Part shown: positions 1 through 64,000 of the stretch, piece by piece
Layout: each line of letters begins with the position of its first letter
Position numbering within the stretch: the first letter of the stretch is position 1
The notes under the pieces: generated by a model
The model's input: only the letters and a program-made list of their open reading frames with translations
Databases searched by the model: none
Told to the model about the DNA's origin: nothing
Program-made: the position numbers and the translations under genes
Assembly: GCF_013410665.1 (NCBI RefSeq)
Contig: NZ_JACCFM010000001.1
Span: 1,302,001-1,366,000 of the forward strand
Direction of reading: 5' to 3'
DNA from: Leifsonia psychrotolerans
GTDB lineage: Bacteria; Actinomycetota; Actinomycetes; Actinomycetales; Microbacteriaceae
DNA: 64,000 nucleotides

Positions 1-481
1 AGGAACTCACTCCGATGACGCGAACTCCCGGCACCAACCGCGCTTCGTCGGCGTTTCCTTCCGGAACCATGACCGTGCACGGTCCGTGGAGTGCTGCCGC
101 GACCACCGACGGCAGCATTCCGAGTATGGGCCGCAGCCGCCCGTCGAGCGCGAGCTCACCAATGTGCACGACAGACTTCACCGACGACGCGTCGACCACG
201 TCGTCGGCAGCCAGACAGGCGAGGGCGATGGCCAAATCGAAGCCAGAGCCGTGTTTCGGCAATGACGCCGGCGAGAGATTGATCGTGAGCTTCTTATGCG
301 TGAGCGGGCAACCCGAGTTCTTCGCCGCCGAACGCACGCGTGAGGTCGCCTCCGACAGCGCCGCGTCAGGCAACCCGATCAGCACCATGGCCGGCAACTG
401 GTCGGACATGTCGGCCTCGACTTCGACGAGCGCCCCAGCGAGCCCAATCAGGGCGACCGCGTGCGTCAACGCGTGCCCCAT
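1..481 (-). CDS. comM: ComM/YifB family Mg-chelatase-like AAA ATPase, N-terminal part
   Basis: Reading from the ATG at 481 down to the window edge gives about 160 residues beginning MGHALTHAVALIGLAG. This is the N-terminal Lon-protease-like domain of the YifB/ComM family, with the family segments VLIGLPDAALSEA, NLSPASLPKHGSGFDLAIAL and GELALDGRLRPILG. The AAA ATPase domain lies outside the window. Family members act on DNA branch migration during natural transformation in some bacteria; the role in actinobacteria is not settled. The start overlaps the yraN stop by one base (TGATG), the usual yraN-comM(-dprA) order, so the two are translationally coupled. The gene is cut only by the window edge; no frameshift is seen. 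Confidence 0.9.
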   Translation of the reverse strand, partial: MGHALTHAVALIGLAGALVEVEADMSDQLPAMVLIGLPDAALSEATSRVRSAAKNSGCPLTHKKLTINLSPASLPKHGSGFDLAIALACLAADDVVDASSVKSVVHIGELALDGRLRPILGMLPSVVAAALHGPCTVMVPEGNADEARLVPGVRVIGVSS

Positions 482-837
482 CAGAACACACCCTCGAGAT
501 GCTCGATCACCGGTTCCGCACCGGGCGACGCGATGACGGCGATCGCATCGATACGGATGCGCCGGGGGCGCTGCTCAGCCTGTGCACACCAGGCCGCGGC
601 GAGCCGGCGCAGTCGCGCCAGTTTCACGACGGTGATCGCCTCGAACGGGTGCCCAAACCCCAGCCCTGATCGAGTCTTGACCTCGACGAAGACTACCGCG
701 CCGCGCTTTTCGGCGATCACGTCGATTTCGCCCTGCACACACCGCCAATTGCGTTCGACCACCCGATAGCCGTGCGCCACGAGGTAGTCACAGGCCACGT
801 CTTCGCCGTGCTTGCCCACCACATCCTTCTTCGCCAT
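481..837 (-). CDS. yraN: YraN family (UPF0102) putative endonuclease
   Basis: This 118-residue protein matches the normal size of the UPF0102 family. It has the restriction-endonuclease-like core: Glu in KHGEDVACDYL near residue 11, Asp in QGEIDVIA near 39, and the ExK motif VFVEVKTR near 51-58. The fold predicts a metal-dependent nuclease, but the cellular substrate is unknown. A GGAGG ribosome site stands five bases before the ATG. It ends one base into comM. In most actinobacteria yraN directly follows rnhB and the DUF2469 gene; here a GAPDH gene is placed between them, and a terminator separates yraN from it, so yraN-comM probably has its own promoter between 838 and 945. Confidence 0.9.
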   Translation of the reverse strand: MAKKDVVGKHGEDVACDYLVAHGYRVVERNWRCVQGEIDVIAEKRGAVVFVEVKTRSGLGFGHPFEAITVVKLARLRRLAAAWCAQAEQRPRRIRIDAIAVIASPGAEPVIEHLEGVF

Positions 838-945
838 GACGACCTCCGCTTGAAGTGTCGCCGACGCTGAAGCCGGCGGCAGCGAAAAGTGCGGGTTCGG
901 TGCACAACCCGGCGGGGGCCTTCCTGGGGAGGGTGCCGGTTAACG

Positions 946-981
946 ACCCGGCCGGACCAGATGTCTCTGGCCCGGCCGGGT
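946..981. terminator. Strong hairpin terminator downstream of the GAPDH gene
   Basis: The arms 946-960 and 967-981 pair over 15 bases with one mismatch around a six-base loop (ATGTCT). The stem is almost all G and C. It begins 21 bases after the GAPDH stop. No T-run follows on the minus strand, as is common for actinobacterial terminators. Confidence 0.75.
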
Positions 982-1001
982 GCTGCAACTAGATCGTGTG
1001 A

Positions 1002-2447
1002 TTACGCCTCGGGATACACGCGCGGGTGAACCCCGGCCATCTCCTCGAGCACACGCACGACCTGGCAGCTGTAGCCGAACTCGTTGTCGTACCAGACATA
1101 GAGAATCGCCTTCTTGCCCGTGCTGATCGTGGCTAGCCCGTCGACGATACCGGCCCGGCGCGAGCCGAGAAAGTCGCTCGACACCACCTCGGGCGAATCG
1201 ATGTAGTCGATCTGCTTGTGCAATGACGAGTGCAACGACATGTTTCGCAGGTACGTGTTCAACTCGTCCTTGGTGGCCTCTTTTTCGAGGCTCAGGTGCA
1301 AGATCGCCATCGACACGTCAGGCGTCGGAACGCGGATGGCGTTGCCGGTGAGCTTGCCCGCCAGTTCCGGCAGAGCCTTCGCCACGGCGCTCGCCGCACC
1401 GGTTTCGGTGATCACCATGTTCAGCGCCGCTGAACGCCCCCGACGGTCGCCCTTGTGGAAGTTGTCAATCAGGTTCTGGTCGTTCGTGAACGAGTGAACC
1501 GTCTCGACGTGACCGTCTACGATGCCGAACCTGTCGACCATGGCCTTCAACACAGGGGTAATGGCGTTGGTGGTGCAGGATGCCGCCGTGACGATCCGAT
1601 CGTCGGCGGTGATGGTGTCATGGTTGATGCCGTGCACGATATTCTTCAGCGCACCCTTACCCGGCGCGGTGAGCAGCACCCGCGCGACGCCGGGGCACTT
1701 CAAGTGCTGGGACAACCCGTCGGCATCCCGCCAGCGACCGGTGTTGTCGACGACGATCGCGTCGTGAATGCCATACGCGGTGTAGTCAACGCTGGCCGGG
1801 TCACTCGAGTAGATGACGTGGATCAGAGTGCCGTTGGCAAGAATCGTGTTGGCCTCGTCATCGACGACGATGGTGCCGTCGAAGGGACCATGCACCGAGT
1901 CGCGGCGCAGCAGGCTCGCACGTTTGGTGATGTCATTGTCTGACCCCTTACGCACGACGATCGCGCGCAGGCGTAGGCCGTGCCCACCCCCGGCGTGTTC
2001 AATCAGGATGCGTGCCACCAGGCGTCCGATCCGACCAAAGCCGTACAGTACGACATCGGTGCTCGACCGGCCGTCGACACCGTGCTGGTCTGCGATGTCA
2101 GCCAACTGCTCGCGCACGAAGTCTTCAATACTGAGGGCGGAGTCCTGGGCCTTGTAGGCCAGGCTAAGCCGCGCCAGGTCGATAGACGCCGCTCCCAGCT
2201 TCATCTCGCTCATCACGCGCAGCATCGGCAGCGTCTCTTCTGGCTCCAGCTCGACGTCGTCAAGCTGGCGAGCAAACCGGTGGGCTTTCACCACTCCCAT
2301 CACCGACTGGTTGATGAGGCTGCGGCCATGGATCGAGGTCACAACATTGTTGTGCCGGTAGAGACCGCCGATGAGGGGAATCATGGCCTCAGCCATCGCC
2401 TCCCGTTCGATCCAGGATTCTCGACGCTGATCATATTCCTGACTCAA
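1002..2447 (-). CDS. gap: Glyceraldehyde-3-phosphate dehydrogenase, long form
   Basis: This 481-residue enzyme oxidises glyceraldehyde 3-phosphate to 1,3-bisphosphoglycerate, or works in the reverse, gluconeogenic direction. Residues 1-130 are a helical extension missing from the usual 330-residue GAPDH. The NAD-binding Rossmann motif GFGRIGR is at 136-142. The catalytic cysteine is C291 in ASCTTNAITP, and the C-terminal YDNEFGYS motif is present. The start is a TTG at 2447, about eleven bases after GAAAGG; the first in-frame ATG (residue 18) is a weaker alternative. Long GAPDHs of this type occur beside a normal gap in several actinobacteria and may favour gluconeogenesis; cofactor preference cannot be read here. 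Its place between DUF2469 and yraN interrupts a conserved gene order. Confidence 0.9.
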   Translation of the reverse strand: MSQEYDQRRESWIEREAMAEAMIPLIGGLYRHNNVVTSIHGRSLINQSVMGVVKAHRFARQLDDVELEPEETLPMLRVMSEMKLGAASIDLARLSLAYKAQDSALSIEDFVREQLADIADQHGVDGRSSTDVVLYGFGRIGRLVARILIEHAGGGHGLRLRAIVVRKGSDNDITKRASLLRRDSVHGPFDGTIVVDDEANTILANGTLIHVIYSSDPASVDYTAYGIHDAIVVDNTGRWRDADGLSQHLKCPGVARVLLTAPGKGALKNIVHGINHDTITADDRIVTAASCTTNAITPVLKAMVDRFGIVDGHVETVHSFTNDQNLIDNFHKGDRRGRSAALNMVITETGAASAVAKALPELAGKLTGNAIRVPTPDVSMAILHLSLEKEATKDELNTYLRNMSLHSSLHKQIDYIDSPEVVSSDFLGSRRAGIVDGLATISTGKKAILYVWYDNEFGYSCQVVRVLEEMAGVHPRVYPEA

Positions 2448-2468
2448 AAAAGCAGTTACCTTTCTCGG

Positions 2469-2792
2469 TTATTCGTCGAGCGCCAGTTCTTTGGGCAGCT
2501 CGAACTCCTTTGATGCGAGTTCTTCCACGTTGACGTCCTTGAACGTGAGCACCCGCACCGACTTCACAAAACGGTCAGAACGGTACACGTCCCAGACCCA
2601 GACATCTTTCATGGTCAACTCGAAGTAGAAATCGTGCTCCGTGTCGCGGCGCACCAGATCAACGTCGTTTGCAAGATAGAAACGTCGCTCCGTCTCAACG
2701 ACATACTGGAATTGCCCGACGACGTCGCGGTACTCCCGGTACAGCGCCAACTCGACCTCGCGGTCGTAGTCCTCGAATTCGTCTTCTTCCAT
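2469..2792 (-). CDS. DUF2469 family protein
   Basis: A 107-residue acidic protein of the actinobacterial DUF2469 family, normally found right after rnhB as it is here. It starts MEEDEFEDYDREVELALYREY and is full length. It has no signal peptide, membrane segment or known catalytic motif, so a soluble cytosolic protein of unknown function is all that can be said. A TAGGAT -10 box sits at 2802-2807, which would give an almost leaderless message in addition to read-through from rnhB, 12 bases upstream. Confidence 0.88.
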   Translation of the reverse strand: MEEDEFEDYDREVELALYREYRDVVGQFQYVVETERRFYLANDVDLVRRDTEHDFYFELTMKDVWVWDVYRSDRFVKSVRVLTFKDVNVEELASKEFELPKELALDE

Positions 2793-2801
2793 GGTGACTC
2801 A

Positions 2802-2807
2802 ATCCTA
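2802..2807 (-). promoter_or_regulatory. Candidate -10 box for the DUF2469 gene
   Basis: TAGGAT lies 10-15 bases before the ATG at 2792, and its first three bases are the TAG stop codon of rnhB. The spacing would give a message with a 5' leader of only a few bases. No clear -35 element is seen. Confidence 0.4.
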
Positions 2808-3458
2808 CGCCGTGGCGGAGGGAAGCTTCAGCCACGAGGTGCGGTGCAGCGCTGTTGCCCCGCGCGTTGCGATCGCGCTGAGGTGCGCGGCGCTGCCATA
2901 CCCCTTGTTGCCAGCCCAGCCATAGCCGGGCGTGCTGGCATCGGCGGCGATCATGAGTCGGTCGCGGTGCACCTTGGCAATCACGGATGCCGCGGCGACC
3001 GACGCACAGTCTCGGTCGGCTTTCACCCGCGTGACGATGCGAAGCGGGGTGGAAAGCGCCTTATTCAACCAATCGTCGTTGCCATCGAGCAACACCACAC
3101 TTTCCGAGACGTCTATCCCGGCGTGGTGCAACTCCACAAGGCCACGCTTTCCGGCGAGGCCCAGGCAGGCAATAATGCCTAGCCGGTCCACCTCCTCGGC
3201 GGAGGCCAGGCCCACCGCAGAGTGCAGCACCCAGGATTCCGCCAGTGGCGCGAGGGCCTCACGCCGCTTTTCACTGAGCATCTTGGAATCGCGAAGCCCG
3301 ACCGGAATGGGGCCGACCGAGTGATCGATTGCGGCGAAACCGACGGCGACGGGGCCCGCCAGCGCACCCCGGCCAACCTCATCGCATCCGATCACCGAGC
3401 GCGCACCGGCGGCCAACAGAGACTGCTCGAATTCCAGGGTGGGGTCGGCGACGGCCAC
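2805..3458 (-). CDS. rnhB: Ribonuclease HII
   Basis: This 217-residue enzyme cleaves the RNA strand of RNA-DNA hybrids and removes misincorporated ribonucleotides. The metal-binding motif GCDEVGRGALAGPV is at about 23-36 with the Asp-Glu pair. DSKMLSEKRRE and the VKADRDCASVAAASVIAKVHRD block, which carries the later acidic residues, are also present. Length is normal. The start is a GTG at 3458 overlapping the lepB stop by one base (TAGTG), so it is translated after lepB. Order lepB-rnhB-DUF2469 is standard for actinobacteria. Confidence 0.93.
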   Translation of the reverse strand: MAVADPTLEFEQSLLAAGARSVIGCDEVGRGALAGPVAVGFAAIDHSVGPIPVGLRDSKMLSEKRREALAPLAESWVLHSAVGLASAEEVDRLGIIACLGLAGKRGLVELHHAGIDVSESVVLLDGNDDWLNKALSTPLRIVTRVKADRDCASVAAASVIAKVHRDRLMIAADASTPGYGWAGNKGYGSAAHLSAIATRGATALHRTSWLKLPSATA

Positions 3459-4204
3459 TATCGGGTTCCCTCTTCGACGCCCCGGAAGACCTCGGGATAG
3501 TCATCGAGCCAGGTCCAGCGGTTGATCGGCCAGCTGATCACGAGCGCACGGCCGACGACATTGCGCACGGGAACGAAGCCCTTGCCCGGAGTATCGCCGT
3601 TGAAACGAGAATCCTTCGAGTTATACCGGTTGTCGCCCATCACCCAGAGGGAGTCTGGGGGCACAATGACGTCAAAGTTGACCTCAGACACCTTTGATTG
3701 CCCGGGTGGAAGCTTCACGTAAGGCTCTGAGAGCGGGACCCCATTCACACTCATCTGACCCAGAGCATTGCAGCAGACGACGTGGTCTCCCGGTAGTCCG
3801 ATGACACGTTTGATGAGGTGGTCGTTGCTGTCGGGAGCCGAGAGGCCGACCACCGAGAGCAGCCAGTCCACGCTGGCCACGAGAGGATTCTGTTCGACCT
3901 GGGGTTGCGGACTGAGCCACCCGCCCGGATCTTGGAAGACAACCACGTCACCACGATCGATCGGCATCAACGTGGGTTCGAGTTGGTTGACGAGAATGCG
4001 GTCATTCACGAGCAGCGTCTGTTCCATCGACCCGGACGGGATGTAGAACGACCGGATGAGGAATGTTTTGATCAGGAATGAGATCAGCAGCGCGACCACA
4101 AATATGACCAACAGGTCACGGATGAATAGTGCGACGCTACGCTTCTTGCGCTTCGTCTCCAAGGCCCGGCGATCCGATCGCGAGGGCAGGGTGTCTTCTG
4201 TCAT
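3458..4204 (-). CDS. lepB: Signal peptidase I
   Basis: This 248-residue membrane protease removes signal peptides from exported proteins. A basic cytosolic tail (residues 10-25) is followed by one membrane segment (about 27-50). The catalytic serine is S59 in PSGSMEQTL. The general-base lysine is K132 in IKRVIGLPGDHV. Box E, MGDNRYNSKDSR, lies further on. The ATG at 4204 is the only sensible start. A perfect 15-bp hairpin ends nine bases before it, and the best ribosome-site-like sequence (GAGGAG) lies inside the distal arm, so expression after rplS is probably damped by termination or by masking of the ribosome site. Confidence 0.93.
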   Translation of the reverse strand: MTEDTLPSRSDRRALETKRKKRSVALFIRDLLVIFVVALLISFLIKTFLIRSFYIPSGSMEQTLLVNDRILVNQLEPTLMPIDRGDVVVFQDPGGWLSPQPQVEQNPLVASVDWLLSVVGLSAPDSNDHLIKRVIGLPGDHVVCCNALGQMSVNGVPLSEPYVKLPPGQSKVSEVNFDVIVPPDSLWVMGDNRYNSKDSRFNGDTPGKGFVPVRNVVGRALVISWPINRWTWLDDYPEVFRGVEEGTR

Positions 4205-4212
4205 TTAACCGC

Positions 4213-4250
4213 CTGAGCTCCTCACCCAGTTTATGGGGTGAGGAGCTCAG
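4213..4250 (-). terminator. Perfect hairpin between rplS and lepB (terminator/attenuator)
   Basis: Arms 4213-4227 and 4236-4250 are exact 15-base complements with an eight-base loop. It lies 31 bases beyond the rplS stop and ends nine bases before the lepB ATG. There is no T-run. It can act as a terminator for rplS, as a partial attenuator for lepB, or as a cover for the lepB ribosome site. Confidence 0.75.
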
Positions 4251-4281
4251 TAAAAGCGCAGTACGACCTGTGACGGTCGTG

Positions 4282-4623
4282 TTAGCGCTTTTCCTTGATC
4301 TTTGCCTTCTTGCCGCGCAGGTTGCGCAGGTAGTACAGCTTGGCGCGACGAACGTCGCCACGTGTGACGACCTCGATCTCAGCGATCACCGGCGAGTGCA
4401 CCGGGAAGGTACGCTCGACGCCGACCTGGAAGCTGACCTTGCGAACACAGAACGTTTCGCGAACGCCTTCACCGGAGCGGCCGATAACGACGCCCTGGAA
4501 GACCTGCACACGCGAGCGCGTGCCTTCAACGATGTTGACGTGAACCTTGACGGTGTCGCCAGCCCGGAAGGCGGGGATGTCCGACTTCAGGGATGCGGCA
4601 TCCACGTGGTCGAGAATATGCAT
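4282..4623 (-). CDS. rplS: 50S ribosomal protein L19
   Basis: L19 sits at the 30S-50S interface. The 113-residue frame starting [19 protein letters not shown] matches actinobacterial L19 from its first residue; upstream in-frame codons have no L19 similarity, so the start at 4623 was chosen. The motifs [28 protein letters not shown] and the basic C-terminus [19 protein letters not shown] are typical. A GAG-rich ribosome site precedes the ATG. The 201-base space upstream probably holds its own promoter, since an unrelated membrane gene separates it from trmD. Confidence 0.95.
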
Positions 4624-4824
4624 GATATTTCGCTCTCTGCGCCCGCCACAGGTCGAACACGGCTTATGCTCCGGCACCACACAGTGCGTGTGCTGCCTCG
4701 GCAACTGAATAAAGAGTGCGTGCCGACTTGATGCAGCTCCCCTGTGGCAGAGGCTTGCCGCGGCACAATCGCTAATTGTGTCACGAAACCGGCCCTCCTC
4801 GCAAAGCGAGACGCTCAGGCCGAG

Positions 4825-5340
4825 CTAGGGCTCGGTCGGTTTCTCTTGAACGATGATGACGCTGGGGTCGTTCGGGCTGGCGTCGTGGCGGCTGGAGTCA
4901 GGGCGGCTGGAGTCAGGGAACGCAGCACGCGGCTGGGCAGTCTGCTCAATCAACGTCATCATCGACTGCATCCGTTTGCGTGCAGCGGTAACGAGTTCCC
5001 CGAGCGCGCACCACAGGGCAGCGAGCCCAAGCACCACCATGACCGTCGCCAGCCACGACGCCGAGGAAGGATAGAAACCGACAGCGATGATCGTGGCGTG
5101 CCAAAGGCTGAGCACCCCGACGTCCAGCCAGGACACCGCTCGGTCGGTACGCACCTCTTTGCGCGCATAAACCAGCAGGCTCACGATGAGCAGTCCCACA
5201 CCGAGACCCACGGCGCCGAGGAACACCCCGAAGACCTGCCAGCCGCCCCCGCCGAAGATTGGCCAGCCCACCACCAACCAGAGTGGAAGCGCGAGAACAG
5301 CAATGAACTGCCAAAAGAAGAATGCGCGACGGATGATCAC
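4825..5340 (-). CDS. Membrane protein of unknown function
   Basis: This 171-residue protein shows four likely membrane helices: about 8-28, 36-58, 72-92 and 98-115. A cytosolic C-terminal tail rich in Asp, Ser and Pro follows. I do not recognise a family. It is inserted between trmD and rplS, which are adjacent in most bacteria. The GTG start at 5340 is supported by TAGTCT at 5347-5352, exactly 7-12 bases upstream, which predicts a leaderless message. A small CTCGC/GCGAG hairpin after the stop may end transcription before rplS. Confidence 0.75.
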   Translation of the reverse strand: MIIRRAFFFWQFIAVLALPLWLVVGWPIFGGGGWQVFGVFLGAVGLGVGLLIVSLLVYARKEVRTDRAVSWLDVGVLSLWHATIIAVGFYPSSASWLATVMVVLGLAALWCALGELVTAARKRMQSMMTLIEQTAQPRAAFPDSSRPDSSRHDASPNDPSVIIVQEKPTEP

Positions 5341-5346
5341 GGGTTC

Positions 5347-5352
5347 AGACTA
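5347..5352 (-). promoter_or_regulatory. Candidate leaderless -10 box for the 4825-5340 gene
   Basis: TAGTCT occupies -12 to -7 relative to the GTG start at 5340, the placement expected when transcription begins at the start codon itself. Confidence 0.5.
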
Positions 5353-5367
5353 TCCAGGTGCGCCTGA

Positions 5368-6090
5368 CTATTCCTTTGAGTTCGCCGCAGGCAGAAGGTC
5401 GGGGCGAACACGCGCCGTGCGCTCGAGCTGCTGTTCGTGCCGCCAGGCCGCGATCAGGCCGTGGTTTCCATTCATCAACACCGGAGGAACGTCTCGCCCA
5501 CGCCAGCGTGCCGGCTTGGTGTAGCTCGGATACTCAAGCAGACCGTCCTCGTGTGACTCTTCGACGAGACTCGCGGGATTCCCGACAACGCCAGGAATGA
5601 GGCGTCCAATTGCCTCGATCATCGCCATCACGGCAACTTCTCCCCCGTTGAGCACGTAGTCGCCGAGACTGACCAATCGCACACGCGATTTCGTGGCCGT
5701 GTCATCGAAGACGCGCTGGTCGATGCCTTCATACCTCCCGCAGCCGAACGCGAGGTGCGGCTCGGCGGCCAGCTCGCGCGCCATCTTCTGAGTAAAGACG
5801 TCGCCGGCCGGTGAGGGGAAGATGACCAGCGGGCTCCCCTCTGTCACGCCGTTCGTCTGCGCCTCGGGCAGGATCGCGTCGAACGCTTCGCCCCACGGCT
5901 CGGGCTTCATCACCATTCCGGCACCACCGCCATAGGGCGTGTCATCAACCGTGCGATGACGGTCGTGCGTGTAGTCCCGCAGGTTGTGCACGCTCAGGTC
6001 TATCAGGCCAGCCTGCCGGGCCTTGCCAAGCAGCGAGATGTCCAGCACATCGAAGAACTCGGGAAAAATCGTGACGATGTCGATGCGCAT
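5368..6090 (-). CDS. trmD: tRNA (guanine-N1)-methyltransferase TrmD
   Basis: TrmD methylates G37 of tRNAs with S-adenosylmethionine, preventing +1 frameshifts. The 240-residue protein starts [13 protein letters not shown] at 6090; a longer frame adds residues unlike the family. The SPOUT trefoil-knot segments are clear: [13 protein letters not shown] at about 110-122 and [15 protein letters not shown] at about 134-148. PYGGGAGMV is at about 58-66. It follows rimM after 72 bases and carries its own TAGAAT -10 box at 6098-6103, so it may be transcribed both from the rpsP promoter and from a leaderless start. Confidence 0.95.
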
Positions 6091-6097
6091 AGGGCTA

Positions 6098-6103
6098 ATT
6101 CTA
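6098..6103 (-). promoter_or_regulatory. Candidate leaderless -10 box for trmD
   Basis: TAGAAT stands at -13 to -8 relative to the ATG at 6090. It lies in the rimM-trmD gap, where no ribosome site is visible close to the ATG. Confidence 0.5.
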
Positions 6104-6162
6104 AGGGAACAGCAATGGCCCACTGCCTCCGAAAACGGATGCAGTGGGCCAGAGTGTCGAAC

Positions 6163-6765
6163 CTATTCGGTCGCTTCGTCAGACGGAGCGGCCTCGGAAG
6201 GCGCGTCGTCCGGCTCGTCGGGAAGCTCTTCGAACAATCCTGTCGGAGGCGTGACGGTTACGATGCCGGACGCGATGTCGACGGACGGAACGATCGCTTT
6301 CACGAACGGAACCATGACGTCGCCCGCGGGCGTCTTGACGATCAGCAGATCTTGAGCGGGCATGTGGTCGAGACGTGCAATCGTTCCGACCTGCACCCCG
6401 TCGCGCACAACCGCGAGTCCGACCAGTTGGTGGTCGTACCAGGCGTCTTCCTCATCAGATGCTTCTGCCGCATCCTGCTCGATCCAGAGAATCGCTTTGG
6501 CCAGGCTTTCAGCGGCAGTGCGATCCGGCACATCCTTGAAAAAGCCGACCGGCTGCTGGTTGTACCAGCGCAGTTCGACGAGTTCAAGGGTTTTGCCGTG
6601 CCACGGCGAACCGCTCGGCACCTGAAGAGTGAACCGGGCGCCCGGGACGAAACGACGCCCCGGATCATCCGTGAACATTTCCAGCTTGATCGCACCCTTC
6701 AAGCCATGGGCCTTGGTGAGGCGCCCCACCCGAAGCTGGGTGCGTGGAGGCGTGTTCTCGTTCAC
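6163..6765 (-). CDS. rimM: 16S rRNA processing protein RimM
   Basis: RimM binds S19 and assists maturation of the 30S head. The start is a GTG at 6765, one base after the khpA stop (TAA-A-GTG), giving 200 residues beginning VNENTPPRTQLRVGRLTKAHG. The N-terminal RimM barrel contains GRLTKAHGLKGAIKLEMFTDDP, and the PRC-barrel half contains AWYDHQLVGLAV and DLLIVKTPAGDVMVPFV. The last 20 residues are an acidic Glu/Asp/Pro tail beyond the family core. It is part of the rpsP-khpA-rimM-trmD operon. Confidence 0.93.
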   Translation of the reverse strand: MNENTPPRTQLRVGRLTKAHGLKGAIKLEMFTDDPGRRFVPGARFTLQVPSGSPWHGKTLELVELRWYNQQPVGFFKDVPDRTAAESLAKAILWIEQDAAEASDEEDAWYDHQLVGLAVVRDGVQVGTIARLDHMPAQDLLIVKTPAGDVMVPFVKAIVPSVDIASGIVTVTPPTGLFEELPDEPDDAPSEAAPSDEATE

Positions 6766-6766
6766 T

Positions 6767-7003
6767 TTAGAAGTCGGTGTCGACGACGTCGACACGAACA
6801 CGCTTGCCGTCGGCCAGTGCAGCCACCAGGGTGCGCAACGCCTTCGCGGTGCGACCCGAGCGGCCGATGACCCGACCGAGGTCCTCGGGGTTCACACGAA
6901 CCTCGAGAACATCGCCGCGGGGGGAGTTTTTTGCAGCAACGTGCACATCGTCCGGGTGATCGACGATCCCCTTGACGAGGTGCTCAAGTGCGGGAGCGAG
7001 CAA
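6767..7003 (-). CDS. khpA: KH-domain RNA-binding protein KhpA
   Basis: A 78-residue single KH domain with the RNA-binding loop motif VIGRSGRTAKALRTLV (about 44-59). KhpA proteins bind RNA broadly and in Gram-positive bacteria affect cell elongation and division. The start is a TTG at 7003, three bases after the rpsP stop; homologues begin with the same MLAPALEHLVKGIVD sequence, which supports this rare codon. It is tightly coupled to rpsP and rimM. Confidence 0.93.
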   Translation of the reverse strand: MLAPALEHLVKGIVDHPDDVHVAAKNSPRGDVLEVRVNPEDLGRVIGRSGRTAKALRTLVAALADGKRVRVDVVDTDF

Positions 7004-7006
7004 AAT

Positions 7007-7423
7007 TTACGCCTCGTCCTCGGTGGTGTTCTCTGCTGCCTCGGCAGGAGCCTCAACCTTGGCCGCGGGCTTCTCAGCCTTCGGCTTCAGGACCGGCTTC
7101 TTCTTCTCGTCGGCGACGAAGGCAACCTTGGGCTCCTTGACGCGAACGGTGTTCACGGCGTTCTTGTCACCCTTGAAGGTGCCCCAGTCGCCGGTCAGCT
7201 TCAGCAGTGCCTCAACCTGCTCGGTCGGCTGCGCGCCGACGCCCAGCCAGTAGAGGGCGCGCTCAGAGTCGACCTTGATAACCGAGGGCTCTTCGGTCGG
7301 GTGGTACTGACCGATCTCTTCGATGACACGGCCATCGCGCTTGGTACGCGAGTCGGCGACAACGATGCGGTAGTACGGAGCGCGGATCTTTCCCAGACGC
7401 TTCAGACGGATTTTGACAGCCAC
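7007..7423 (-). CDS. rpsP: 30S ribosomal protein S16
   Basis: S16 is an early assembly protein of the 30S subunit. The 138-residue protein has the core [19 protein letters not shown] and [18 protein letters not shown], then a Lys/Ala/Glu/Pro-rich tail (about 105-138) common in actinobacteria. The start is a GTG with AGGAG four bases upstream. It heads the rpsP-khpA-rimM operon; its promoter should lie in 7424-7630, a 207-base gap in which I see no other gene. Confidence 0.95.
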
Positions 7424-7630
7424 AATTCTCCTGTGATGTTGATAATTTGGCGAACTGAACGCCGTGAGCGTGGGGGCACACTCGGCAGAAGCTCAATGGG
7501 AGTCTCTTCACCTGATTAGAGGGTCGGGTTACGGAGCACTCGACTCACCATTCTGTCAGATCCCCGCGCATTCCGATAATCGACGCAGCACAACCCTCTG
7601 AACGAATGTTCAGGTTCGACGGCGTGGAAC

Positions 7631-8425
7631 TCAGGATGCGTTCTTGCTGTCGCGCCAGGCCAGCCAGTCCACAACCGGGGAGAGGTCATAGTGGGGTCCC
7701 GACAGCCCCAGCGTGAAGAGTCGGGTACCGAGGTCGTAGAGGGCGTCTGCTTCGTCGGTCGTGCGTGAGCGCAACTCGGTGGAGATCTCGATATCGCTCA
7801 TGTCACGACCGACCTTCGCGCACCAGCCGTCGAGCACTCCGAGTTTGTGCTTCATCACGTCCGGGGTCGAGAACGAGTGCCAGATGTCGGCGTGCTTGGC
7901 CACGATGCGCAGCGTTTTCTTCTCGCCGCCTCCGCCGATCAGAATCGGGATGTCGCGGGTTGGCGGCGGGTTGAGCCGCGCCCAGCGGGCTTCGATGCGC
8001 TGCAGGTCGGATTCGAGCGCGTCGAGCCGCGTTCCGGGGGTACCGAACTCGTAGCCGTATTCGTCGTAGTCGCGCTCGAACCAGCCGGCTCCCGTGCCGA
8101 AGAGGAAGCGCCCGCCGCTGATGTGATCGATAGTGCGGGCCATGTCGGCCTGCAGGTCGGCGTTGCGGTAGCTGTTGCAGTTCACCAGAGCACCGAGCTG
8201 AATCGTCGTCGTCTGCTCGGCCCAGGCGGCCAGGAGCGACCACGACTCGAAATGCAGCCCATCCGGCTCACCCGACAGCGGAAAGAAATGATCCCAGTTG
8301 AACACCACATCGACACCGAGCGCCTCAACGCCGGCGACGGCTGTCCTGATCGTGGCGTAGGAGGCGTGCTGCGGGGCGATCTGCACGCCCAAGCGCACCG
8401 GGCGAGGGTCTCGACGAATTGTCAT
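7631..8425 (-). CDS. LLM class F420-dependent oxidoreductase
   Basis: This 264-residue protein belongs to the luciferase-like monooxygenase superfamily in its F420-dependent branch, judged by RLGVQIAPQHASY, FNWDHFFPLSG, LGALVNCNSYRNADLQADMARTIDHISGGR and FGTGAGWFERDYDEYG. It is somewhat short compared with the 300-residue members but matches the compact subfamily. The substrate is unknown. It begins seven bases after the ffh stop and may be read from the ffh transcript. Presence of this family suggests the organism makes coenzyme F420, which the window cannot confirm. Confidence 0.85.
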   Translation of the reverse strand: MTIRRDPRPVRLGVQIAPQHASYATIRTAVAGVEALGVDVVFNWDHFFPLSGEPDGLHFESWSLLAAWAEQTTTIQLGALVNCNSYRNADLQADMARTIDHISGGRFLFGTGAGWFERDYDEYGYEFGTPGTRLDALESDLQRIEARWARLNPPPTRDIPILIGGGGEKKTLRIVAKHADIWHSFSTPDVMKHKLGVLDGWCAKVGRDMSDIEISTELRSRTTDEADALYDLGTRLFTLGLSGPHYDLSPVVDWLAWRDSKNAS

Positions 8426-8431
8426 GCTGAG

Positions 8432-10000
8432 CTAACGTCCGAGCATCTTCTGCAGGGCAGCCATCTCGTCTTCGGTCGGGCCACCCTTCGCTCCGCCACC
8501 GAGCCCGAATCCTGACCCGCCTGAACCGTCGCCGGCGGCGACCGACTTCTCGCCGGACGCGAGTGCCGCATTTTCGGCGGCACGCTTGGCCGGGTTACCC
8601 GACTTCGAGCCCTTCTTTTTCGCCACCTGCTTGCCACGCCCGCCACCGAAGCCGGCGCCGGGGATCGGTCCCATGCCGGGGATGTTCGGCACACCCCCCT
8701 TGGCGACGGTCTTCATCATCTTTGCGGCCTGTTCGAAGCGCGCCACCAGCTGGTTGACCTCGGTGACGCTCGAGCCTGAACCACGCGCAATGCGCAGGCG
8801 CCGCGAGCCGTTGAGCAGCTTCGGGGTGACCCGCTCAGCCTTCGTCATCGACTGGATGATCGCCTCGGTGCGCACGATCTCACGCTCATCGAAGTTGTCA
8901 AGCTGCGCCTTCATGGCGCCGGCACCGGGCAGCATGCCCATCATCTTCTTGATCGAACCCATGTTGCGCAGCTGCTGCATCTGGCCGAGGAAGTCGTCGA
9001 GAGTGAAGCTGTCGGTCGCGAACTTCTCGGCGACCTTACGGGCTTCATCCTCGTCAAAAGCACCCTGCGCCTGCTCGATCAGGGTGAGGATGTCACCGAG
9101 GTCGAGGATGCGGCTGGCCATACGGTCGGGGTGGAACGGTTCGAAGTCGTCAAGGCCTTCGCCCGTCGAGGCGAACATGATGGGGCGCCCGGTGATCGAC
9201 GCCACCGACAGTGCGGCGCCACCGCGGGCATCACCGTCGAGCTTGGTCAAGACGACACCGGTGAAGTCGACACCGTCCTGGAACGCCTTGGCCGTTGCCA
9301 CGGCATCCTGACCGATCATGGCGTCGATGACGAAGAGCACCTCGTCGGGGTCAATGGCCTTACGGATGTCGGCGGCCTGCTTCATCAGCTCGGCGTCGAC
9401 GCCGAGGCGTCCGGCGGTGTCAACGATGACAACGTCATACAACTTCTGCGACGCAAACTTCACCGCATCGCGCGCCACCTTCACGGGGTTGCCCACGCCG
9501 TTGCCCGGCTCGGGCGCGTAGACCGGCACGCCGGCCTGATCGCCCACGACCTGCAGCTGGGTGACGGCGTTGGGTCGTTGGAGGTCGGCCGCGACGAGGA
9601 GAGGCGTATGGCCGTCTTTGGCCAGTGACTTCGCCAGTTTGCCCGCGAGGGTCGTCTTACCCGCACCCTGCAGACCGGCCAGCATGATGATGGTCGGCGG
9701 CTTCTTCGCGAATTCCAGGCGACGCTGCGTGCCACCGAGGATCTGGATCAGCTCCTCATTGACGATCTGAACGACCTGCTGGGCCGGATTCAGCGCCTTA
9801 TTGACCTCATCACCGAGGGCACGTTCACGAACCTTGCCTGTGAAGTCTTTGACGACGGCCAACGCCACGTCGGCGTCGAGAAGAGCGCGACGGATTTCGC
9901 GAACGGTGCCGTCGACATCCGCTGCCGACAATTTGCCTTTGGTGCGGAGATTCTTAAAGGTCTCGGCGAGGCGTTCTGAGAGGTTTCCAAAAGTAGCCAT
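8432..10000 (-). CDS. ffh: Signal recognition particle protein Ffh (SRP54)
   Basis: Ffh binds 4.5S RNA and hydrophobic signal sequences and delivers ribosomes to FtsY. The 522-residue protein has the N domain (1-85), the GTPase G domain with GLQGAGKTTLAGKL (about 108-121), DTAGRLG and TKLDGDARGG, and the methionine-rich M domain (about 320-440). The last 80 residues are Gly/Ser/Lys-rich and poorly conserved. TAAACT at 10010-10015 could give a near-leaderless message. ftsY lies just upstream with one small gene between, so both GTPases of the targeting cycle are neighbours. Confidence 0.96.
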   Translation of the reverse strand: MATFGNLSERLAETFKNLRTKGKLSAADVDGTVREIRRALLDADVALAVVKDFTGKVRERALGDEVNKALNPAQQVVQIVNEELIQILGGTQRRLEFAKKPPTIIMLAGLQGAGKTTLAGKLAKSLAKDGHTPLLVAADLQRPNAVTQLQVVGDQAGVPVYAPEPGNGVGNPVKVARDAVKFASQKLYDVVIVDTAGRLGVDAELMKQAADIRKAIDPDEVLFVIDAMIGQDAVATAKAFQDGVDFTGVVLTKLDGDARGGAALSVASITGRPIMFASTGEGLDDFEPFHPDRMASRILDLGDILTLIEQAQGAFDEDEARKVAEKFATDSFTLDDFLGQMQQLRNMGSIKKMMGMLPGAGAMKAQLDNFDEREIVRTEAIIQSMTKAERVTPKLLNGSRRLRIARGSGSSVTEVNQLVARFEQAAKMMKTVAKGGVPNIPGMGPIPGAGFGGGRGKQVAKKKGSKSGNPAKRAAENAALASGEKSVAAGDGSGGSGFGLGGGAKGGPTEDEMAALQKMLGR

Positions 10001-10009
10001 TGTGGCTCT

Positions 10010-10015
10010 AGTTTA
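10010..10015 (-). promoter_or_regulatory. Candidate -10 box for ffh
   Basis: TAAACT lies 10-15 bases before the ffh ATG at 10000, predicting a very short 5' leader. No ribosome site is visible between it and the ATG. Confidence 0.4.
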
Positions 10016-10039
10016 ACCGCAGTGAGGAGTGTTGAACGT

Positions 10040-10543
10040 TCAGTCGTCGATGGAGATCGTCACGGTGTCGCCGTTGATGTCGATCGCGATGATGAGAAGG
10101 GTGTCGGTCTCGTGCGGTGCGATCGAATAGTCGAGCAATGCGAAGTGCTCGTCGCTGCCGCCGTGGTGCGGGTAGAAGCCCACCCGTTGCAGCCGTAGTG
10201 AGCGCAAAAAATCGATCTGCTGATCACCCGAATCCCAGATCACGGCGTCACCGAGCGCTTCGGGACCGAGGTCGTCGATGGACTGCTCGATGAACTGCGC
10301 CGTCGTCGATCCCTCGGAACTGAGTTCGGCGACGAGCGACTCCCGCACCTGAGTGTCGAGATCTTCAATCGCGTTGACCATGGCGGCCGCGATGTCGAGC
10401 GACTCCGGCTTCACCGAATCCTCATCCGGTGCGCTGAGGGTGATGTCGACGTTCTGGTCGCCCAGTTCCGTCACCTCAGACCAATACATCTCCCCGGCAC
10501 CGTCGCTGCCGAGTACGCCGAAGAAGTCATGTTCGATGGTCAT
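10040..10543 (-). CDS. DUF2004-like acidic protein
   Basis: A 167-residue, strongly acidic soluble protein starting MTIEHDFFGVLGSDGAGEMYWSE. The pattern FFG, a W near residue 21, the central acidic helical region and the closing DINGDTVTISIDD resemble DUF2004 proteins, which have no known biochemical role; this assignment is from memory of the family and is tentative. No signal peptide, membrane segment or catalytic motif is seen. It begins nine bases after ftsY and is probably its operon partner. Confidence 0.65.
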   Translation of the reverse strand: MTIEHDFFGVLGSDGAGEMYWSEVTELGDQNVDITLSAPDEDSVKPESLDIAAAMVNAIEDLDTQVRESLVAELSSEGSTTAQFIEQSIDDLGPEALGDAVIWDSGDQQIDFLRSLRLQRVGFYPHHGGSDEHFALLDYSIAPHETDTLLIIAIDINGDTVTISIDD

Positions 10544-10552
10544 GGTGGGGTC

Positions 10553-11428
10553 CTATCCGACGAGATTTTGTGCGAAGACGTGAGGGGTAAAGCCGGTGAG
10601 GTCGTTGATTCCCTCACCCTGACCCACCAATTTGATCGGGATGCCGGTCTTCTCCTGAACTGCGAGAACAAAGCCGCCCTTTGCGGAACCGTCGAGCTTG
10701 GTCAGAACCAGTCCCGTCACGCCGGCGTGTGCGATGAATGCTTCGGCCTGCGCCAGTCCGTTTTGCCCCGTCGTCGCGTCGAGCACTAACAGCACCTCGG
10801 CAATCGGTGCCTGCTTTTCGAGCACCCGACGAATCTTGGTGAGCTCATCCATGAGCCCGCCCTTCGTCTGCAAGCGCCCGGCCGTGTCGATAATGACGAT
10901 TTCAAAATTCTCTGCTTTGGCCCGCTCAACCGTTTGAAACGCGACGGATGCTGGGTCCTGACCTTGCGCCTGCGGCTTGACGATCTCGGCACCGGCCCGG
11001 TCGGCCCAGGTAGCCAGCTGCTCGACGGCGGCGGCACGGAACGTGTCGGCGGCCCCGATCAGCACAGTCCGTCCGTGATTGCGCAGAAACTTCGCAAACT
11101 TACCGATGGTCGTGGTCTTGCCGACCCCATTGACCCCGACGACGAGCACGACGGCAGGACGATCACTGAGAGTGAGCGTGGAATCGAGGCGGGCAAGGCG
11201 TTCTTCGATGCCCTCACGCAGCATCCGCTGCAGATCCTTCGGGTCTGTCGTGTTGTATTTCGAGACTTTCGCACGCAGATCGGCCACAATCGCCTCGGTG
11301 ATTGCCGGCCCGAAGTCGGCTGTGATGAGCGCGTCTTCCAAATCGTCCCACGTCTCAGCGTCGATTGTCTTCTTCGCGAACATGCCGCGAAGGGCGCCGG
11401 AAAGTGACCAGGGGGTGCGATCTGCCAT
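10553..11428 (-). CDS. ftsY: SRP receptor FtsY
   Basis: FtsY is the membrane-associated GTPase that docks the signal recognition particle. The 291-residue protein contains the NG domain only: GVNGVGKTTTIGKFAKFL (about 98-115), DTAGRLQTKGGLMDEL and TKLDGSAKGG. The acidic A domain is absent, as usual in actinobacteria. The ATG at 11428 has TAGGCT exactly 7-12 bases upstream and no ribosome site, so a leaderless message is likely. The neighbouring DUF2004-like gene and ffh follow on the same strand. Confidence 0.96.
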   Translation of the reverse strand: MADRTPWSLSGALRGMFAKKTIDAETWDDLEDALITADFGPAITEAIVADLRAKVSKYNTTDPKDLQRMLREGIEERLARLDSTLTLSDRPAVVLVVGVNGVGKTTTIGKFAKFLRNHGRTVLIGAADTFRAAAVEQLATWADRAGAEIVKPQAQGQDPASVAFQTVERAKAENFEIVIIDTAGRLQTKGGLMDELTKIRRVLEKQAPIAEVLLVLDATTGQNGLAQAEAFIAHAGVTGLVLTKLDGSAKGGFVLAVQEKTGIPIKLVGQGEGINDLTGFTPHVFAQNLVG

Positions 11429-11434
11429 GCGTCT

Positions 11435-11440
11435 AGCCTA
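11435..11440 (-). promoter_or_regulatory. Candidate leaderless -10 box for ftsY
   Basis: TAGGCT occupies -12 to -7 relative to the ftsY ATG at 11428. Confidence 0.5.
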
Positions 11441-11566
11441 CGGTGCCGTCCAGCTCTTCCCGGATGGCGCACGGTGGCGGGCGTTGTGTGGCGGGACCCG
11501 AGGCGAGTCGATAACCTGTGCACTGAACCACTCGGCACCGCCAACCACTCCCTGAAGGGCCTCGCT

Positions 11567-12958
11567 GTGACGCAGCTGTCAGAAGAAGAATCAACCAGAT
11601 CAGAGGCCGCTTTGGCGACCGTGGCCGATCAACTCGGTCGCGCCTTCATCCGGCCGGGCGAGGAGGGCTGGGATGCAGCCCGTCGCCCGTGGAATCTCGC
11701 GGTCGATCAGCGCCCTGCCGCTGTCGCCTACCCGCGTACTATCGCCGACGTGCAGTTGCTCCTCGCCGTCGCCGCCGCCGAAGGATTCACCGTGACCGTG
11801 CAGCCCAACGGCCACGGCGCCAACGGCAGCATGGAGAACTGCATCCTTGTGCGCACCACGGCCTTCGATGAGGTGACGATCGACGCTCACTCGCGCACCG
11901 CTCGGATCGGTGCCGGCGTGAAGTGGGGCAGCGTTGCGCCACTGCTGGACGGTACCGGCCTGATCGCCTTGCCCGGCACCAACCCGGACATCACGGTGGC
12001 CGGCTATCTGCTCTCCGGCGGGCATTCCTGGTTCAGCCGCACCTATGGCGTCGCGGCCCACTCAATCGTGGCCGTCGAGCTCGTGGATGCGACCGGCACT
12101 CTGCAGCGCATCACCGCCGAGAGCGACCCCGACCTGCTCTGGGGACTGCGAGGCGCCGGCGGATTGTTTGGCGTCGTCACGGCACTGGAGATCACGCTGT
12201 TCCCGGCTCCGACTCTCTTCGGCGGGCGCCTTCTGTTCCCCGGAGCAGTGGCCGAGGTCGTCTTCGATCAGGCCGCCCGCCTGATGGACGACGCCCCGAA
12301 CGAACTCAACATCATCCTGGGCATGATGAACCTTCCCGACATCGAAATGGTTCCGCCGCCGCTTCGCGGGCAGACGGTGGCAACGGTCGACGTGGTCTTC
12401 GTCGGCACCGCGACCGCGGGCCAGACGTTGCTTGCTCCCTTGCTGGCCGCCGTCACGCCCCTCGTCGATCTCACTCGTGAGTTCATTCCTTCGCAGCTCG
12501 GCGCCGTCTCTGACGAACCCACAGCACCGAGCGCCGCCGAGGACTGGTCGGCGGTCGGGGCCACACTTGATTCCGAGAGTCTGCACGCTCTCATCGCAGC
12601 CTTCCGCGCGGCAACCCCGGCCGGTCTCACGTTGTTGCAGGTGCGGCCGCTGGGTGGCGCCCAGGCGGATGCGCAGGCTGCTTCGGGAGGTGTGGCCGGG
12701 CACCTCGACGGTGGCTTCGTCACCTTCGCTGCAGCGATCATCATGGACCCCACACGCGTCATCGACCGCCAGGCGGTGTTTGCCCCCTTTGACCAGGCGA
12801 TGCGAGGCCGTGCGGGCAGCGGAAACCTTCCATCAATGCTGGGAAACGGAGCGCAACTCGCCGATGCCTACTCCCCCGCCGCACTGGCTCGGTTGGCCGA
12901 GATCAAGCGCCGGGTCGACCCGAACAACCTCTTCCGCAGCAACAGGGCCCTCCCCTAG
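11567..12958 (+). CDS. FAD-binding oxidoreductase, berberine-bridge type
   Basis: This 463-residue flavoenzyme has an FAD-binding PCMH domain (about 40-210) with VQPNGHGANG, LPGTNPDITVAGYLLSGGHSWFSRTYG and LRGAGGLFGVVTALEITL. A short BBE tail ends RRVDPNNLFRSNRALP. Such enzymes oxidise sugars, alcohols or secondary metabolites; the substrate is unknown. The cysteine used by bicovalent members is missing in the GYLLSGGHSW region, so flavin is at most singly linked through histidine. The GTG at 11567 was chosen because GAAGGG stands seven bases upstream; a longer frame to 11474 has no family similarity. Confidence 0.85.
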   Translation: MTQLSEEESTRSEAALATVADQLGRAFIRPGEEGWDAARRPWNLAVDQRPAAVAYPRTIADVQLLLAVAAAEGFTVTVQPNGHGANGSMENCILVRTTAFDEVTIDAHSRTARIGAGVKWGSVAPLLDGTGLIALPGTNPDITVAGYLLSGGHSWFSRTYGVAAHSIVAVELVDATGTLQRITAESDPDLLWGLRGAGGLFGVVTALEITLFPAPTLFGGRLLFPGAVAEVVFDQAARLMDDAPNELNIILGMMNLPDIEMVPPPLRGQTVATVDVVFVGTATAGQTLLAPLLAAVTPLVDLTREFIPSQLGAVSDEPTAPSAAEDWSAVGATLDSESLHALIAAFRAATPAGLTLLQVRPLGGAQADAQAASGGVAGHLDGGFVTFAAAIIMDPTRVIDRQAVFAPFDQAMRGRAGSGNLPSMLGNGAQLADAYSPAALARLAEIKRRVDPNNLFRSNRALP

Positions 12959-12970
12959 ACCGATGCTGGT

Positions 12971-13001
12971 ACGCGGTCAGGACACTCGTTCCTGATCGCG
13001 T
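12971..13001. terminator. Bidirectional hairpin between the FAD oxidoreductase and smc
   Basis: Arms 12971-12982 and 12990-13001 pair over 12 bases with one G-T pair and a seven-base loop. The hairpin lies between the convergent 3' ends and overlaps the last codons of smc, so it can end transcription from both sides. Confidence 0.5.
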
Positions 13002-16000
13002 CCCACCCGCTGGCCGACGACGGCCGAGACCCCGTCGTGCCGCATCGACACCCCATAGAGCGCATCCGCGATCTCCATTGTGCGCTTTTGGTGGGTGATC
13101 ACGATGAGCTGGCTTGTCTCACGCAAGTCCTCAAAAATGGTGAGCAGCCGCCCGAGGTTTGCGTCGTCGAGTGCCGCCTCAACCTCATCCATGATGTAGA
13201 ACGGGCTTGGCCGCGCCTTGAAGATTGCGATCAGCAGCGCGACAGCGGCAAGCGAGCGTTCACCGCCCGAGAGCAGCGAGAGCCGCTCGATCTTCTTGCC
13301 GGCCGGCCTGACCGACACGTCGATGCCCGTCGTCAGCATCGAGTCCGGATCGGTCAGCCAGATGCTTCCGGTGCCGCCTGGGAAAAGCACGGGGAACACC
13401 TCGGCGAATGCGGCCTTCGTGTCGTCGAAGGCACTCGCGAAAATGAGCTCCATCGTGCCGTCGATATCGTCGATGATCGTCAGCAGATCGGCCCTGGTTT
13501 TCGTGAGATCGGTGAGTTGCTCCGTCAGAAAGAGGTGTCGCTGCTCGAGCGCCGCGAACTCTTCGAGCGCGAGTGGGTTCACCCGGCCGAGCTGCGCGAG
13601 CGTGCGTTGCGCGATCGCCAGCCGATTCTGCTGTTCCGTTCGATCAAAACGGGTGGGTGGGTCCTGTTCGTTCGTCGGCGAGATGAGTAAATCGGGGCCG
13701 TACTCGGAGATCAGCACGTCTTCGACCAGACCCAATTCGCTGCCCGCTCGCTCGAGCAGGTTGGACAGATGCAGCCGCTTCTCGTAGATCTGCAGTTCGA
13801 GCCCGTGCACGTTCTCGGTGATCGCTTGCAGCCTGTCACGCAGAGTTGATTCGGCTCGACGAAGCGCGTGCAGCTCTTCGTCCTGGCTGCTGCGCTCGAC
13901 TTCTGCCGTGTTCAGCTTCACTCGCGCTTCATTGACCGCTGCGTCGACAGAGGCCAGTAGTGTCGGCAACGCAGTGGCCACCGCCGTGGCGGCATCCACA
14001 TGGCGCCGACGGATCACCGCCCGCCGGGCCGCATCGTCGGCCGCGGCCCGCTCGTCGTCACGTTGGTGTGCGAGCGCGGCAGCGTGGGCTTCCGCCGCAC
14101 TGACCCGCTCCCGCGCAGTCTCGACCTGAAGCCGCGCTTCAACCTCACGTTCACGGGCTGTCTCGAGTCGGGCGAACAGGGCGTCGCGTGAGCTCACATC
14201 GAGGATCGGCCGCGGCACGGCCTGCGCGGCGCGCAGCGTCGCCAGCGCCGCATTCGCTGCCGTTTCGGCCTCGATGACTGCCGCGCCGGTCTGACCGTGA
14301 GCGCTCGACAGCCGCTCACACTCGGCTGCAGCCGCCTCGACCTGCACGGTGGCGCGGTTGACCTTCTCGACGTGAGCGGCGCGGCGGGAATCATGGTCGC
14401 GCTGAGCCGCCCGCGCGCTCGCCGCCTGGCTGCGATGCGCCTGCAGCAGCGCGCGCAACTCGTCGAATTCGACACGTTCGCTCTCGATCCGAGCCGCGAC
14501 CTCGCTCAACCGTTCGGCCGCACTCTCGCGTTCCGCGACGAGTTCGAGCGTGCTGCGCTTGGCTCCGGTGCCTCCCCGCAAGACAAACTCGCTCAGCACG
14601 TCACCGGCTTTCGTGATGACCGTGACTGGTCCGGCGGATGCCGCGGCCACCAACCGCGCGTGAGCCACCCGTGCTGCCGCGAGATCATCGGCGATCACAA
14701 TGGACGCCAGAATTCCGAGAACACCCGCGGGAGCGGTGACGACCGAGCCCGCCGATACGATTCCGGGAAGCTCGATCATCGCGACGGAGCCGTGTGAGCC
14801 AGCGTCGCCGACGATCACGTCGACTCGACCCAGATCGGCGTCACGGGCATGCTCAATGGCGACGAACGCGGCGTCACGGTTCTCCACCAGTACCGCATCG
14901 GCCAGAGTGCCCAGCGCTGCGGCGATCGCCGCTTCGAACCCCGGCCGCACGCGAACGTGTTCGGCGACGAGCCCCTGCACACCGTCGAGGCCAGCCCCGA
15001 TCAGCTCCGAGGAACCGTCTTTTTGATCGAGTGCCAGTGACAGCGCGCTGTGGCGAGCGGCCAGCGCATCACGCTCGCGTTCGTGCGAGTGCAGGATGTC
15101 ACGAAGCCGTTCGATATCGGCCTCACCGGTGACGACGGCGGCCTGGGCGCGCTCGGCAATGTCGGCGAAGTCGGTATCCGTCTCGGCATCGGCGGCTTCC
15201 CCATCACCCTCTGCGTTCAATGCATCCACCCGCCCCTGCGCCTGCAGCCGACGCTCATTCGCAGCATCCAGCGCGTGCATCTGACGCAACACCTCGCCGC
15301 GCACGGCGGCGAGCCGGGACGCCGCAGTGTTGGCGAGGCCGGTCAGTGTGGAGATGTCGAGGTCATGTTGCGAGACCAGGGCTGCCTGCGCAGCGATGTG
15401 CTCGTCACTTGCATCAAGCTCGCCGCGGGCACGCGCGCTGACAGACTGCGCAGCGGCCCAGGCAGCTTCGGCCGTGCCGATGGCAGCGCGTAACCGATCG
15501 ATCTCGGACTCGGCCTCGTGCACCATCGCCGGGGTGATCGTCGGGCCGTGGTCCCGCTCGATGGCTTCGGCACCGAGCAATGCCAGCCGCTGATTTGCAA
15601 GCGTGTAGAGCCCACGCAGTCTTTCCTGAACCGATTCCAATCCGAAACTCGTGCGACGGGCCCGGTCGACGGCGTCGCCCCGGTGCGCCTGCTCGAGGCG
15701 TTGAATGCGCAGCTGCTTCTGTTCGAGCTGTTCCTGCACCACCAAGCGCTCCGAGTGACGCTCGCTCTCGGTGCGCCCGTGTGCGTCGAGCGCCGTGCGT
15801 ACCGTGAGCACGTCGTCGGCCAGAAGTCGCGCCCGCGCATCACGCACAACAGCCGCGATCCCCTGTGCTTCACGGGCGATCTCCGCTTGTTTGCCGAGAG
15901 GTTTCAGTTGCCGACGAATCTCCCCCGCCAGATCGCTCAAGCGCGTCAGGTTGGCCTGCATCGCATCGAGCTTGCGCAGTGTCTTCTCTTTACGGCGACG

Positions 16001-16510
16001 ATGTTTGAGGATGCCGGCGGCCTCTTCGATGAATCCGCGCCGATCTTCGGGACTTGCCTGCAGAACGGCATCGAGCTGCCCCTGTCCGACGATGACGTGC
16101 ATCTCGCGACCCAAGCCAGAGTCGCTCAGTAATTCCTGCAGGTCGAGGAGCCGGCAGGTCTGCCCGTTGATGGCGTATTCGCTTCCCCCGTTGCGAAACA
16201 GGGTGCGTGAAATCGTGACTTCTGTGTAGTCGATGGGCAGAGCGCCGTCGCTGTTGTCGATCGTGAGGGTCACCGCCGCACGGCCGAGAGGGCCGCGAGT
16301 CGAGGTGCCGGCGAAAATGACGTCTTCCATCTTGCCGCCGCGGAGGGTCTTCGCACCCTGCTCCCCCATCACCCAGGCGAGGGCGTCGACCACGTTCGAC
16401 TTGCCGGAGCCGTTGGGTCCGACGACGCAGGTCACGCCGGGTTCGAAGGCGAAGGTCGTTGGTTGAGCGAACGATTTGAACCCCTTGAGGGTGAGGCTCT
16501 TCAGATACAA
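12977..16510 (-). CDS. smc: Chromosome segregation protein SMC
   Basis: SMC is the long coiled-coil ATPase of bacterial condensin and acts with ScpA and ScpB. The 1177-residue protein has an N-terminal head with the Walker A motif GPNGSGKSNVVDALAWVMGE (about 32-51). Two coiled-coil arms flank a hinge near 500-640. The C-terminal head carries the signature LLSGGERSLAAVALL and Walker B FYIMDEVEAALDD. The start is a TTG at 16510 with GAGAGGG eight bases upstream, and MYLKSLTLKGFKSF matches homologues from residue 1. In many bacteria smc stands next to rnc and ftsY; here ftsY is nearby and rnc is about 4 kb away. Confidence 0.96.
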   Translation of the reverse strand: MYLKSLTLKGFKSFAQPTTFAFEPGVTCVVGPNGSGKSNVVDALAWVMGEQGAKTLRGGKMEDVIFAGTSTRGPLGRAAVTLTIDNSDGALPIDYTEVTISRTLFRNGGSEYAINGQTCRLLDLQELLSDSGLGREMHVIVGQGQLDAVLQASPEDRRGFIEEAAGILKHRRRKEKTLRKLDAMQANLTRLSDLAGEIRRQLKPLGKQAEIAREAQGIAAVVRDARARLLADDVLTVRTALDAHGRTESERHSERLVVQEQLEQKQLRIQRLEQAHRGDAVDRARRTSFGLESVQERLRGLYTLANQRLALLGAEAIERDHGPTITPAMVHEAESEIDRLRAAIGTAEAAWAAAQSVSARARGELDASDEHIAAQAALVSQHDLDISTLTGLANTAASRLAAVRGEVLRQMHALDAANERRLQAQGRVDALNAEGDGEAADAETDTDFADIAERAQAAVVTGEADIERLRDILHSHERERDALAARHSALSLALDQKDGSSELIGAGLDGVQGLVAEHVRVRPGFEAAIAAALGTLADAVLVENRDAAFVAIEHARDADLGRVDVIVGDAGSHGSVAMIELPGIVSAGSVVTAPAGVLGILASIVIADDLAAARVAHARLVAAASAGPVTVITKAGDVLSEFVLRGGTGAKRSTLELVAERESAAERLSEVAARIESERVEFDELRALLQAHRSQAASARAAQRDHDSRRAAHVEKVNRATVQVEAAAAECERLSSAHGQTGAAVIEAETAANAALATLRAAQAVPRPILDVSSRDALFARLETAREREVEARLQVETARERVSAAEAHAAALAHQRDDERAAADDAARRAVIRRRHVDAATAVATALPTLLASVDAAVNEARVKLNTAEVERSSQDEELHALRRAESTLRDRLQAITENVHGLELQIYEKRLHLSNLLERAGSELGLVEDVLISEYGPDLLISPTNEQDPPTRFDRTEQQNRLAIAQRTLAQLGRVNPLALEEFAALEQRHLFLTEQLTDLTKTRADLLTIIDDIDGTMELIFASAFDDTKAAFAEVFPVLFPGGTGSIWLTDPDSMLTTGIDVSVRPAGKKIERLSLLSGGERSLAAVALLIAIFKARPSPFYIMDEVEAALDDANLGRLLTIFEDLRETSQLIVITHQKRTMEIADALYGVSMRHDGVSAVVGQRVGRDQERVS

Positions 16511-16588
16511 CGCATCCGCCCTCTCCGGTCAACCGCTTGCTGTCACAGTGCTGGGTCTACGGTACCCGACACGGTGCGGCAGAAGCGT

Positions 16589-17407
16589 CTAGTTCTTCGG
16601 AGTGGCTCTTCGCAATGCGAGGAACCCGCCGGCTGCGGCCACGACCGCGGGGATGAGTAACCAGGCGAAGATTCCGGCCGTCCCCTGTGCCGAAAACCAC
16701 GTGATCACGGCAGGCCAACTGCTCGTGTACGTAATCAGGGCGACAGTACCGAGCAGCAAGAGCGCGAGCGAGATCCAGAAGATCAGCATGCCCGGCATCC
16801 GCCAGCGCATATAGACCGTGGCGATGGAGGCGCCGATGAAGAATACGAGAAGCTGTGTCACGAAGAACGACAACAGGTCGACGTACCAGGCCCCCTGCCC
16901 GAACCAGAGTGCGTTGAACATGTACGTGCCGAGGCCCCAGCCGTGCGTGAGCCTTTCAATCTGGGTGAGCAGCGTGAACGCCGCGGCGTTGAACGCCGAG
17001 ATCAGCACAAAAAGCAGTGAGGTTCCGAGGTAGAACTCACGGCGGGTCACGCTGAAGCCGAGAGCGAACGGAAACCCGAAGGCGATCGATTGCACGGCCA
17101 CGACGATGAGGTACCACTGCGGCGCGAGAACGGCCCAGCTGTAGCGTTGGCCTTCCGTCGCCGCCACGCCGCTCAGCCCTTCGCCCGTCGCGAAGCCGAT
17201 GATGTTCGAGATGATAATGCTGACAGCGAAAGCGAATGCGACGATCAGCCAGGGGATTCCGATGTAGGTGCGGCGGTCGACGAGGTGCATCCGCACGACG
17301 CTCCAGATGCGGGCCACCGACGTGCGGGGTACTTCCTGCGGGTGTTGTCTCGTCACGGGCGTCTCCAACGGTGAGGACAGAGCGGATGGTGTGGTCGTCG
17401 TGTTCAT
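16589..17407 (-). CDS. ABC transporter permease of the YtrA-linked system
   Basis: A 272-residue membrane protein with six probable helices after an N-terminal cytosolic segment of about 55 residues. It looks like an ABC-2 type permease without a known substrate. The ATG at 17407 overlaps the stop of the ATPase gene (ATGA), and both follow a YtrA-type GntR regulator, so the three form one operon. Systems of this arrangement in Firmicutes respond to cell-wall antibiotics; whether that holds here is inference. Confidence 0.85.
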   Translation of the reverse strand: MNTTTTPSALSSPLETPVTRQHPQEVPRTSVARIWSVVRMHLVDRRTYIGIPWLIVAFAFAVSIIISNIIGFATGEGLSGVAATEGQRYSWAVLAPQWYLIVVAVQSIAFGFPFALGFSVTRREFYLGTSLLFVLISAFNAAAFTLLTQIERLTHGWGLGTYMFNALWFGQGAWYVDLLSFFVTQLLVFFIGASIATVYMRWRMPGMLIFWISLALLLLGTVALITYTSSWPAVITWFSAQGTAGIFAWLLIPAVVAAAGGFLALRRATPKN

Positions 17408-18315
17408 GAGCGGGCGTTCCAATCCTCAGAATGGCCCGATCTGACCGTCTTTCGTACGATCAGCTGTTGGAGCGAAACCGGGCCCAGTTCGAGTCCGACC
17501 GAGGCCGCGTTTCGACGCTCCTCCTCGGTCAAGCCGTTCACGGTCACCGAGGCGAGGCCGCCGATGCCCTCGCGGTGCAGCACCTCGCGGCCTGCGACGA
17601 AAGCATCGACATCCGCGTTGCGCCCGACAATGGTGCACGCGCTGCCCCGCAACCGTTCGGCGTCTTCGTCGAGAAGAATGCGTCCTTCGTCGACCAGGAG
17701 AACGTGCTCCAGCAGGTTGCTCACCTCGTCGATCAGGTGGGTGGAGAGAATTATCGTGCGTGGATGCTCGGCGTAGTCCTCGAGCAGGCGGTCGTAGAAG
17801 ATCTGCCGAGCGACGGCGTCGAGGCCGAGGTACGGCTCATCGAAGAAGGTGAGCGGCGCCCGCGAGGCGAGGCCAACGATGACTCCGACGGCCGAGAGCT
17901 GGCCGCGAGAGATCTTCTTGAGCTCACGATTCACCGGCACCCGAAAGTCTTCGACGAGTCGGTCGGCGAGCTGCGCATCCCAGTTGGCGAAAAACCACGG
18001 CGCGCTTTTCAACACATGCTTGACTTTGAAGTTGTCCGGGTACTTCTGGCTCTCCTTGATGAAGCAGATTCGCTGTAACACCGACGCGTTCTCCACCGGG
18101 TTTTCGCCGAAGACGTTTACCTGGCCGCCCGAGGCGAACTGCTGGCCGGTGAGCAGTTGCATGATGGTGGTCTTGCCGGCGCCGTTGCGCCCGAGCAAAC
18201 CATAGATCTTGTTCGATTCCACGTCGAAACTCACGTCGTCGATGGCCGTAAAACGGCCAAACCGCTTCGTGAGGCCCGCGACGCGCACGGCCGGAGCAAC
18301 TGGTGTATAGGTCAT
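17404..18315 (-). CDS. ABC transporter ATP-binding protein
   Basis: This 303-residue ATPase begins MTYTPVAPAVRVAGLTKRFG. It has Walker A GRNGAGKTTIMQ (about 46-57) and Walker B LTFFDEPYLGLDA. The signature region reads ISRGQLSAVGVIVGLAS in place of the usual LSGGQ, a noticeable departure found in this YtrB-like group. The start at 18315 overlaps the regulator stop by four bases (ATGA); the longer reading frame upstream is an out-of-frame shadow of the regulator. It pairs with the permease that follows. Confidence 0.9.
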   Translation of the reverse strand: MTYTPVAPAVRVAGLTKRFGRFTAIDDVSFDVESNKIYGLLGRNGAGKTTIMQLLTGQQFASGGQVNVFGENPVENASVLQRICFIKESQKYPDNFKVKHVLKSAPWFFANWDAQLADRLVEDFRVPVNRELKKISRGQLSAVGVIVGLASRAPLTFFDEPYLGLDAVARQIFYDRLLEDYAEHPRTIILSTHLIDEVSNLLEHVLLVDEGRILLDEDAERLRGSACTIVGRNADVDAFVAGREVLHREGIGGLASVTVNGLTEEERRNAASVGLELGPVSLQQLIVRKTVRSGHSEDWNARS

Positions 18316-18707
18316 GAGGTAACCGCCTCCTTGTGAGTCTCGTCGGTGTGAATTGTGTCCGTGTGAATCATTTCGGCCACCTGCGCGGGAGCGATCCCGA
18401 GTTTCGCTGCCTCGCTCAGAAGTGGCCGGAGAAAGCGCTCCCGAAACTCGTCGGTTCGCTTGCCCACAAGTCTCTGCCTCGCTCCGGTTGCCACGAACAT
18501 GCCGATGCCTCGCTTCTTGTAGAGGATTCCTTCTTCGACCAGCACGTTGACGCCCTTGCCCGCCGTGGCGGGGTTGATTCGATAGAAGGCTGCAAACTCG
18601 TTCGTCGAGGGAACCTGAGCCTCTTCGTCGAGGCTTCCCTCGATGATGTCGTTTTCGATCTGCTCGGCGATCTGAACGAAGATCGGCTTGCCTTCCTCGA
18701 TCAACAT
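18312..18707 (-). CDS. GntR family regulator, YtrA type
   Basis: This 131-residue repressor has an N-terminal winged helix: PIFVQIAEQIENDIIEGSL, VPSTNEFAAFYRINPATAGKGVNVL and GILYKKRGIGMFV. The short C-terminal dimerisation helices are typical of the YtrA subfamily, which lacks a large ligand domain. The ATG at 18707 was preferred because GTGGG and GGAAAG precede it and residue 1 matches homologues; an alternative start at 18737 lies inside the operator. It is the first gene of the ABC operon and almost certainly represses itself through the palindromes at 18722-18762. Confidence 0.9.
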   Translation of the reverse strand: MLIEEGKPIFVQIAEQIENDIIEGSLDEEAQVPSTNEFAAFYRINPATAGKGVNVLVEEGILYKKRGIGMFVATGARQRLVGKRTDEFRERFLRPLLSEAAKLGIAPAQVAEMIHTDTIHTDETHKEAVTS

Positions 18708-18721
18708 GGCCCACTTTCCGG

Positions 18722-18737
18722 GTGAACCTAGGTTCAC
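18722..18737. promoter_or_regulatory. Perfect 16-bp palindrome, probable YtrA operator
   Basis: GTGAACCTAGGTTCAC is an exact palindrome located 15 bases before the regulator start. This is the position and symmetry expected of a dimeric GntR operator overlapping the transcription start. Confidence 0.7.
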
Positions 18738-18738
18738 T

Positions 18739-18762
18739 GGTTAATTACTTATGTAACTAACC
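18739..18762. promoter_or_regulatory. Second inverted repeat and AT-rich promoter region of the YtrA operon
   Basis: Two 12-base half-sites (GGTTAATTACTT and, inverted, GGTTAGTTACAT) match at 10 of 12 positions. The segment is markedly AT-rich against its surroundings and holds TAAGTAAT-like -10 sequence on the minus strand, so it probably combines promoter and second operator. Confidence 0.5.
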
Positions 18763-18948
18763 AACCATCTGCGGGCGCACTTGTCAACACCTGCGCCCCA
18801 ACGCTCAGCATCCGCACTGTCCCCGGATTCGGTGACCGCGCCGGTTGCGGCGTGTCGCGGGCATAAGGTGCGGCGTGTCGCGGGATCAACCGAAACCGGG
18901 GACGGGGCAGTCGTGGATTAACGAGTTCAGGCTGAAGGTCATGCGACC

Positions 18949-18984
18949 AATCTCGTGACCGATCTCGTGACCGATCTCGTTGCC
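18949..18984. repeat. Three tandem 12-base units
   Basis: Units AATCTCGTGACC, GATCTCGTGACC and GATCTCGTTGCC follow without gaps. In one minus-strand frame they read as repeated Glu-Ile-Gly-His, but no gene can be supported there. Confidence 0.85.
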
Positions 18985-19127
18985 GATCATCCCTCCGGCC
19001 ACACGCTCCACTGGCGTCGTGGTGTCTGACCAGATCGCCAGCACGGGAGCGTCACCGTACCCGCTGCCGGCCTCACCCACGGGGGATGACCCGGTAGTCC
19101 GTCATCTTGGTCGTCACGTCGGCCGTC

Positions 19128-19166
19128 GCCCTGCCGCCCGAAGCCATTCAGGCTGTGGGCGAAATA
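19128..19166 (-). pseudogene. Short mutM-like relic
   Basis: These 39 bases match 19960-19998 inside mutM at 34 of 39 positions, in the same orientation. In one minus-strand frame the segment gives RYFAHSLNGFGRQG, against GYFSHSLNVYGQQG in MutM just before its zinc finger. Sequence on either side has diverged and frames are broken. A decayed partial duplication is the simplest reading; chance is possible because the match is short. Confidence 0.45.
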
Positions 19167-19235
19167 CCTCGCCCGGGCACTCCGATTCTGCGCGATGCGG
19201 TCCGCACCCTGGTGGCAGAAACGATGCAACCATCG

Positions 19236-19781
19236 TCAGTCCGATGAATCCCCTGCTGCGGCTTCCATGGTTGCGAGGACGTGAGCCTGAAGGGATCGCA
19301 CGGCGTCCCCGTCACGTCCGCCTCGTGCATGGCGATATCCGATCCACGCCTGGTACACCTGCTCGAAGGACTCGTCGTGACCCTCACTCAACCAGTCCAA
19401 CGCATCGCGTCCATGTGCCACCAGGTCGTGATCGATGTCGTCTGGTTCATCGAGTCGAAACGGTACCCCGTTTGCGCGTGCCCAGATAAAGATTGAAAGA
19501 CCTATCGGACGGAAGTCATCCCATTGCGGCGACGGACTCGCTGCGCGAGCTACCGTCACCCACTCAACGAAGCCCCGCTCGCTGTGAAACCGCACAATCC
19601 AATCGCCGCGCTGCACGTCAAGGTGCCAGACGGCCATCTGTACAGGCCCCCAGGCCGCCAATACATTCCCCCCATCGGTGAGCAAAAGCTGTGCGAACTG
19701 CGCGATCTCAGGCTCCTGCGTGGCAAAGTAGTCGAGCACGTTGGGTACGTTGTTCAGGTCTGGGGGGTCAGCCGCGGTCAC
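19236..19781 (-). CDS. Hypothetical protein
   Basis: A 181-residue soluble acidic protein starting MTAADPPDLNNVPNVLDYF, with several Trp-rich segments (AAWGPVQMAVWHLD, RGDWIVRFHSE, VEWVTVARA, PQWDDFRPIG). I do not recognise a family; it has no signal peptide, membrane helix or catalytic motif. The GTG start at 19781 has TAGGGT at -12 to -7, consistent with a leaderless message, and the gene stands alone 73 bases after mutM. Composition is like its neighbours. Confidence 0.7.
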   Translation of the reverse strand: MTAADPPDLNNVPNVLDYFATQEPEIAQFAQLLLTDGGNVLAAWGPVQMAVWHLDVQRGDWIVRFHSERGFVEWVTVARAASPSPQWDDFRPIGLSIFIWARANGVPFRLDEPDDIDHDLVAHGRDALDWLSEGHDESFEQVYQAWIGYRHARGGRDGDAVRSLQAHVLATMEAAAGDSSD

Positions 19782-19787
19782 GGCGCA

Positions 19788-19793
19788 ACCCTA
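19788..19793 (-). promoter_or_regulatory. Candidate leaderless -10 box for the 19236-19781 gene
   Basis: TAGGGT sits at -12 to -7 of the GTG at 19781. Confidence 0.45.
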
Positions 19794-19854
19794 GCGCAAC
19801 GATGCCTTCTGAAGGCACGTACCATGCACCCACCGCACCGTCCCGCCAGCGTTT

Positions 19855-20775
19855 TCACGGGAACGACACAAGCGTGCGCTGACAGCGTGGGCAGAAGTGC
19901 GAGCCGCGGTTCATGAACGACTCCCGCACCAGCGTGGTGCCACAGCGCGGGCACGGTTTGCCCTGCTGCCCGTAAACATTCAGGCTGTGGGAGAAATAGC
20001 CGGATTCGCCGTTGACGTTCACGTATTGGGCGTCGAAACTCGTACCCCCCTCGGCGAGTGCCTTCTGCAGGATGCTGCGCACCGCCGCAAGCAGCGTCTT
20101 CATCTTCGCGCGCGACAGTGAATTCGCGGGCCGCGCGTAGTGCAGGCGTGCGGCAAAGAGCGCCTCGTCGGCGTAGATGTTGCCCACCCCGCTGATCAGG
20201 CCCTGATCGAGAAGGGCGCGTTTGATGCCCGTATTCTTGCGGGCCAACGCGGTGAAGAACGCGCTGTCAGAGAATGCCGGATCCAGCGGATCCCGTGCAA
20301 TGTGCGCCACTTGCGAGGGGATCAGAGTCGACCAGCTTCCTGCCGTGGCGGAACCGCTGAACCCGGCTGGCCTCCCGTCAGCGGTGGGCTGCATCGTATC
20401 GACGGCCATGCTTCCAAAGATCCGTTGATCGACAAAGTTGAGCCAGAGCTCACCGTGTGTCGGATGATCGAGGTGGAGCCTGATGCGTAGCAACCGATCG
20501 GCGGCGGCGCCGGGGGTGCGCATGAGAACCTGTCCACTCATTCCGAGGTGCACGACCAATGCACGGCTCGACGCCAAGGGAAGCCACAGAAACTTACCGC
20601 GACGCACCGCAGCCGTCAGACGTTGCCCTTCGAGAAGCGCGACGAATGATTCGGGACTCCCCACATGCCGCTTCAGGGACCGAGGTTCCAGAACCTCGAC
20701 ACCTGCGATCACGGCATCCGTGATCGCCGGCTCGATTCCGGACCGCACGACCTCGACTTCAGGAAGTTCGGGCAC
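19855..20775 (-). CDS. mutM: Formamidopyrimidine-DNA glycosylase
   Basis: MutM excises 8-oxoguanine and formamidopyrimidines and cuts the abasic site. The 306-residue protein starts at a GTG (20775) that encodes the family N-terminus PELPEVEVVRSGIEP, whose Pro becomes the catalytic residue after Met removal, followed by the catalytic Glu. RGKFLWLPL carries the conserved Lys. A helix-two-turn-helix region and a C-terminal zinc finger (CPRCG...CPRCQ) complete it. The 5' end overlaps rnc by 17 bases, so it is translated with rnc; the order yceD-rpmF-rnc-mutM is standard. Confidence 0.95.
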   Translation of the reverse strand: MPELPEVEVVRSGIEPAITDAVIAGVEVLEPRSLKRHVGSPESFVALLEGQRLTAAVRRGKFLWLPLASSRALVVHLGMSGQVLMRTPGAAADRLLRIRLHLDHPTHGELWLNFVDQRIFGSMAVDTMQPTADGRPAGFSGSATAGSWSTLIPSQVAHIARDPLDPAFSDSAFFTALARKNTGIKRALLDQGLISGVGNIYADEALFAARLHYARPANSLSRAKMKTLLAAVRSILQKALAEGGTSFDAQYVNVNGESGYFSHSLNVYGQQGKPCPRCGTTLVRESFMNRGSHFCPRCQRTLVSFP

Positions 20776-21475
20776 GCGGCTCGTCGCTGCGGCCAAGAAT
20801 GGCGCAGGCCTCGAGCGCCGCGGCCATTTCGGCATGCTTCTTACTCGTTCCCTGACCACGTGCGGTGACGAGCGCACCGACGGCAACCGTCGCCTCAAAC
20901 ACCTTGGAGTGATCGGGACCGCTCTCAGTGACGGTGTACACCGGTACACCGGCTGCCCGGTGCGCGGCCAGTTCCTGCAGCGCCGTCTTCGGATCCAACG
21001 ATGCGCCGAACCGTGTCGGGTCTGCACGTAACGGTGCGATCAGGCGCAGCACCAACGCCGTCGAGACGTCAACGCCTGCATCGAGATAGACGGCACCGAT
21101 GAGCGCTTCGACGGTGTCGGCAAGAATCGAAGCCTTGTCGTTGCCGCCCGTGAGAGTCTCGCCACGCCCAAGGCGAATGTACGGCCCGAGGCCGATTCCG
21201 CGCGCCACTTGGGCGAGGGCCGCAGTCGACACGAGGCTGGCCCGCCGCTTTGCCAGGTCCCCCTCGCTGAGGTGCGGATACTCCGTGTAGAGCATGACGG
21301 TCACGGCTTGCCCGAGAATCGAGTCACCGAGAAACTCCAGGCGTTCGTTCGTGGGGATCCCACCGTGCTCATACGCGTATGACCGGTGGGTCAGCGCGAG
21401 CTCGAGAATCTCTGGATCAATAGATACGCCGAGGGCAGTCTGTAAAGACGAACCCTCGGCGCGCATACCGGTCAT
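20759..21475 (-). CDS. rnc: Ribonuclease III
   Basis: RNase III cleaves double-stranded RNA in rRNA and mRNA maturation. The 238-residue protein has the signature NERLEFLGDSILG (about 43-55) with catalytic Glu and Asp. The second acidic pair lies in DTVEALIGAVYLDAG (about 116-130). A double-stranded RNA-binding domain follows (about 155-225). The ATG at 21475 lies 24 bases after rpmF; a second in-frame ATG three codons later is also possible. Confidence 0.95.
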   Translation of the reverse strand: MTGMRAEGSSLQTALGVSIDPEILELALTHRSYAYEHGGIPTNERLEFLGDSILGQAVTVMLYTEYPHLSEGDLAKRRASLVSTAALAQVARGIGLGPYIRLGRGETLTGGNDKASILADTVEALIGAVYLDAGVDVSTALVLRLIAPLRADPTRFGASLDPKTALQELAAHRAAGVPVYTVTESGPDHSKVFEATVAVGALVTARGQGTSKKHAEMAAALEACAILGRSDEPRARTS

Positions 21476-21499
21476 GACTGGTATACCGAAATCTGTCGA

Positions 21500-21703
21500 C
21501 TAAACGTCGGCGACCTTGCGGCCCTTGTATTCCATGAACAGCGGGGTGCCCGCGGAGTCTTCAACAACCTTCGCGCGGTGCGGGAGGCTGTAGGTGACCT
21601 TGCCGTTTTCAACGGTCTTGACCAGCGTGGGGGCCTCAGCCTTCCACTGCGAACGACGCGAGTGGGTGTTGCTGCGTGACTGCCGGCGCTTCGGAACTGC
21701 CAT
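21500..21703 (-). CDS. rpmF: 50S ribosomal protein L32
   Basis: A 67-residue L32: [20 protein letters not shown], then a basic C-terminus. The zinc-binding cysteines of many L32 proteins are absent, making this the Cys-minus paralogue type. It starts two bases after the yceD stop. Confidence 0.93.
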
Positions 21704-21705
21704 GA

Positions 21706-22278
21706 CTACTTCTCTTCTCTATCTGTTTCAACGTTGATGTCTTCATCCGCGTTAATGTCTTCGAACGCTTGGAATCCCGCAAGCGCTGACCACCGAGGAT
21801 CGCGTATTTCTTGTGGTTCGAGCACCGGGGATTCGGCAAGCCGCAGCCCAGTCTCCATGTCGAGACCGGGGCAGTCCGGCCGGCAAACCGGCTGGAAGGG
21901 CAGTGATAAAACCACCGCATCCCTGATCAGAGGTTCAAGATCCACGTGGTCATCTTGAACCTCAAACTCAAAAGCTTCGTCTAAAGAGTACGCGAAAAGA
22001 TCCTGAATCTCGACTTGGACAGGCAACTCGACGTCAATCAGGCATCGACCGCACTCTCCGGCGGCGATTCCGGAGACCTCTGCGGTCACCAAAATGCCCT
22101 CATGGAGCGACTCAAGGCGCAGCTCTGTGGCCAGCACCGAACCGGCCTTCACCGCCACGAGACTCTCACCGAGCTGGTCGGGAACAACGATGTCGAGGTG
22201 GCGTTCGTGCATGGTGCCCGGTCGGTTGATAAGGTCGCGCACTTCAATCTTGTACGGCGTTTTGATGAACTTGCTCAC
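21706..22278 (-). CDS. yceD: YceD family (DUF177) protein, 23S rRNA accumulation factor
   Basis: The 190-residue frame starts at the GTG at 22278 with [22 protein letters not shown]. It contains the DUF177 cysteine motifs [14 protein letters not shown] (about 80-93) and [15 protein letters not shown] (about 138-152). YceD is linked to 23S rRNA levels in bacteria and plants and is nearly always cotranscribed with rpmF, as here. The upstream in-frame extension inside tgpA has no family similarity and was left out. Confidence 0.92.
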
Positions 22279-22288
22279 AGAACAAATC

Positions 22289-24670
22289 TTACGCGTCCCG
22301 GACTGCACGTCCGTGCCGCCTGACGTGGAGACCGCCGAGCACCGACGGCCAGAGCGACGCCGGAAGCACCAACGCGAGGATACGGCTGCGGCGGCCTGAA
22401 CCGACGCGTACCGCCCGCGTGACGACGCGGAGGTCGAGCGCGCTTTGTTCCCGCACAGCTGCCTCGAGGGGCGAAACCGCCTCCCCCACAGGACCGGTAC
22501 CGTTCGGGCGCGCGTACCGGGCACGCTCCTCGTCGACCAGAAGACGCTGCAGCGCCGAAGCCACCTCGGCCGCGGCTACCTCGGTCGGTTCCGGTCGTGC
22601 CCCGACACGCTCGTTGATCGCCGAGGCAAGTTCGCGTGCAGTCTGCGTGTCCGAAACGTCGAGTCCATAATCGAGAGCCGAATCGGCCAGCTCACGCCAC
22701 GCCTCTCGCCCAGCTCCCCCAGGAAGCTCGAGTCGCCTCAGGCGGCCGCGTCGGCGAAGTCGACGCACGGTGAGCGGAGCAGCGAGGAGAAGCAACACCC
22801 CGAGGCCGACGAACACCAGCCGCTGCAGGCTCCCCGCAGCCTCGGCCTCACGCTGGGCCGCCGGCGGTTCCGCGGCGATGAGGCCGTGTGGAGCCTGCTG
22901 CGGGCGCGGTGCGGTCGATGGTACGGGCTGATTGGGAGAGGTCTGCGGGGCGGTCACGGTCGTTGGTGTCGCGTAGCCGGGCACCGTTCCGCGGCCGGGC
23001 GTCGGCTCGAAGGGAACCCAGCCGATTCCTCCGAAATACAATTCAGGCCAGGAATGCAGGTCATGCGAATCGACCTGAAATTCGTTAGAGCCGACTCCGG
23101 CGGCCTGTGCGCGCACGCCCGGTAGGTAACCGACTGAAATTCGTGCCGGGATACCGAGAGTTCTGGCCATGATGGCCATGGCAGAGGCGAAGTGCACGCA
23201 GTAGCCGCTTTTCACCTCGAGAAACCTGCCGATGACGTCAACTCCGGCCCCGCTGTCGTTCGATACCGGGGCCTCCGTGGTGTACACGAATTGCTCTCCA
23301 CGCAGGTAGTCCTGCAAGGCAACCGCCATCTCGTAGGGCGAGGTCGAACCTGCCGTCACCTCTCGGGCGGTCTGGTCGATGATGCCGGGGCGTGGAACCG
23401 GAACTTCCAGGTCCACTCCCATGCTCTCCGGGTACGAGGTCCCCGCCGAACCCAGCTGCTCCTTCGTCGGCGCGAGTTGCAGAGCGGTCACACGGTACTG
23501 CTGCCCTCGCGTCGTCGAATTGGCACTGGTGATCACCTGAGCGGAGGAATTCCAATACCAACTCCCCCTCAACCCGTTCACGGCGACGGCCGGGCTGGGA
23601 GCCGGGAGCCACGTCGTCGCCACACGGTCGATGCTCACCTGGGTCGTTGACTCGACGGTCTGGATCGTCTCAGAGAGCGCGGGAGGTCTCGTCATGTCGG
23701 CGACCGGCGTGTCGGTGCGTCCCGGCGGATCCGAGCTCGTCCAGGTATTGCCCGCAAAGCGGTCGAGGGTCAGCAGTTTGAAGTAGGGCTGCTCGCTGGC
23801 CGACGTCGTGTAATGCAAAACGGGGGTCGCCTCGGGGCGCCTGAGATCTGTGCCGATGTCGATCAGTGGACTCACCCCGGATCCGAAGAGCAAGCCCGTC
23901 GCCCGAGTACCCACCAGGTCGCTGTTTCCGAGCGCCGGGGTGACGATGCTGAGCACCAGGGCACCAACAATGCCGATGCTCCCGACGACGACGGACCCCC
24001 AAAGTGGACCGGGGCCGCTCCGGCCCGGAAGCGCCCCGGACGGCCCGCTCCGCTCCTTCGACGCCAGGCGGGCCTCGGCACGCCGACTGAGGCGCACATC
24101 GATCCGCAGAAGGCCCAGATAAGCCACCGCCGCCAGCGTCAAGACTGTGGGCGACGCCCCGCCATCGATCAGGAGGCCGGGCACGGCGAGCGTGATCAGC
24201 ACGGGGAGCCCTGCCAGAGCCGGCCAACGGAAGGCGATCGCGAGGGCATCCATCACAACGGCCAGGAGGCCGGCTCCCGCCGTCAGAAGAAAGAGTATGC
24301 CGCTATCGACCGTTGCGGGAATGTTCTGCATCGCGATCGACCCCGACCCCGCAGCGATCAGTCCATCGAGATGAGTGATCGTCGCCGGCGTCGGGATCAG
24401 CCAGACAATGCCGGTTCCTGCTCCGAAGAAGAGAGTCAGAACGCCCACGAGAACTCCGACGCCGGCCAACGGAACCAGGCGTCGATCCATCCCCGCTCTG
24501 CGGAATAGCGCCCCGAAACCCAGCACGACGGCGGCAACGCCCACCATTGCGACCCACCAGCCGGAACCGGCGAGTAGCTCACCCAATGCGCTGACGCCCA
24601 CAGCGAGAAATACCAGCAGCGCGAGTGTGAGCGGCCACAAGGACTCATGACGCGTGTCAGATCGCGTCAT
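22289..24670 (-). CDS. Transglutaminase-like membrane protein (TgpA type)
   Basis: A 793-residue protein with an N-terminal membrane domain (about seven helices, residues 10-240), an extracytoplasmic transglutaminase-like core, one helix near 620-640 and a cytosolic DUF4129-like tail. The Cys-His-Asp triad is visible: KSGYCVHFASAMAIMARTLGIPAR holds the Cys, DSHDLHSWPELYF the His, and GWVPFEPTPG follows. Family members are thought to act on cell-surface proteins together with a MoxR ATPase and a DUF58 protein, and both genes lie directly upstream. Its 5' end overlaps DUF58 by 14 bases. Confidence 0.92.
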   Translation of the reverse strand: MTRSDTRHESLWPLTLALLVFLAVGVSALGELLAGSGWWVAMVGVAAVVLGFGALFRRAGMDRRLVPLAGVGVLVGVLTLFFGAGTGIVWLIPTPATITHLDGLIAAGSGSIAMQNIPATVDSGILFLLTAGAGLLAVVMDALAIAFRWPALAGLPVLITLAVPGLLIDGGASPTVLTLAAVAYLGLLRIDVRLSRRAEARLASKERSGPSGALPGRSGPGPLWGSVVVGSIGIVGALVLSIVTPALGNSDLVGTRATGLLFGSGVSPLIDIGTDLRRPEATPVLHYTTSASEQPYFKLLTLDRFAGNTWTSSDPPGRTDTPVADMTRPPALSETIQTVESTTQVSIDRVATTWLPAPSPAVAVNGLRGSWYWNSSAQVITSANSTTRGQQYRVTALQLAPTKEQLGSAGTSYPESMGVDLEVPVPRPGIIDQTAREVTAGSTSPYEMAVALQDYLRGEQFVYTTEAPVSNDSGAGVDVIGRFLEVKSGYCVHFASAMAIMARTLGIPARISVGYLPGVRAQAAGVGSNEFQVDSHDLHSWPELYFGGIGWVPFEPTPGRGTVPGYATPTTVTAPQTSPNQPVPSTAPRPQQAPHGLIAAEPPAAQREAEAAGSLQRLVFVGLGVLLLLAAPLTVRRLRRRGRLRRLELPGGAGREAWRELADSALDYGLDVSDTQTARELASAINERVGARPEPTEVAAAEVASALQRLLVDEERARYARPNGTGPVGEAVSPLEAAVREQSALDLRVVTRAVRVGSGRRSRILALVLPASLWPSVLGGLHVRRHGRAVRDA

Positions 24671-26009
24671 GAGCGGACCTTCCCCGCAGGGCGAGATCCC
24701 AGGCCGACGCGATCTCGTGCGTGCTCCGAACGGGGATACAGGTCCAGCCGGTGTCGGTAAGGCGATCGATCAGCGGGGCGCCCATCGTGTGAATCACGAA
24801 CGCGATGGCCGGATCTGAGGTGGTGCTCAGCCTGGCCAAGTCGGCGACATCCTCCTCGTCGATCGCGACGAGCACGGCAAAGGTCGGTTCACGCCGACGA
24901 CTCACCCCCGTCGTCCTCCCGGGCTGGCCCTCCGCCCGCAGTGCGCCGCGCAGAACCGGCACGACGCCAGCCAGGCCTTCGAGAAGCTCGCGGCTTCCAC
25001 CCGGCGAAAGAAAAACGGCCGGGGGGTCCCCCCGTAGACCGCCGGTTTCGGTCCCGGCCCCCGGCGCCAATTGACTCGCACCGAGCTCTGAGACAGCCAC
25101 ACGGAAGCCGGCATCGATCAGGTGGGCTCCGATTGATGCGGTCAGTTCTATTGCCGTCTCGAAGGCATCGTCGTGGCGCGAGAACCAGTCGCTGCCCGCG
25201 AGGCTGTCGTGATCGGGTACGCCGCTCATCGTCGTATCGAGCACGAGCCGTGCCGAGGGGATGCTCCGTTGTTCTTCCTGCCGCACCATGATTTCGCCGT
25301 GCCGAGCCGTCGCCGGCCAATTCACGCGACGCAATGGGTCCCCGGGCCGATACTCCCGCGCAATCAGTTCATCAGAATGCGGATTGTGATGATGCAGAAG
25401 CTCACGGGCATTGCCCTCGCCGCCGGCCACACCGAGCCCGAGGCCGGGCAAGGCCGTGACCGGGGGCGTCACGATCAGATCGGCCACCGTGCCGCCGAGC
25501 CTCCGGCCATAGGCCAGGCCGAAGGGGTCGTAGGTGTGGAGCACGAGCGGCCCGAGGTCATAGAGCCCACGACAGGTCGGCGTCAGCCGGTAGTCGAGGA
25601 CAACACGGTCTGCTCTGCTCCCTCGAGCGCCGCTACTGCGTGCCAGGGCGGGCAGCGCGGCAGCACCCGGCACCGACAATCCGGCAGACGTGCTCTCAGA
25701 CCACCGCACCCCGTATAGCGGGCGGAAGGCCCGGTTGCGCACCTGAACCGCAACCCGAAGCGAGTTCCCCGCCGACACGACGGCTGGCCGGAACGTCCGT
25801 GAGACCTGCACTTTCACCTGTCGGAAGCCCACGTAGCACGCCGCTGTAATCGGCATGGCAACCAGGAGGGCACCGACGAAGATCAGATCGCGTCTGTCGA
25901 GAAATAGCGCCGCCAGGAACACTCCGCTGCCGATGATCAGAAAGCCCACGCCGCGCCGCGTCAATCGAGGCAACCACACCTCGCGGGCGAGCCGTCTGAG
26001 TGCCGACAT
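24657..26009 (-). CDS. DUF58 domain protein
   Basis: A 450-residue protein with two N-terminal membrane helices (about 20-55) and the DUF58 signature EYRPGDPLRRVNWPATARHGEIMVRQEEQ near 215-243. DUF58 resembles a von Willebrand A domain and normally works with MoxR AAA ATPases as a chaperone-like or maturation system. It starts two bases after moxR and overlaps tgpA, so the three are one operon. Confidence 0.92.
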   Translation of the reverse strand: MSALRRLAREVWLPRLTRRGVGFLIIGSGVFLAALFLDRRDLIFVGALLVAMPITAACYVGFRQVKVQVSRTFRPAVVSAGNSLRVAVQVRNRAFRPLYGVRWSESTSAGLSVPGAAALPALARSSGARGSRADRVVLDYRLTPTCRGLYDLGPLVLHTYDPFGLAYGRRLGGTVADLIVTPPVTALPGLGLGVAGGEGNARELLHHHNPHSDELIAREYRPGDPLRRVNWPATARHGEIMVRQEEQRSIPSARLVLDTTMSGVPDHDSLAGSDWFSRHDDAFETAIELTASIGAHLIDAGFRVAVSELGASQLAPGAGTETGGLRGDPPAVFLSPGGSRELLEGLAGVVPVLRGALRAEGQPGRTTGVSRRREPTFAVLVAIDEEDVADLARLSTTSDPAIAFVIHTMGAPLIDRLTDTGWTCIPVRSTHEIASAWDLALRGRSAHDAI

Positions 26010-26011
26010 GA

Positions 26012-26986
26012 CTACGGCTGGCGAGGGAGGCCTGCCGGAACAGGCGTCGACTCGATGATTCTCGTGATGATCTCTTCGACCAGTGGCGCACTGTCATCAT
26101 GGTGATGGCCGAGCGCTCGTCCCGTGGGGATGAGGCGATGGCTGAGCACGGGTACGGCAAGAGAGTCGATATCGTCGGGAAGCACATAGTCTCGCCCGTG
26201 AAGCGCGGCTTGAGCCTTCGCGGCACGGATCAGCTGCAGTGTCGCTCGCGGACTCGCACCGAGACGCAGGTCTCTGTCGTCACGGGTGGCGCGGACCAGG
26301 GCAACCGTGTATTCCTTGACGGCGTTAGAGGCGAAAACGTGTCGTACCGCGACCATCATCGCCCGCAACTCTTCGCCGGACACGACAGCAGACAGACGGG
26401 ACAGAGGACTGGTGACATCGCGGGAATCGAGCATGGCCAGTTCGGAGCCGGTATCGGGGTATCCCATCGAGATTCTGGCCATGAATCGATCGCGTTGAGC
26501 CTCGGGCAATGCGTAGGTACCCTCCATCTCAATGGGGTTTTGGGTGGCCACCACGGTGAACGGCGCCGTGAGCGGATACGTGACACCGTCGACAGTGACC
26601 TGGCGTTCCTCCATACATTCCAGCAACGCCGACTGGGTCTTCGGACTGGCCCGATTGATCTCGTCGCCGATCACAATATTCGCGAAGACCGCTCCTCGCT
26701 TGAATTCGAAGCGTCGTTCGGCTTGGTTGAAGACGGAGACGCCCGTCACATCCGAGGGCAGTAAATCCGGCGTGAACTGAATGCGGCTGACCGAGCAGTC
26801 GACTGATGTGGCCAGGGCCTTGGCCAGCATCGTCTTTCCGACGCCCGGGACGTCTTCAATCAAGAGGTGGCCCCCGGCCAACAGCACCGTGAGCGCAGTG
26901 CGAACCGCGTCGGTCTTGCCGTCGATGACGGTTTCGACGTTGCGGATGATGGCGTGCGCAGCAGCGTGCAGGTCTGAGCTGGGCAT
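26012..26986 (-). CDS. moxR: MoxR family AAA ATPase
   Basis: A 324-residue AAA+ ATPase starting MPSSDLHAAAHAIIRNVET at 26986, with AGGAG nine bases upstream. Walker A is EDVPGVGKTMLAKAL (about 44-58), Walker B IGDEINRASPKTQSALLECMEER (about 104-126), and sensor 1 is VVATQNPIEMEGTY. MoxR proteins remodel or activate partners, here presumably the DUF58 and transglutaminase-like proteins encoded next. The longer frame to 27088 would run through a terminator hairpin and was rejected. Confidence 0.93.
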   Translation of the reverse strand: MPSSDLHAAAHAIIRNVETVIDGKTDAVRTALTVLLAGGHLLIEDVPGVGKTMLAKALATSVDCSVSRIQFTPDLLPSDVTGVSVFNQAERRFEFKRGAVFANIVIGDEINRASPKTQSALLECMEERQVTVDGVTYPLTAPFTVVATQNPIEMEGTYALPEAQRDRFMARISMGYPDTGSELAMLDSRDVTSPLSRLSAVVSGEELRAMMVAVRHVFASNAVKEYTVALVRATRDDRDLRLGASPRATLQLIRAAKAQAALHGRDYVLPDDIDSLAVPVLSHRLIPTGRALGHHHDDSAPLVEEIITRIIESTPVPAGLPRQP

Positions 26987-27031
26987 CACCTGACGCTCCT
27001 CACCGAATGAACTGCCGCGAGCGGTGGATTT

Positions 27032-27067
27032 CTCCGTGCGGAGGATCGAGGGAACCTCCGCACGGAG
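27032..27067 (-). terminator. Hairpin terminator after coaD
   Basis: Arms 27032-27044 and 27055-27067 are exact 13-base complements with a ten-base loop, 18 bases after the coaD stop and ahead of moxR. It insulates the moxR operon from coaD. Confidence 0.7.
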
Positions 27068-27084
27068 CGGAACAGAACCGGCTG

Positions 27085-27573
27085 TCATACGGTCGCCCGT
27101 TGCAGATAATTAGCGACCGCAGCCGGGACGAACGGAGCAATATCGCCGCCCAGGGCTGCAACCTGGCGCACAAGAGAACTCGACACGTGTGCGTTGGCCG
27201 GGTCGGGAAGCAGGAACACGGTTTCGACGGCGGCCAGGTGCCGGTTGACGATCGCCATCGGTGTCTCGTATGCCACGTCGATCTGCGACCGGATCCCTTT
27301 GACGAGCACACTGGCCCCGACATCAATGCAATAGTCCACGAGAAGTCCCATGCTCCAGGATGCGACGACAATTGTGCCTGGCAGGCGTGCGTCGGCGATG
27401 GACTGTTCGAGCAACGAGACCCGCTGTGCGATGGGCAGGAGCGCAGTCTTTCCGGGGTTGTGCACGACAAGCACATGCAGTTCGTCGAAGAGACCGGCGG
27501 CGCGCCCGATCACGTCGAGGTGCCCGAGCGTGACGGGGTCAAATGATCCAGGGACAACGGCGATCCGGTGCAT
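27085..27573 (-). CDS. coaD: Phosphopantetheine adenylyltransferase
   Basis: CoaD makes dephospho-CoA from phosphopantetheine and ATP. The 162-residue protein starts [22 protein letters not shown] with the nucleotidyltransferase motif ([10 protein letters not shown]). [24 protein letters not shown] is the C-terminal signature. The start at 27573 has TAGTGT at -13 to -8. Extending the frame upstream gives sequence unlike the family. It follows recG, as in many actinobacteria. Confidence 0.95.
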
Positions 27574-27580
27574 ACGCTTC

Positions 27581-27586
27581 ACACTA
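27581..27586 (-). promoter_or_regulatory. Candidate leaderless -10 box for coaD
   Basis: TAGTGT is placed at -13 to -8 of the coaD ATG at 27573, in the 67-base recG-coaD gap. Confidence 0.45.
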
Positions 27587-27640
27587 CTGCCAGCCGCAGT
27601 CGCACGCTCGGCTTGACATGAACCTGGAAGGCATCGTTTC

Positions 27641-29905
27641 TTAGCCCTTACTGAGCCAGGCTCGCTCGGATTCGTCGAGGCGACGTCGCACGGCCTCGCG
27701 CAGTGCGGGGATCGTCCGGAGGCCTGGATCTCCGCCGACAAGCTGCTGGGCTGCCGCGCGCGCATCGGTGATCAAATCGGCGTCGGTGGCCACGCGCAGC
27801 AGCCGCAGCGAGGACCTGCCGCCCGATTGCAAGCCACCGAGAACGTCGCCCTCTCGACGGAGCTCGAGGTCGGCCTGAGCAAGCTCGAAACCGTCCAGAG
27901 TCGAGGCAACGGTTTCCACTCGCTGTCTCGCCATCGACTCGGCCTCGGCCTCAGTCACCAGCAAGCACAGGCCAGGGACCGCACCGCGCCCGACCCGGCC
28001 GCGCAGCTGGTGCAGCTGGGAGACGCCGAACCGGTCGGCATCCATCACGACCATGGCCGATGCATTGGGCACATCGACGCCGACCTCAATGACCGTGGTT
28101 GCCACCAACAGATCGAGTTCACCGGCCGCAAAGGCACGCATGGTGAGATCTTTCTGCTCGCTCGTCATACGGCCGTGTAGCGGTGCGATGCGAGCGCCCG
28201 CCAAAGCGGGTTTGGCGCGAAGCTCGACGATGAGTTCTTCAACCGTCGTCGGCCTGGCCTTGGCGGCGGGGTGCCCCGAGGCCGACACCGCGGTTCCCTC
28301 ACCGGGATCATCCGCGCCCTCCTCGCCCTCCTCACGAACAGTGGGAGAGATTGCCGAGCAGACCACGAAGGCCTGTCGACCGAGCGCGAGTTCCTCGGCG
28401 AGCCGGGTCCAGACGCGTAAACCCCAGGCCGGCTTCTCAGCCAAAGGCACGACAAAGCTCTCGATTCCTTGCCGACCGCTCGGCAACTCGGCGATCGTGC
28501 TCACATCGAGGTCGCCGAACACCGTCATGGCGATGGTGCGCGGAATAGGCGTGGCAGTGAGCACGAGCACATGCGGCGGCGTGTCTCCCTTCTGCCGCAG
28601 CGTCTCACGCTGCTCGACGCCGAAGCGGTGCTGCTCATCGACAACCACCAGTCCGAGATCGTAAAACGACACCGCATCACCCAGCAGCGCATGAGTTCCG
28701 ATCACGATGCGGGACTGACCGGACACCGTTCCCAACAGCGCCTTCTTGCGCTCGGCGGCCGAGAGTTGCCCCGTGAGCAAGAGGGGTCGAAGCTCAGCCG
28801 CGCGGTCGGGCCCGAGCATGTGCACGATTGATCGGAGGTGCTGGGCGGCCAGAACTTCGGTCGGCGCGAGCAACGCAGACTGTCCGCCCGAGTCGGCAAC
28901 GGCCAGCATGGCCCGCAGCGCCACGACGGTTTTTCCCGAGCCCACCTCACCCTGCACCAGGCGGTTCATGGGAGACGTGGAGGCGAGATCCTGCGCGATC
29001 TCGGCACCCACGATCTTCTGGTCTCTCGTCAGCGTGAAGGGCAGACCGGCATCGAAATGTGCGAGGAAGCCGTCGGCACGCGGTGTGCGGGCGAGGGTGT
29101 GGCGCTCTCGTGCCGCGCTGTGCTGTTGCACGAGCGCGCATTGCAACACGAAGGCTTCAGTGAAACGCAGGGTGTCCCGCGCTTGTAACCACGACGCATC
29201 CTTCTGCGGACGGTGCACCTGCTCGAGTGCCTGACGGTGGCCCACCAACCGGCGCTCGCGTCGGATCTCGTCCGGCAGCGGATCGGGAAGTGCGCCGAGC
29301 CCGTCGAGGGCGAGGGCGATGGTCTTCTGGATCGTCCAGGTGGTCACGGCCGCGGTCGCCGGGTAGATCGGGATGGGCGCTTCTAACCAGCGTTGTTGAG
29401 CATCGAAATCAGTGGGAGCGTCACTCGCCTGTTCGAACAGTTCGTAGTCGGGGTGAGCCAGCTGCAAATTTGATTTGTACGCGGTCACCTTGCCGGTAAA
29501 TATCCCGCGGCGGCCGGGGAGCAAATCGCGCTCGCGCCACGGCTGATTGAAAAATGTGAGGTACAGGATGCCGTGACCGTCTGAGATACGAGCCTCGACG
29601 ATGGAACCACTGCGCGACTTCATGCTGCGTCTCTCGACCGACAGCACCTCGCCGACGAGCGTGACGTTCTCGCCCTGCGGCACCTCGCTGACCGCCGTGA
29701 GTTCACCACGGCGCGCATAACGGCGCGGGTAGTGGTTGAGGAGGTCACCCACCGTGACGATCCCAAACGCCTTGGTCAAGGGTGTCGCCGTGCGCCCCCC
29801 GGCCAGCGCCTGCACCGTGGTGTCGAGAGTCACACCTGCGGCAGGCACCGACAACGGGGCAGCCGCAGCACTGTGGTGGTGGTCGGCAGGTGGAGTACCA
29901 GTCAT
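27641..29905 (-). CDS. recG: ATP-dependent DNA helicase RecG
   Basis: RecG remodels stalled forks and branched DNA. The 754-residue protein has an OB-fold wedge domain (about 40-180) and a helicase core. Walker A is [16 protein letters not shown] (about 305-320), the DExH box [15 protein letters not shown], then [12 protein letters not shown], and motif VI GRVGRG. An acidic insert ([13 protein letters not shown]) lies between helicase motifs IV and V. The ATG at 29905 was chosen because homology begins there and TACCAT stands at -12 to -7. Confidence 0.95.
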
Positions 29906-29911
29906 GTCTTG

Positions 29912-29917
29912 ATGGTA
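29912..29917 (-). promoter_or_regulatory. Candidate leaderless -10 box for recG
   Basis: TACCAT lies at -12 to -7 of the recG ATG at 29905. It diverges from the rsmD promoter 80 bases away. Confidence 0.45.
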
Positions 29918-29996
29918 TTCGGCAGCACTGTCATTCGCAGCCGAGGAGCGCTGCAATCGGGGAGGGCTGCAATTGAGGCTCGTCGCACCCCACCGG

Positions 29997-30002
29997 TAGG
30001 CT
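29997..30002 (+). promoter_or_regulatory. Candidate -10 box for rsmD
   Basis: TAGGCT lies 10-15 bases before the rsmD ATG at 30012, predicting a leader of about three bases. Confidence 0.4.
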
Positions 30003-30011
30003 CGAAGCGAC

Positions 30012-30584
30012 ATGACTCGAATCGTCGCCGGTTTTGCCGGAAATCTGACCTTGGCCGTTCCGAAGAGCGGCACCCGGCCCACAAGCGACCGCGTACGCGA
30101 GGCGATCTTCTCGGCGCTGGACTCCCGCGATGCCATCGCCCACACGCGGGTGCTTGACCTCTACGCCGGATCCGGCGGGCTCGGCTTGGAAGCCGCCAGT
30201 CGCGGGGCCCGCTCGGTCACACTGGTCGAGAAGAATTCAACGGCCGCTGCACTCTGCCGCAAGAATGCCGAAGCTATCTCGAAGCGGGCTCCCTCACGAG
30301 ATGCGCCACGCATCCTGGTGACGGGCCAATCTGTTCAAGCATTCCTGAATTCGTCAACCACCGAGGTCGATTTGGTCTTCATCGACCCGCCCTACGAGCT
30401 GACCGATGAGGATCTCGCGCAGAACCTGGCCACGCTCGCGACGCTCCTCTCTGACGACGCGCTCGTCGTTGTCGAACGCAGCACCCGTTCACCCGAGCCT
30501 GACTGGGGCGATGCGCTCGTGCTCGTGAACCGCAAGAAATACGGCGAGACGACGGTCTGGTACGCCGAAACGGCTACCCGATAG
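30012..30584 (+). CDS. rsmD: 16S rRNA (guanine966-N2)-methyltransferase
   Basis: RsmD methylates G966 of 16S rRNA. The 190-residue protein has the N-terminal RIVAGFAGNLTLAVPKSGTRPTSDRVREAIFSALDS signature, the SAM-binding loop DLYAGSGGLGLEAASRGA (about 48-65) and the catalytic DPPY motif near 124-127. It stands divergent to recG. Its last eleven bases overlap the 3' end of thiL on the other strand. Confidence 0.94.
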   Translation: MTRIVAGFAGNLTLAVPKSGTRPTSDRVREAIFSALDSRDAIAHTRVLDLYAGSGGLGLEAASRGARSVTLVEKNSTAAALCRKNAEAISKRAPSRDAPRILVTGQSVQAFLNSSTTEVDLVFIDPPYELTDEDLAQNLATLATLLSDDALVVVERSTRSPEPDWGDALVLVNRKKYGETTVWYAETATR

Positions 30585-31581
30585 CACCGTTCCACCCGCG
30601 GTACGGGTCCCACCCGCCCTGCGAGTGTGGCTTGCCGTCGACCAGAATCAGGCCGGCCCCTGCAGTGACGGTGCCAAGCGCACGGAATCCGGAGGGAAGC
30701 TCGGATCCAGCGGGGAAAGTCGCGAGAAGCCCGTGGTCTTCCCCGCCGTTGAGCGCACGCTCGATGTGGTCACCGAGCGCGGTCGATCGAAAGTCGATTC
30801 CCACCCCACTGGCCCGGGCGATGCGTCCCGCATCGATCGCGAGTCCGTCTGAGACGTCGAGCATGGCCGTTGCTCCGCACTCCGCCGCAACCGGACCGAG
30901 CGTGACGGGAGGTTCGGGCCGCAGCTGAGCGGCGAGCTGTTCCGGATTCCTCACCTTGAGCGCGTCTGCCCGCGCGGCGTTCGGGGTTCCTGCCTCATCG
31001 ACGCCTTCTCGAAAGAGCAGCTCAAGACCGGCCGCGGCCTCACCGAGACGACCGGCCAGGGCGACAATGTCTCCCGGTCGCGCACCAGAGCGCAGCACGG
31101 CGGCACGCCCGTCAAGGTCGCCGAATGCCGTCACGGCAAGTGTCAGCGTGTCGGACGCCGAAAGATCGCCACCGACGACGCCGCAGCCGGGCGACAGCGC
31201 TGCGCAGGCAGAGCGCAGACCGTCCGCAATGCCTTCGATGGTTTCGATCGGGGTGTGCGGCGGTGCGGCGATGGCCACGACAAGCGCCGTCGGGCGCGCA
31301 CCCATCGCAGCAACGTCGGAGAGGTTGGTGGCTGCTGCCTTCCAGCCGAGGTCGAACGGGGTCGACCAAGCGAGCCGAAAGTCGGGGCCATGAATCATCA
31401 TGTCGGTCGTGACGACGAATCGGCCGTCCGGCGCGGCGACGATCGCGCAGTCGTCGCCCGGGCCGAGCAGTGCGGCATCCGCGTCGGGCAGGCGCGGAAA
31501 GATCCGAGCGAGCACCTGGCCCTCACTTAGATCGGCCAACGTCTCGGATCGAGTGGAAGGCGGTTCCGCAGCATTCGTCAT
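30574..31581 (-). CDS. thiL: Thiamine-monophosphate kinase
   Basis: ThiL phosphorylates thiamine monophosphate to the active diphosphate. The 335-residue protein has GPGDDCAIV (about 42-50), TTDMMIHGPDFRLAW, GWKAAATNLSDVAAMGARPTAL and VVGGDLSASDTL, all PurM/ThiL ATP- and metal-binding segments. Its ATG at 31581 is 24 bases from the divergent DUF3515 gene, and the two share an overlapping -10 region. The 3' end runs eleven bases into rsmD. Confidence 0.94.
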   Translation of the reverse strand: MTNAAEPPSTRSETLADLSEGQVLARIFPRLPDADAALLGPGDDCAIVAAPDGRFVVTTDMMIHGPDFRLAWSTPFDLGWKAAATNLSDVAAMGARPTALVVAIAAPPHTPIETIEGIADGLRSACAALSPGCGVVGGDLSASDTLTLAVTAFGDLDGRAAVLRSGARPGDIVALAGRLGEAAAGLELLFREGVDEAGTPNAARADALKVRNPEQLAAQLRPEPPVTLGPVAAECGATAMLDVSDGLAIDAGRIARASGVGIDFRSTALGDHIERALNGGEDHGLLATFPAGSELPSGFRALGTVTAGAGLILVDGKPHSQGGWDPYRGWNGAIG

Positions 31582-31588
31582 GTCTCAA

Positions 31589-31598
31589 ACGGTAGCCT
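31589..31598. promoter_or_regulatory. Overlapping divergent -10 boxes of thiL and the DUF3515 gene
   Basis: The ten bases ACGGTAGCCT read TACCGT on the minus strand (31594-31589) and TAGCCT on the plus strand (31593-31598). Each box is exactly at -13 to -8 of its own start codon (31581 and 31606), and they share the TA at 31593-31594. Confidence 0.55.
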
Positions 31599-31605
31599 GG
31601 ATCCG

Positions 31606-32112
31606 ATGACTCTCCGATTCCCGGCACGTTTCACTGCCGCAGCCCTGACCCTCACCGCTGGTGCAGCTTTGCTGACCGGATGCGCAGCCGCAGTTCCCTT
31701 GCAGCCCGCCGCCAATGCGATCGACGCCGGCTGCGCCGCCGTCGTGGTGCACCTGCCCGCCGCTGTTGCCGATGAGACGAAGCGTGAGACGAATGCGCAG
31801 GGAACCGGCGCGTGGGGCGACCCGGCGTCCATCCTGCTGCACTGCGGCGTCGCCGTGCCGGGGCCGACCACACAGGCCTGCGTGAGCGTCAACGGCATCG
31901 ACTGGATTGAGGACGATTCCGCCGCGCCCACCTATCGTTTCACCACCTACGGCCGCGAACCGGCCGTCGAAGTGGTTCTGGACTCGGGCACGGTGGCCGG
32001 CTCGACAGTGCTCGCAGATCTGTCGAACGCGGTCTCGTATGCGCCGACCAACGGCAGCGCGTGCGTCGGCGCCGAAGACCTGCAGCTGCCCGAGGCGACC
32101 CCTGCTCCCTAG
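31606..32112 (+). CDS. DUF3515 family lipoprotein
   Basis: A 168-residue exported lipoprotein: signal peptide with a lipobox ending LLTGC (Cys26), then the DUF3515 core with AGCAAVVVHLPA, GTGAWGDPASILLHCGV and conserved cysteines. The function is unknown, but the family is typical of actinobacteria and is regularly found near ddl and thiL, as here. It reads toward ddl and ends 17 bases before the ddl stop on the other strand. Confidence 0.87.
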   Translation: MTLRFPARFTAAALTLTAGAALLTGCAAAVPLQPAANAIDAGCAAVVVHLPAAVADETKRETNAQGTGAWGDPASILLHCGVAVPGPTTQACVSVNGIDWIEDDSAAPTYRFTTYGREPAVEVVLDSGTVAGSTVLADLSNAVSYAPTNGSACVGAEDLQLPEATPAP

Positions 32113-32129
32113 TCGCTGTACGGGGCTGG

Positions 32130-33227
32130 CTACGAGCCGTGAGCCGCGTGCGCCAGCGCCACGTCGATGAGTTCGTTGATGAGACTCGGATAGTCGAAAC
32201 CGCTCGCCAACCAGCAGCTGGGGAACATGGAGATGGGGGTAAAGCCGGGCATGGTGTTGATCTCATTAATCACCCAGCCGTCGGCGGTCAAAAAGAAGTC
32301 GACCCGCGAAAGACCGGCGCCGTCGATAGCGTCGAAGGCACGAATCGCAAGCGTCTGCATCTCGGCCAGCTCGGCCGTGTCGAGCACAGCCGGACAGACC
32401 AGATCGATGCCGGGAGCATCGAGGTACTTCGCCGCAAAGTCGTAGAAGGCACGGCCGCTGACGACGACTTCACCGGCCACGGATGCCCGGGTCGGCTCCC
32501 CCGGACGCCCCTGCAACACCGCAACCTCAATCTCACGCCCGACGAGCGCCGATTCGATCAGAACCTTGGTATCTTCGGCGAACGCAACGGCCAGCGCCCC
32601 GGCTAGCTCATCGCGGCTCTCGACGCGGCTCACACCGACACTCGAGCCCGCCCGGGCCGGCTTCACAAACGCGGGTAGCCCCAATTCGTCCAGCGCGGCG
32701 TAGGCCGCTTCGGGTGCCGCCGCCCACGCATCCGCCGTGACGGTGTGCCATGGAGCGACGGGCAGCCCTGCCTGCTGAAATACCGTCTTGGTGAAGTGCT
32801 TGTCCATACCGAGTGAGGACGCCAAAACCTTCGAGCCCAGATACGGCAAGCCGACGAGGTCGAGCATGCCTTGAATGGTGCCATCCTCGCCGAACGGTCC
32901 ATGCAAAATCGGGAATACAAGGTCAACGGCACCGAGCGAGCGTGTTCCGGACGCGTCGGTGACGTGAAGTTCTCTACTCTGGGTGCTCTCGGGCCAGCTC
33001 ACGCGACTGCCATTGTCGATGACCTCGGGCAGTGACTGCGTGTTGAGCGCGAATTTGGCTGGGGAATCGTCTTCGAGAACGAAAGCACCATCCCGTGTAA
33101 TCCCGATCGGGATCACGGTGTAGCGGCTGCGGTCAAGCGCCGTCAGTACTCCGCCCGCCGTGGCGCAGCTGATCGAATGTTCGCTTGAACGTCCCCCAAA
33201 GAGCACGGCTACCGTGAGCTTGTCCAT
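32130..33227 (-). CDS. ddl: D-alanine-D-alanine ligase
   Basis: Ddl joins two D-alanines for the peptidoglycan stem peptide. The 365-residue ATP-grasp enzyme starts MDKLTVAVLFGGRSSEHSIS at 33227 with AAAGGA six bases upstream. Other motifs are ILHGPFGEDGTIQGMLDLVGLPYLGS, FVKPARAGSSVGVSRV and INEINTMPGFTPISMFP. It is the last gene of the leuC operon. The upstream gpsA frame runs 95 bases into it, an unusually long overlap. Confidence 0.95.
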   Translation of the reverse strand: MDKLTVAVLFGGRSSEHSISCATAGGVLTALDRSRYTVIPIGITRDGAFVLEDDSPAKFALNTQSLPEVIDNGSRVSWPESTQSRELHVTDASGTRSLGAVDLVFPILHGPFGEDGTIQGMLDLVGLPYLGSKVLASSLGMDKHFTKTVFQQAGLPVAPWHTVTADAWAAAPEAAYAALDELGLPAFVKPARAGSSVGVSRVESRDELAGALAVAFAEDTKVLIESALVGREIEVAVLQGRPGEPTRASVAGEVVVSGRAFYDFAAKYLDAPGIDLVCPAVLDTAELAEMQTLAIRAFDAIDGAGLSRVDFFLTADGWVINEINTMPGFTPISMFPSCWLASGFDYPSLINELIDVALAHAAHGS

Positions 33228-34257
33228 CAATTGTCCTTTCGCCCTGCGGTTCGCCGGAGTCTGTTGTGAGGTGAGGAGCGATGTCCTTCGGGTGCAGCGT
33301 GCCAGCCAGCACCTGGCGCACCTGCTCGACAATGGGCATGTCGACGCCCTTCGCCTTCGCCAGTTCGAGAACGGGACCGACAGATGCGAGACCTTCGGTG
33401 GTCTGCTGCATCTGCTTGGTCACATCGGCGATGCTGTACCCCTGACCGAGCAGGCGACCCGCGGTGTTGTTGCGCGACAGCGGCGACTGACAGGTCGCGA
33501 TGAGGTCGCCGAGACCAGCGAGACCCGCCAATGTCTCGGGCTGGGCGCCGTACGCGACCGCAAAATCGGTCATCTCAACGAGCCCGCGCGTGATGATCGA
33601 AGCCTTGGTGTTCTCGCCGTAACCGACCCCGTCAACAATGCCGATGGCCACGGCGATGAGATTCTTCAGCACGCCGCCGAACTCGGTACCGATCACATCC
33701 GTGTTCACAAAGGTGCGGAAGTAGCGTGTGTTGGCGAGCATCGCGATGGCCTGCGCGGTCTCGAGGCTGCTCGAGGAAACGACGGCTGCGGTGGGTTGCT
33801 CTTTGGCGATCTCAAGCGCGAGATTCGGGCCTGAGATGGCTGCGATGCGTGCCGGGTCGATCGGGAGGACCTCGGCGATGACCTCACTCATGCGCAGGCC
33901 GGTCGAGCGTTCGACGCCCTTCATCAGCGACACAATGAGCGCGTTTGAGGCCAGGTACGGTTCGGCGGAGACCAGGTTCTCGCGCAGCGACTGGCTGGGC
34001 ACCGAGACGAAAACCTGTTCCGCACCGTGCAGAGCCAGGTCGAGCCGTGATGTGGCGCGCAGGCCAACGGGCAGGTTGATTCCCGGCAGGTAATCGCTGT
34101 TGCGTCGACCTTCGGTGATCTCTTTCGCGAGCTCTGGTCGACGCGCCCAGAGCATGACATCTGCTCCACCATCGGTGAGGATCTTGGCGAACGTGGTTCC
34201 CCAACTTCCGGCACCGAGCACTGCGACTCGGGTTCCTGGCTGAACCTTAGGCTTCAA
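33133..34257 (-). CDS. gpsA: Glycerol-3-phosphate dehydrogenase [NAD(P)+]
   Basis: GpsA reduces dihydroxyacetone phosphate to glycerol 3-phosphate for phospholipid synthesis. The dinucleotide motif VAVLGAGSWGTTFAK is at about 11-25, with SLMKGVE, GPNLALEIA and GLVEMTDFAVAYGAQPETLAGLAGLGDLIATC further on. The only usable start is a TTG at 34257, overlapping plsC by eleven bases. The family normally ends soon after LTPKD..PQGER; here the frame continues about 31 codons into ddl, giving 374 residues. A TGA overlapping the ddl ATG lies one frame off, so a lost stop or a one-base indel in nature or sequencing is possible. Confidence 0.92.
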   Translation of the reverse strand: MKPKVQPGTRVAVLGAGSWGTTFAKILTDGGADVMLWARRPELAKEITEGRRNSDYLPGINLPVGLRATSRLDLALHGAEQVFVSVPSQSLRENLVSAEPYLASNALIVSLMKGVERSTGLRMSEVIAEVLPIDPARIAAISGPNLALEIAKEQPTAAVVSSSSLETAQAIAMLANTRYFRTFVNTDVIGTEFGGVLKNLIAVAIGIVDGVGYGENTKASIITRGLVEMTDFAVAYGAQPETLAGLAGLGDLIATCQSPLSRNNTAGRLLGQGYSIADVTKQMQQTTEGLASVGPVLELAKAKGVDMPIVEQVRQVLAGTLHPKDIAPHLTTDSGEPQGERTIDGQAHGSRALWGTFKRTFDQLRHGGRSTDGA

Positions 34258-35059
34258 AACGACCTGTCTCTTTCTGATCGTGTTCTGCGGGGTTCCAGCG
34301 CTTCGTGGGCGCCTTCTCTTCGCGGATGTCTTCCAACAGTGCGGTGATCGCATCCATGACAGCGGTGGTCGCCTCAGCCAAGGTCGCCGAGTCGAGACTG
34401 CGGCCACGGAATCGATCCAAATCGACGGGGTCGCCAATCTTCACGGTGATGTGTTTACGAGGGAACAGGCTGATCTTCTTCGAATACCGGGGCATAACAC
34501 CCTGCGTGCCCCAGTGAGCGGCAGGAACGACCGGGATGTTCTGTTCCAATGCCACCCGTACGGCGCCGGTTTTGCCCCGCATCGGCCACATATCGGGGTC
34601 CCTCGTGAGCGTGCCCTCCGGGTACACAACGAGCATCTGACCGTTCTCGACGAGGCGCTCTGCTGCTCTCACCGGTTCGCTGCCGCGCATCGATCCGCCC
34701 CGCTGCACGGGAATCTGGCCTGACTTCGTCAGCAGGTAGCCGATCACCGGAATGGTGAACAGCGAGCCCTTGGCCATAAACCGGGGCAGTCGCCCGAGTT
34801 TCCAGGCGACCATGCCCATGACGACCGGGTCAATCTCGCTGTAATGGTTCGGCGCGAAGACGAAGGCACCCTGCGTCGGAAACTTCTCCCGGTCCCTGAT
34901 CTCGAACTTGGCGATCAGGTTCATGGGCGGCACGGCGATTGCCGCCAGCAGCCAAAAGATCGACGGCCGGCTCTTTTCAGAGCGCGTTCTCCCCGACGAA
35001 GCGGACGATGCGGAATCTGGCGCTGGACTCGAGGCTGGCGTTGAATGTGAAGCTGGCAC
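34247..35059 (-). CDS. plsC: 1-acyl-sn-glycerol-3-phosphate acyltransferase family protein
   Basis: A 270-residue acyltransferase making phosphatidic acid from lysophosphatidic acid. The HX4D catalytic motif is NHYSEID (about 67-73), followed by GQIPVQRGG, YPEGTLTRD and PVVPAAHWG. A Ser/Ala-rich N-terminus precedes a hydrophobic segment near 35-50. The GTG at 35059 was chosen because GAAGGA lies ten bases upstream; starts further upstream would sit inside murA. It lies between murA and gpsA, which makes its glycerol 3-phosphate precursor. Confidence 0.9.
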   Translation of the reverse strand: MPASHSTPASSPAPDSASSASSGRTRSEKSRPSIFWLLAAIAVPPMNLIAKFEIRDREKFPTQGAFVFAPNHYSEIDPVVMGMVAWKLGRLPRFMAKGSLFTIPVIGYLLTKSGQIPVQRGGSMRGSEPVRAAERLVENGQMLVVYPEGTLTRDPDMWPMRGKTGAVRVALEQNIPVVPAAHWGTQGVMPRYSKKISLFPRKHITVKIGDPVDLDRFRGRSLDSATLAEATTAVMDAITALLEDIREEKAPTKRWNPAEHDQKETGRFEA

Positions 35060-35066
35060 AGACCTA

Positions 35067-36437
35067 TTATCCTTCGAGATCGAAGTCCGCCCCGAGCAGC
35101 TCGAGCTTGGTAATGAAGTTTTCGTAGCCACGTGCGATGATTCCCACGTTGCTGACGGTTGACGTGCCCTCGGCCGAGAGTGCAGCGATCAGATGGCTGA
35201 AGCCACCCCGGAGGTCAGGAACCTCGATGTCGGCACCGCGCAGCTTCGCCGGTCCGGTGATGACCGCGGAGTGATTGAAGTTGCGCTGACCGAACCGGCA
35301 GGGGTGACCGCCCAGGCATTCCTTGTGAATCTGGATCGTTGCCCCCATCTCAACCAGCGCGTCGACGAAGCCGAAACGCTGCTCATAGACGGTCTCGTGC
35401 ACGATCGACACGCCGTGAGCCTTGGTGAGGGCGATCACGAGCGGCTGCTGCCAGTCGGTCATGAACCCGGGGTGCACATCGGTTTCGATGATGACGGGCT
35501 TCAGCTCTCCACCAGGGTGGTAGAAACGGATGCCGTCGTCGTGAATGTCGAAGGCCCCACCGACCTTGCGGAACACGTTCAGGAAGGTGATCATTTCGGC
35601 CTGACGGGCACCGCCGACGAAGATATCGCCGTCGGTGGCCAGTGCAGCGGCAGCCCAGCTGGCGGCCTCGTTGCGGTCGAAAAGCGCACGATGCTGATAT
35701 CCGCTCAGCTGCTCGACGCCTTCGATGCGAATCACTCGGTCGGTGTCGACGGTGATGATGGCACCCATCTTCTGCAAGATGTTGATGAGATCCATGATCT
35801 CGGGTTCGATCGCCGCGCCCTTGAGCTCCGTGATTCCCTCGGCACGCACGGCCGTGAGCAGCACCTGCTCGGTCGCACCGACGCTCGGGTATGGCAGGTC
35901 GACCTTGGTGCCTTTGAGGCCGTTCGGCGCCGACATCCGGATGCCGTTCGGCTGCTTTTCGACGACGGCGCCGAACTTGCGCAGCACCTCGAGGTGGTAG
36001 TCGATGGGGCGGTCGCCGATGCGGCAGCCCCCGAGGTCGGGGATGAACGCCTCACCAAGTCGGTGCAGCAACGGGCCACAGAACAGGATCGGGATACGCG
36101 ACGAACCCGCGTGAGCGTCGATGTCGGCAAAGTGCGCGCTTTCGACGTTGATCGGGTCGAGGATGAGCTCGCCGGGCTCCTCGCCGTCGGTGACTTTGAC
36201 GCCGTGAACCTCAAGCAGGCCTCGCACGATTCGAACATCGCTGATGTTCGGAACATCCTTCAGCACACTCGGCGTTTCGCCGAGGAGAGCCGCGACCATG
36301 GCCTTGGTCACGAGGTTCTTCGCACCCTTCAGCTCAATCCGACCGACCAGGGGGCGTCCGCCACGGATGGTGATGCGATCACCGAGGAGACCGACGGCTG
36401 CGCCATGGTTCTGCGCGTCTTGACCGAGTGTGCTCAC
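35067..36437 (-). CDS. murA: UDP-N-acetylglucosamine 1-carboxyvinyltransferase
   Basis: MurA starts peptidoglycan precursor synthesis by adding enolpyruvate to UDP-GlcNAc. The 456-residue protein has the substrate-binding GAKNLVTKAMVAALL near 38-52. The active-site loop is LGGCRIGDRPIDYHLEVL near 134-151. The catalytic position is Cys, not the Asp found in mycobacteria, so fosfomycin sensitivity at the target level is predicted. It starts seven bases after leuD in one operon. Confidence 0.95.
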   Translation of the reverse strand: MSTLGQDAQNHGAAVGLLGDRITIRGGRPLVGRIELKGAKNLVTKAMVAALLGETPSVLKDVPNISDVRIVRGLLEVHGVKVTDGEEPGELILDPINVESAHFADIDAHAGSSRIPILFCGPLLHRLGEAFIPDLGGCRIGDRPIDYHLEVLRKFGAVVEKQPNGIRMSAPNGLKGTKVDLPYPSVGATEQVLLTAVRAEGITELKGAAIEPEIMDLINILQKMGAIITVDTDRVIRIEGVEQLSGYQHRALFDRNEAASWAAAALATDGDIFVGGARQAEMITFLNVFRKVGGAFDIHDDGIRFYHPGGELKPVIIETDVHPGFMTDWQQPLVIALTKAHGVSIVHETVYEQRFGFVDALVEMGATIQIHKECLGGHPCRFGQRNFNHSAVITGPAKLRGADIEVPDLRGGFSHLIAALSAEGTSTVSNVGIIARGYENFITKLELLGADFDLEG

Positions 36438-36444
36438 AAATTAC

Positions 36445-37041
36445 CTACCTTGCAGGGAGAGTGCGGGGTCGCCATGACTCCCGCTGGGATTCGAATTCTA
36501 CGATTCGCGCCTCATCGCGCAGGGTCAGTCCGATGTCATCGAGACCTTCGAGTAACCGCCACCTAGTGTAATCGTCGATCTCAAATGAGACTGTGAGGTC
36601 GCCGATGTGAGCCGTCTTTTCAACCAGATTGACTGTGATTTCAATGCCGGGACTCGCCTCGATGGCGCTCCAGAGCAGCTCGGCGTCTGCCTCAGTGATC
36701 TGGCCGGCCACAAGGCCCTGCTTGCCGGAGTTGCCGCGGAAGATGTCGCCGAACCGGGGGCTGAGCACCACGTCGAAACCGAAGTCGCGCAGCGCCCAGA
36801 CCGCGTGCTCACGCGAGGACCCCGTGCCGAAATCCGCGCCGGCCACCAGCACGCGTGCGCCCTGGTAGGCCGGCTGGTTCAGTACGAAGTCGGGGTCGGC
36901 GCGCCAACCGGCGAAGAGTGCGTCTTCGAAGCCGGTTTTGGTGACCCGCTTGAGGTATACGGCGGGGATGATCTGGTCGGTGTCGACGTTGGAGCGGCGC
37001 AACGGCACACCCACACCGGTGACGGTCGTGAACTTTTCCAT
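36445..37041 (-). CDS. leuD: 3-isopropylmalate dehydratase small subunit
   Basis: LeuD pairs with LeuC to isomerise 2- to 3-isopropylmalate. The 198-residue protein starts [32 protein letters not shown] and contains [15 protein letters not shown] and NSGKQGLV. Its ATG is two bases after the leuC stop. The longer frame reaching 37281 is a shadow of leuC. Confidence 0.95.
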
Positions 37042-37043
37042 GA

Positions 37044-38513
37044 CTATTTTGCTCCGTCCGTGATCAGGTTTGCTTCCGCATCGTTCGCCAAATCCCAGGG
37101 GCTCGACAGCGTCCCCCGGATGGCGGTCGCCGCGGCGACGAGCGGCGAGACGAGGTGCGTGCGGCCGCCCTTGCCCTGCCGGCCTTCGAAGTTGCGGTTG
37201 CTGGTGGATGCACAACGCTCCCCCGGCGCCAACTGGTCCGGGTTCATGCCGAGGCACATGGAGCAGCCGGCGAAGCGCCACTCTGCCCCGAAGTCGGTGA
37301 AGATTTTGTCAAGGCCCTCGGCCTCGGCCTCGATGCGCACGCGGGCGGATCCGGGAACCACGAGCATCCGCACGCCATCGGCGATGGTGCGGCCCCGCAG
37401 GACCTCGGCAGCGGCACGCAGATCTTCCACCCGACTGTTGGTGCAGGAACCCAAGAACACGGTGTCGACGCGAATGTCTTTCATGGGCGTGCCGGCTTCG
37501 AGATCCATGTATTCGAGCGCACGTTCCGCCGCCGAACGCTCGTTGGCGTCGCTGATCTCGGCCGGATTCGGAACCTGTTCCGACAGCGAAACGCCCTGCC
37601 CGGGGTTGGTCCCCCAGGTGACGAATGGCTCGAGCGTGTTGGCATCCAGCACCACCTCGGCGTCGAATGTGGCGCCCTCGTCGGTGGCGAGTGTCTCCCA
37701 GTAGGCGACGGCGTCGTCCCAGTCCTCCCCCTCCGGCGCGTGTGCGCGGCCCTTCAGGTAGTCGTAAGTGATCTGGTCGGGTGCCACCATGCCGGCGCGA
37801 GCACCGGCCTCGATCGACATGTTGCAGATCGTCATTCGACCCTCCATCGAGAGGGCACGGATGGCGCTGCCACGGTATTCCAAGACGTAGCCCTGGCCGC
37901 CGCCGGTTCCGATCTTGGCGATCACGGCCAGGATGATGTCCTTGGCTGTGACGCCGGGGCGCAAGGTGCCTTCAACGGTGATGGCCATGGTCTTGAAGGG
38001 CTTCAATGGCAACGTCTGGGTGGCCATCACATGCTCCACCTCGCTGGTGCCGATGCCGAATGCCATCGCGCCGAACGCGCCGTGAGTGGAGGTGTGAGAG
38101 TCGCCGCAGACTACGGTGATGCCGGGCTGGGTCAGTCCCAGCTGGGGACCGACAACGTGAACAATGCCCTGCTCAATGTCACCCAGCGAGTGCAAGCGAA
38201 CGCCGAATTCGGCACAGTTGCGCCGCAACGTCTCAATCTGGGTGCGGCTGGTCAGATCCGCGATCGGCTTGTCGATGGCAAGCGTCGGGGTGTTGTGATC
38301 TTCAGTGGCGATCGTCAGATCGGGCCGGCGCACCGGGCGACCGGCCAGGCGCAGGCCGTCGAAGGCCTGCGGACTGGTGACCTCGTGCACGAGGTGCAAG
38401 TCGATGTAGATCAGGTCGGGAGTGCCGTCTTCGCCCTTGGCGACGAGGTGCTTGTCCCAGACCTTTGCGGCCAAAGTGCGCGCGGGGGTTCCCGTTTCGG
38501 GTGCGTTGTTCAT
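37044..38513 (-). CDS. leuC: 3-isopropylmalate dehydratase large subunit
   Basis: LeuC carries the 4Fe-4S cluster of isopropylmalate isomerase. The 489-residue protein has [34 protein letters not shown]. The cluster cysteines are in FLGSCTNSR and [24 protein letters not shown] ribosome site stands eight bases before the ATG. It is the first enzyme gene of an operon that runs on through leuD, murA, plsC, gpsA and ddl, and is preceded by a leucine leader peptide and hairpin. Confidence 0.96.
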
Positions 38514-38559
38514 GGTGGATGCTCTTCCTTCAGCAATGGTGATGAGCCGACGACAGACT

Positions 38560-38598
38560 CCGCGACGAGGGAGGCCTTAGAACGAGGACTCGTCGCGG
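38560..38598 (-). promoter_or_regulatory. Attenuator hairpin in the leuC leader
   Basis: Arms 38560-38569 and 38589-38598 are exact ten-base complements. The 5' arm overlaps codons 10-13 of the leader peptide, directly after its leucine codons, so a ribosome stalled for leucyl-tRNA would cover it and open the stem. No T-run follows, so it may act through Rho, pausing or ribosome-site access. Confidence 0.65.
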
Positions 38599-38627
38599 CA
38601 GAGAAGAAGGAGTCGACCACGCAGCAT
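38577..38627 (-). CDS. leuL: Leucine-rich leader peptide of the leuCD operon
   Basis: A 16-codon frame reads MLRGRLLLLCRDESSF and stops with TAA. Codons 6-9 are four leucines in a row (CTC CTT CTT CTC), with a fifth leucine at codon 2. It lies 63 bases before leuC and overlaps an attenuator hairpin, the standard design of leucine attenuation. It starts four bases after the PP2C stop. The -10 box TAGCCT at -12 to -7 of its ATG predicts a leaderless message that begins with the peptide itself. Confidence 0.82.
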   Translation of the reverse strand: MLRGRLLLLCRDESSF

Positions 38628-38631
38628 GGAA

Positions 38632-39453
38632 TTAGGCTAACACCTCGCCGTGGGGTGCCAGCGTCGATTCGAGCATGATGACGGTCACATTGTCGCGACC
38701 GCCCCGCGCGATTGCCGCCTCGACCAAGGCGTCCGCCGCGCTGGCCAACGCCGCGGCCGACGGCTCCACCTCGTCCGCGGTCGTCAGAATCTGGGCAATT
38801 TCGCGGCTGTCAAGCTCAGTGCTGAGCCCATCAGAACAGATCAGGAACCGCTGGCGCCCCTCGACGGGAATCAGCCAGACGTCGGCGTCGGCGTAGTCAT
38901 CTGTTCCGATGGCCCGGGTGATGACATTTCGTTTGGGGTGCGTTGCGGCATCCTCGGTCCGCAGGAGCCCGGCATCCACCATCTCCTGCACCACCGAGTG
39001 GTCGACGCTCAACTGCACGAGTTGGTGACCATCCCAGGTGTAGATGCGCGAGTCGCCGATGTTGAATGCCATCCAACATAAACCCACCCCATCGCCCGCG
39101 TCGACGAACGCGACGCCGGCAAGCGTGGTACCGGCAACGGCAGACCCGACGTCCTCGCCGGTGTGCAGGTCAGCTACTGCATCATTCGACGAATGGATGG
39201 CATCCAAAATGCGCTCGGGAGTGGATGGCGCCCCCACCTCAATGTGCTCCTCAAACACGCCCACCGCGGTGCGACTCGCTTCGTCGCCGCGGGCATGACC
39301 GCCCATTCCATCTGCGACAAGAAATACGGGGGCAGCGGCGAGAAAGCTGTCTTCGTTGACCTTGCGCACGGCTCCGACATCGCTACGAGCGCCGAAGCTC
39401 ACCTGGGCACGCGCTCCGTCCAGAGTCAGCTCTTCCTGCCCTGTTACAGCCAC
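38632..39453 (-). CDS. PP2C family serine/threonine protein phosphatase
   Basis: A 273-residue soluble PP2C phosphatase that reverses Ser/Thr kinase phosphorylation. Metal-binding motifs are SDVGAVRKVNEDSF (about 22-35), FLVADGMGGHARGDEAS (about 43-59), GDSRIY and GGRDNVTVIML. No membrane segment or sensor domain is present, in contrast to the membrane-anchored PstP. The GTG start at 39453 has GGGGTG upstream. Its partner kinase is not in the window. Confidence 0.92.
   Translation of the reverse strand: MAVTGQEELTLDGARAQVSFGARSDVGAVRKVNEDSFLAAAPVFLVADGMGGHARGDEASRTAVGVFEEHIEVGAPSTPERILDAIHSSNDAVADLHTGEDVGSAVAGTTLAGVAFVDAGDGVGLCWMAFNIGDSRIYTWDGHQLVQLSVDHSVVQEMVDAGLLRTEDAATHPKRNVITRAIGTDDYADADVWLIPVEGRQRFLICSDGLSTELDSREIAQILTTADEVEPSAAALASAADALVEAAIARGGRDNVTVIMLESTLAPHGEVLA
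38634..38639 (-). promoter_or_regulatory. Candidate leaderless -10 box for leuL-leuCD
   Basis: TAGCCT occupies -12 to -7 of the leader-peptide ATG at 38627; its last T is the first base of the PP2C TAA stop codon. Confidence 0.55.
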
Positions 39454-39515
39454 TGCACACCCCGCTTACGCAATCCGACCTCATTCGCCTCTCAACCGTA
39501 GCAAGCCTGCGCGGA

Positions 39516-40541
39516 CTATTCGCTGTCGACCGGCTTGATTTCTTCTGCCAGTGTGTGGCCTCGACGTCGCGCATCGCGGTTGGCCTTGATCAGGCTGGCA
39601 ATCGTCGCGATGGTCATCGAGGCGATGATGACGCCCAGCGAGGTCCAGGTGTCAATCTCAGGAGCCCAGTCGACACCGTTGCCGCCGTTGATGAACGGCA
39701 CCTCATTGGTGTGCAGTGCGTGGAAGAAGAGCTTGACGCCGATGAAGAACAGGATGAAGGCGATGCCGTATTTGAGATATTCGAGGCGTTCGAGCAGCCC
39801 ACCGAGCAGGAAATACAGCTGGCGGAGGCCCATCAGCGCGAACACGTTTGCGGTGAAGACAATGAAGGGGCTTGTCGTGATGCCGAAGATCGCCGGGATG
39901 GAATCCAGCGCGAATATAAGGTCGGTCGTTCCGATCGCGATGAACACGATGAGCATGGGCGTGAAGATCTTCTTGCCGTTGACCAGCGTGCGCATCTTCG
40001 AGCCGTCGAAGGCAGTCGAAATCGGGATGTGACGGCGCAGGTAGCGGATCAGACCGTTCTCGGTGTTCTCGGTGTCTTCCTCTTTTGAGAGTGCCTGGTG
40101 CACGGCCGTGTAAAGAAGGAAGGCCCCGAAAATGTAAAAAATCCAGCTGAAGTTCTCGATCAGCGAAGCCCCGAGCAAAATGAAGATTCCGCGCAGCACA
40201 AGGGCGATGATGATGCCGACCATCAGAACTTCCTGCTGATACTTTCTGGGTACCGAGAACCGGGCCATGATGATGACGAATACGAAGAGGTTGTCAATCG
40301 ACAGACTGTATTCCGTGAGCCAACCGGCCAAGAACTGCCCGGCATACTCGCCGCCTGCAAAGAGCAGCATGAGTAGCGCGAAGACGAGAGCCAGGGCGAC
40401 GTAAAACACCACCCACAGGGTGGCTTCTTTCATCGACGGCACGTGGGGGCGTTTGTACACGATCAGCAGATCGGCCACGAGCACCAGGGTCAAAACGACC
40501 AGAGATCCGATTTCAAACCAGAGGGGTAAAGCGAGAGTCAC
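39516..40541 (-). CDS. TerC family membrane protein, probable manganese exporter
   Basis: A 341-residue protein with about nine helices and the TerC motifs YSLSIDNLFVFVII and IGTTDLIFALDSIPAIFGI, whose acidic residues lie in the membrane. Relatives under yybP-ykoY control export Mn2+ or supply it to exported enzymes, and exactly that riboswitch precedes this gene. The GTG at 40541 with AAAGG upstream was chosen; the longer frame would translate the riboswitch. Confidence 0.92.
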   Translation of the reverse strand: MTLALPLWFEIGSLVVLTLVLVADLLIVYKRPHVPSMKEATLWVVFYVALALVFALLMLLFAGGEYAGQFLAGWLTEYSLSIDNLFVFVIIMARFSVPRKYQQEVLMVGIIIALVLRGIFILLGASLIENFSWIFYIFGAFLLYTAVHQALSKEEDTENTENGLIRYLRRHIPISTAFDGSKMRTLVNGKKIFTPMLIVFIAIGTTDLIFALDSIPAIFGITTSPFIVFTANVFALMGLRQLYFLLGGLLERLEYLKYGIAFILFFIGVKLFFHALHTNEVPFINGGNGVDWAPEIDTWTSLGVIIASMTIATIASLIKANRDARRRGHTLAEEIKPVDSE

Positions 40542-40582
40542 GGGGCGCCTTTCAGCATTCGGGGAGTGCGGGTAGCACAAAG

Positions 40583-40705
40583 CCCGAAAGTCTCTCCCGT
40601 ACTGAAATTTCAGCACCACCGCATCCGGGGCTCCAACCGTGGAACCCGTATTGACGAAATGCGGCATAGAACCCGAATCGAGTTCAGAGGGATACTCCCC
40701 TTCGT
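40583..40705 (-). promoter_or_regulatory. yybP-ykoY manganese riboswitch
   Basis: On the minus strand the segment opens with CGAAGGGGAGTATCCC, has the central TCGTCAATACGGG and GGTTGGAGCCCCGG blocks, and closes with GGGAGAGACTTTCGG. These are the conserved parts of the yybP-ykoY Mn2+ riboswitch in its actinobacterial form. CGAAGG and CTTTCG at the ends form the basal stem. It lies about 40 bases before a TerC-family gene, a known target. Confidence 0.85.
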
Positions 40706-40747
40706 AGCACCAACTCTACCTGTTCGAACGGACGCGGTGCGCACACG

Positions 40748-40787
40748 AAAAAGCCCCCGGCACTGTGATAATCACGTGTCGGGGGCT
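40748..40787 (-). terminator. Rho-independent terminator of tRNA-Glu
   Basis: AGCCCCCG pairs with CGGGGGCT, with further pairing inside the loop, followed on the minus strand by five T. It ends six bases after the encoded CCA of the tRNA. Confidence 0.85.
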
Positions 40788-40792
40788 GGTGT

Positions 40793-40868
40793 TGGTGACC
40801 CCAGCGGGATTCGAACCCGCGTTACCGCCGTGAGAGGGCGATGTCCTAGGCCGCTAAACGATGGGGCC
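40793..40868 (-). tRNA. tRNA-Glu (anticodon CTC)
   Basis: The 76-base gene folds as a cloverleaf: acceptor GGCCCCA with TGGGGTC, T-arm with GGTTCGAATCC, and anticodon loop CTCTCAC whose middle CTC decodes GAG. The 3' CCA is encoded. No other tRNA is adjacent. Confidence 0.95.
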
Positions 40869-40925
40869 GTTTTTGCAACTCAATGAGTATGTCACACGGT
40901 TCCACACAGAACCAAACTGAGCAAA

Positions 40926-41828
40926 TCACACGTAGAGGAGGAGTGCCCCCGGGGCAATGTCGACCTGCACGGGGAGGGCTCCGACCCGTTCACCATCGGC
41001 GTAGGCGACAACCCCCTCTGCCTCGATCCGAACGCTGCGACAGAGGCGCAACTCGACGCGCGGGTGGCCTGTATGCGTGCCGGAGAATACTTTCGGAAAG
41101 ACCCGAAGAAACGCCAGACGAGACAGTGGTTTCACCTGGAACAGGTCAAGGAATCCGTCATCGATTTTCGCCTCAGGCGCAATGCGCATCCCCCCGCCGA
41201 TCGAGACATTATTGGCCACCGAAATCAGCATCGCGCGCACCTCCGACGTGACACCATCAACCGTCACCCGATAGGCAATCGGACGAAAAGTCAGTAGCTC
41301 ACGCAGGAGTGCAAAGATGTAGCGGCTCGCCCCTTTCGGGCGTGTCATGAGATTTGCACGCTCGTTGACGACCGCGTCGAATCCGGCCGAGAGCGCGCCT
41401 GCGAACCACGTGGTCAGTCCGCCATGGCACACGCGGGCGGCGTCAATGGCTCGTGGTGGCCGCGTCAACGATTCGAGTAAATACTGAACCGATTCGGCGG
41501 TGTTTCCGGTGGGAATACCCAGGCCTCGCGCAAGGTCGTTACCGGTGCCACAGGCGACGATCGCGAGCGGCAGCGCCGTCCCGGCTGCCACGTTCGTACC
41601 CAGGCTCACCATGCCATCACCGCCCACGACCACGAGAGCATCAATTCCGGCGAGCACGCTCTCCTGCACGCTCAACCGCAACAGTTCGATATTGGCTTCG
41701 TGCAGGGAGAAAACCGTGTGCCCTGCCGCCCGCAGCGCCTCAACGACACGGGGGCCGACATCCGCTCGACGCCCAAAGGATGCGTGCGGATTGATCGCCA
41801 CGGCGAGTCGGAGGGCGGAAACAGGCAT
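40926..41828 (-). CDS. Diacylglycerol/lipid kinase family protein
   Basis: A 300-residue DagK/YegS-type kinase. The nucleotide motif is VVVGGDGMVSLGTNVAAGT (about 66-84), followed by GTGNDLARGLGIP. The C-terminal beta-sandwich domain includes ISVANNVSIGGGMRIAPEAKIDDGFLD. It should phosphorylate diacylglycerol or a related lipid. The start MPVSALRLAVAINP at 41828 was preferred to the longer frame; TACTCT lies 6-11 bases upstream. A second, different kinase of the family is at 60990. Confidence 0.88.
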   Translation of the reverse strand: MPVSALRLAVAINPHASFGRRADVGPRVVEALRAAGHTVFSLHEANIELLRLSVQESVLAGIDALVVVGGDGMVSLGTNVAAGTALPLAIVACGTGNDLARGLGIPTGNTAESVQYLLESLTRPPRAIDAARVCHGGLTTWFAGALSAGFDAVVNERANLMTRPKGASRYIFALLRELLTFRPIAYRVTVDGVTSEVRAMLISVANNVSIGGGMRIAPEAKIDDGFLDLFQVKPLSRLAFLRVFPKVFSGTHTGHPRVELRLCRSVRIEAEGVVAYADGERVGALPVQVDIAPGALLLYV

Positions 41829-41917
41829 AAGGGAGAGTATGGCGGTCTCTGCACGCCCAATCGGCCCATCCACCAGCGCGTGTTGCATGGGCCGAGAAAG
41901 AAGGGTTAGCTCGACGC

Positions 41918-42556
41918 ATGAAACTCACCAAGTTGGAGCATGCCGCCCTGGTGCTGGAGAGATCCGGCACGAAGCTGTACATCGACCCGGGGTCGTTCAC
42001 GACGGCACTGACCGAAACGGCGAACACGGCGGCCGTCGTGATCACCCACGAGCATGCCGACCACTGGACTCCAGAGCAGCTTGACCGCATTCTCGAGATG
42101 AACCCCGATGTGGTGATCTTCGCGCCGGCCGGTGTCGCGACCGCGGCCGCGGGTTACCCGATCACTGTCGTCGCCGACGGCGACACCACCGAGGTCGGCC
42201 CGTTCACCCTGCGCTTCTTCGGGGCCACGCACGCGGTGATCCACTCCTCGATTCCGGTGATCGACAACGTGGGCGTGCTGGTCAACGACGAGCTCTACTA
42301 CGCCGGGGATTCGTTCACGATTCCTGCGGGCGTTGACGTTGGCACCCTCGCGGTTCCTGCCGGCGCACCCTGGTTGAAGATCAGCGAGGTGATGGACTAC
42401 GTCATGGCAGTTTCTCCGCGCCAGAGCTTTCCAACCCATGAGATGGTGCTCTCCCGCACCGGTAAAGAAATGTCGAATGTCCGTATCAAATTCGCGACGG
42501 AACACGGAGGGGGCACGTTCTTCGCACTCGAACCGGGCGACACGCTCGACCTGTAG
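41918..42556 (+). CDS. MBL-fold metallo-hydrolase
   Basis: A 212-residue beta-lactamase-fold hydrolase of the UPF0173-like group. It has the metal motif THEHADHW (about 49-56), a later GATHAVIHSS histidine and YYAGDSFTIP with the bridging Asp. The substrate is unknown. It is divergent from the lipid kinase and stands alone; a short tandem repeat follows the stop. Confidence 0.87.
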   Translation: MKLTKLEHAALVLERSGTKLYIDPGSFTTALTETANTAAVVITHEHADHWTPEQLDRILEMNPDVVIFAPAGVATAAAGYPITVVADGDTTEVGPFTLRFFGATHAVIHSSIPVIDNVGVLVNDELYYAGDSFTIPAGVDVGTLAVPAGAPWLKISEVMDYVMAVSPRQSFPTHEMVLSRTGKEMSNVRIKFATEHGGGTFFALEPGDTLDL

Positions 42557-42565
42557 GGCTCGATC

Positions 42566-42637
42566 TGGCACTGCGACACGAGGTGGCACAGTGACACGAG
42601 GTGGCACAGTGACACGAGGTGGCACAGTCACACGTGG
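42566..42637. repeat. Four tandem 18-base units
   Basis: Units begin TGGCACAGTGACACGAGG and follow head to tail four times; copies 2 and 3 are identical, 1 and 4 differ at two positions each. The array lies between the convergent ends of the MBL hydrolase and the ABC permease. Confidence 0.92.
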
Positions 42638-42655
42638 TGGCCGACGGGTGGTTTC

Positions 42656-43429
42656 TCAACGGGCTTCCCAGCGAAACCAGCGGATGCCGATGAACGAAAA
42701 CACCGAGATGTAGGCGGCGCATGCACTGAGGGAGTTGGTGTCGGCCGAACTCCACGCTGCGAGGTGGAGCACCCCATTGAACAGATCGATCACTGCGCCG
42801 ACGGGCGTCCACTCAGCGAACGATTGAAACCCACTGCCGAGAATTCCGGTGACGCCGAGTATTCCGACAAGGATGAGTCCGATGTAGAGCACACGTCCCA
42901 CCGCATTGACAACGCTGGACGACCGGATGAGCGCGACAATTGCTTGGCCAATGCTCAGAAACACTGCGCCGCCGAGCACCGCCACTGCCAACACCAGTAG
43001 ATACTCGCCGACCGTGTAGGTCACCGCATATATGATGCTTCCGAACACCAAGACGATAATCGCCGTGACGAGGTTGGCGGTGAGTTGCACGACGATGCGA
43101 CTGGCCATGATGCTCCAGGTTGGGGCCGGCGTGACCCGCAGCCGTTGCAGCACACCGATTTCACGATCGCGGGACAGATTGAGCGCGTATCCGATCAGGC
43201 TCGACGATATGAGCCCGTAGGTGATGGCCATCCCAATCAGAAATGATGCTCCCCCGAATGTGAGCGAGCCGTGGCCGAAGTTGGTGATCACCAGGATGAC
43301 GATCGGTACGGCGATGTTCAAAATCAGGGTGCGGCCGCTACGCGCCAGCACGACGAGATCAGCACGAAGCAGCGACCTCATCATGAGCGAGACTGACGGC
43401 CCGTTCGCTACGGTCTGGCCCTCAGTCAC
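42656..43429 (-). CDS. ABC-2 type transporter permease
   Basis: A 257-residue membrane protein with six helices of the ABC-2 exporter type. The GTG at 43429 overlaps the ATPase stop (GTGACTGA); ATGs 15-16 codons later are also possible. It forms a two-gene exporter with the ATPase, for drugs, lipids or polysaccharide; the substrate cannot be read. Confidence 0.85.
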   Translation of the reverse strand: MTEGQTVANGPSVSLMMRSLLRADLVVLARSGRTLILNIAVPIVILVITNFGHGSLTFGGASFLIGMAITYGLISSSLIGYALNLSRDREIGVLQRLRVTPAPTWSIMASRIVVQLTANLVTAIIVLVFGSIIYAVTYTVGEYLLVLAVAVLGGAVFLSIGQAIVALIRSSSVVNAVGRVLYIGLILVGILGVTGILGSGFQSFAEWTPVGAVIDLFNGVLHLAAWSSADTNSLSACAAYISVFSFIGIRWFRWEAR

Positions 43430-44213
43430 GAATCTCACTCCCCGTCAATCCAATGAAGACGTCTTCCAGGGTGACCTCAGTGCGCGCCACTTTGAGCACG
43501 CGCGGATCCGTGCGATGCTTCGCGATCAATTCGTTCGGAGTTCCAACTGTAAGCAGGGTGCCCCTGTCGATGATCGCAACCCGATCGCAGACGGCCTGCG
43601 CCTCCTCCATCGAATGCGTCGTGAGGAGGATGCTGCCGCCACCGGCGCGCAGATACTCGATGCGGTTCCAGAGCTGCCGGCGAGATTGCGGATCCAGCCC
43701 GGACGTGGGCTCATCTAACAACAGCAGGCGCGGAGTATGAATAACCGCGATCAACAGCGAGAGCCGTTGCTGCTGCCCGCCGGACAGCTTCTTGACTGAC
43801 TTCCCTAGTTCCCCGTCCAGGCCGATCTCTCGCAGACGACCGATGATCTCCATTTTCGAGAGTCGGACCCCGTAAAGCCCCGCGTACAGCAGCACGATCT
43901 GTTCGATCGACAGCTCGGGTTGAAAGCTGGATTGCTGCAACTGCACGCCGATGCGCGCCTTGGCCGCAATCGGGTCGCGCAGCACGTCAATGCCATCGAT
44001 GATCACCGCCCCGGACTGTGGCTTGACGAGTCCTTCTATTGCGCTGAGTGTGCTCGTCTTGCCGGCGCCGTTCGGTCCGAGTAAACCGAAAATCTCGCCG
44101 GTCTCGACCGCGAGTGTCACGCCATCGACGGCGATTTGAGCACCATAGCGCACAACCAAATCGGTGACGCTCAGAATTCGAGACGCGGTGCCCGGCTGCT
44201 TGTCATCAACCAT
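43422..44213 (-). CDS. ABC-2 transporter ATP-binding protein
   Basis: A 263-residue ATPase with Walker A GPNGAGKTSTL (about 46-56), signature KKLSGGQQQRLSLLIAV, Walker B LLLLDEPTSGLD and the switch TTHSMEEA, the DrrA/CcmA-like exporter class. The ATG at 44213 has TATATT at -12 to -7 and no ribosome site, favouring a leaderless message. It is divergent from the osmoprotectant operon and, being of exporter type, is not its missing ATPase. Confidence 0.9.
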   Translation of the reverse strand: MVDDKQPGTASRILSVTDLVVRYGAQIAVDGVTLAVETGEIFGLLGPNGAGKTSTLSAIEGLVKPQSGAVIIDGIDVLRDPIAAKARIGVQLQQSSFQPELSIEQIVLLYAGLYGVRLSKMEIIGRLREIGLDGELGKSVKKLSGGQQQRLSLLIAVIHTPRLLLLDEPTSGLDPQSRRQLWNRIEYLRAGGGSILLTTHSMEEAQAVCDRVAIIDRGTLLTVGTPNELIAKHRTDPRVLKVARTEVTLEDVFIGLTGSEIRD

Positions 44214-44219
44214 GACGCA

Positions 44220-44225
44220 AATATA
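44220..44225 (-). promoter_or_regulatory. Candidate leaderless -10 box for the ABC-2 operon
   Basis: TATATT occupies -12 to -7 of the ATG at 44213. Confidence 0.5.
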
Positions 44226-44400
44226 TGCCTGACGAACCGTATTCCTGCTCACGAGTCACGCATTGGGATGGCCAGAGGCCTTGCCCTCACGGTTCCGACC
44301 CCTCCGGCATGAATCGAATTCATAACGCACAGGGGCATTTCCCCCAATTTGGGTAGATACTTCGTGAAGGCCCGCTTCCGCCGACGAATGGATCGGTCGT

Positions 44401-45084
44401 ATGAACTGGATCATTTCGAATTTTGGTCTCATCAGCCAGCTCACGGTCAATCACGTGCTCCTCAGCGTCCCGCCGATCGCCCTCGGCTTCTGTGCGGCCG
44501 TTCCTCTGGGGTGGCTGGCCAGCCGATGGAAGTCGTGGCGGTCTGTCATCGTCGGCGGCGGCAGCCTGCTCTATACGATTCCATCGCTGCCCTTGTTCGT
44601 GATCCTCCCCTACGTTCTCGGCACTCGCATCACCGACCCGATCAACATCGTGGTCGCCCTCACGATCTATGCGATTGCAGTGATGGTGCGGTCGGCGTCG
44701 GATGCGTTCGCTTCCGTTCCAGCAGACACAATCGAAGCCGCGACCGGGCTCGGGCACTCCCGTTGGTCGCTGTTCTGGACGGTCGAGTTTCCGCTCGCCG
44801 GGCCGGTTCTGCTCGCCGGTATGCGCGTCGTTTCGGCGAGCACCGTCGCTCTCGTTTCGGTGGGCGCACTCGTCGGCTCCGCCAACCTCGGGTATCTGTT
44901 CACCGACGGCCAACAGCGACAATTCTTCGAAGAGATTGCGGTCGGCATCGTGGCAAGCCTGCTGATCGCGCTCGTGTTCGACAGCATCTTGGTCTGGATC
45001 GGCCACATGCTGATGCCCTGGCCACGTGGTACCAAACGGGGCCGCCGCGAACCGTCGCTCGTCACACTGGAACGGGGTGCGTGA
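44401..45084 (+). CDS. Osmoprotectant ABC transporter permease (OpuCB/ProW-like), first subunit
   Basis: A 227-residue permease with about six helices and the importer coupling motif EAATGLGHSRWSLFWTVEFPLAGPVLLAG (about 113-141). It belongs to the glycine betaine/choline/carnitine group. It overlaps the second permease by four bases (GTGA). No ATP-binding gene of importer type precedes it, although one usually does. Confidence 0.9.
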   Translation: MNWIISNFGLISQLTVNHVLLSVPPIALGFCAAVPLGWLASRWKSWRSVIVGGGSLLYTIPSLPLFVILPYVLGTRITDPINIVVALTIYAIAVMVRSASDAFASVPADTIEAATGLGHSRWSLFWTVEFPLAGPVLLAGMRVVSASTVALVSVGALVGSANLGYLFTDGQQRQFFEEIAVGIVASLLIALVFDSILVWIGHMLMPWPRGTKRGRREPSLVTLERGA

Positions 45085-45866
45085 CTGTGCAGTTCTTTCT
45101 CAGCGCACTCGCGTGGCTTGTCGACCCCGCCAATTATGTGCCCGGTTCGCAGAGTCCGCTGCCGATCCAAGACCGCATCATTGAGCACCTCACCTACACG
45201 CTCGTGTCGGTGGCCATCGCTGCCGCAATCGCCCTGCCGCTCGGGTTCTACATCGGCCACACAGGGCGCGGGCGTCAGTTCGTCATCGGCTTCAGCGGCG
45301 CGATGCGAGCCGTGCCCACCCTCGGTCTTCTGGGCGCCCTCTTCGTGGTCATCGGACTGACCGTGCCGTTCACGGCGACCGCCTTCATCGCCTCGATCAT
45401 CGCCTTCATCGTGCTCGCCATCCCATCAATCCTCGCCGGGGCCTACGCCGGTGTGGAGTCCGTCGATCCGGAGACCGTTGATGCCGCTCGAGCGGTGGGG
45501 ATGACCGAGCGGCAGATTCTGTTCAAAGTCGAGATTCCGCTGTCGCTCCCCCTGATTATCGGCGGTATCCGTGCGGCCGTGCTGCAGGTGATCGCGACGG
45601 CCGTGATTGCGTCCTACATCTCGCTGGGCGGGCTTGGCGCCATCATCGCGTCGGGAATCAGCCTGAACAACAACAACGAGATCCTGGGCGGCGCCCTTCT
45701 GGTCACCGTGCTCGCGCTCGTCATCGACGGCCTCTTTGCGCTGACCCAGCGACTCACTCGCCGAGGCGGCCCTCCCCGGCCGGCCCGCAGAAAAGTGAAG
45801 GCTCGCTTTCAGCCCTCACTGCAGAGACCGTTTGCACTATCGTCCGCCAAAGAAGGGAACCCCTGA
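45081..45866 (+). CDS. Osmoprotectant ABC transporter permease, second subunit
   Basis: A 261-residue permease starting at the GTG at 45081, with about six helices and the coupling motif DAARAVGMTERQILFKVEIPLSLPLIIGGI near 134-163. It pairs with the first permease and stops one base into the binding-protein gene (TGATG). The basic C-terminal tail (residues 230-261) is longer than in most homologues. Confidence 0.9.
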   Translation: MTVQFFLSALAWLVDPANYVPGSQSPLPIQDRIIEHLTYTLVSVAIAAAIALPLGFYIGHTGRGRQFVIGFSGAMRAVPTLGLLGALFVVIGLTVPFTATAFIASIIAFIVLAIPSILAGAYAGVESVDPETVDAARAVGMTERQILFKVEIPLSLPLIIGGIRAAVLQVIATAVIASYISLGGLGAIIASGISLNNNNEILGGALLVTVLALVIDGLFALTQRLTRRGGPPRPARRKVKARFQPSLQRPFALSSAKEGNP

Positions 45867-46804
45867 TGTCCACAGCCAGAAGTAGCACCCGTTTTCTCGC
45901 CGGAACGCTCGCACTCGGTGCGCTCGTCGCGCTCGTCGGATGCTCGACCTCCGATCCCACGAAGGCAGCGCCCGAGACGACCGGTGCGCAAGGAGCAAAG
46001 ATCATCGTCGGCTCCTTCAACTTTCCGGAGAGCGAGATTCTCGGCAACATTTACGCCCTCGCTCTCGAGAATGCGGGCTTCACCGTGTCGACCAAGTTCG
46101 GCCTCGGACCACGCCAGACTACGATCCCCGCACTGATCGACGGGTCCATCAACCTGATGCCCGAGTACAACGGCAATCTGCTCTTCTTCTACGACACGAA
46201 AGCCACCGCGCGCACGACGGATGAAGTCGACAGCGCTCTGAAGACGGCAGTGCCGAGCGACTTCCAACTCCTCGATCCGTCCCCCGCTGAGGATAAAGAC
46301 GCCTACGTCGTCACGCAGGCCATGGCCGCCAAATACGGTCTCAGCTCGATCGGGGATCTGTCAAAGATTGAACCCTTCGCGCTGGGCGCCAACCCGCAGT
46401 TTGGAACACTCCCATACGGCATCCCTGGGCTCAAGGAGACCTACGGTGTCACTCAGGTCACCTTCACGTCGATCGAGGACTACGGCGGACCGGCGACGGT
46501 GAAGGCACTCGTCGATAATGCGGTTCAGGTTGCAGACATCTATACGACCTCTCCGGATTTGGTCACGGCGAAGCTGAAGGTACTCGACGACCCGAAGCAT
46601 TTGATTGCAGCACAGAACGTCATCCCGTTTCTCAATAAGAGCATCTACAGTGCCAAGCTCGCAACGGTGCTCAATGCCATCTCCGCCACACTCACGACCG
46701 ACCAGTTGATCGCATTGCGCGACCAGGTCGAGGGCGATTCGAAGACCCAGCCGGCCGTCGCAGCACGCGACTGGCTGACGAAGGAGGGGTTGCTGAAGAA
46801 GTAG
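45866..46804 (+). CDS. Glycine betaine/osmoprotectant-binding lipoprotein (OpuAC type)
   Basis: A 312-residue substrate-binding lipoprotein with signal peptide and lipobox ALVGC (Cys26). The mature domain starts with IIVGSFNFPESEILGNIYALALENAGF and has LMPEYNGNLLFFYD and a later VADIYTTSP segment, all typical of the OpuAC/OsmX fold that binds quaternary amines. It is the last gene of the importer operon. Confidence 0.91.
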   Translation: MSTARSSTRFLAGTLALGALVALVGCSTSDPTKAAPETTGAQGAKIIVGSFNFPESEILGNIYALALENAGFTVSTKFGLGPRQTTIPALIDGSINLMPEYNGNLLFFYDTKATARTTDEVDSALKTAVPSDFQLLDPSPAEDKDAYVVTQAMAAKYGLSSIGDLSKIEPFALGANPQFGTLPYGIPGLKETYGVTQVTFTSIEDYGGPATVKALVDNAVQVADIYTTSPDLVTAKLKVLDDPKHLIAAQNVIPFLNKSIYSAKLATVLNAISATLTTDQLIALRDQVEGDSKTQPAVAARDWLTKEGLLKK

Positions 46805-46898
46805 AAACGGCATCCTGCGCCGCCAGTCACAGCATGGCCCGCCGACGGTTTCCGTGATCCAATAGGATTCAGAAATGATCCCCGCTTATACGACATCC

Positions 46899-46926
46899 GG
46901 CCTGCCCCTGCTTTCAGGGGCAGGCC
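46899..46926 (+). terminator. Hairpin after the osmoprotectant operon
   Basis: GGCCTGCCCCTG and its exact complement pair over 12 bases with a four-base loop (CTTT). It lies 95 bases after the binding-protein stop and ends four bases before the ATG at 46931. Confidence 0.7.
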
Positions 46927-46930
46927 TCTC

Positions 46931-47446
46931 ATGAGCCATCCTGTGCTCGATGTGCACGCGCAGCCAGCCGAGGCCAGCATTGGAGCCTGGAGCGGCGAAC
47001 GCACCGGACCTTTCCTTGATGGCAGCCGGGGCGTGCGTGCCCGGGATCGGCGAATCATCGCCGCCTGGGCGGTCGACATGGGCATCGTCCTGTTGGTGTC
47101 CGCACTCGCCGGAGTCGGCATGGCCGATTTGTCCTACAGCGTTGACGTCGGCGTGTTCGTGGGCATCGTGATGGTGCTCTTTTTTCCGTGGCTCTACGGT
47201 TTTTTCTGCGTCGGAGGGAATTCCCTCGGAACCCTCATAGCCGGCACGAGGCTGGTGAAGTTACGCGACGGATCAGGACCTGGAATGTGGCGCAGCGGAT
47301 GGTTGATGTTTCTGCGCACCGTTCTGTTCTACTTTGTGCCCCTCAACTCGCTTCTGAGCGCTTTGAACGGTTCAACCGATCCAGTAGTGCGCACGCACCA
47401 CGTGAGCATCGACAAAGCCGAAACCCGGGCGCTACAACGAAGCTAA
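46931..47446 (+). CDS. RDD family membrane protein
   Basis: A 171-residue protein with the RDD-like motif RARDRRIIAAWAVDMGIVLLV near 38-58 and three further hydrophobic segments, ending in a cytosolic tail. RDD proteins are small membrane proteins, some linked to sodium transport, mostly unknown. The ATG at 46931 is only four bases from a terminator hairpin, so no free ribosome site exists; an in-frame start further on (GTG at codon 5 or 8) may be the real one. Confidence 0.75.
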   Translation: MSHPVLDVHAQPAEASIGAWSGERTGPFLDGSRGVRARDRRIIAAWAVDMGIVLLVSALAGVGMADLSYSVDVGVFVGIVMVLFFPWLYGFFCVGGNSLGTLIAGTRLVKLRDGSGPGMWRSGWLMFLRTVLFYFVPLNSLLSALNGSTDPVVRTHHVSIDKAETRALQRS

Positions 47447-47721
47447 CCGTGCGAAGTAGATTTCGACGGCCGTCACGAGCGACCCGATCACGGCGAGTCA
47501 GGCGACTGCGCTCGAACCGCCCTGTCTCGACAGTGCGGACCATCCGGCCGAAACTACGCTCGGCATTCTGCACCCGAGATGTGAATCGCTGCACCGGGCG
47601 GCAATCCATCGCTCTCGAACCTCGCCCGGCGTGGGTACCCCGAGTACTCTGTGCTCAGGCTGTGACGAGCGCTTCGCGACAGACTCGATCGGTAACCCGA
47701 GAACACTGAGAGGACCCGAAG

Positions 47722-48000
47722 ATGACCAATCCAGATCTCGACAATGAAGTAGTGCCAGAACCCGGGCCAGGACAACGGCCAAGCGGAGGCTCGGATGCTC
47801 CCGACGACGAGGAAGAGGACGTCGTTCCGGAGCCCGGACCCGGCCAACGGCCAGACGACAGCTCCGAGGTTCCCGATTACGAGGAAGAGGACGTCGTTCC
47901 GGAGCCCGGACCAGGACAACATCCACGCTCGGAGGATGCCGAGCATGAGGACGAAGGACCAGTAGCCCCAGAGCCGGGGCCCGGACAGCGGCCGGCCTAG
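47722..48000 (+). CDS. Small acidic PEPGPGQRP-repeat protein
   Basis: A 92-residue protein built almost wholly of four repeats of (V)VPEPGPGQRP, starting at residues 10, 34, 58 and 81, separated by Asp/Glu-rich linkers (DDEEED, DYEEED, EHEDEG). It has no signal peptide, membrane segment or cysteine. AGAGGA stands six bases before the ATG and a strong terminator follows, so it is very likely expressed. I do not recognise a family. Disorder and a binding-motif array are inferred. The 275 bases upstream hold no other gene I can support. Confidence 0.7.
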   Translation: MTNPDLDNEVVPEPGPGQRPSGGSDAPDDEEEDVVPEPGPGQRPDDSSEVPDYEEEDVVPEPGPGQHPRSEDAEHEDEGPVAPEPGPGQRPA

Positions 48001-48039
48001 GCATCATTGGGCGCGTCACCTCGTGGCGAGCGCACTCGG

Positions 48040-48092
48040 GTGGATGCCCTCTCACCGAGCCAGAGCGGCCGGTGCGAGGGCATCCACTTTTA
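48040..48092 (+). terminator. Rho-independent terminator of the repeat-protein gene
   Basis: GTGGATGCCCTC (48040-48051) and GAGGGCATCCAC (48076-48087) are exact complements, with a second short inner stem, followed by TTTTA on the plus strand. Confidence 0.85.
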
Positions 48093-48106
48093 CGGACTGA
48101 AGCGGT

Positions 48107-48280
48107 TTAGCTCGTGAACGCATCCTTGACGTCGTCGCCAGCCTTCTTCAGTTTCGCGCTGGCCTGATCCCCCTTGCCTTCCACGACCTTTTCGTCATCG
48201 CCCGTGGCATGCCCGACGGCTTCCTTGATTTTCCCTTTTACGTTTTCTGCTTCGTGACGGGCTTTGTCCGATGTGCTCAT
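48107..48280 (-). CDS. CsbD family stress-response protein
   Basis: A 57-residue hydrophilic protein with the CsbD pattern: NVKGKIKEAVGHATGDDEKVVEGKGDQASAKLKKAGDDVKDAF in overlapping pieces. In Bacillus the family belongs to the general stress regulon; its activity is unknown. The ATG at 48280 has GGAAGAG upstream. It lies 70 bases after the Asp23/AmaP operon on the same strand and may share its stress control. Confidence 0.88.
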   Translation of the reverse strand: MSTSDKARHEAENVKGKIKEAVGHATGDDEKVVEGKGDQASAKLKKAGDDVKDAFTS

Positions 48281-48350
48281 TGTTCTCTTCCTTCTGTGCG
48301 GTCTGCCCGACGTGTCGTTCACATCGAGCCCTGGCTCGTTTCCGTGAGGG

Positions 48351-49037
48351 CTAACGCGCTACGACTTCACTCTCAAGCGGAGCCGTTGGCTGAACGTTTT
48401 GTGTGGCGTGCTCCGGGAGCCTGGTCGTTGAACTCAGTCGGGTTCTGACCCCACCGCTGAGCTGAATGAGCGTCGGGACTTGGGTTCCGAGAAGTCGGTC
48501 CCACGCCTGCAGACTCATCTGAATCGTGTCGGCCGCTCGTGGAGGGGAGACACCGCGTCGCACTGCGGTTGAAATCTTCAGCACCTGTTGCCGGTGAATG
48601 CGGTATGTCGAAACAGAGGACGAGACGAATTCAGTGTTGCCGTTCAACGACTCAAGAAGCGTCTGCTGTGCCACTGCGGCGTCAATGATGACGGTGCCCC
48701 CGACCTGCTGGTGCGACGACGCACCGGAGGTGCGCCGTGCAACAAGGCTTCCGGCGTGGCCGCGACCTTGCCGAAAGATGAACAGAAGCATGAGGATGAT
48801 CACGAGCACGCACACCAGCGCAAGCGCTATCCAAATCCAGCTGTGCCCGGTGGAAGTCAGTGGCGTGGTCTCCAGCCAGTTGCTGACTGTGCGGTAGACA
48901 TCGGGTGCATTCTGCTTCCAGCCGTCACGAATGGACGTGACAGTTCCGAGCAGAATCGCCGCGATTCCGGCTGCCAGCAGAGCGAATCCGACGAGCAAGA
49001 TCAGCAAGCGATTCAAGACACGATTGGTGCTATTCAT
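48351..49037 (-). CDS. AmaP-like alkaline-shock membrane anchor protein
   Basis: A 228-residue protein with two N-terminal membrane helices (about 10-32 and 66-88), then an Asp23-like soluble domain with DAAVAQQTLLESLNGNTEFVSSSVST near 118-143. The arrangement matches AmaP, which tethers Asp23 to the membrane in staphylococci. It is the last gene of a five-gene operon joined by ATGA overlaps. Confidence 0.8.
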   Translation of the reverse strand: MNSTNRVLNRLLILLVGFALLAAGIAAILLGTVTSIRDGWKQNAPDVYRTVSNWLETTPLTSTGHSWIWIALALVCVLVIILMLLFIFRQGRGHAGSLVARRTSGASSHQQVGGTVIIDAAVAQQTLLESLNGNTEFVSSSVSTYRIHRQQVLKISTAVRRGVSPPRAADTIQMSLQAWDRLLGTQVPTLIQLSGGVRTRLSSTTRLPEHATQNVQPTAPLESEVVAR

Positions 49038-49615
49038 GCGCCGACTTTCCCTTCCGATCTAATCAGTACCGTCGCACGCATTTGAGGACGAAGACCATAC
49101 GACGCCAATTCCTCCCCAATGACGTCGTTCACGAGTGCCTCGTCAACCGGCAGGCCGGAAACCGGTGTCAGGCGAACGACGGCATGGCGGTGTGACACGC
49201 TCACGCTGACGTTGTCAGGATCGACCCCGGCAACCAGCGCGGCGCGGCGCGCCAGCGCGGACGCAACGACCTCGTTGTCGACGACCATGGCTAGACGGTC
49301 GTTGATCAGGTGATGGCGAGGGCGCCGCCCCGGCAGGAGCCCTGCCAGCACAATGATCAATCCGACGACGACCGCACTCGCACCGATCAGGATCAACACG
49401 GGCATCGGCTGATCCGGAATACCGACGATCGCCTTCGCCGCGTCTCGGGGTGCAACCAGCAACGCCCGCATACCCAATACGTTCAAGACCGACTCGGTGG
49501 CCACCCAGGCGCTGAAGATCATCACGACGACGGCGAGCAGAACAGCCAGCACGGATCGAGACGAGTGTGTCTCCCGGCGTACGATGCGCCGATAGAGTGA
49601 ACGCCGGTCTCTCAT
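49034..49615 (-). CDS. DUF6286-like membrane protein of the Asp23 operon
   Basis: A 193-residue protein with two helices (about 22-45 and 72-93) and a C-terminal domain (about 105-193) of beta-alpha type. HAVVRLTPVSGLPVDEALVNDVIGEEL is typical of the DUF6286 family found beside Asp23 proteins in actinobacteria. Both ends overlap neighbours by four bases. The function is unknown; a membrane anchor for Asp23 proteins is inferred. Confidence 0.78.
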   Translation of the reverse strand: MRDRRSLYRRIVRRETHSSRSVLAVLLAVVVMIFSAWVATESVLNVLGMRALLVAPRDAAKAIVGIPDQPMPVLILIGASAVVVGLIIVLAGLLPGRRPRHHLINDRLAMVVDNEVVASALARRAALVAGVDPDNVSVSVSHRHAVVRLTPVSGLPVDEALVNDVIGEELASYGLRPQMRATVLIRSEGKVGA

Positions 49616-49992
49616 CTCACTCGCTCCTCCCCCTCGATCCGGGCGTTGGTCACACGAATATCTACCCGGGACACACGCCGGCCGGTCAGTTGCTCGACTC
49701 GCTCCTTCGTCTGCCGTTGCGCTCGCTCACACCGCTCCAGGAGGGTTCCACCAGAGAGCTCCAGCGCTCGCGGATTCCTCTGGATAGCGGCCAAAGACAC
49801 CACCGGGATGGCGGCACGTACTGTGACCGCCAGCTTTCCGTGATCGTCGGCCAAGTCAGCGCTCACAGCCCGGCCCGCGACGTTCAGTGTCTCGGCGACC
49901 GCTGCCGCAGCCACGGCTCTGAGCGCCCGCGCCGTGATCCTGTTGCGGCCGACCAAGGTGCTGGAGCCCGCCGGCTGGTCCCGGTCTGTCAT
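49612..49992 (-). CDS. Asp23/Gls24-like protein, short form
   Basis: A 126-residue soluble protein starting MTDRDQPAGSSTLVGRNRITARALRAV. It keeps the Asp23 pattern of a helix (ALRAVAAAAVAETLNV), beta strands (KLAVTVRAAIPVV) and a final strand (VDIRVTNARIEG). Similarity to classical Asp23 is weak, so the family call rests partly on position. ATGA overlaps link it to both neighbours. Confidence 0.72.
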   Translation of the reverse strand: MTDRDQPAGSSTLVGRNRITARALRAVAAAAVAETLNVAGRAVSADLADDHGKLAVTVRAAIPVVSLAAIQRNPRALELSGGTLLERCERAQRQTKERVEQLTGRRVSRVDIRVTNARIEGEERVR

Positions 49993-50180
49993 GAGGAGGT
50001 GCGTTTCCCGCGGAACGCCGCGACAATGCCGGACAGGCTGATCTTCCCGTCCATGAGCCGGGCCACGATTGCGCCAATCACCATGGCGGCAGCGACGAAC
50101 ACGAAAGCCCAAAAGCCGAACGTGATCCAGGTCAGAGCGAGCACCGCCCCGATCGCCGCACCGACAATGGTGTGGCTCAC
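49989..50180 (-). CDS. Small DUF2273-like membrane protein
   Basis: A 63-residue protein with two hydrophobic segments (about 3-20 and 23-44) and a basic tail GIVAAFRGKRTSS. Small two-helix proteins of this type (DUF2273) accompany Asp23 in many Gram-positive bacteria. It overlaps the Asp23 genes on both sides by four bases. Confidence 0.75.
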   Translation of the reverse strand: MSHTIVGAAIGAVLALTWITFGFWAFVFVAAAMVIGAIVARLMDGKISLSGIVAAFRGKRTSS

Positions 50181-50656
50181 TGGACTCGCGCTCCCTTACC
50201 GACATTCTCGCCCGTTGATTGCGCGTCGTCATCTCCGGTGTGCACATCAGAAATAGTCACATTCACCTCAGTGACTTCCATGCCGACGAGCTCCTGAATG
50301 ACCTGGTAGACCGCAGCACGCACATCGTCGGCGACCTTTTGCAGTGGGACCGGGTAGTCAGCGACGATTGTCAGGTCGGCCGCGACCTGGGTTTCGCCCA
50401 CCTCGACACGGACACCCTGTCCGTGATCGGTATTACCGATCACATCACGCACGGCACCGAGCATCCGTTCGGCGCCCCCACCCAGTGCGTAGACGCCCGG
50501 AACTTCGCGCGCGGCGATGCTCGCAACCTTGGCGATCACACCATCAGCGATCACTGTCTTCCCGCTCGAACTCATCCCCGTTGCCGCAGGGATGCGCGCC
50601 GCGCCCGGCTGGACCGTTTGGCCAGACGTGCTCTGATTGAGATTCTCGTTTGCCAT
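50177..50656 (-). CDS. Asp23/Gls24 family envelope stress protein
   Basis: A 159-residue Asp23 protein: disordered start (MANENLNQSTSGQTVQPG), then SSSGKTVIADGVIAKVASIAAREVPGVYALG (about 37-67). QVAADLTIVADYPVPLQKVADDVRAAVYQVIQELVGMEVTEVNVTISDVH follows. Members localise under the membrane and respond to cell-wall stress. AAGGAG precedes the ATG at 50656. It is the first gene of the operon and diverges from the ECF sigma gene 254 bases away. Confidence 0.9.
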   Translation of the reverse strand: MANENLNQSTSGQTVQPGAARIPAATGMSSSGKTVIADGVIAKVASIAAREVPGVYALGGGAERMLGAVRDVIGNTDHGQGVRVEVGETQVAADLTIVADYPVPLQKVADDVRAAVYQVIQELVGMEVTEVNVTISDVHTGDDDAQSTGENVGKGARVQ

Positions 50657-50724
50657 CTGACTGCTCCTTGATTTCACAGCGCATGCATCGGCTGATCCGT
50701 GCGCACAAATTTTCGATCTACCCA

Positions 50725-50878
50725 TAAGACGTGTGACCGACGCGAAACGTCACGTCCGCGACAACAAAAGATGCTGTCGGTCCGAGCGGACAGCGCCCAC
50801 GCGGTCACACCGTCACCGCGGGTGGGCATGGGCTTGTGCAGTTGTAGATGTGCAGGTAAGACGTAAGCGAAAGCGTCA
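50725..50878. promoter_or_regulatory. Asp23-ECF sigma intergenic region with a duplicated motif
   Basis: Between the divergent operons the sequence TAAGACGT-N9-GCGAAACGTCA (50725-50752) recurs as TAAGACGT-N2-GCGAAAGCGTCA (50857-50878) in the same orientation. Each copy lies on the side of one operon. CGTC/GACG cores are common in ECF promoters, so autoregulation by the adjacent sigma factor is possible, but the spacing differs and promoter identity is unproven. Confidence 0.4.
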
Positions 50879-50910
50879 TGTTCTGAATCACACAACTGTC
50901 GGCGGTGAAA

Positions 50911-51477
50911 ATGGGTGAAGGCAGCGGCGGATTGGCCCTCACTCGCGTGGCCGACAACGTCCTGGTTTCCCGCACAATCGACGGGGACAAGCAGGCGTTC
51001 GAGGTGCTGATTCGGCGACACGCGCCGGGCATGCGTGCTTATGCACAGCGCCTCCTCAACTCCTCCAACGAAGCCGACGACGTCGTGCAGGAAACGTTCA
51101 TCACCGCGTGGGAACAGTTGGAAAGCCTCAGCGACTATTCGGCCGCGCGTGCCTGGCTGATGCGGGTCGTCAGCCGCAAGAGCTTCGATGTGATCCGCGC
51201 GCGCAAACCGACTGCCACGCTGACCGCCGAGGCATTTTCATCTCCCGCAGCCCAGCAAACAGAGCACATTGTTGAGATCCGTTCGGCAGTCGAGGACCTT
51301 TCTTCCGCGTTGCTTCAGCTTCCCACGGCGCAACGCGAGTGCTGGTTGCTGTATGAGGTGGGCGGATGCTCCTACGATGAGATCGCCGAGCAACTGGGCA
51401 TCTCGCATCCAGCCGTGCGTGGCACACTGGCCCGAGCCAGAGCAACGCTGATTCGGACGATGGAGGGCTGGAGATGA
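50911..51477 (+). CDS. ECF-type RNA polymerase sigma factor
   Basis: A 188-residue sigma-70 family factor with region 2 (FEVLIRRHAPGMRAYAQRLLNSSNEADDVVQETFITAWEQL, about 32-72) and region 4 with the helix-turn-helix CSYDEIAEQLGISHPAVRGTLARARATL (about 155-182). The start may be the ATG at 50911 or the GTG two codons earlier; neither has a strong ribosome site. It overlaps the next gene by four bases (ATGA), the usual place for an anti-sigma factor. Confidence 0.9.
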   Translation: MGEGSGGLALTRVADNVLVSRTIDGDKQAFEVLIRRHAPGMRAYAQRLLNSSNEADDVVQETFITAWEQLESLSDYSAARAWLMRVVSRKSFDVIRARKPTATLTAEAFSSPAAQQTEHIVEIRSAVEDLSSALLQLPTAQRECWLLYEVGGCSYDEIAEQLGISHPAVRGTLARARATLIRTMEGWR

Positions 51478-52073
51478 GCGAACCCAGCGGCCCCCCACGC
51501 GACGAGTACCCGGTGGAACAGCTCACCGATTACCTCGACCGGGGACGCACCCCGCGCGATCCGCAGATTGAAAGCTCCCCCCAAGCCCAAATGGTGTTAG
51601 CCGCGCTTGCCCGACTGCGCAGCCTCTCCGTGCCGCTGATCGAACGTGATGGCGAGCTTTCCGCACCACTGGCTCAGGGGTGGATCGCGACGATCCTCTC
51701 GCGCCTCGGCACCGAATCCAGGGCCGGCCGAATGATCCCCCTGTCTCACCCCGACCCGGCCGTTCAACTTCACGTGACTGAAGGAGCCGTGCGTGGGCTC
51801 CTGCGCACGGTTGGGGACGCGGTGCCGGGAGTTCTCATGATCAGCTGCTCGCTTGCCGGCGAGGTCACGGTTCCCGGCGCACTGGTGACTGTGAATGTGG
51901 CGGTGAGCGTCTACTGGCGCGAATCCATTCCCTCACTCATTCACCTTCTTCGAGATGCCCTCTCTCGGTCGCTCGTCGACCACACCGAATTGCACGTTGC
52001 AGCCATCAACATCACTGTCGCCGACGCCCATGCGATCGACGTACATTCGAGAGAGGCCCGGCTCGATGGTTGA
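51474..52073 (+). CDS. Asp23-related protein in anti-sigma position
   Basis: A 199-residue soluble protein. Residues 1-90 resemble a small helical regulator (EQLTDYLDRGRTPRDPQIESSPQAQ, ALARLRSLSVPLI). Residues 95-195 show an Asp23-like beta/alpha pattern (VRGLLRTVGDAVPGVLMISCSLAG, VTVNVAVSVYW, INITVADAHAID). There is no zinc motif or membrane helix. Translation is coupled to the sigma gene, so control of sigma by an Asp23-type domain is inferred, not shown. Confidence 0.65.
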   Translation: MSEPSGPPRDEYPVEQLTDYLDRGRTPRDPQIESSPQAQMVLAALARLRSLSVPLIERDGELSAPLAQGWIATILSRLGTESRAGRMIPLSHPDPAVQLHVTEGAVRGLLRTVGDAVPGVLMISCSLAGEVTVPGALVTVNVAVSVYWRESIPSLIHLLRDALSRSLVDHTELHVAAINITVADAHAIDVHSREARLDG

Positions 52074-52398
52074 CGCGACAACACTCCCATCCCGGCTCAC
52101 CGCCGCCATCGAACGGATCCCCGGCGTCGTAGGGGTGTACCCAAGCGAGGGTGCCACCGACACCGCGGCCAGAAAGATCCGCTCGGGGCTCGGAGCACGC
52201 TCCGTACCGCCCGCACACGTCTCGGTCCGGCTAGAAGACAACAACCTCGCGATCCACGCCAATGTTGCCGTTAGCGCCCAGATCCCCACGCCCCTCACCA
52301 CAACGCTCGTCGTCGCGGCGATTCGGGAGCTTCTCCGCGGTGCTGTCGGCACGACCGTTCACACGACAATCACGCTCACGGTGAACCGCATCGCCTGA
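52066..52398 (+). CDS. Small Asp23-associated protein
   Basis: A 110-residue protein starting MVDATTLPSRLTAAIERIPGVVGVYPSEG, with strand-helix pattern (HVSVRLEDNNLAIHANVAVSAQ, TTTLVVAAIRELLRGAVG, TITLTVNRIA) like a stripped Asp23 fold. It overlaps the preceding gene by eight bases and ends the sigma operon. No specific function is recognised. Confidence 0.65.
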   Translation: MVDATTLPSRLTAAIERIPGVVGVYPSEGATDTAARKIRSGLGARSVPPAHVSVRLEDNNLAIHANVAVSAQIPTPLTTTLVVAAIRELLRGAVGTTVHTTITLTVNRIA

Positions 52399-52453
52399 TT
52401 GTCAAGCCAGAATCTCGGAGCGCACTCAGTCACCGTGACGTGAGATGCCACCA

Positions 52454-52987
52454 TCACGATTCCGGTGGATACCAGACACGCGTTCCCGCCACCTGTGCGA
52501 AGCGGGTCATCGAGTGCGGCCGAGTGGATGTCGCGCTCATAATGTCGTCGACCCTGATCTGTCGGGCAAGCAAAGCATCGCCAATCAGAGACCGATGGCA
52601 ACGCCATGGAACGGCTTCAGCGCACATGATGGCCACCGTTTGCTCACGAGCCAAGGAAATGAGCTCGTCGATACCCTCAGCGAAGTCGGTCGTCTGCATG
52701 TAGTCGGCGTAGCTGCTGAAGCTCTTGTTTCGCCACGCTCCGTTGATGGTCGCCTGGGCCACGGGCGTGTGCCGCAACCCACCCAATTTCGGAAGCCGCC
52801 CATAGTCGATGCCTGCGTTCGGCATGCTTCGGGCGAGTTCGTGCTCACCGAACTGTGGATTGTGGCGGGATCCTGGCACACTTCGCACATCGATCAGCCG
52901 CTGAACCGCGTTGTTCTCGAGCATCAGAATGAACTCGTCGAGCGGATGCGTCGAATGGCCGATCGTAAACACCTTCGTTGGGCCCAT
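52454..52987 (-). CDS. DUF488 family protein
   Basis: A 177-residue protein with the DUF488 signature: VFTIGHSTHPLDEFI (about 5-19), LIDVRSVPGSRHNPQF (about 31-46) and the cysteine motif CAEAVPWRCHRSLIGDAL (about 122-139). The family is widespread and of unknown biochemical role. It is convergent with the Asp23-related operon and divergent from the cytochrome b module. Confidence 0.88.
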   Translation of the reverse strand: MGPTKVFTIGHSTHPLDEFILMLENNAVQRLIDVRSVPGSRHNPQFGEHELARSMPNAGIDYGRLPKLGGLRHTPVAQATINGAWRNKSFSSYADYMQTTDFAEGIDELISLAREQTVAIMCAEAVPWRCHRSLIGDALLARQIRVDDIMSATSTRPHSMTRFAQVAGTRVWYPPES

Positions 52988-53102
52988 CTCCCCATTGTGG
53001 CTCCGGCGGTGCCGCTGCCCCAAGTCGGGACCAAGGTCCCTACCTACTCAGGCGAGCAGCGAGCAAGCTCGTGAGTGAACCACCGAAACTCTGGAGGATT
53101 CC

Positions 53103-53234
53103 ATGGGCGGCATCTATTTGAGTTGGGGCATATTCGATATTCAGCTGGGAAACCTGATCATCATCCTCGTCATGCTGGCTCTGTTTGTCCTTGCCCTTGT
53201 CGTTCCATTCCCCGGTACCAGGAGAAGGAAATGA
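53103..53234 (+). CDS. Single-span small membrane protein of the cytochrome b module
   Basis: A 43-residue peptide: MGGIYLSWGIFDIQLGN, one strongly hydrophobic helix (about 18-36) and a basic end PGTRRRK. GGAGGA stands four bases upstream and the stop overlaps the cytochrome b start (ATGA), strong signs of a real gene. Small single-helix subunits are common in cytochrome complexes, so a structural subunit is inferred. Confidence 0.75.
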   Translation: MGGIYLSWGIFDIQLGNLIIILVMLALFVLALVVPFPGTRRRK

Positions 53235-53968
53235 GCGTCGAGACACCGGCGCAAACGGCGGGGACTGACGGCGATGCCGAAGTCGATCGGTCGTGGACGG
53301 GGCGCTCCCGCCGCTGGCTCCTGAAGAAGCTTCCGCCCGACAAGCTGCTGCCGAACACCCAGCCGAGCTACGTCGCCTCCTGGATCTACGTCTTCGGCAT
53401 GGGTGCCTTGGCCGCACTGATCTTCATCATCGCATCCGGCGTCGTTCTCAGTTTGAACGGACCGATGTGGTACCACCTCTCGGCGTTCGGACACTTTGTC
53501 AACAGCGTGCACCTCTGGAGCGTCGAGCTGTTCTTCGTCTTCATGGTCGTACATCTCTGGGGCAAATTTTGGATGGCTGCCTGGCGTGGACATCGAGCCC
53601 TCACCTGGATCACGGGCGTGTTTTCTTTTGCTGTATCGATTGTTGCCGCGTTCACCGGGTATCTGGTTCAAACCAATTTCGACGCGCAGTGGATCGCTTT
53701 CGAGGCAAAGGATGCCCTCAATGCGACGGGCATCGGCGCGTGGTTCAACGTGGCGAATCTCGGCCAGATGCTCATGTGGCACATCACGCTCCTCCCCCTC
53801 GCGGTCATCGTCATCGTGGCGATGCACGTCATCCTCGTGCGGATGCACGGGGTCGTGCCCCCGCTCGAGGCCGACGAGAGCGATGCACAGCTGCGCGATG
53901 CAGAACTGGGCGACGCACTCCCGCGAGCGGAGGCGAGTTCACATCATGTTGAACCAGAATCACGATGA
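53231..53968 (+). CDS. Cytochrome b N-terminal (b6-like) protein
   Basis: A 245-residue di-haem cytochrome b of the short, b6-like type with four helices. Haem ligands are seen as H94 and H108 in helix B (spacing X13) and H184 and H199 in helix D (spacing X14, as in cytochrome b6; bc1 has X13). The quinone-site PEWY motif belongs to the missing C-terminal half. The ATG at 53231 overlaps the small membrane gene. No Rieske protein, cytochrome c or oxidase gene is nearby, so the electron partner is unknown. Confidence 0.88.
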   Translation: MSVETPAQTAGTDGDAEVDRSWTGRSRRWLLKKLPPDKLLPNTQPSYVASWIYVFGMGALAALIFIIASGVVLSLNGPMWYHLSAFGHFVNSVHLWSVELFFVFMVVHLWGKFWMAAWRGHRALTWITGVFSFAVSIVAAFTGYLVQTNFDAQWIAFEAKDALNATGIGAWFNVANLGQMLMWHITLLPLAVIVIVAMHVILVRMHGVVPPLEADESDAQLRDAELGDALPRAEASSHHVEPESR

Positions 53969-54917
53969 ACCCAACGCACGCACGGATGTGGCCCGCCGCC
54001 GACACGCTCTCGCTGCGAGACCCTGGCGCGGGGCGGAACGTGAGTACGACCTCTTCAAGGAACTGTCGATCGGCGTCATCGTCGTGGGCGTGCTTGCCGT
54101 CGGGCTGGCCGCGATTGCCAGTTCGCCGGATGAACCCAGCATCACACTGCAGTCGTGGTCGATCGCCGCACCGAATGATTTCGTGGCGACGGCTGCGGCT
54201 GAACTCGCCGGCACCTCCGACACTGCCTCGTATGGTCCGCCCTACTCCGCGACGACCGGCGCCACCCAGACGCTCGGTCCGATAGATCTGCAGAGCCTCT
54301 CCGGCATCCGTCTGCCCGTCGACACCGCGACGGACTTTGTGACGACGCCGCTGACGGTTCTCCAGGCTGGGGCTGTTGCACGCGCCGTCTGGAACAGCGC
54401 CCCCGCCGCGACCAGGGAGTCGTGGGCGATGGCCTATTCCGACGCGTTGGCGAAGGCGCCGAACAACGATCCCGGACAGATTCAGGCTGGCAACTACGGA
54501 CCCGTGCCGAGCCTCACGAACAGCCTTCTGAAGGTCGCCCGTGCCGGCGCCCTCGACGGAGCCATCCAGTCTGAGGGCGGATTCTTCAACACCGACTACA
54601 CGCGCAGCATTCTCTTCCTGGGCGATGGCGCGTATTTTCCGGGACTCGCCGACAGCATGCATCTCACGGGTGACCAGTGGGGAGTGATGAATGAGACCGG
54701 CAACTATCCGGGCCAATCCTGGCTCTGGCTTTTCTCGTTCTGGTACCAGGTTCCCTTAATCGGCAATTTGGCGAACGCGGACCTCATGGTCGTTCTCATC
54801 ATGCTGGTTCTCACGGTGATTCTCGCGCTCATCCCGTTCATTCCCGGATTGCGCTCGGTGCCGCGCTGGATCCCGATCCATCGGCTCATCTGGCGCGACT
54901 ATTACCGGCGGCGCTAG
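53946..54917 (+). CDS. Membrane-anchored partner protein of the cytochrome b module
   Basis: A 323-residue protein of unrecognised family. A basic N-terminus (1-35) leads to one helix (about 40-60), a large extracytoplasmic region (about 60-270), a second helix (about 278-302) and a basic end RLIWRDYYRRR. It contains no cysteine, so c-type haem and Rieske clusters are excluded. It overlaps cytochrome b by 23 bases, indicating coupled synthesis. It could replace subunit IV or form a periplasmic cap; neither is shown. Confidence 0.75.
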   Translation: MLNQNHDEPNARTDVARRRHALAARPWRGAEREYDLFKELSIGVIVVGVLAVGLAAIASSPDEPSITLQSWSIAAPNDFVATAAAELAGTSDTASYGPPYSATTGATQTLGPIDLQSLSGIRLPVDTATDFVTTPLTVLQAGAVARAVWNSAPAATRESWAMAYSDALAKAPNNDPGQIQAGNYGPVPSLTNSLLKVARAGALDGAIQSEGGFFNTDYTRSILFLGDGAYFPGLADSMHLTGDQWGVMNETGNYPGQSWLWLFSFWYQVPLIGNLANADLMVVLIMLVLTVILALIPFIPGLRSVPRWIPIHRLIWRDYYRRR

Positions 54918-55013
54918 ACGACGCGTACGAGAACCACCGCCGGTGGCCCGAAGGCGCCAGCGCAGATCGAGACGAGCATCGGCGACAGCAGTCCGCCAGC
55001 ACCGACAGTTATT

Positions 55014-55691
55014 TTAGTCAAGGGTGCGATTCAACGCATCCGCTCGCCTCGATCGTGCCCGCCGACGCACGAGCAGGCTGCGCACGAGCACGGGAACCGT
55101 CGAGAGCACAACGATGCCGACCAGGATCAGGTCGATGTACTGTGCCGTGAACTGGGCGACCCCAGGGATATGACCGAGGCCGAAGCCGAGCAGAATGACC
55201 GAACCGGCCCATCCGACGGCACCGATCACGTTGAAGATGATAAATGAGCGGTAGCGCATCGAACCAACGCCCGCGATGACCGGTGCGAAGGTGCGAACGA
55301 CCGGCACGAAGCGGGCGATCGTGACCGTCATGGATCCGAACCGCTCGAAGAAGGATTCGGTCTGTGCGACACTGGCCCGGCTGAACAGCCCGGATTCCTT
55401 GCGGTTGAAGACTGCCGTCCCGGCCCGGCGGCCGATCAGATAGCCCACCTGATCACCGAGGATTGCCGCGACACTCACGGCAGCAACCACCACCCCGAGC
55501 GGGGCGTGCAGCGCGCCGGTGAGGGTGAGCACGCCGGTGAAGAAGAGCAGGGTGTCACCGGGCAGAAAGAACCCGACGAGCAGTGCAGTCTCGGCGAACA
55601 CGATCAGACAGACAACGGCCAAGCCCCAGACGCCCGCGCTGCCGATCAGCGCTTGCGGGTCGAGAATGCCACTGCTCAGCCCGCTGCTCAT
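55014..55691 (-). CDS. DedA family membrane protein
   Basis: A 225-residue DedA/VTT protein with the motifs GFFLPGDTLLFFTGVL, ILGDQVGYLIGRRAG, FFERFGSMTVTIARFVPVVRTFAPVIAGVGSMRYRSFIIFNVIGAVGW. DedA proteins move lipids such as undecaprenyl phosphate or phosphatidylethanolamine across the membrane. The ATG at 55691 overlaps the preceding stop (ATGA) and is preferred to an ATG six codons earlier. Confidence 0.9.
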   Translation of the reverse strand: MSSGLSSGILDPQALIGSAGVWGLAVVCLIVFAETALLVGFFLPGDTLLFFTGVLTLTGALHAPLGVVVAAVSVAAILGDQVGYLIGRRAGTAVFNRKESGLFSRASVAQTESFFERFGSMTVTIARFVPVVRTFAPVIAGVGSMRYRSFIIFNVIGAVGWAGSVILLGFGLGHIPGVAQFTAQYIDLILVGIVVLSTVPVLVRSLLVRRRARSRRADALNRTLD

Positions 55692-56497
55692 CGGCGATCC
55701 GCCTGCCATGAGACCAACTCCTTCGATTGGGTGACGGTCACAGAGATGATCAGGCCAAGGATCGCGACGAGGAACATGGCACTGGTCCCGATGGTTCCGA
55801 GGCCCAGTCCACCGTCCGCCAGCGGCTGCGAGAGCAAGTCACCGAGTGAAGCACCGAGCGGTCGGGTCAAAATGTATGCCAGCCAGAACGCGAAGATCGC
55901 GTTCAACTTTGCGAACCGGTAGGCGCAGCCGACCAGGGCAATTCCGACGGCAAAGAGCAGCGCTGAGACGAAGTAGCCGAGGTTGAGGCCTTCGGCAATC
56001 AGGTCGCCGGCCGCGGTCCCGAGTGCGAAGGTAAAGAGAATCGCGAGCCAGTAAAACCCTTCACGGCGCCGCGTCGTGATCGAGTGGATAGACAGGCTGC
56101 GTTCGCTGGCGTACCAGACGGCGAAAACGACGGCGAGTGCGATGGCGAAGACGATGGTTGTCGTTACGAGCGGGATGCCGAAGTTGTCGGTGAGATTGTC
56201 AGTGATCAGTGTGCCGACAATGCTGATCAGGACGACGGCCAGCCAGTAGATTCCAGGCACGTAGCGGATCGAGCGGAACTGGAGAACGAGCACGATTGCG
56301 AGCAATGCTCCCATCACGATGGTGGTGTTAGTCAGGCCAAGATTCAGGTTCGTCGCCAGAAGGTCGGCAAACGTTTCGCCGACCGTGGTGGCGAGGATCT
56401 TGATGGTCCAAAAGATGGCAGTGGGCTCAGGAACCTTGCTCCGGCCGGTGGAAACGCGTCGGTCGACACGTGTCGCCGTGAGATCTGACATGGGCAT
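55688..56497 (-). CDS. COG4705-like membrane protein with internal repeats
   Basis: A 269-residue protein with about eight helices. Four related segments recur: GETFADLLATNLNLG, GTLITDNLTDNFGIP, GTAAGDLIAEGLNLG and GASLGDLLSQPLADG, each a small residue followed by an Asp in a helix. The pattern resembles the COG4705 membrane-anchored proteins, of unknown function. It is the first gene of a pair with dedA. Confidence 0.78.
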   Translation of the reverse strand: MPMSDLTATRVDRRVSTGRSKVPEPTAIFWTIKILATTVGETFADLLATNLNLGLTNTTIVMGALLAIVLVLQFRSIRYVPGIYWLAVVLISIVGTLITDNLTDNFGIPLVTTTIVFAIALAVVFAVWYASERSLSIHSITTRRREGFYWLAILFTFALGTAAGDLIAEGLNLGYFVSALLFAVGIALVGCAYRFAKLNAIFAFWLAYILTRPLGASLGDLLSQPLADGGLGLGTIGTSAMFLVAILGLIISVTVTQSKELVSWQADRR

Positions 56498-56631
56498 CCG
56501 TTTCGGTGGGGGCGCAGTGTGCGCCCGTGTCTGTCCAGTTGAGCGGATGCGTTCTCAGAAACGTCCAAGAGCCGGTGGTCGGGCCTGTCGCGGACCGATC
56601 TCGAGAGGTGGTCCCTGGATCTCGACACGCT

Positions 56632-56716
56632 CGATCAGCGGGGGTGAGCTCATCAACGGGGGTGAGCTCGATCAGCTGGGGTGAGCTCGATCAGCGGGGG
56701 TGAGCCCGATCAACGG
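56632..56716. repeat. Tandem 18-19-base units between COG4705 and histidine kinase genes
   Basis: CGATCAGCGGGGGTGAGCT and close variants follow four times, then a ten-base partial copy reaches the histidine kinase stop. Copy 2 is one base shorter. Confidence 0.9.
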
Positions 56717-57735
56717 ACCAACGGAAAGGTGATCACGAACGTCGTTCCAGCCGGCGAGGTTGCACTCAGCTTGACCCGCCCGCCGTTTCGCACCGCAATC
56801 TCGCGGACAAGAGAAAGCCCGATGCCAAACCCACTCCGTGGATGTTCCGACGGGTACTCAGGCGCTGTCGAGTGCGCGAACCTATCAAATATGTGCGCAG
56901 GATCAATGCCCTGAATTCCCGTGCCCTGGTCGGCGACCACCAGATCGAAGGTTGACTTCGACACCTGAAGCGTCACCGAAACCCGAGATCCATTCGGAGA
57001 ATGAGCGATCGCGTTATCCAGTAGCGCCACGACGCAACGTTGAATACTCGTCGCCGGAATAGAGGCCAGAACCTCACCCGTGGCCGCGTGGTTGTGCCCG
57101 TGTTCGTGCACGAACTCGACCCGCACCCCCCGTTGGTCGCCCAGAACCCGCATCGATTCCACTGACTGTTCCACCAGAGGAACAACGTTGACGACCGGGA
57201 CCGCTCCCTCCGGCGCCTCGTTCGCCGCAGCCAACAGCAGGTCGTTGACGACCCCAACAAGAGCGAGAGTGTCTCGACGGATGTCTGCCATCGGCGGCGA
57301 GAGCGGGTTGCTCGGAGCAAGCCCCCGTTGCAACACCTGGATCCGTGCGTCAAGTACGGTGAGTGGGGTGCGGAGTTCGTGGCTCGCATCCGCGACGAAA
57401 CTTCGCTGCATCCGCAGCGCATCGCCGAGGGGGCGCACTGCTCGCCGGGCGACAACCCAGCTGAGCACTCCGGCGATCGCAATGGCGACGATCCCGACCA
57501 CAATCAGGGCGACGAGCACGGCTGTCGAGTCGATATAGATACGGCTCTCGCCGGGTTTCGGCCTTTCAAGAAGTTCGGCCGGCTGCGATTGGTTGATGAT
57601 GAAAATCACGGAGGCGAGCACCAGGAACAGCACAAGTGCCGTGGCCCCGGCGGTGATCTGCCAGCCGATGATCCGTGCCGCACGCCCAACCGCGGCGGCA
57701 TCGCTATCGACGGCCACCCCTCGAGGCCCGCTCAC
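56710..57735 (-). CDS. Sensor histidine kinase
   Basis: A 341-residue membrane kinase. Two helices (about 28-47 and 73-96) flank a very short outer loop of about 25 residues. HisKA has the phospho-acceptor H119 in ASHELRTPL, and HATPase has VVADQGTGIQGID and GFGIGLSLVREIA. The tiny sensor loop suggests it senses the membrane itself. A HAMP-like segment follows the second helix. The GTG start overlaps the regulator stop (GTGA). Confidence 0.92.
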   Translation of the reverse strand: MSGPRGVAVDSDAAAVGRAARIIGWQITAGATALVLFLVLASVIFIINQSQPAELLERPKPGESRIYIDSTAVLVALIVVGIVAIAIAGVLSWVVARRAVRPLGDALRMQRSFVADASHELRTPLTVLDARIQVLQRGLAPSNPLSPPMADIRRDTLALVGVVNDLLLAAANEAPEGAVPVVNVVPLVEQSVESMRVLGDQRGVRVEFVHEHGHNHAATGEVLASIPATSIQRCVVALLDNAIAHSPNGSRVSVTLQVSKSTFDLVVADQGTGIQGIDPAHIFDRFAHSTAPEYPSEHPRSGFGIGLSLVREIAVRNGGRVKLSATSPAGTTFVITFPLVR

Positions 57736-58397
57736 AGCTGGCCCAAACGATAGCCACGGCCCCGCACGGTCAACACAATGTCCTTATCGGTCTTGCGGCG
57801 CAGATAGTGCACGTAGGTATCGACGGTTCCCGGTTGCTCACCGACCTGAAAGACAGTATGCAAGACCTGCTCGCGGCTGAACGTGCGATCAGGCTGGGTG
57901 GCGAACAGCCGCAACAGATCTGACTCGCGGGGCGTCAACAGGATGCGACCGATGTGCGGTGAGTGGATGCTGTGGTCATCCGGGTAAAAGGTCCACTCAC
58001 CGATGTCGACGGCCGGTCCCTCGCTGGTGAACTCCCGGGTAAGCGCCCGGAGGCGGGCGAGCAGTTCGTCGAAATCGAATGGCTTGACCAGGTAATCGTT
58101 GGCGCCTGCATCCAACCCGTCAACCTTGTCGGCGATCGTGCCGAGCGCGGTGAGAAGCAGGATCGGCGTCGTGACGTGGTGCGCGCGCAACGCCTGCACA
58201 ACGCTCAGCCCATCGAGGGTCGGCAGCCGGCGGTCGATGACGAGTACGTCGAAATCGACACGGATGGCCAGGTCAAGGCCAGCCTGGCCGTCGGCCACCA
58301 ACTCGACGTGGTAGGTCGCCTCAAGCACGCCCCTGATCAGCGGTCCGAGTTCGCGGTCGTCTTCGATCAGAAGGAGTCGAGGCTGCGTCGTGCTCAT
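57732..58397 (-). CDS. OmpR/PhoB family response regulator
   Basis: A 221-residue regulator with receiver domain (acidic pocket EDD at 12-14, phospho-Asp D55 in VLVIDRRLP, Lys in VKPFDFDELLAR) and a C-terminal winged helix (LLTPRESDLLRLFATQPDRTFSREQVL). It is first in the operon with the kinase. The adjacent PAP2 gene on the same strand is a possible target. Confidence 0.92.
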   Translation of the reverse strand: MSTTQPRLLLIEDDRELGPLIRGVLEATYHVELVADGQAGLDLAIRVDFDVLVIDRRLPTLDGLSVVQALRAHHVTTPILLLTALGTIADKVDGLDAGANDYLVKPFDFDELLARLRALTREFTSEGPAVDIGEWTFYPDDHSIHSPHIGRILLTPRESDLLRLFATQPDRTFSREQVLHTVFQVGEQPGTVDTYVHYLRRKTDKDIVLTVRGRGYRLGQL

Positions 58398-58455
58398 GGT
58401 GTGCTCGTTTTTCCGTTTCGCTTGGTGACAAATCTAACTGCCCTTTCCACGCAGT

Positions 58456-59226
58456 TCAGACCTGACGCGACGGCCGTTCCCTGAGTGCGGCCGGAAAGTG
58501 CGGCAACACGTACCGCAACCAGACGACGAGCGCAAGAATGGATGCCGCGACCGAGTAGACGATCGACGCCGCGACGTCCGTTGGGTAGTGAACACCAAGG
58601 TAGACGCGAGACACCGCAACGAGAACCGTCGCGAGGATCGCCACGGCGGTGATCACCGGTCGATACCGGTGATCCCGAACGAGGAAGATCACCGCGGCGC
58701 CGAGGGCTACAACGAAGCACGTGTGCCCGCTTGGGTAGCTGAACGAGTGCTCGGTGAGCAGTGGATGCGCCAGCAGGGTGGCATCGGGTCGTGGCAGGTG
58801 CACGATCCGTTTGAGCACTTCGCTTCCGCCCCAGGCGACGGCGATCATGCCAAGCAGCGTCAGAACCCGCCCGGGGTTGCGGGTGACGATTCCCACAACC
58901 GCTGCCGAGACCAGGACGATCACCCCGGCCATTGCCGGATCAAACAGCCAGGCAATCGTGAGTGCGATGCCATCGAGAACCGGTGAGTGTCGCAGGCTCA
59001 GCCATTGATCGACGCCGAGCTCGGAGGTCGACCAGCCCGACGAACCGGCGACGAACAAACCGAATCCGACGACCGCGCAGAGTGCGACGACACTCGCGAT
59101 GACCAGCGAAACCGGGTGGGCGAGAGGGCGCAGGGGGTCTGCCCGCCTCGCCGTCGACACGTCGGGCATCGAAATTAACACTGTCATTTCACTCGTTTCT
59201 GCAGTGGCTTCCATCGGGCCAACCAC
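58456..59226 (-). CDS. PAP2 family lipid phosphatase
   Basis: A 256-residue membrane phosphatase with six helices and the three PAP2 motifs: KRIVHLPRPD, PSGHTCFVV and SRVYLGVHYPTDV. It should dephosphorylate phosphatidic acid or undecaprenyl diphosphate. The start is uncertain: GTG at 59226, ATG at 59214 or a later ATG are all in frame before the first helix. Confidence 0.9.
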   Translation of the reverse strand: MVGPMEATAETSEMTVLISMPDVSTARRADPLRPLAHPVSLVIASVVALCAVVGFGLFVAGSSGWSTSELGVDQWLSLRHSPVLDGIALTIAWLFDPAMAGVIVLVSAAVVGIVTRNPGRVLTLLGMIAVAWGGSEVLKRIVHLPRPDATLLAHPLLTEHSFSYPSGHTCFVVALGAAVIFLVRDHRYRPVITAVAILATVLVAVSRVYLGVHYPTDVAASIVYSVAASILALVVWLRYVLPHFPAALRERPSRQV

Positions 59227-59342
59227 TTGAGTCTGCGACCGGGAGCCTCAGATTCCTCTAAGAATGCGTTCTCTGCTCGCACCGCCACTGCGCACCTCGA
59301 ATACTCATCGGCTGTGGCGTGGTGAGCGCACTACCGTGCATT

Positions 59343-60950
59343 TCAGAACTGCGAGGTCTGGCGCAATTTGCGCGGTCGGGAGTCCGGGTCAACAATGATT
59401 CGGTTGATCGGTGCCGCCCAGAGGCGTTGAAGCCGGGAGACGGGTTCAGTGTGGTGCTGGCGTGCGCGTCCGATCGGCCGCGGGGAGCTGCGTCCGGTTT
59501 CGTGCCACTGATCCAGAGCATTCGCAGCGGACCTCCAGAGCGTGAGGCCGTCTTCGGTATCGAGCAGGGGGTCATCATGCGTGAGGCCCAGATGTTCGGC
59601 CCAGAGTTGCAGACGCAAATCTCGGGCTAACCGGTCAGAAGGCTGATCTTCAATGCGTACGCCGCGCTCGACCCGATTGTCGTGGGGGGCATCGAGGACG
59701 GCGCAGGTGATTTCGCTGTCCGTGGTCCACGAGCGTCGGTTGAAATTGTCCGACCCGCAGGTGAACCACGTGTCGTCGATGATGCAGATCTTCGCGTGGA
59801 TGTAGACCGGAGTACCCCCGACGTTTTCGAGGTCAAATACCCCGAACCGGTCAGGTGCTGCGCGATGCAGCATCGAGAGTGCACGGAGTTGACCGAGACG
59901 ACTGGGGGGCCCCGCGAGAGGGCCGTCCGAGTCGGGGTAGCGGGGCACCACCACGATCACCTGAAGCTGAGGGTTGCGGATGAGCGCCTTGGCGAGCTGC
60001 CCGGCGATTTCCGCCGACCACAGATATTGGTCCTCGATATAGATGAATGAGCGAGCTCGGGCAAAGGCTTTCACATAGGCACGCGCAATGCTGCGCTCCC
60101 CGGCTGGAGCGAAGGGAAACGGCGGCCGTTTCGGGGCGTAGGTTCGCAACAACTGAACAGCATGCGGACCGGCCGGGGGTGGGGGCGGAGCGGCCTCGGG
60201 GAGCGGCTTGGGGTGACGGGGCATGTCGGCGAGTCGTTGCACGAGCATCCGGTACGGGGTGCGGCTGTCCAAGGGGTTGGGGTCATTCCAGCGTTCGGCG
60301 AACACGGCCAACACATCGGCGACGACGGGGCCTCGGAGCTCGAGAGCGGCATCGTGCCACGGGGGCCGGTCTCCATACCGGGAATTGATGCTCAGTGCTT
60401 GCGGGTCACCCGCGTGGTCGGCATCATCACGGCGACTGTGGCAGAGATCGATCCCGCCGACGAACGCGACATCCCGCGACGGATCGTCACGACGCCGAAG
60501 AACGAAGAACTTCTGATGGTGGGACCCAAACGGACGCACTCGCTGATCCAGCAGGACTTCTCCCCCGGCCTCGTTGATCTGGCGACCAAAGAGCGCATTA
60601 GTTGTTCCGCTCATCGGCGCCGACGCGCGCGCGCCGTGCGACCGCCAGACCAACCCCCGCACTTTCACCCCTGCAGCCGCGAGCCCCGCGAGCAACTCGC
60701 CGATCGTTGGGCCATCCGGTAGCAGCCGCTCGTCCACATCCCCACGCCAGTCGGTGAACCAGACCCGGTCGCCGGGCCGCAATGCCGCTAGTTCTTCGTG
60801 TAACCGGGCGAAGTATGTCGCCCCGTGCACAAGAGGGCGAACAAGGTTGCCCTCCGACCACGAGCGTGGCTCAACAGACCCGGGTTGCGCGCCAGCCGCG
60901 TTCCCCCGCTCTGCATGGTTCAGGAACCACTCACCGACGTCGTTGTTCAC
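59343..60950 (-). CDS. Phospholipase D-like protein with two HKD motifs
   Basis: A 535-residue protein with two phosphodiesterase motifs: HHQKFFVLRRRDD near residue 145 and HAKICIIDDTWFTCGSDNFNRRSW near residue 395, the cardiolipin synthase/phospholipase D superfamily. No signal peptide or membrane helix is seen, which fits cytosolic PLD-like enzymes. The GTG at 60950 was chosen because TAGAAT lies at -13 to -8; a GTG eight codons earlier at 60974 would place this box inside the gene. It follows a lipid kinase. Confidence 0.88.
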   Translation of the reverse strand: MNNDVGEWFLNHAERGNAAGAQPGSVEPRSWSEGNLVRPLVHGATYFARLHEELAALRPGDRVWFTDWRGDVDERLLPDGPTIGELLAGLAAAGVKVRGLVWRSHGARASAPMSGTTNALFGRQINEAGGEVLLDQRVRPFGSHHQKFFVLRRRDDPSRDVAFVGGIDLCHSRRDDADHAGDPQALSINSRYGDRPPWHDAALELRGPVVADVLAVFAERWNDPNPLDSRTPYRMLVQRLADMPRHPKPLPEAAPPPPPAGPHAVQLLRTYAPKRPPFPFAPAGERSIARAYVKAFARARSFIYIEDQYLWSAEIAGQLAKALIRNPQLQVIVVVPRYPDSDGPLAGPPSRLGQLRALSMLHRAAPDRFGVFDLENVGGTPVYIHAKICIIDDTWFTCGSDNFNRRSWTTDSEITCAVLDAPHDNRVERGVRIEDQPSDRLARDLRLQLWAEHLGLTHDDPLLDTEDGLTLWRSAANALDQWHETGRSSPRPIGRARQHHTEPVSRLQRLWAAPINRIIVDPDSRPRKLRQTSQF

Positions 60951-60957
60951 CCCACGA

Positions 60958-60963
60958 ATTCTA
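60958..60963 (-). promoter_or_regulatory. Candidate leaderless -10 box for the phospholipase D-like gene
   Basis: TAGAAT is at -13 to -8 of the GTG at 60950, in the gap after the lipid kinase. Confidence 0.45.
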
Positions 60964-60989
60964 CTCAGGGCCACATGCAGGAGGAGCAG

Positions 60990-61958
60990 TCAGTTTGCCG
61001 TTTCGTCGCGCGGCATGCGGACGAGCAGGCCTCCGCCGTCGATGCTCACACGGATCGCGGTCACCTCACCGAAAGCATCCCCGTCCAGCTCGATCTTCTC
61101 GGGCCGCCCGAAGCTTGCTTCGAGGGTCGCGCATTTTTCATATACCAGTGGTCTGATGGGTTTCGACCTACCAAGAAGGCGCCGACCCGTGCGAGTGCGC
61201 CGGAGGATCCCGTTTTCCCAGGCCACACGAATCCAGATCCGCACCCACCCCAGCGCGCCCTCCGGACGCAGCATCACGATGTCGAGGAGACCGTCGTCGA
61301 TCTGCGCATCTGGCATGAGCACCATGTTGGCGGGGAGCGACCCGCAGTTGCCGACGATGAACGTGTGCACCGTCGACCGACGAGTGGCACCGTCGCCCAG
61401 ACGATACCGGACATGGAGCTCGTTGCCGTCGCGAAGCGACCTGACGACGGAGGTCACGTAGGCCAGCCAGCCTGCGCGCTTTTTCAGGGCGGGATCGGTG
61501 TTCTCGATCATCTGGGCATCGATACCCAAGCCTGCCATCACGAGAAATGCACGGCGATCCACCGACGACTCCGGCCGCCGGAGGTCGATGATGCCCACGT
61601 CGATCGGCCTGTCGACGCCTGAGAAGGCCGTCTCGACGGCGTCGTCGAGGTCACGCAGCGATAAGTCGAGGTTGCGCGCGAGTAGGTTGCCCGTTCCGGA
61701 GGGCAGGAGCGCGAGAGGGATTCCCGAGCCATGCAAGCCCTCTCCGATTGCACGAACGGTGCCGTCGCCCCCAGCGGCGATCACGACATCGGCGGAATTC
61801 TCAATGGCCTCGCCTGCTTGGGCGACGCCGGGATCCTCCTCGGTCGTCGCGATCCACAGAGATTCGTCCCAGCCGTGGCGTTTCTCGGCCCGAGCCGCCG
61901 CGGCCTTGAGACTATCCAGCTCGACTTTGACCGGGTTGTAGATAACGGTAGCGCGCAT
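60990..61958 (-). CDS. Diacylglycerol kinase family protein
   Basis: A 322-residue lipid kinase: MRATVIYNPVKVELDSLKAA, then VVIAAGGDGTVRAIGEGLHGSGIPLALLPSGTGNLLARNLDL near 58-99. The C-terminal domain has VGNCGSLPANMVLMPDAQIDDGLLDIVML. It is more like the canonical DagK/BmrU group than the kinase at 40926. TAGGGT at -12 to -7 of the ATG suggests a leaderless message. It lies between a PAP2 phosphatase and a PLD-like gene. Confidence 0.91.
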   Translation of the reverse strand: MRATVIYNPVKVELDSLKAAAARAEKRHGWDESLWIATTEEDPGVAQAGEAIENSADVVIAAGGDGTVRAIGEGLHGSGIPLALLPSGTGNLLARNLDLSLRDLDDAVETAFSGVDRPIDVGIIDLRRPESSVDRRAFLVMAGLGIDAQMIENTDPALKKRAGWLAYVTSVVRSLRDGNELHVRYRLGDGATRRSTVHTFIVGNCGSLPANMVLMPDAQIDDGLLDIVMLRPEGALGWVRIWIRVAWENGILRRTRTGRRLLGRSKPIRPLVYEKCATLEASFGRPEKIELDGDAFGEVTAIRVSIDGGGLLVRMPRDETAN

Positions 61959-61964
61959 GCACCC

Positions 61965-61970
61965 ACCCTA
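61965..61970 (-). promoter_or_regulatory. Candidate leaderless -10 box for the 60990-61958 kinase
   Basis: TAGGGT occupies -12 to -7 of the ATG at 61958. Confidence 0.45.
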
Positions 61971-62003
61971 CGGGGCGTGTCAATCCACACACACGCTTGG
62001 GGG

Positions 62004-62744
62004 TTATGGCTTGACCTGGCCCGCCGCATCCGGGAGCGCAGGATGCCGGCCCCGCTTCACCCAGATCGGCGGGTGGGGTAGCCGTCGCTCACGGTAGAGC
62101 CGCATGGCGAAAGGTGCCCAGAGGATGACTGCGACACCGACCCCAATGAGCAAGCCGCCGATAGTGTCCGAGATCCAATGGGCACCGAGGTAGGTCCGAC
62201 TGAGCATCATCAGAACGGTGTAGACCGTACCGGCCACCCAGATCCATGTTCGCCAGAAGATGATGCCGAGCGTCGTCGCAATGAGTGCCGCATTCGCACT
62301 GTGGCCGGACGGGAAGGAGCCAAAATCGGGTTGCACGAGGATCTCCGTCGGTCGCGGGCGCCCCACAAGGTTCTTGATGATCAGCACCAGTGTCACGCTC
62401 GTCACGGCCGCGACCGCGTAATAGAGGGCTGCCCACGGGCGCCGCCAGATCAACAGCCCACCAATTATTGTGAGCGGCACGAAGACAATTGAACTGATAC
62501 CGCCGCCGACCCAGTTGAACACGAGCGCCGGGATCGTCCACACCGGGGCGCGCGCCTCGACCAGCTCCCCCATCCACTCAACCTCGAAGCCGAACGGCTT
62601 ATTGGCCTCTCGGTAGAAGATCACCGCAGCGAGGAGGATGACGAGAAGAATAGCCCCGGCACCCGAGACCACCCACCACAATCGAGCGATCCGCACCTCA
62701 CCAGGACCATCCCCGTCGACGATATTCCTCAACTTTTCGTCCAT
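62004..62744 (-). CDS. PAP2 family lipid phosphatase
   Basis: A 246-residue protein with six helices and the PAP2 motifs KNLVGRPRPTE, FPSGHSANAAL and SRTYLGAHWISDTIGG. It lies just upstream of a lipid kinase on the same strand; kinase and phosphatase would act in opposite directions on diacylglycerol/phosphatidic acid. TACGAT stands at -12 to -7 of its ATG. Confidence 0.91.
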   Translation of the reverse strand: MDEKLRNIVDGDGPGEVRIARLWWVVSGAGAILLVILLAAVIFYREANKPFGFEVEWMGELVEARAPVWTIPALVFNWVGGGISSIVFVPLTIIGGLLIWRRPWAALYYAVAAVTSVTLVLIIKNLVGRPRPTEILVQPDFGSFPSGHSANAALIATTLGIIFWRTWIWVAGTVYTVLMMLSRTYLGAHWISDTIGGLLIGVGVAVILWAPFAMRLYRERRLPHPPIWVKRGRHPALPDAAGQVKP

Positions 62745-62750
62745 TCATCG

Positions 62751-62756
62751 ATCGTA
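62751..62756 (-). promoter_or_regulatory. Candidate leaderless -10 box for the 62004-62744 phosphatase
   Basis: TACGAT occupies -12 to -7 of the ATG at 62744; a divergent box lies 14 bases away. Confidence 0.45.
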
Positions 62757-62769
62757 GGCGGGGCGTCGC

Positions 62770-62775
62770 TATGAT
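62770..62775 (+). promoter_or_regulatory. Candidate leaderless -10 box for the DUF1206 gene
   Basis: TATGAT lies at -13 to -8 of the ATG at 62783. It contains the upstream in-frame ATG (62771), which argues against that ATG as the start. Confidence 0.5.
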
Positions 62776-62782
62776 TGGCGCC

Positions 62783-63595
62783 ATGGCCTCTTCACCGAAG
62801 CAGGCGGCCCAGACGGCCCAGAACAGCACGGCGCTGCGCGTTCTCGCCCGCGCGGGCTTCGTCGCAAGCGGGCTTCTCCACATCATCATCGGCTCCATCG
62901 CCATTGCCCTGGCAACCGGCACCGGCAGCGGTAAGGAAGCCGACCAGTCCGGGGCGCTCGCCCAGCTCACCCAGGCTCCGGGCGGCCTGTTTTTGTTGTG
63001 GGCCGCCGCAATCGCCTTTACCTCCCTCGGCCTGTGGCTGCTTCTCAGCGCCGTACTCGATCACTCCTGGGATGGCAAGCGTTCGCGGGCCGCGCACATC
63101 GTGGAGAGCCTCGCCAAAGGCATCATCTACCTCGTCCTCGCTTTCACCGCCTACACCTTCGCGATGGGGGGAACCGCGAGTTCTGCCCAATCCACCAGCA
63201 CGATGGGGGCCGCGCTGATCAAGACTCCAGGCGGCGTCGTCATCGTCTTCGTCATTGGGCTGGCTTTGCTCGGCGTTGGCGGCTACATGGTGTTCAAGGG
63301 GGTCAGCAAACGCTTCGAACGGGACATCCGTGTGCCATCCGGTCTCGCGGGCAGTGGGGTGAGAATCCTCGGCACTGTCGGCTACGTGGCCCGCGGAGTG
63401 GCTCTCGGCGCGGTCGGGGTGCTGTTCCTCATCGGTGCTGCGACACACGATCCAAGCAAGACGACCGGATTGGACGGTGCGCTCAAGTCGTTCCTCAGTG
63501 TGCCATTCGGCGTCGCCGTGCTGATCGCGATCGGCGTGGGGTGGATCACCTACGGCATCTACGCGTTCTTCCGCGCTCGACTCGCCCTGCTCTGA
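62783..63595 (+). CDS. DUF1206 family membrane protein
   Basis: A 270-residue protein with six helices in three two-helix repeats, each opening with a basic-aromatic segment such as RVLARAGFVASGLLHIIIG (about 18-36), HIVESLAKGIIYLVLAF (about 97-113) and GTVGYVARGVALGAVGVLFLIGA (about 200-222). This is the DUF1206 triple repeat, of unknown function. It stands between PAP2 genes and is divergent from one of them. Confidence 0.88.
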   Translation: MASSPKQAAQTAQNSTALRVLARAGFVASGLLHIIIGSIAIALATGTGSGKEADQSGALAQLTQAPGGLFLLWAAAIAFTSLGLWLLLSAVLDHSWDGKRSRAAHIVESLAKGIIYLVLAFTAYTFAMGGTASSAQSTSTMGAALIKTPGGVVIVFVIGLALLGVGGYMVFKGVSKRFERDIRVPSGLAGSGVRILGTVGYVARGVALGAVGVLFLIGAATHDPSKTTGLDGALKSFLSVPFGVAVLIAIGVGWITYGIYAFFRARLALL

Positions 63596-63602
63596 TCCGC
63601 TC

Positions 63603-64000
63603 CTACTCCGGCGCTGCTGGCGGCTCGACTCGAACAGTCCGCCCGGTGTCGACGGCGATCACGACCCCGAGCAGTACCAGGGAGAGCGAGATGGAGGCGA
63701 GCACATCGGTCGGCCAGTGGTATCCCAAGTAGATCCGGCATGCGGCAGTCGCGAGGGCGAGGATGACTGCCACGATGAAAGCGATCACCGTCCCGACCGG
63801 ATTACGGCGACGCGAGAATACCAGGAACGTGGTGATCAGGAGGAAGTCGGTCGCACCCATCACATGCCCTGACGGAAACGATGGAGTGTGATCCACCCCG
63901 AGCAGCATTGTGCTGATCGCCGGTCGCTGGCGGTCAATGACGGGAGCAAGGATCTGGACAGTCGCGACACCAACGATCATGGATACGGCAAGAAGCGCAG
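63603..64000 (-). CDS. PAP2 family lipid phosphatase, partial
   Basis: About 132 C-terminal residues are visible, still open at the window edge. Motifs DRQRPA, TPSFPSGHVMGATDFLLI and CRIYLGYHWPTDVLAS are the PAP2 catalytic set. It is convergent with the DUF1206 gene. The N-terminus with the first helices lies beyond the window. Confidence 0.87.
   Translation of the reverse strand, partial: ALLAVSMIVGVATVQILAPVIDRQRPAISTMLLGVDHTPSFPSGHVMGATDFLLITTFLVFSRRRNPVGTVIAFIVAVILALATAACRIYLGYHWPTDVLASISLSLVLLGVVIAVDTGRTVRVEPPAAPE

Follow-up and report, generated by a model that had tools for sequence, protein, structure and literature searches.

What does a cytochrome b do when neither a Rieske protein nor a cytochrome c is encoded beside it? 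Three overlapping genes of Leifsonia psychrotolerans raise this question, and we analyzed them in a window of 64,000 nucleotides (bases 1302001-1366000 of one 3.82-Mb contig), to which all positions refer unless a contig or another locus is named. Behind GGAGG, read in the sequence at 53093-53097 (plus strand) as the likely ribosome-binding site, gene 1 (53103-53234, plus strand) encodes a single-helix subunit of 43 amino acids, gene 2 (53231-53968, plus strand) a b6-type dihaem cytochrome b of 245 amino acids with four helices, and gene 3 (53946-54917, plus strand) a subunit of 323 amino acids in which two membrane helices flank a large outer domain. Genes 1 and 2 overlap in ATGA and genes 2 and 3 over 23 nt, and the cysteine count is zero in each of the three products. 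The first-pass annotation had described an overlapping set of a 43-residue helix, a b6-type cytochrome b and a cysteine-free two-helix protein, all of which was confirmed.

Gene 2 contains the dihaem N-terminal half with four haem histidines that is a feature of complex III, with the ligand pairs H94-X13-H108 and H184-X14-H199. The four-helix dihaem arrangement and the X13/X14 spacing are shared with the cytochromes b of bc1 and b6f complexes (PF13631, PF00033). In b6f, haem cn is linked through a cysteine, so the cysteine-free module would have no such linkage. Of 93 scanned loci, a few being repeats of another one or of the window's own, 90 contain gene 2, and the four histidines are conserved in at least 97% of these 90 copies. 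Database searches matched gene 2 to PF13631 (8.2e-12), to cytochrome b6 in the PDB (6rqf_I, 2.6e-9) and, as the best NCBIfam model, to NF040969 (ExtP, 8.9e-16); no b561 family was among the five Pfam families matching it at E ≤ 1. We rejected ExtP as the identity of gene 2, as the match scored 58.3 bits against a curated cut-off of 290. In the accessible part of its description, ExtP of the Geobacter ext cluster is encoded with the Rieske protein ExtO, the membrane protein ExtQ and several multihaem cytochromes c (PMC5877670), whereas all of these are absent at the module.

Homologues of gene 3 numbered 4040 at E ≤ 0.001 (7997 candidates scored) and those of gene 2 numbered 7604 of 8000 scored, a figure that may include other cytochromes b. 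Relatives of gene 3 are encoded in 301 stretches of the named genome collection, and the best 80 of these 301, which formed our locus survey, come largely from Microbacteriaceae and Micrococcaceae, together with Streptomyces, Kitasatospora, Amycolatopsis, Pedococcus and metagenome-assembled genomes labelled Chloroflexi and Acidobacteria (labels taken as given). Its distribution is patchy: with the own genome counted in both cases, the module occurs in 10 of 296 genomes from the phylum as a whole and in 4 of 119 from the order. The order gene 1-gene 2-gene 3 is conserved across loci, with gene 1 at its place in 74 of 81 (the best 80 of 301 plus the window). Two copies of the module (L109 and L110) were seen in genome G094, one of them beside P-type ATPase-like ORFs.

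In a different actinobacterial order, where we searched 79 genomes, 6 encode cytochrome b and the third protein as a single continuous ORF (G080, where this was first noticed, G323, G322, G356, G338 and G302), and 13 other genomes of the same 79 hold separate matches to the two proteins. In four of the six (L119-L122) all three genes are fused, gene 1 in front. Used as a database query, the 611-aa triple fusion retrieved 3277 proteins at E ≤ 1e-30, counted by their match to the fusion as a whole; among the 120 matches listed, lengths were 553-695 amino acids and coverage 89-100%, and several were named Acidimicrobiales. Because fusion clusters are so many, an assembly error is unlikely. That overlapping genes here mean one complex had been proposed from the window alone; the natural fusions in relatives support it, and on this sequence evidence the products of genes 1, 2 and 3 very probably form one membrane complex. 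Genome G322 has, next to its triple fusion, a second and separate cytochrome b/third-protein match on contig C52.

Partner genes were sought in 96 loci (80 named, the best of 301, the window and 15 further stretches) by motif scan and by phmmer searches in which QcrA and QcrC from this genome were the queries. A Rieske ORF was detected in a single locus, L064, where an ORF of 528 amino acids with the Rieske motif lies downstream of gene 3 on the opposite strand (L064:11690-13276, minus strand), and with QcrC as query no relative was found at E ≤ 1e-3 in any of the 96. A Rieske gene in the same operon of relatives had been set beforehand as a check, and this one ORF in 96 loci, on the opposite strand, is all that it returned; the claim that Rieske and cytochrome c partners are missing beside the module thus extends to its relatives. 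The broader statement that the standard partners are absent stands for the locus and fails for the genome, in which a genome-wide look found a complete qcrC-qcrA-qcrB set at C1:1124000-1138000, its qcrA matching PF19297 and PF00355 and its qcrC carrying two CXXCH motifs; the cell therefore does have the usual partners, although they are not encoded at the locus. Within that region, two ORFs at L152:2925-4705 (genome C1:1126924-1128704), between the cytochrome oxidase genes and qcrB, resemble by eye an IS21-type transposase and its helper.

In each of the 25 module genomes tested, PF13631 has a second match, stronger than that of the module, and a Rieske match lies no more than about 1.2 kb away from it, so that the module is an addition to another cytochrome b. 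Encoded with the module itself we found no Rieske protein and, with QcrC as the query, no cytochrome c1, cc or f subunit; the three subunits have no cysteine. By gene content, then, the module falls outside the definition of complex III, two of the defining features being absent. Shared partners would, by contrast, always be available, given the second cytochrome b-Rieske pair in 25 of 25 genomes and qcrCAB in the own genome, and the module could be an alternative cytochrome b that borrows QcrA and QcrC of the housekeeping complex in hypoxia and runs a modified Q cycle. Against this, no partner gene travels with the module, and the third protein bears on it as well.

Gene 3 has predicted helices at residues 36-58 and 278-298, with about 219 residues between them, and its AlphaFold2 model reached a pLDDT of 83.5. 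Among 61 aligned third proteins no cysteine occurs in residues 60-277, one histidine alone is well conserved in the outer domain (57 of 61), and the loop QWGxMNETxxxPGQxW is conserved. Neither gene 1 nor gene 3 matched Pfam at E ≤ 1, nor did gene 3 match NCBIfam at that threshold; the Pfam check of the third protein suggested at first pass thus ended with no Pfam or NCBIfam model recognizing its outer part. Compared with bc1 and b6f, the module is without a Rieske or cytochrome c/f gene and its third subunit is unrecognized as subunit IV: PF00032 had no match among the 61 third proteins at E ≤ 5, and the third-protein profile reached at best 41.4% against subunit IV, with 39.6% for a reversed control. 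In the predicted structure of the fusion, the third-protein helices sit at cytochrome b helices E/F, and the chain aligns onto cytochrome b up to residue 317, helices A to about F (by the boundaries we take these helices to have), a placement which AlphaFold2 may have derived from knowledge of cytochrome b. The first-pass annotation had named a match of the third protein to a known subunit IV as a result that would refute its proposal; the structure model points towards such a position, whereas the profiles do not confirm it. The odds that the third protein is placed like subunit IV on cytochrome b appear to us even, the profiles being no better than the controls. The gene set, the haem ligands, the fusions and the lack of cysteine and of partner genes are, like the upstream box described below, read from the sequences; fold and placement are predicted. 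The glutamate of a PEWY-type motif marks subunit IV or the C-terminal half of cytochrome b, but the conserved loop has PGQxW and no such glutamate, and in the predicted model the outer domain takes the outside face, which it would fill. Both points argue against the sharing of QcrA and QcrC, which we consider unlikely.

Upstream, family searches identified an Asp23 protein (PF03780, 3.6e-25), DUF6286, a second weak Asp23 match and an ECF sigma factor (48351-52398). The first-pass annotation had placed the module beside an envelope-stress locus; the locus is real, but a link with it is not supported: a search of 95 other module loci at E ≤ 1e-5 found nothing matching the window's Asp23 protein, and the ECF sigma factor is matched in one of these 95. 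Judged by these loci, the envelope-stress neighbour is incidental to the module. Divergent from the module lies a DUF488 gene (52454-53023, minus strand; PF04343, 3.3e-29), likewise unmatched around the module in those 95 loci, and downstream are a gene for a VTT-domain (DedA-like) protein and one for a protein of four DUF347 repeats (55014-56497, minus strand).

Between the DUF488 gene and the module we spotted by eye, against what we take to be the DosR consensus, a DosR/DevR-type palindrome, GGGACCAAGGTCCC (53027-53040, no strand), so that both could be controlled from it. The pattern GGGACYNNRGTCCC matches nowhere else in the genome of 3.82 Mb, the reversed-pattern control has no match at all, and the palindrome lies upstream of gene 1 at a distance of 62 nt. 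With one mismatch allowed, GGGACYNNRGTCCC gave 3 matches in the window against 0.91 expected, and a looser box pattern showed no genome-wide enrichment (8 matches against 27 in the control). With a graded score, devised after the first boxes had been seen, we compared 74 module upstream regions with shuffles and with 809 other upstream regions from the same loci. Scores of at least 18 were reached by 34 of the 74 (expected 3.65 from shuffles and 4.94 from the other regions), of at least 19 by 23 (0.9 and 2.0) and of at least 20 by 16 (0.15 and 0.46), ratios that overstate the evidence because related strains are not independent; 40 of the 74 modules have no box scoring at least 18 before them. 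Several of the top-scoring control regions precede kinase, PNPOx, phosphoketolase, acetate kinase and P-type ATPase genes.

The genome also encodes a DosR-like regulator, 58% identical to the regulator of locus L078 (next paralogue 38%). For the L078 protein the closest PDB entry is DevR (3c3w, 9.3e-65), followed by VraR (6.1e-43). In the genome, the regulator gene adjoins a GAF-GAF-HisKA_3 kinase, two Usp proteins and a PNPOx protein, and the boxes beside these DosRS-like genes are weak. A DosR-type site upstream and a DosRS-like pair with a GAF kinase in the genome, the features of a DosR/DevR/OsdR regulon, are thus both present. Over up to 10 kb on each side of the module in the best 80 of 301 loci we counted DosR 7 times, GAF kinase 8, Usp 21, PNPOx 17, phosphoketolase 11, acetate kinase 5, PPDK 5, P-type ATPase 15 and Zn alcohol dehydrogenase 7; at least one of these nine dormancy-type markers occurs in 28 loci and none in 52, the marker profiles having been seeded from the surveyed loci themselves and the counts being plain tallies for these loci. 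L148 carries, in this order, DosR, Usp, PNPOx, kinase, a 199-aa unknown and the triple fusion; in L147 the triple fusion adjoins narGHJI (NarI and NarG confirmed by Pfam). The proteins of L148:7642-8241 (about 200 aa, no Pfam match) and of L064 near 4344 (minus strand) look alike by eye, and both belong to DosRS clusters that include the module; the one in L064 has a high-scoring box before it.

In the accessible part of the OsdR paper the consensus is AGGGCCGATCGGCCCT, with sites such as AGGGACCTTCGGCCCC, and of the neighbour kinds listed there we found Usp, PPDK, Zn alcohol dehydrogenase, PNPOx and nitrate reductase near modules; the word "cytochrome" has no occurrence in its main text as far as available (PMC5069765). 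No report of the module as a member of the DosR/DevR/OsdR regulon was found in the literature searched. From the boxes and the regulator genes, we consider it likely that the module is a DosR (hypoxia) target, and its expression is probably raised when oxygen runs low under this predicted control, which the first-pass annotation had not noted.

Two further functions were weighed against these results. The first is that of an outside-to-inside enzyme like superoxide oxidase, in which a superoxide-type reductant would feed bL and menaquinone would be reduced at bH. The cysteine-free design with no other cofactor fits such an enzyme, and a minimal four-helix dihaem membrane protein, CybB of the b561 family, passes electrons from an outer reactant to quinone in the described case, as far as the accessible part of that source goes (PMC11869295). 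However, the Pfam hits of gene 2, with no b561 among them, point to a different protein family, and a hypoxia-type box does not obviously suit superoxide; we hold this reading to be slightly less likely still than the sharing of partners. We know of no capping subunit for CybB. The second is a sensor or assembly factor whose outer domain binds a signal and whose haems report redox state, for which the conserved outer domain, with no conserved cysteine and its one well-conserved histidine (57 of 61), could speak. Since the module has no cytoplasmic output domain and no constant neighbouring regulator (DosR near 7 of 80, the best 80 of 301), and at least 97% of 90 copies retain both haem pairs, this is the least probable of the alternatives and improbable in itself.

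We lean, by a modest degree, towards a capped two-haem wire with an inside quinone site, induced by hypoxia, as the most economical account. The small helix, the dihaem cytochrome b and the third subunit would form one membrane complex, in which the third-subunit helices pack on cytochrome b and the outer domain caps the outside face, occupying the place normally taken by the Rieske protein and cytochrome c1/f. A GAF-domain kinase would signal low oxygen and a DosR-type regulator raise transcription of the module. Haems bH and bL may then act as a wire across the membrane, menaquinol/menaquinone exchanging electrons at a Qi-like site near bH on the inside face. As the outside end at bL would be closed by the cap, there would be no Q-cycle bifurcation to a Rieske centre; instead bL may give single electrons to, or take them from, a small molecule or quinone under the QWGxMNETxxxPGQxW loop, and an over-reduced menaquinone pool would be relieved or adjusted in hypoxia. 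The role proposed for the complex is transmembrane menaquinol redox in hypoxia, for which we infer both the quinone and the outer substrate. That electrons run from quinol outwards is a tentative proposal, on the doubtful side.

The first-pass suggestion of an undescribed complex agrees with our finding no description of the module in the literature searched, and the module is a variant within the cytochrome b kind. It might go further and represent a distinct class, though we would bet somewhat against it, in which the Qo side and the Rieske/cytochrome c partners are replaced by a cofactor-free cap, an expanded subunit IV whose Qo site is dead; such a complex, found widely across Actinomycetota, would act as a hypoxia-induced electron valve of the menaquinone pool. 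Few respiratory proteins are as old as cytochrome b, which is mostly treated together with its Rieske and cytochrome c partners; a conserved and frequently fused version that lacks a Rieske protein and appears to answer to a hypoxia/dormancy regulator would reveal a further use of the dihaem wire. For structure determination and spectroscopy, the single-chain fusions are well suited. If the account is true, a respiratory component would be added to the DosR-type response of soil actinobacteria.
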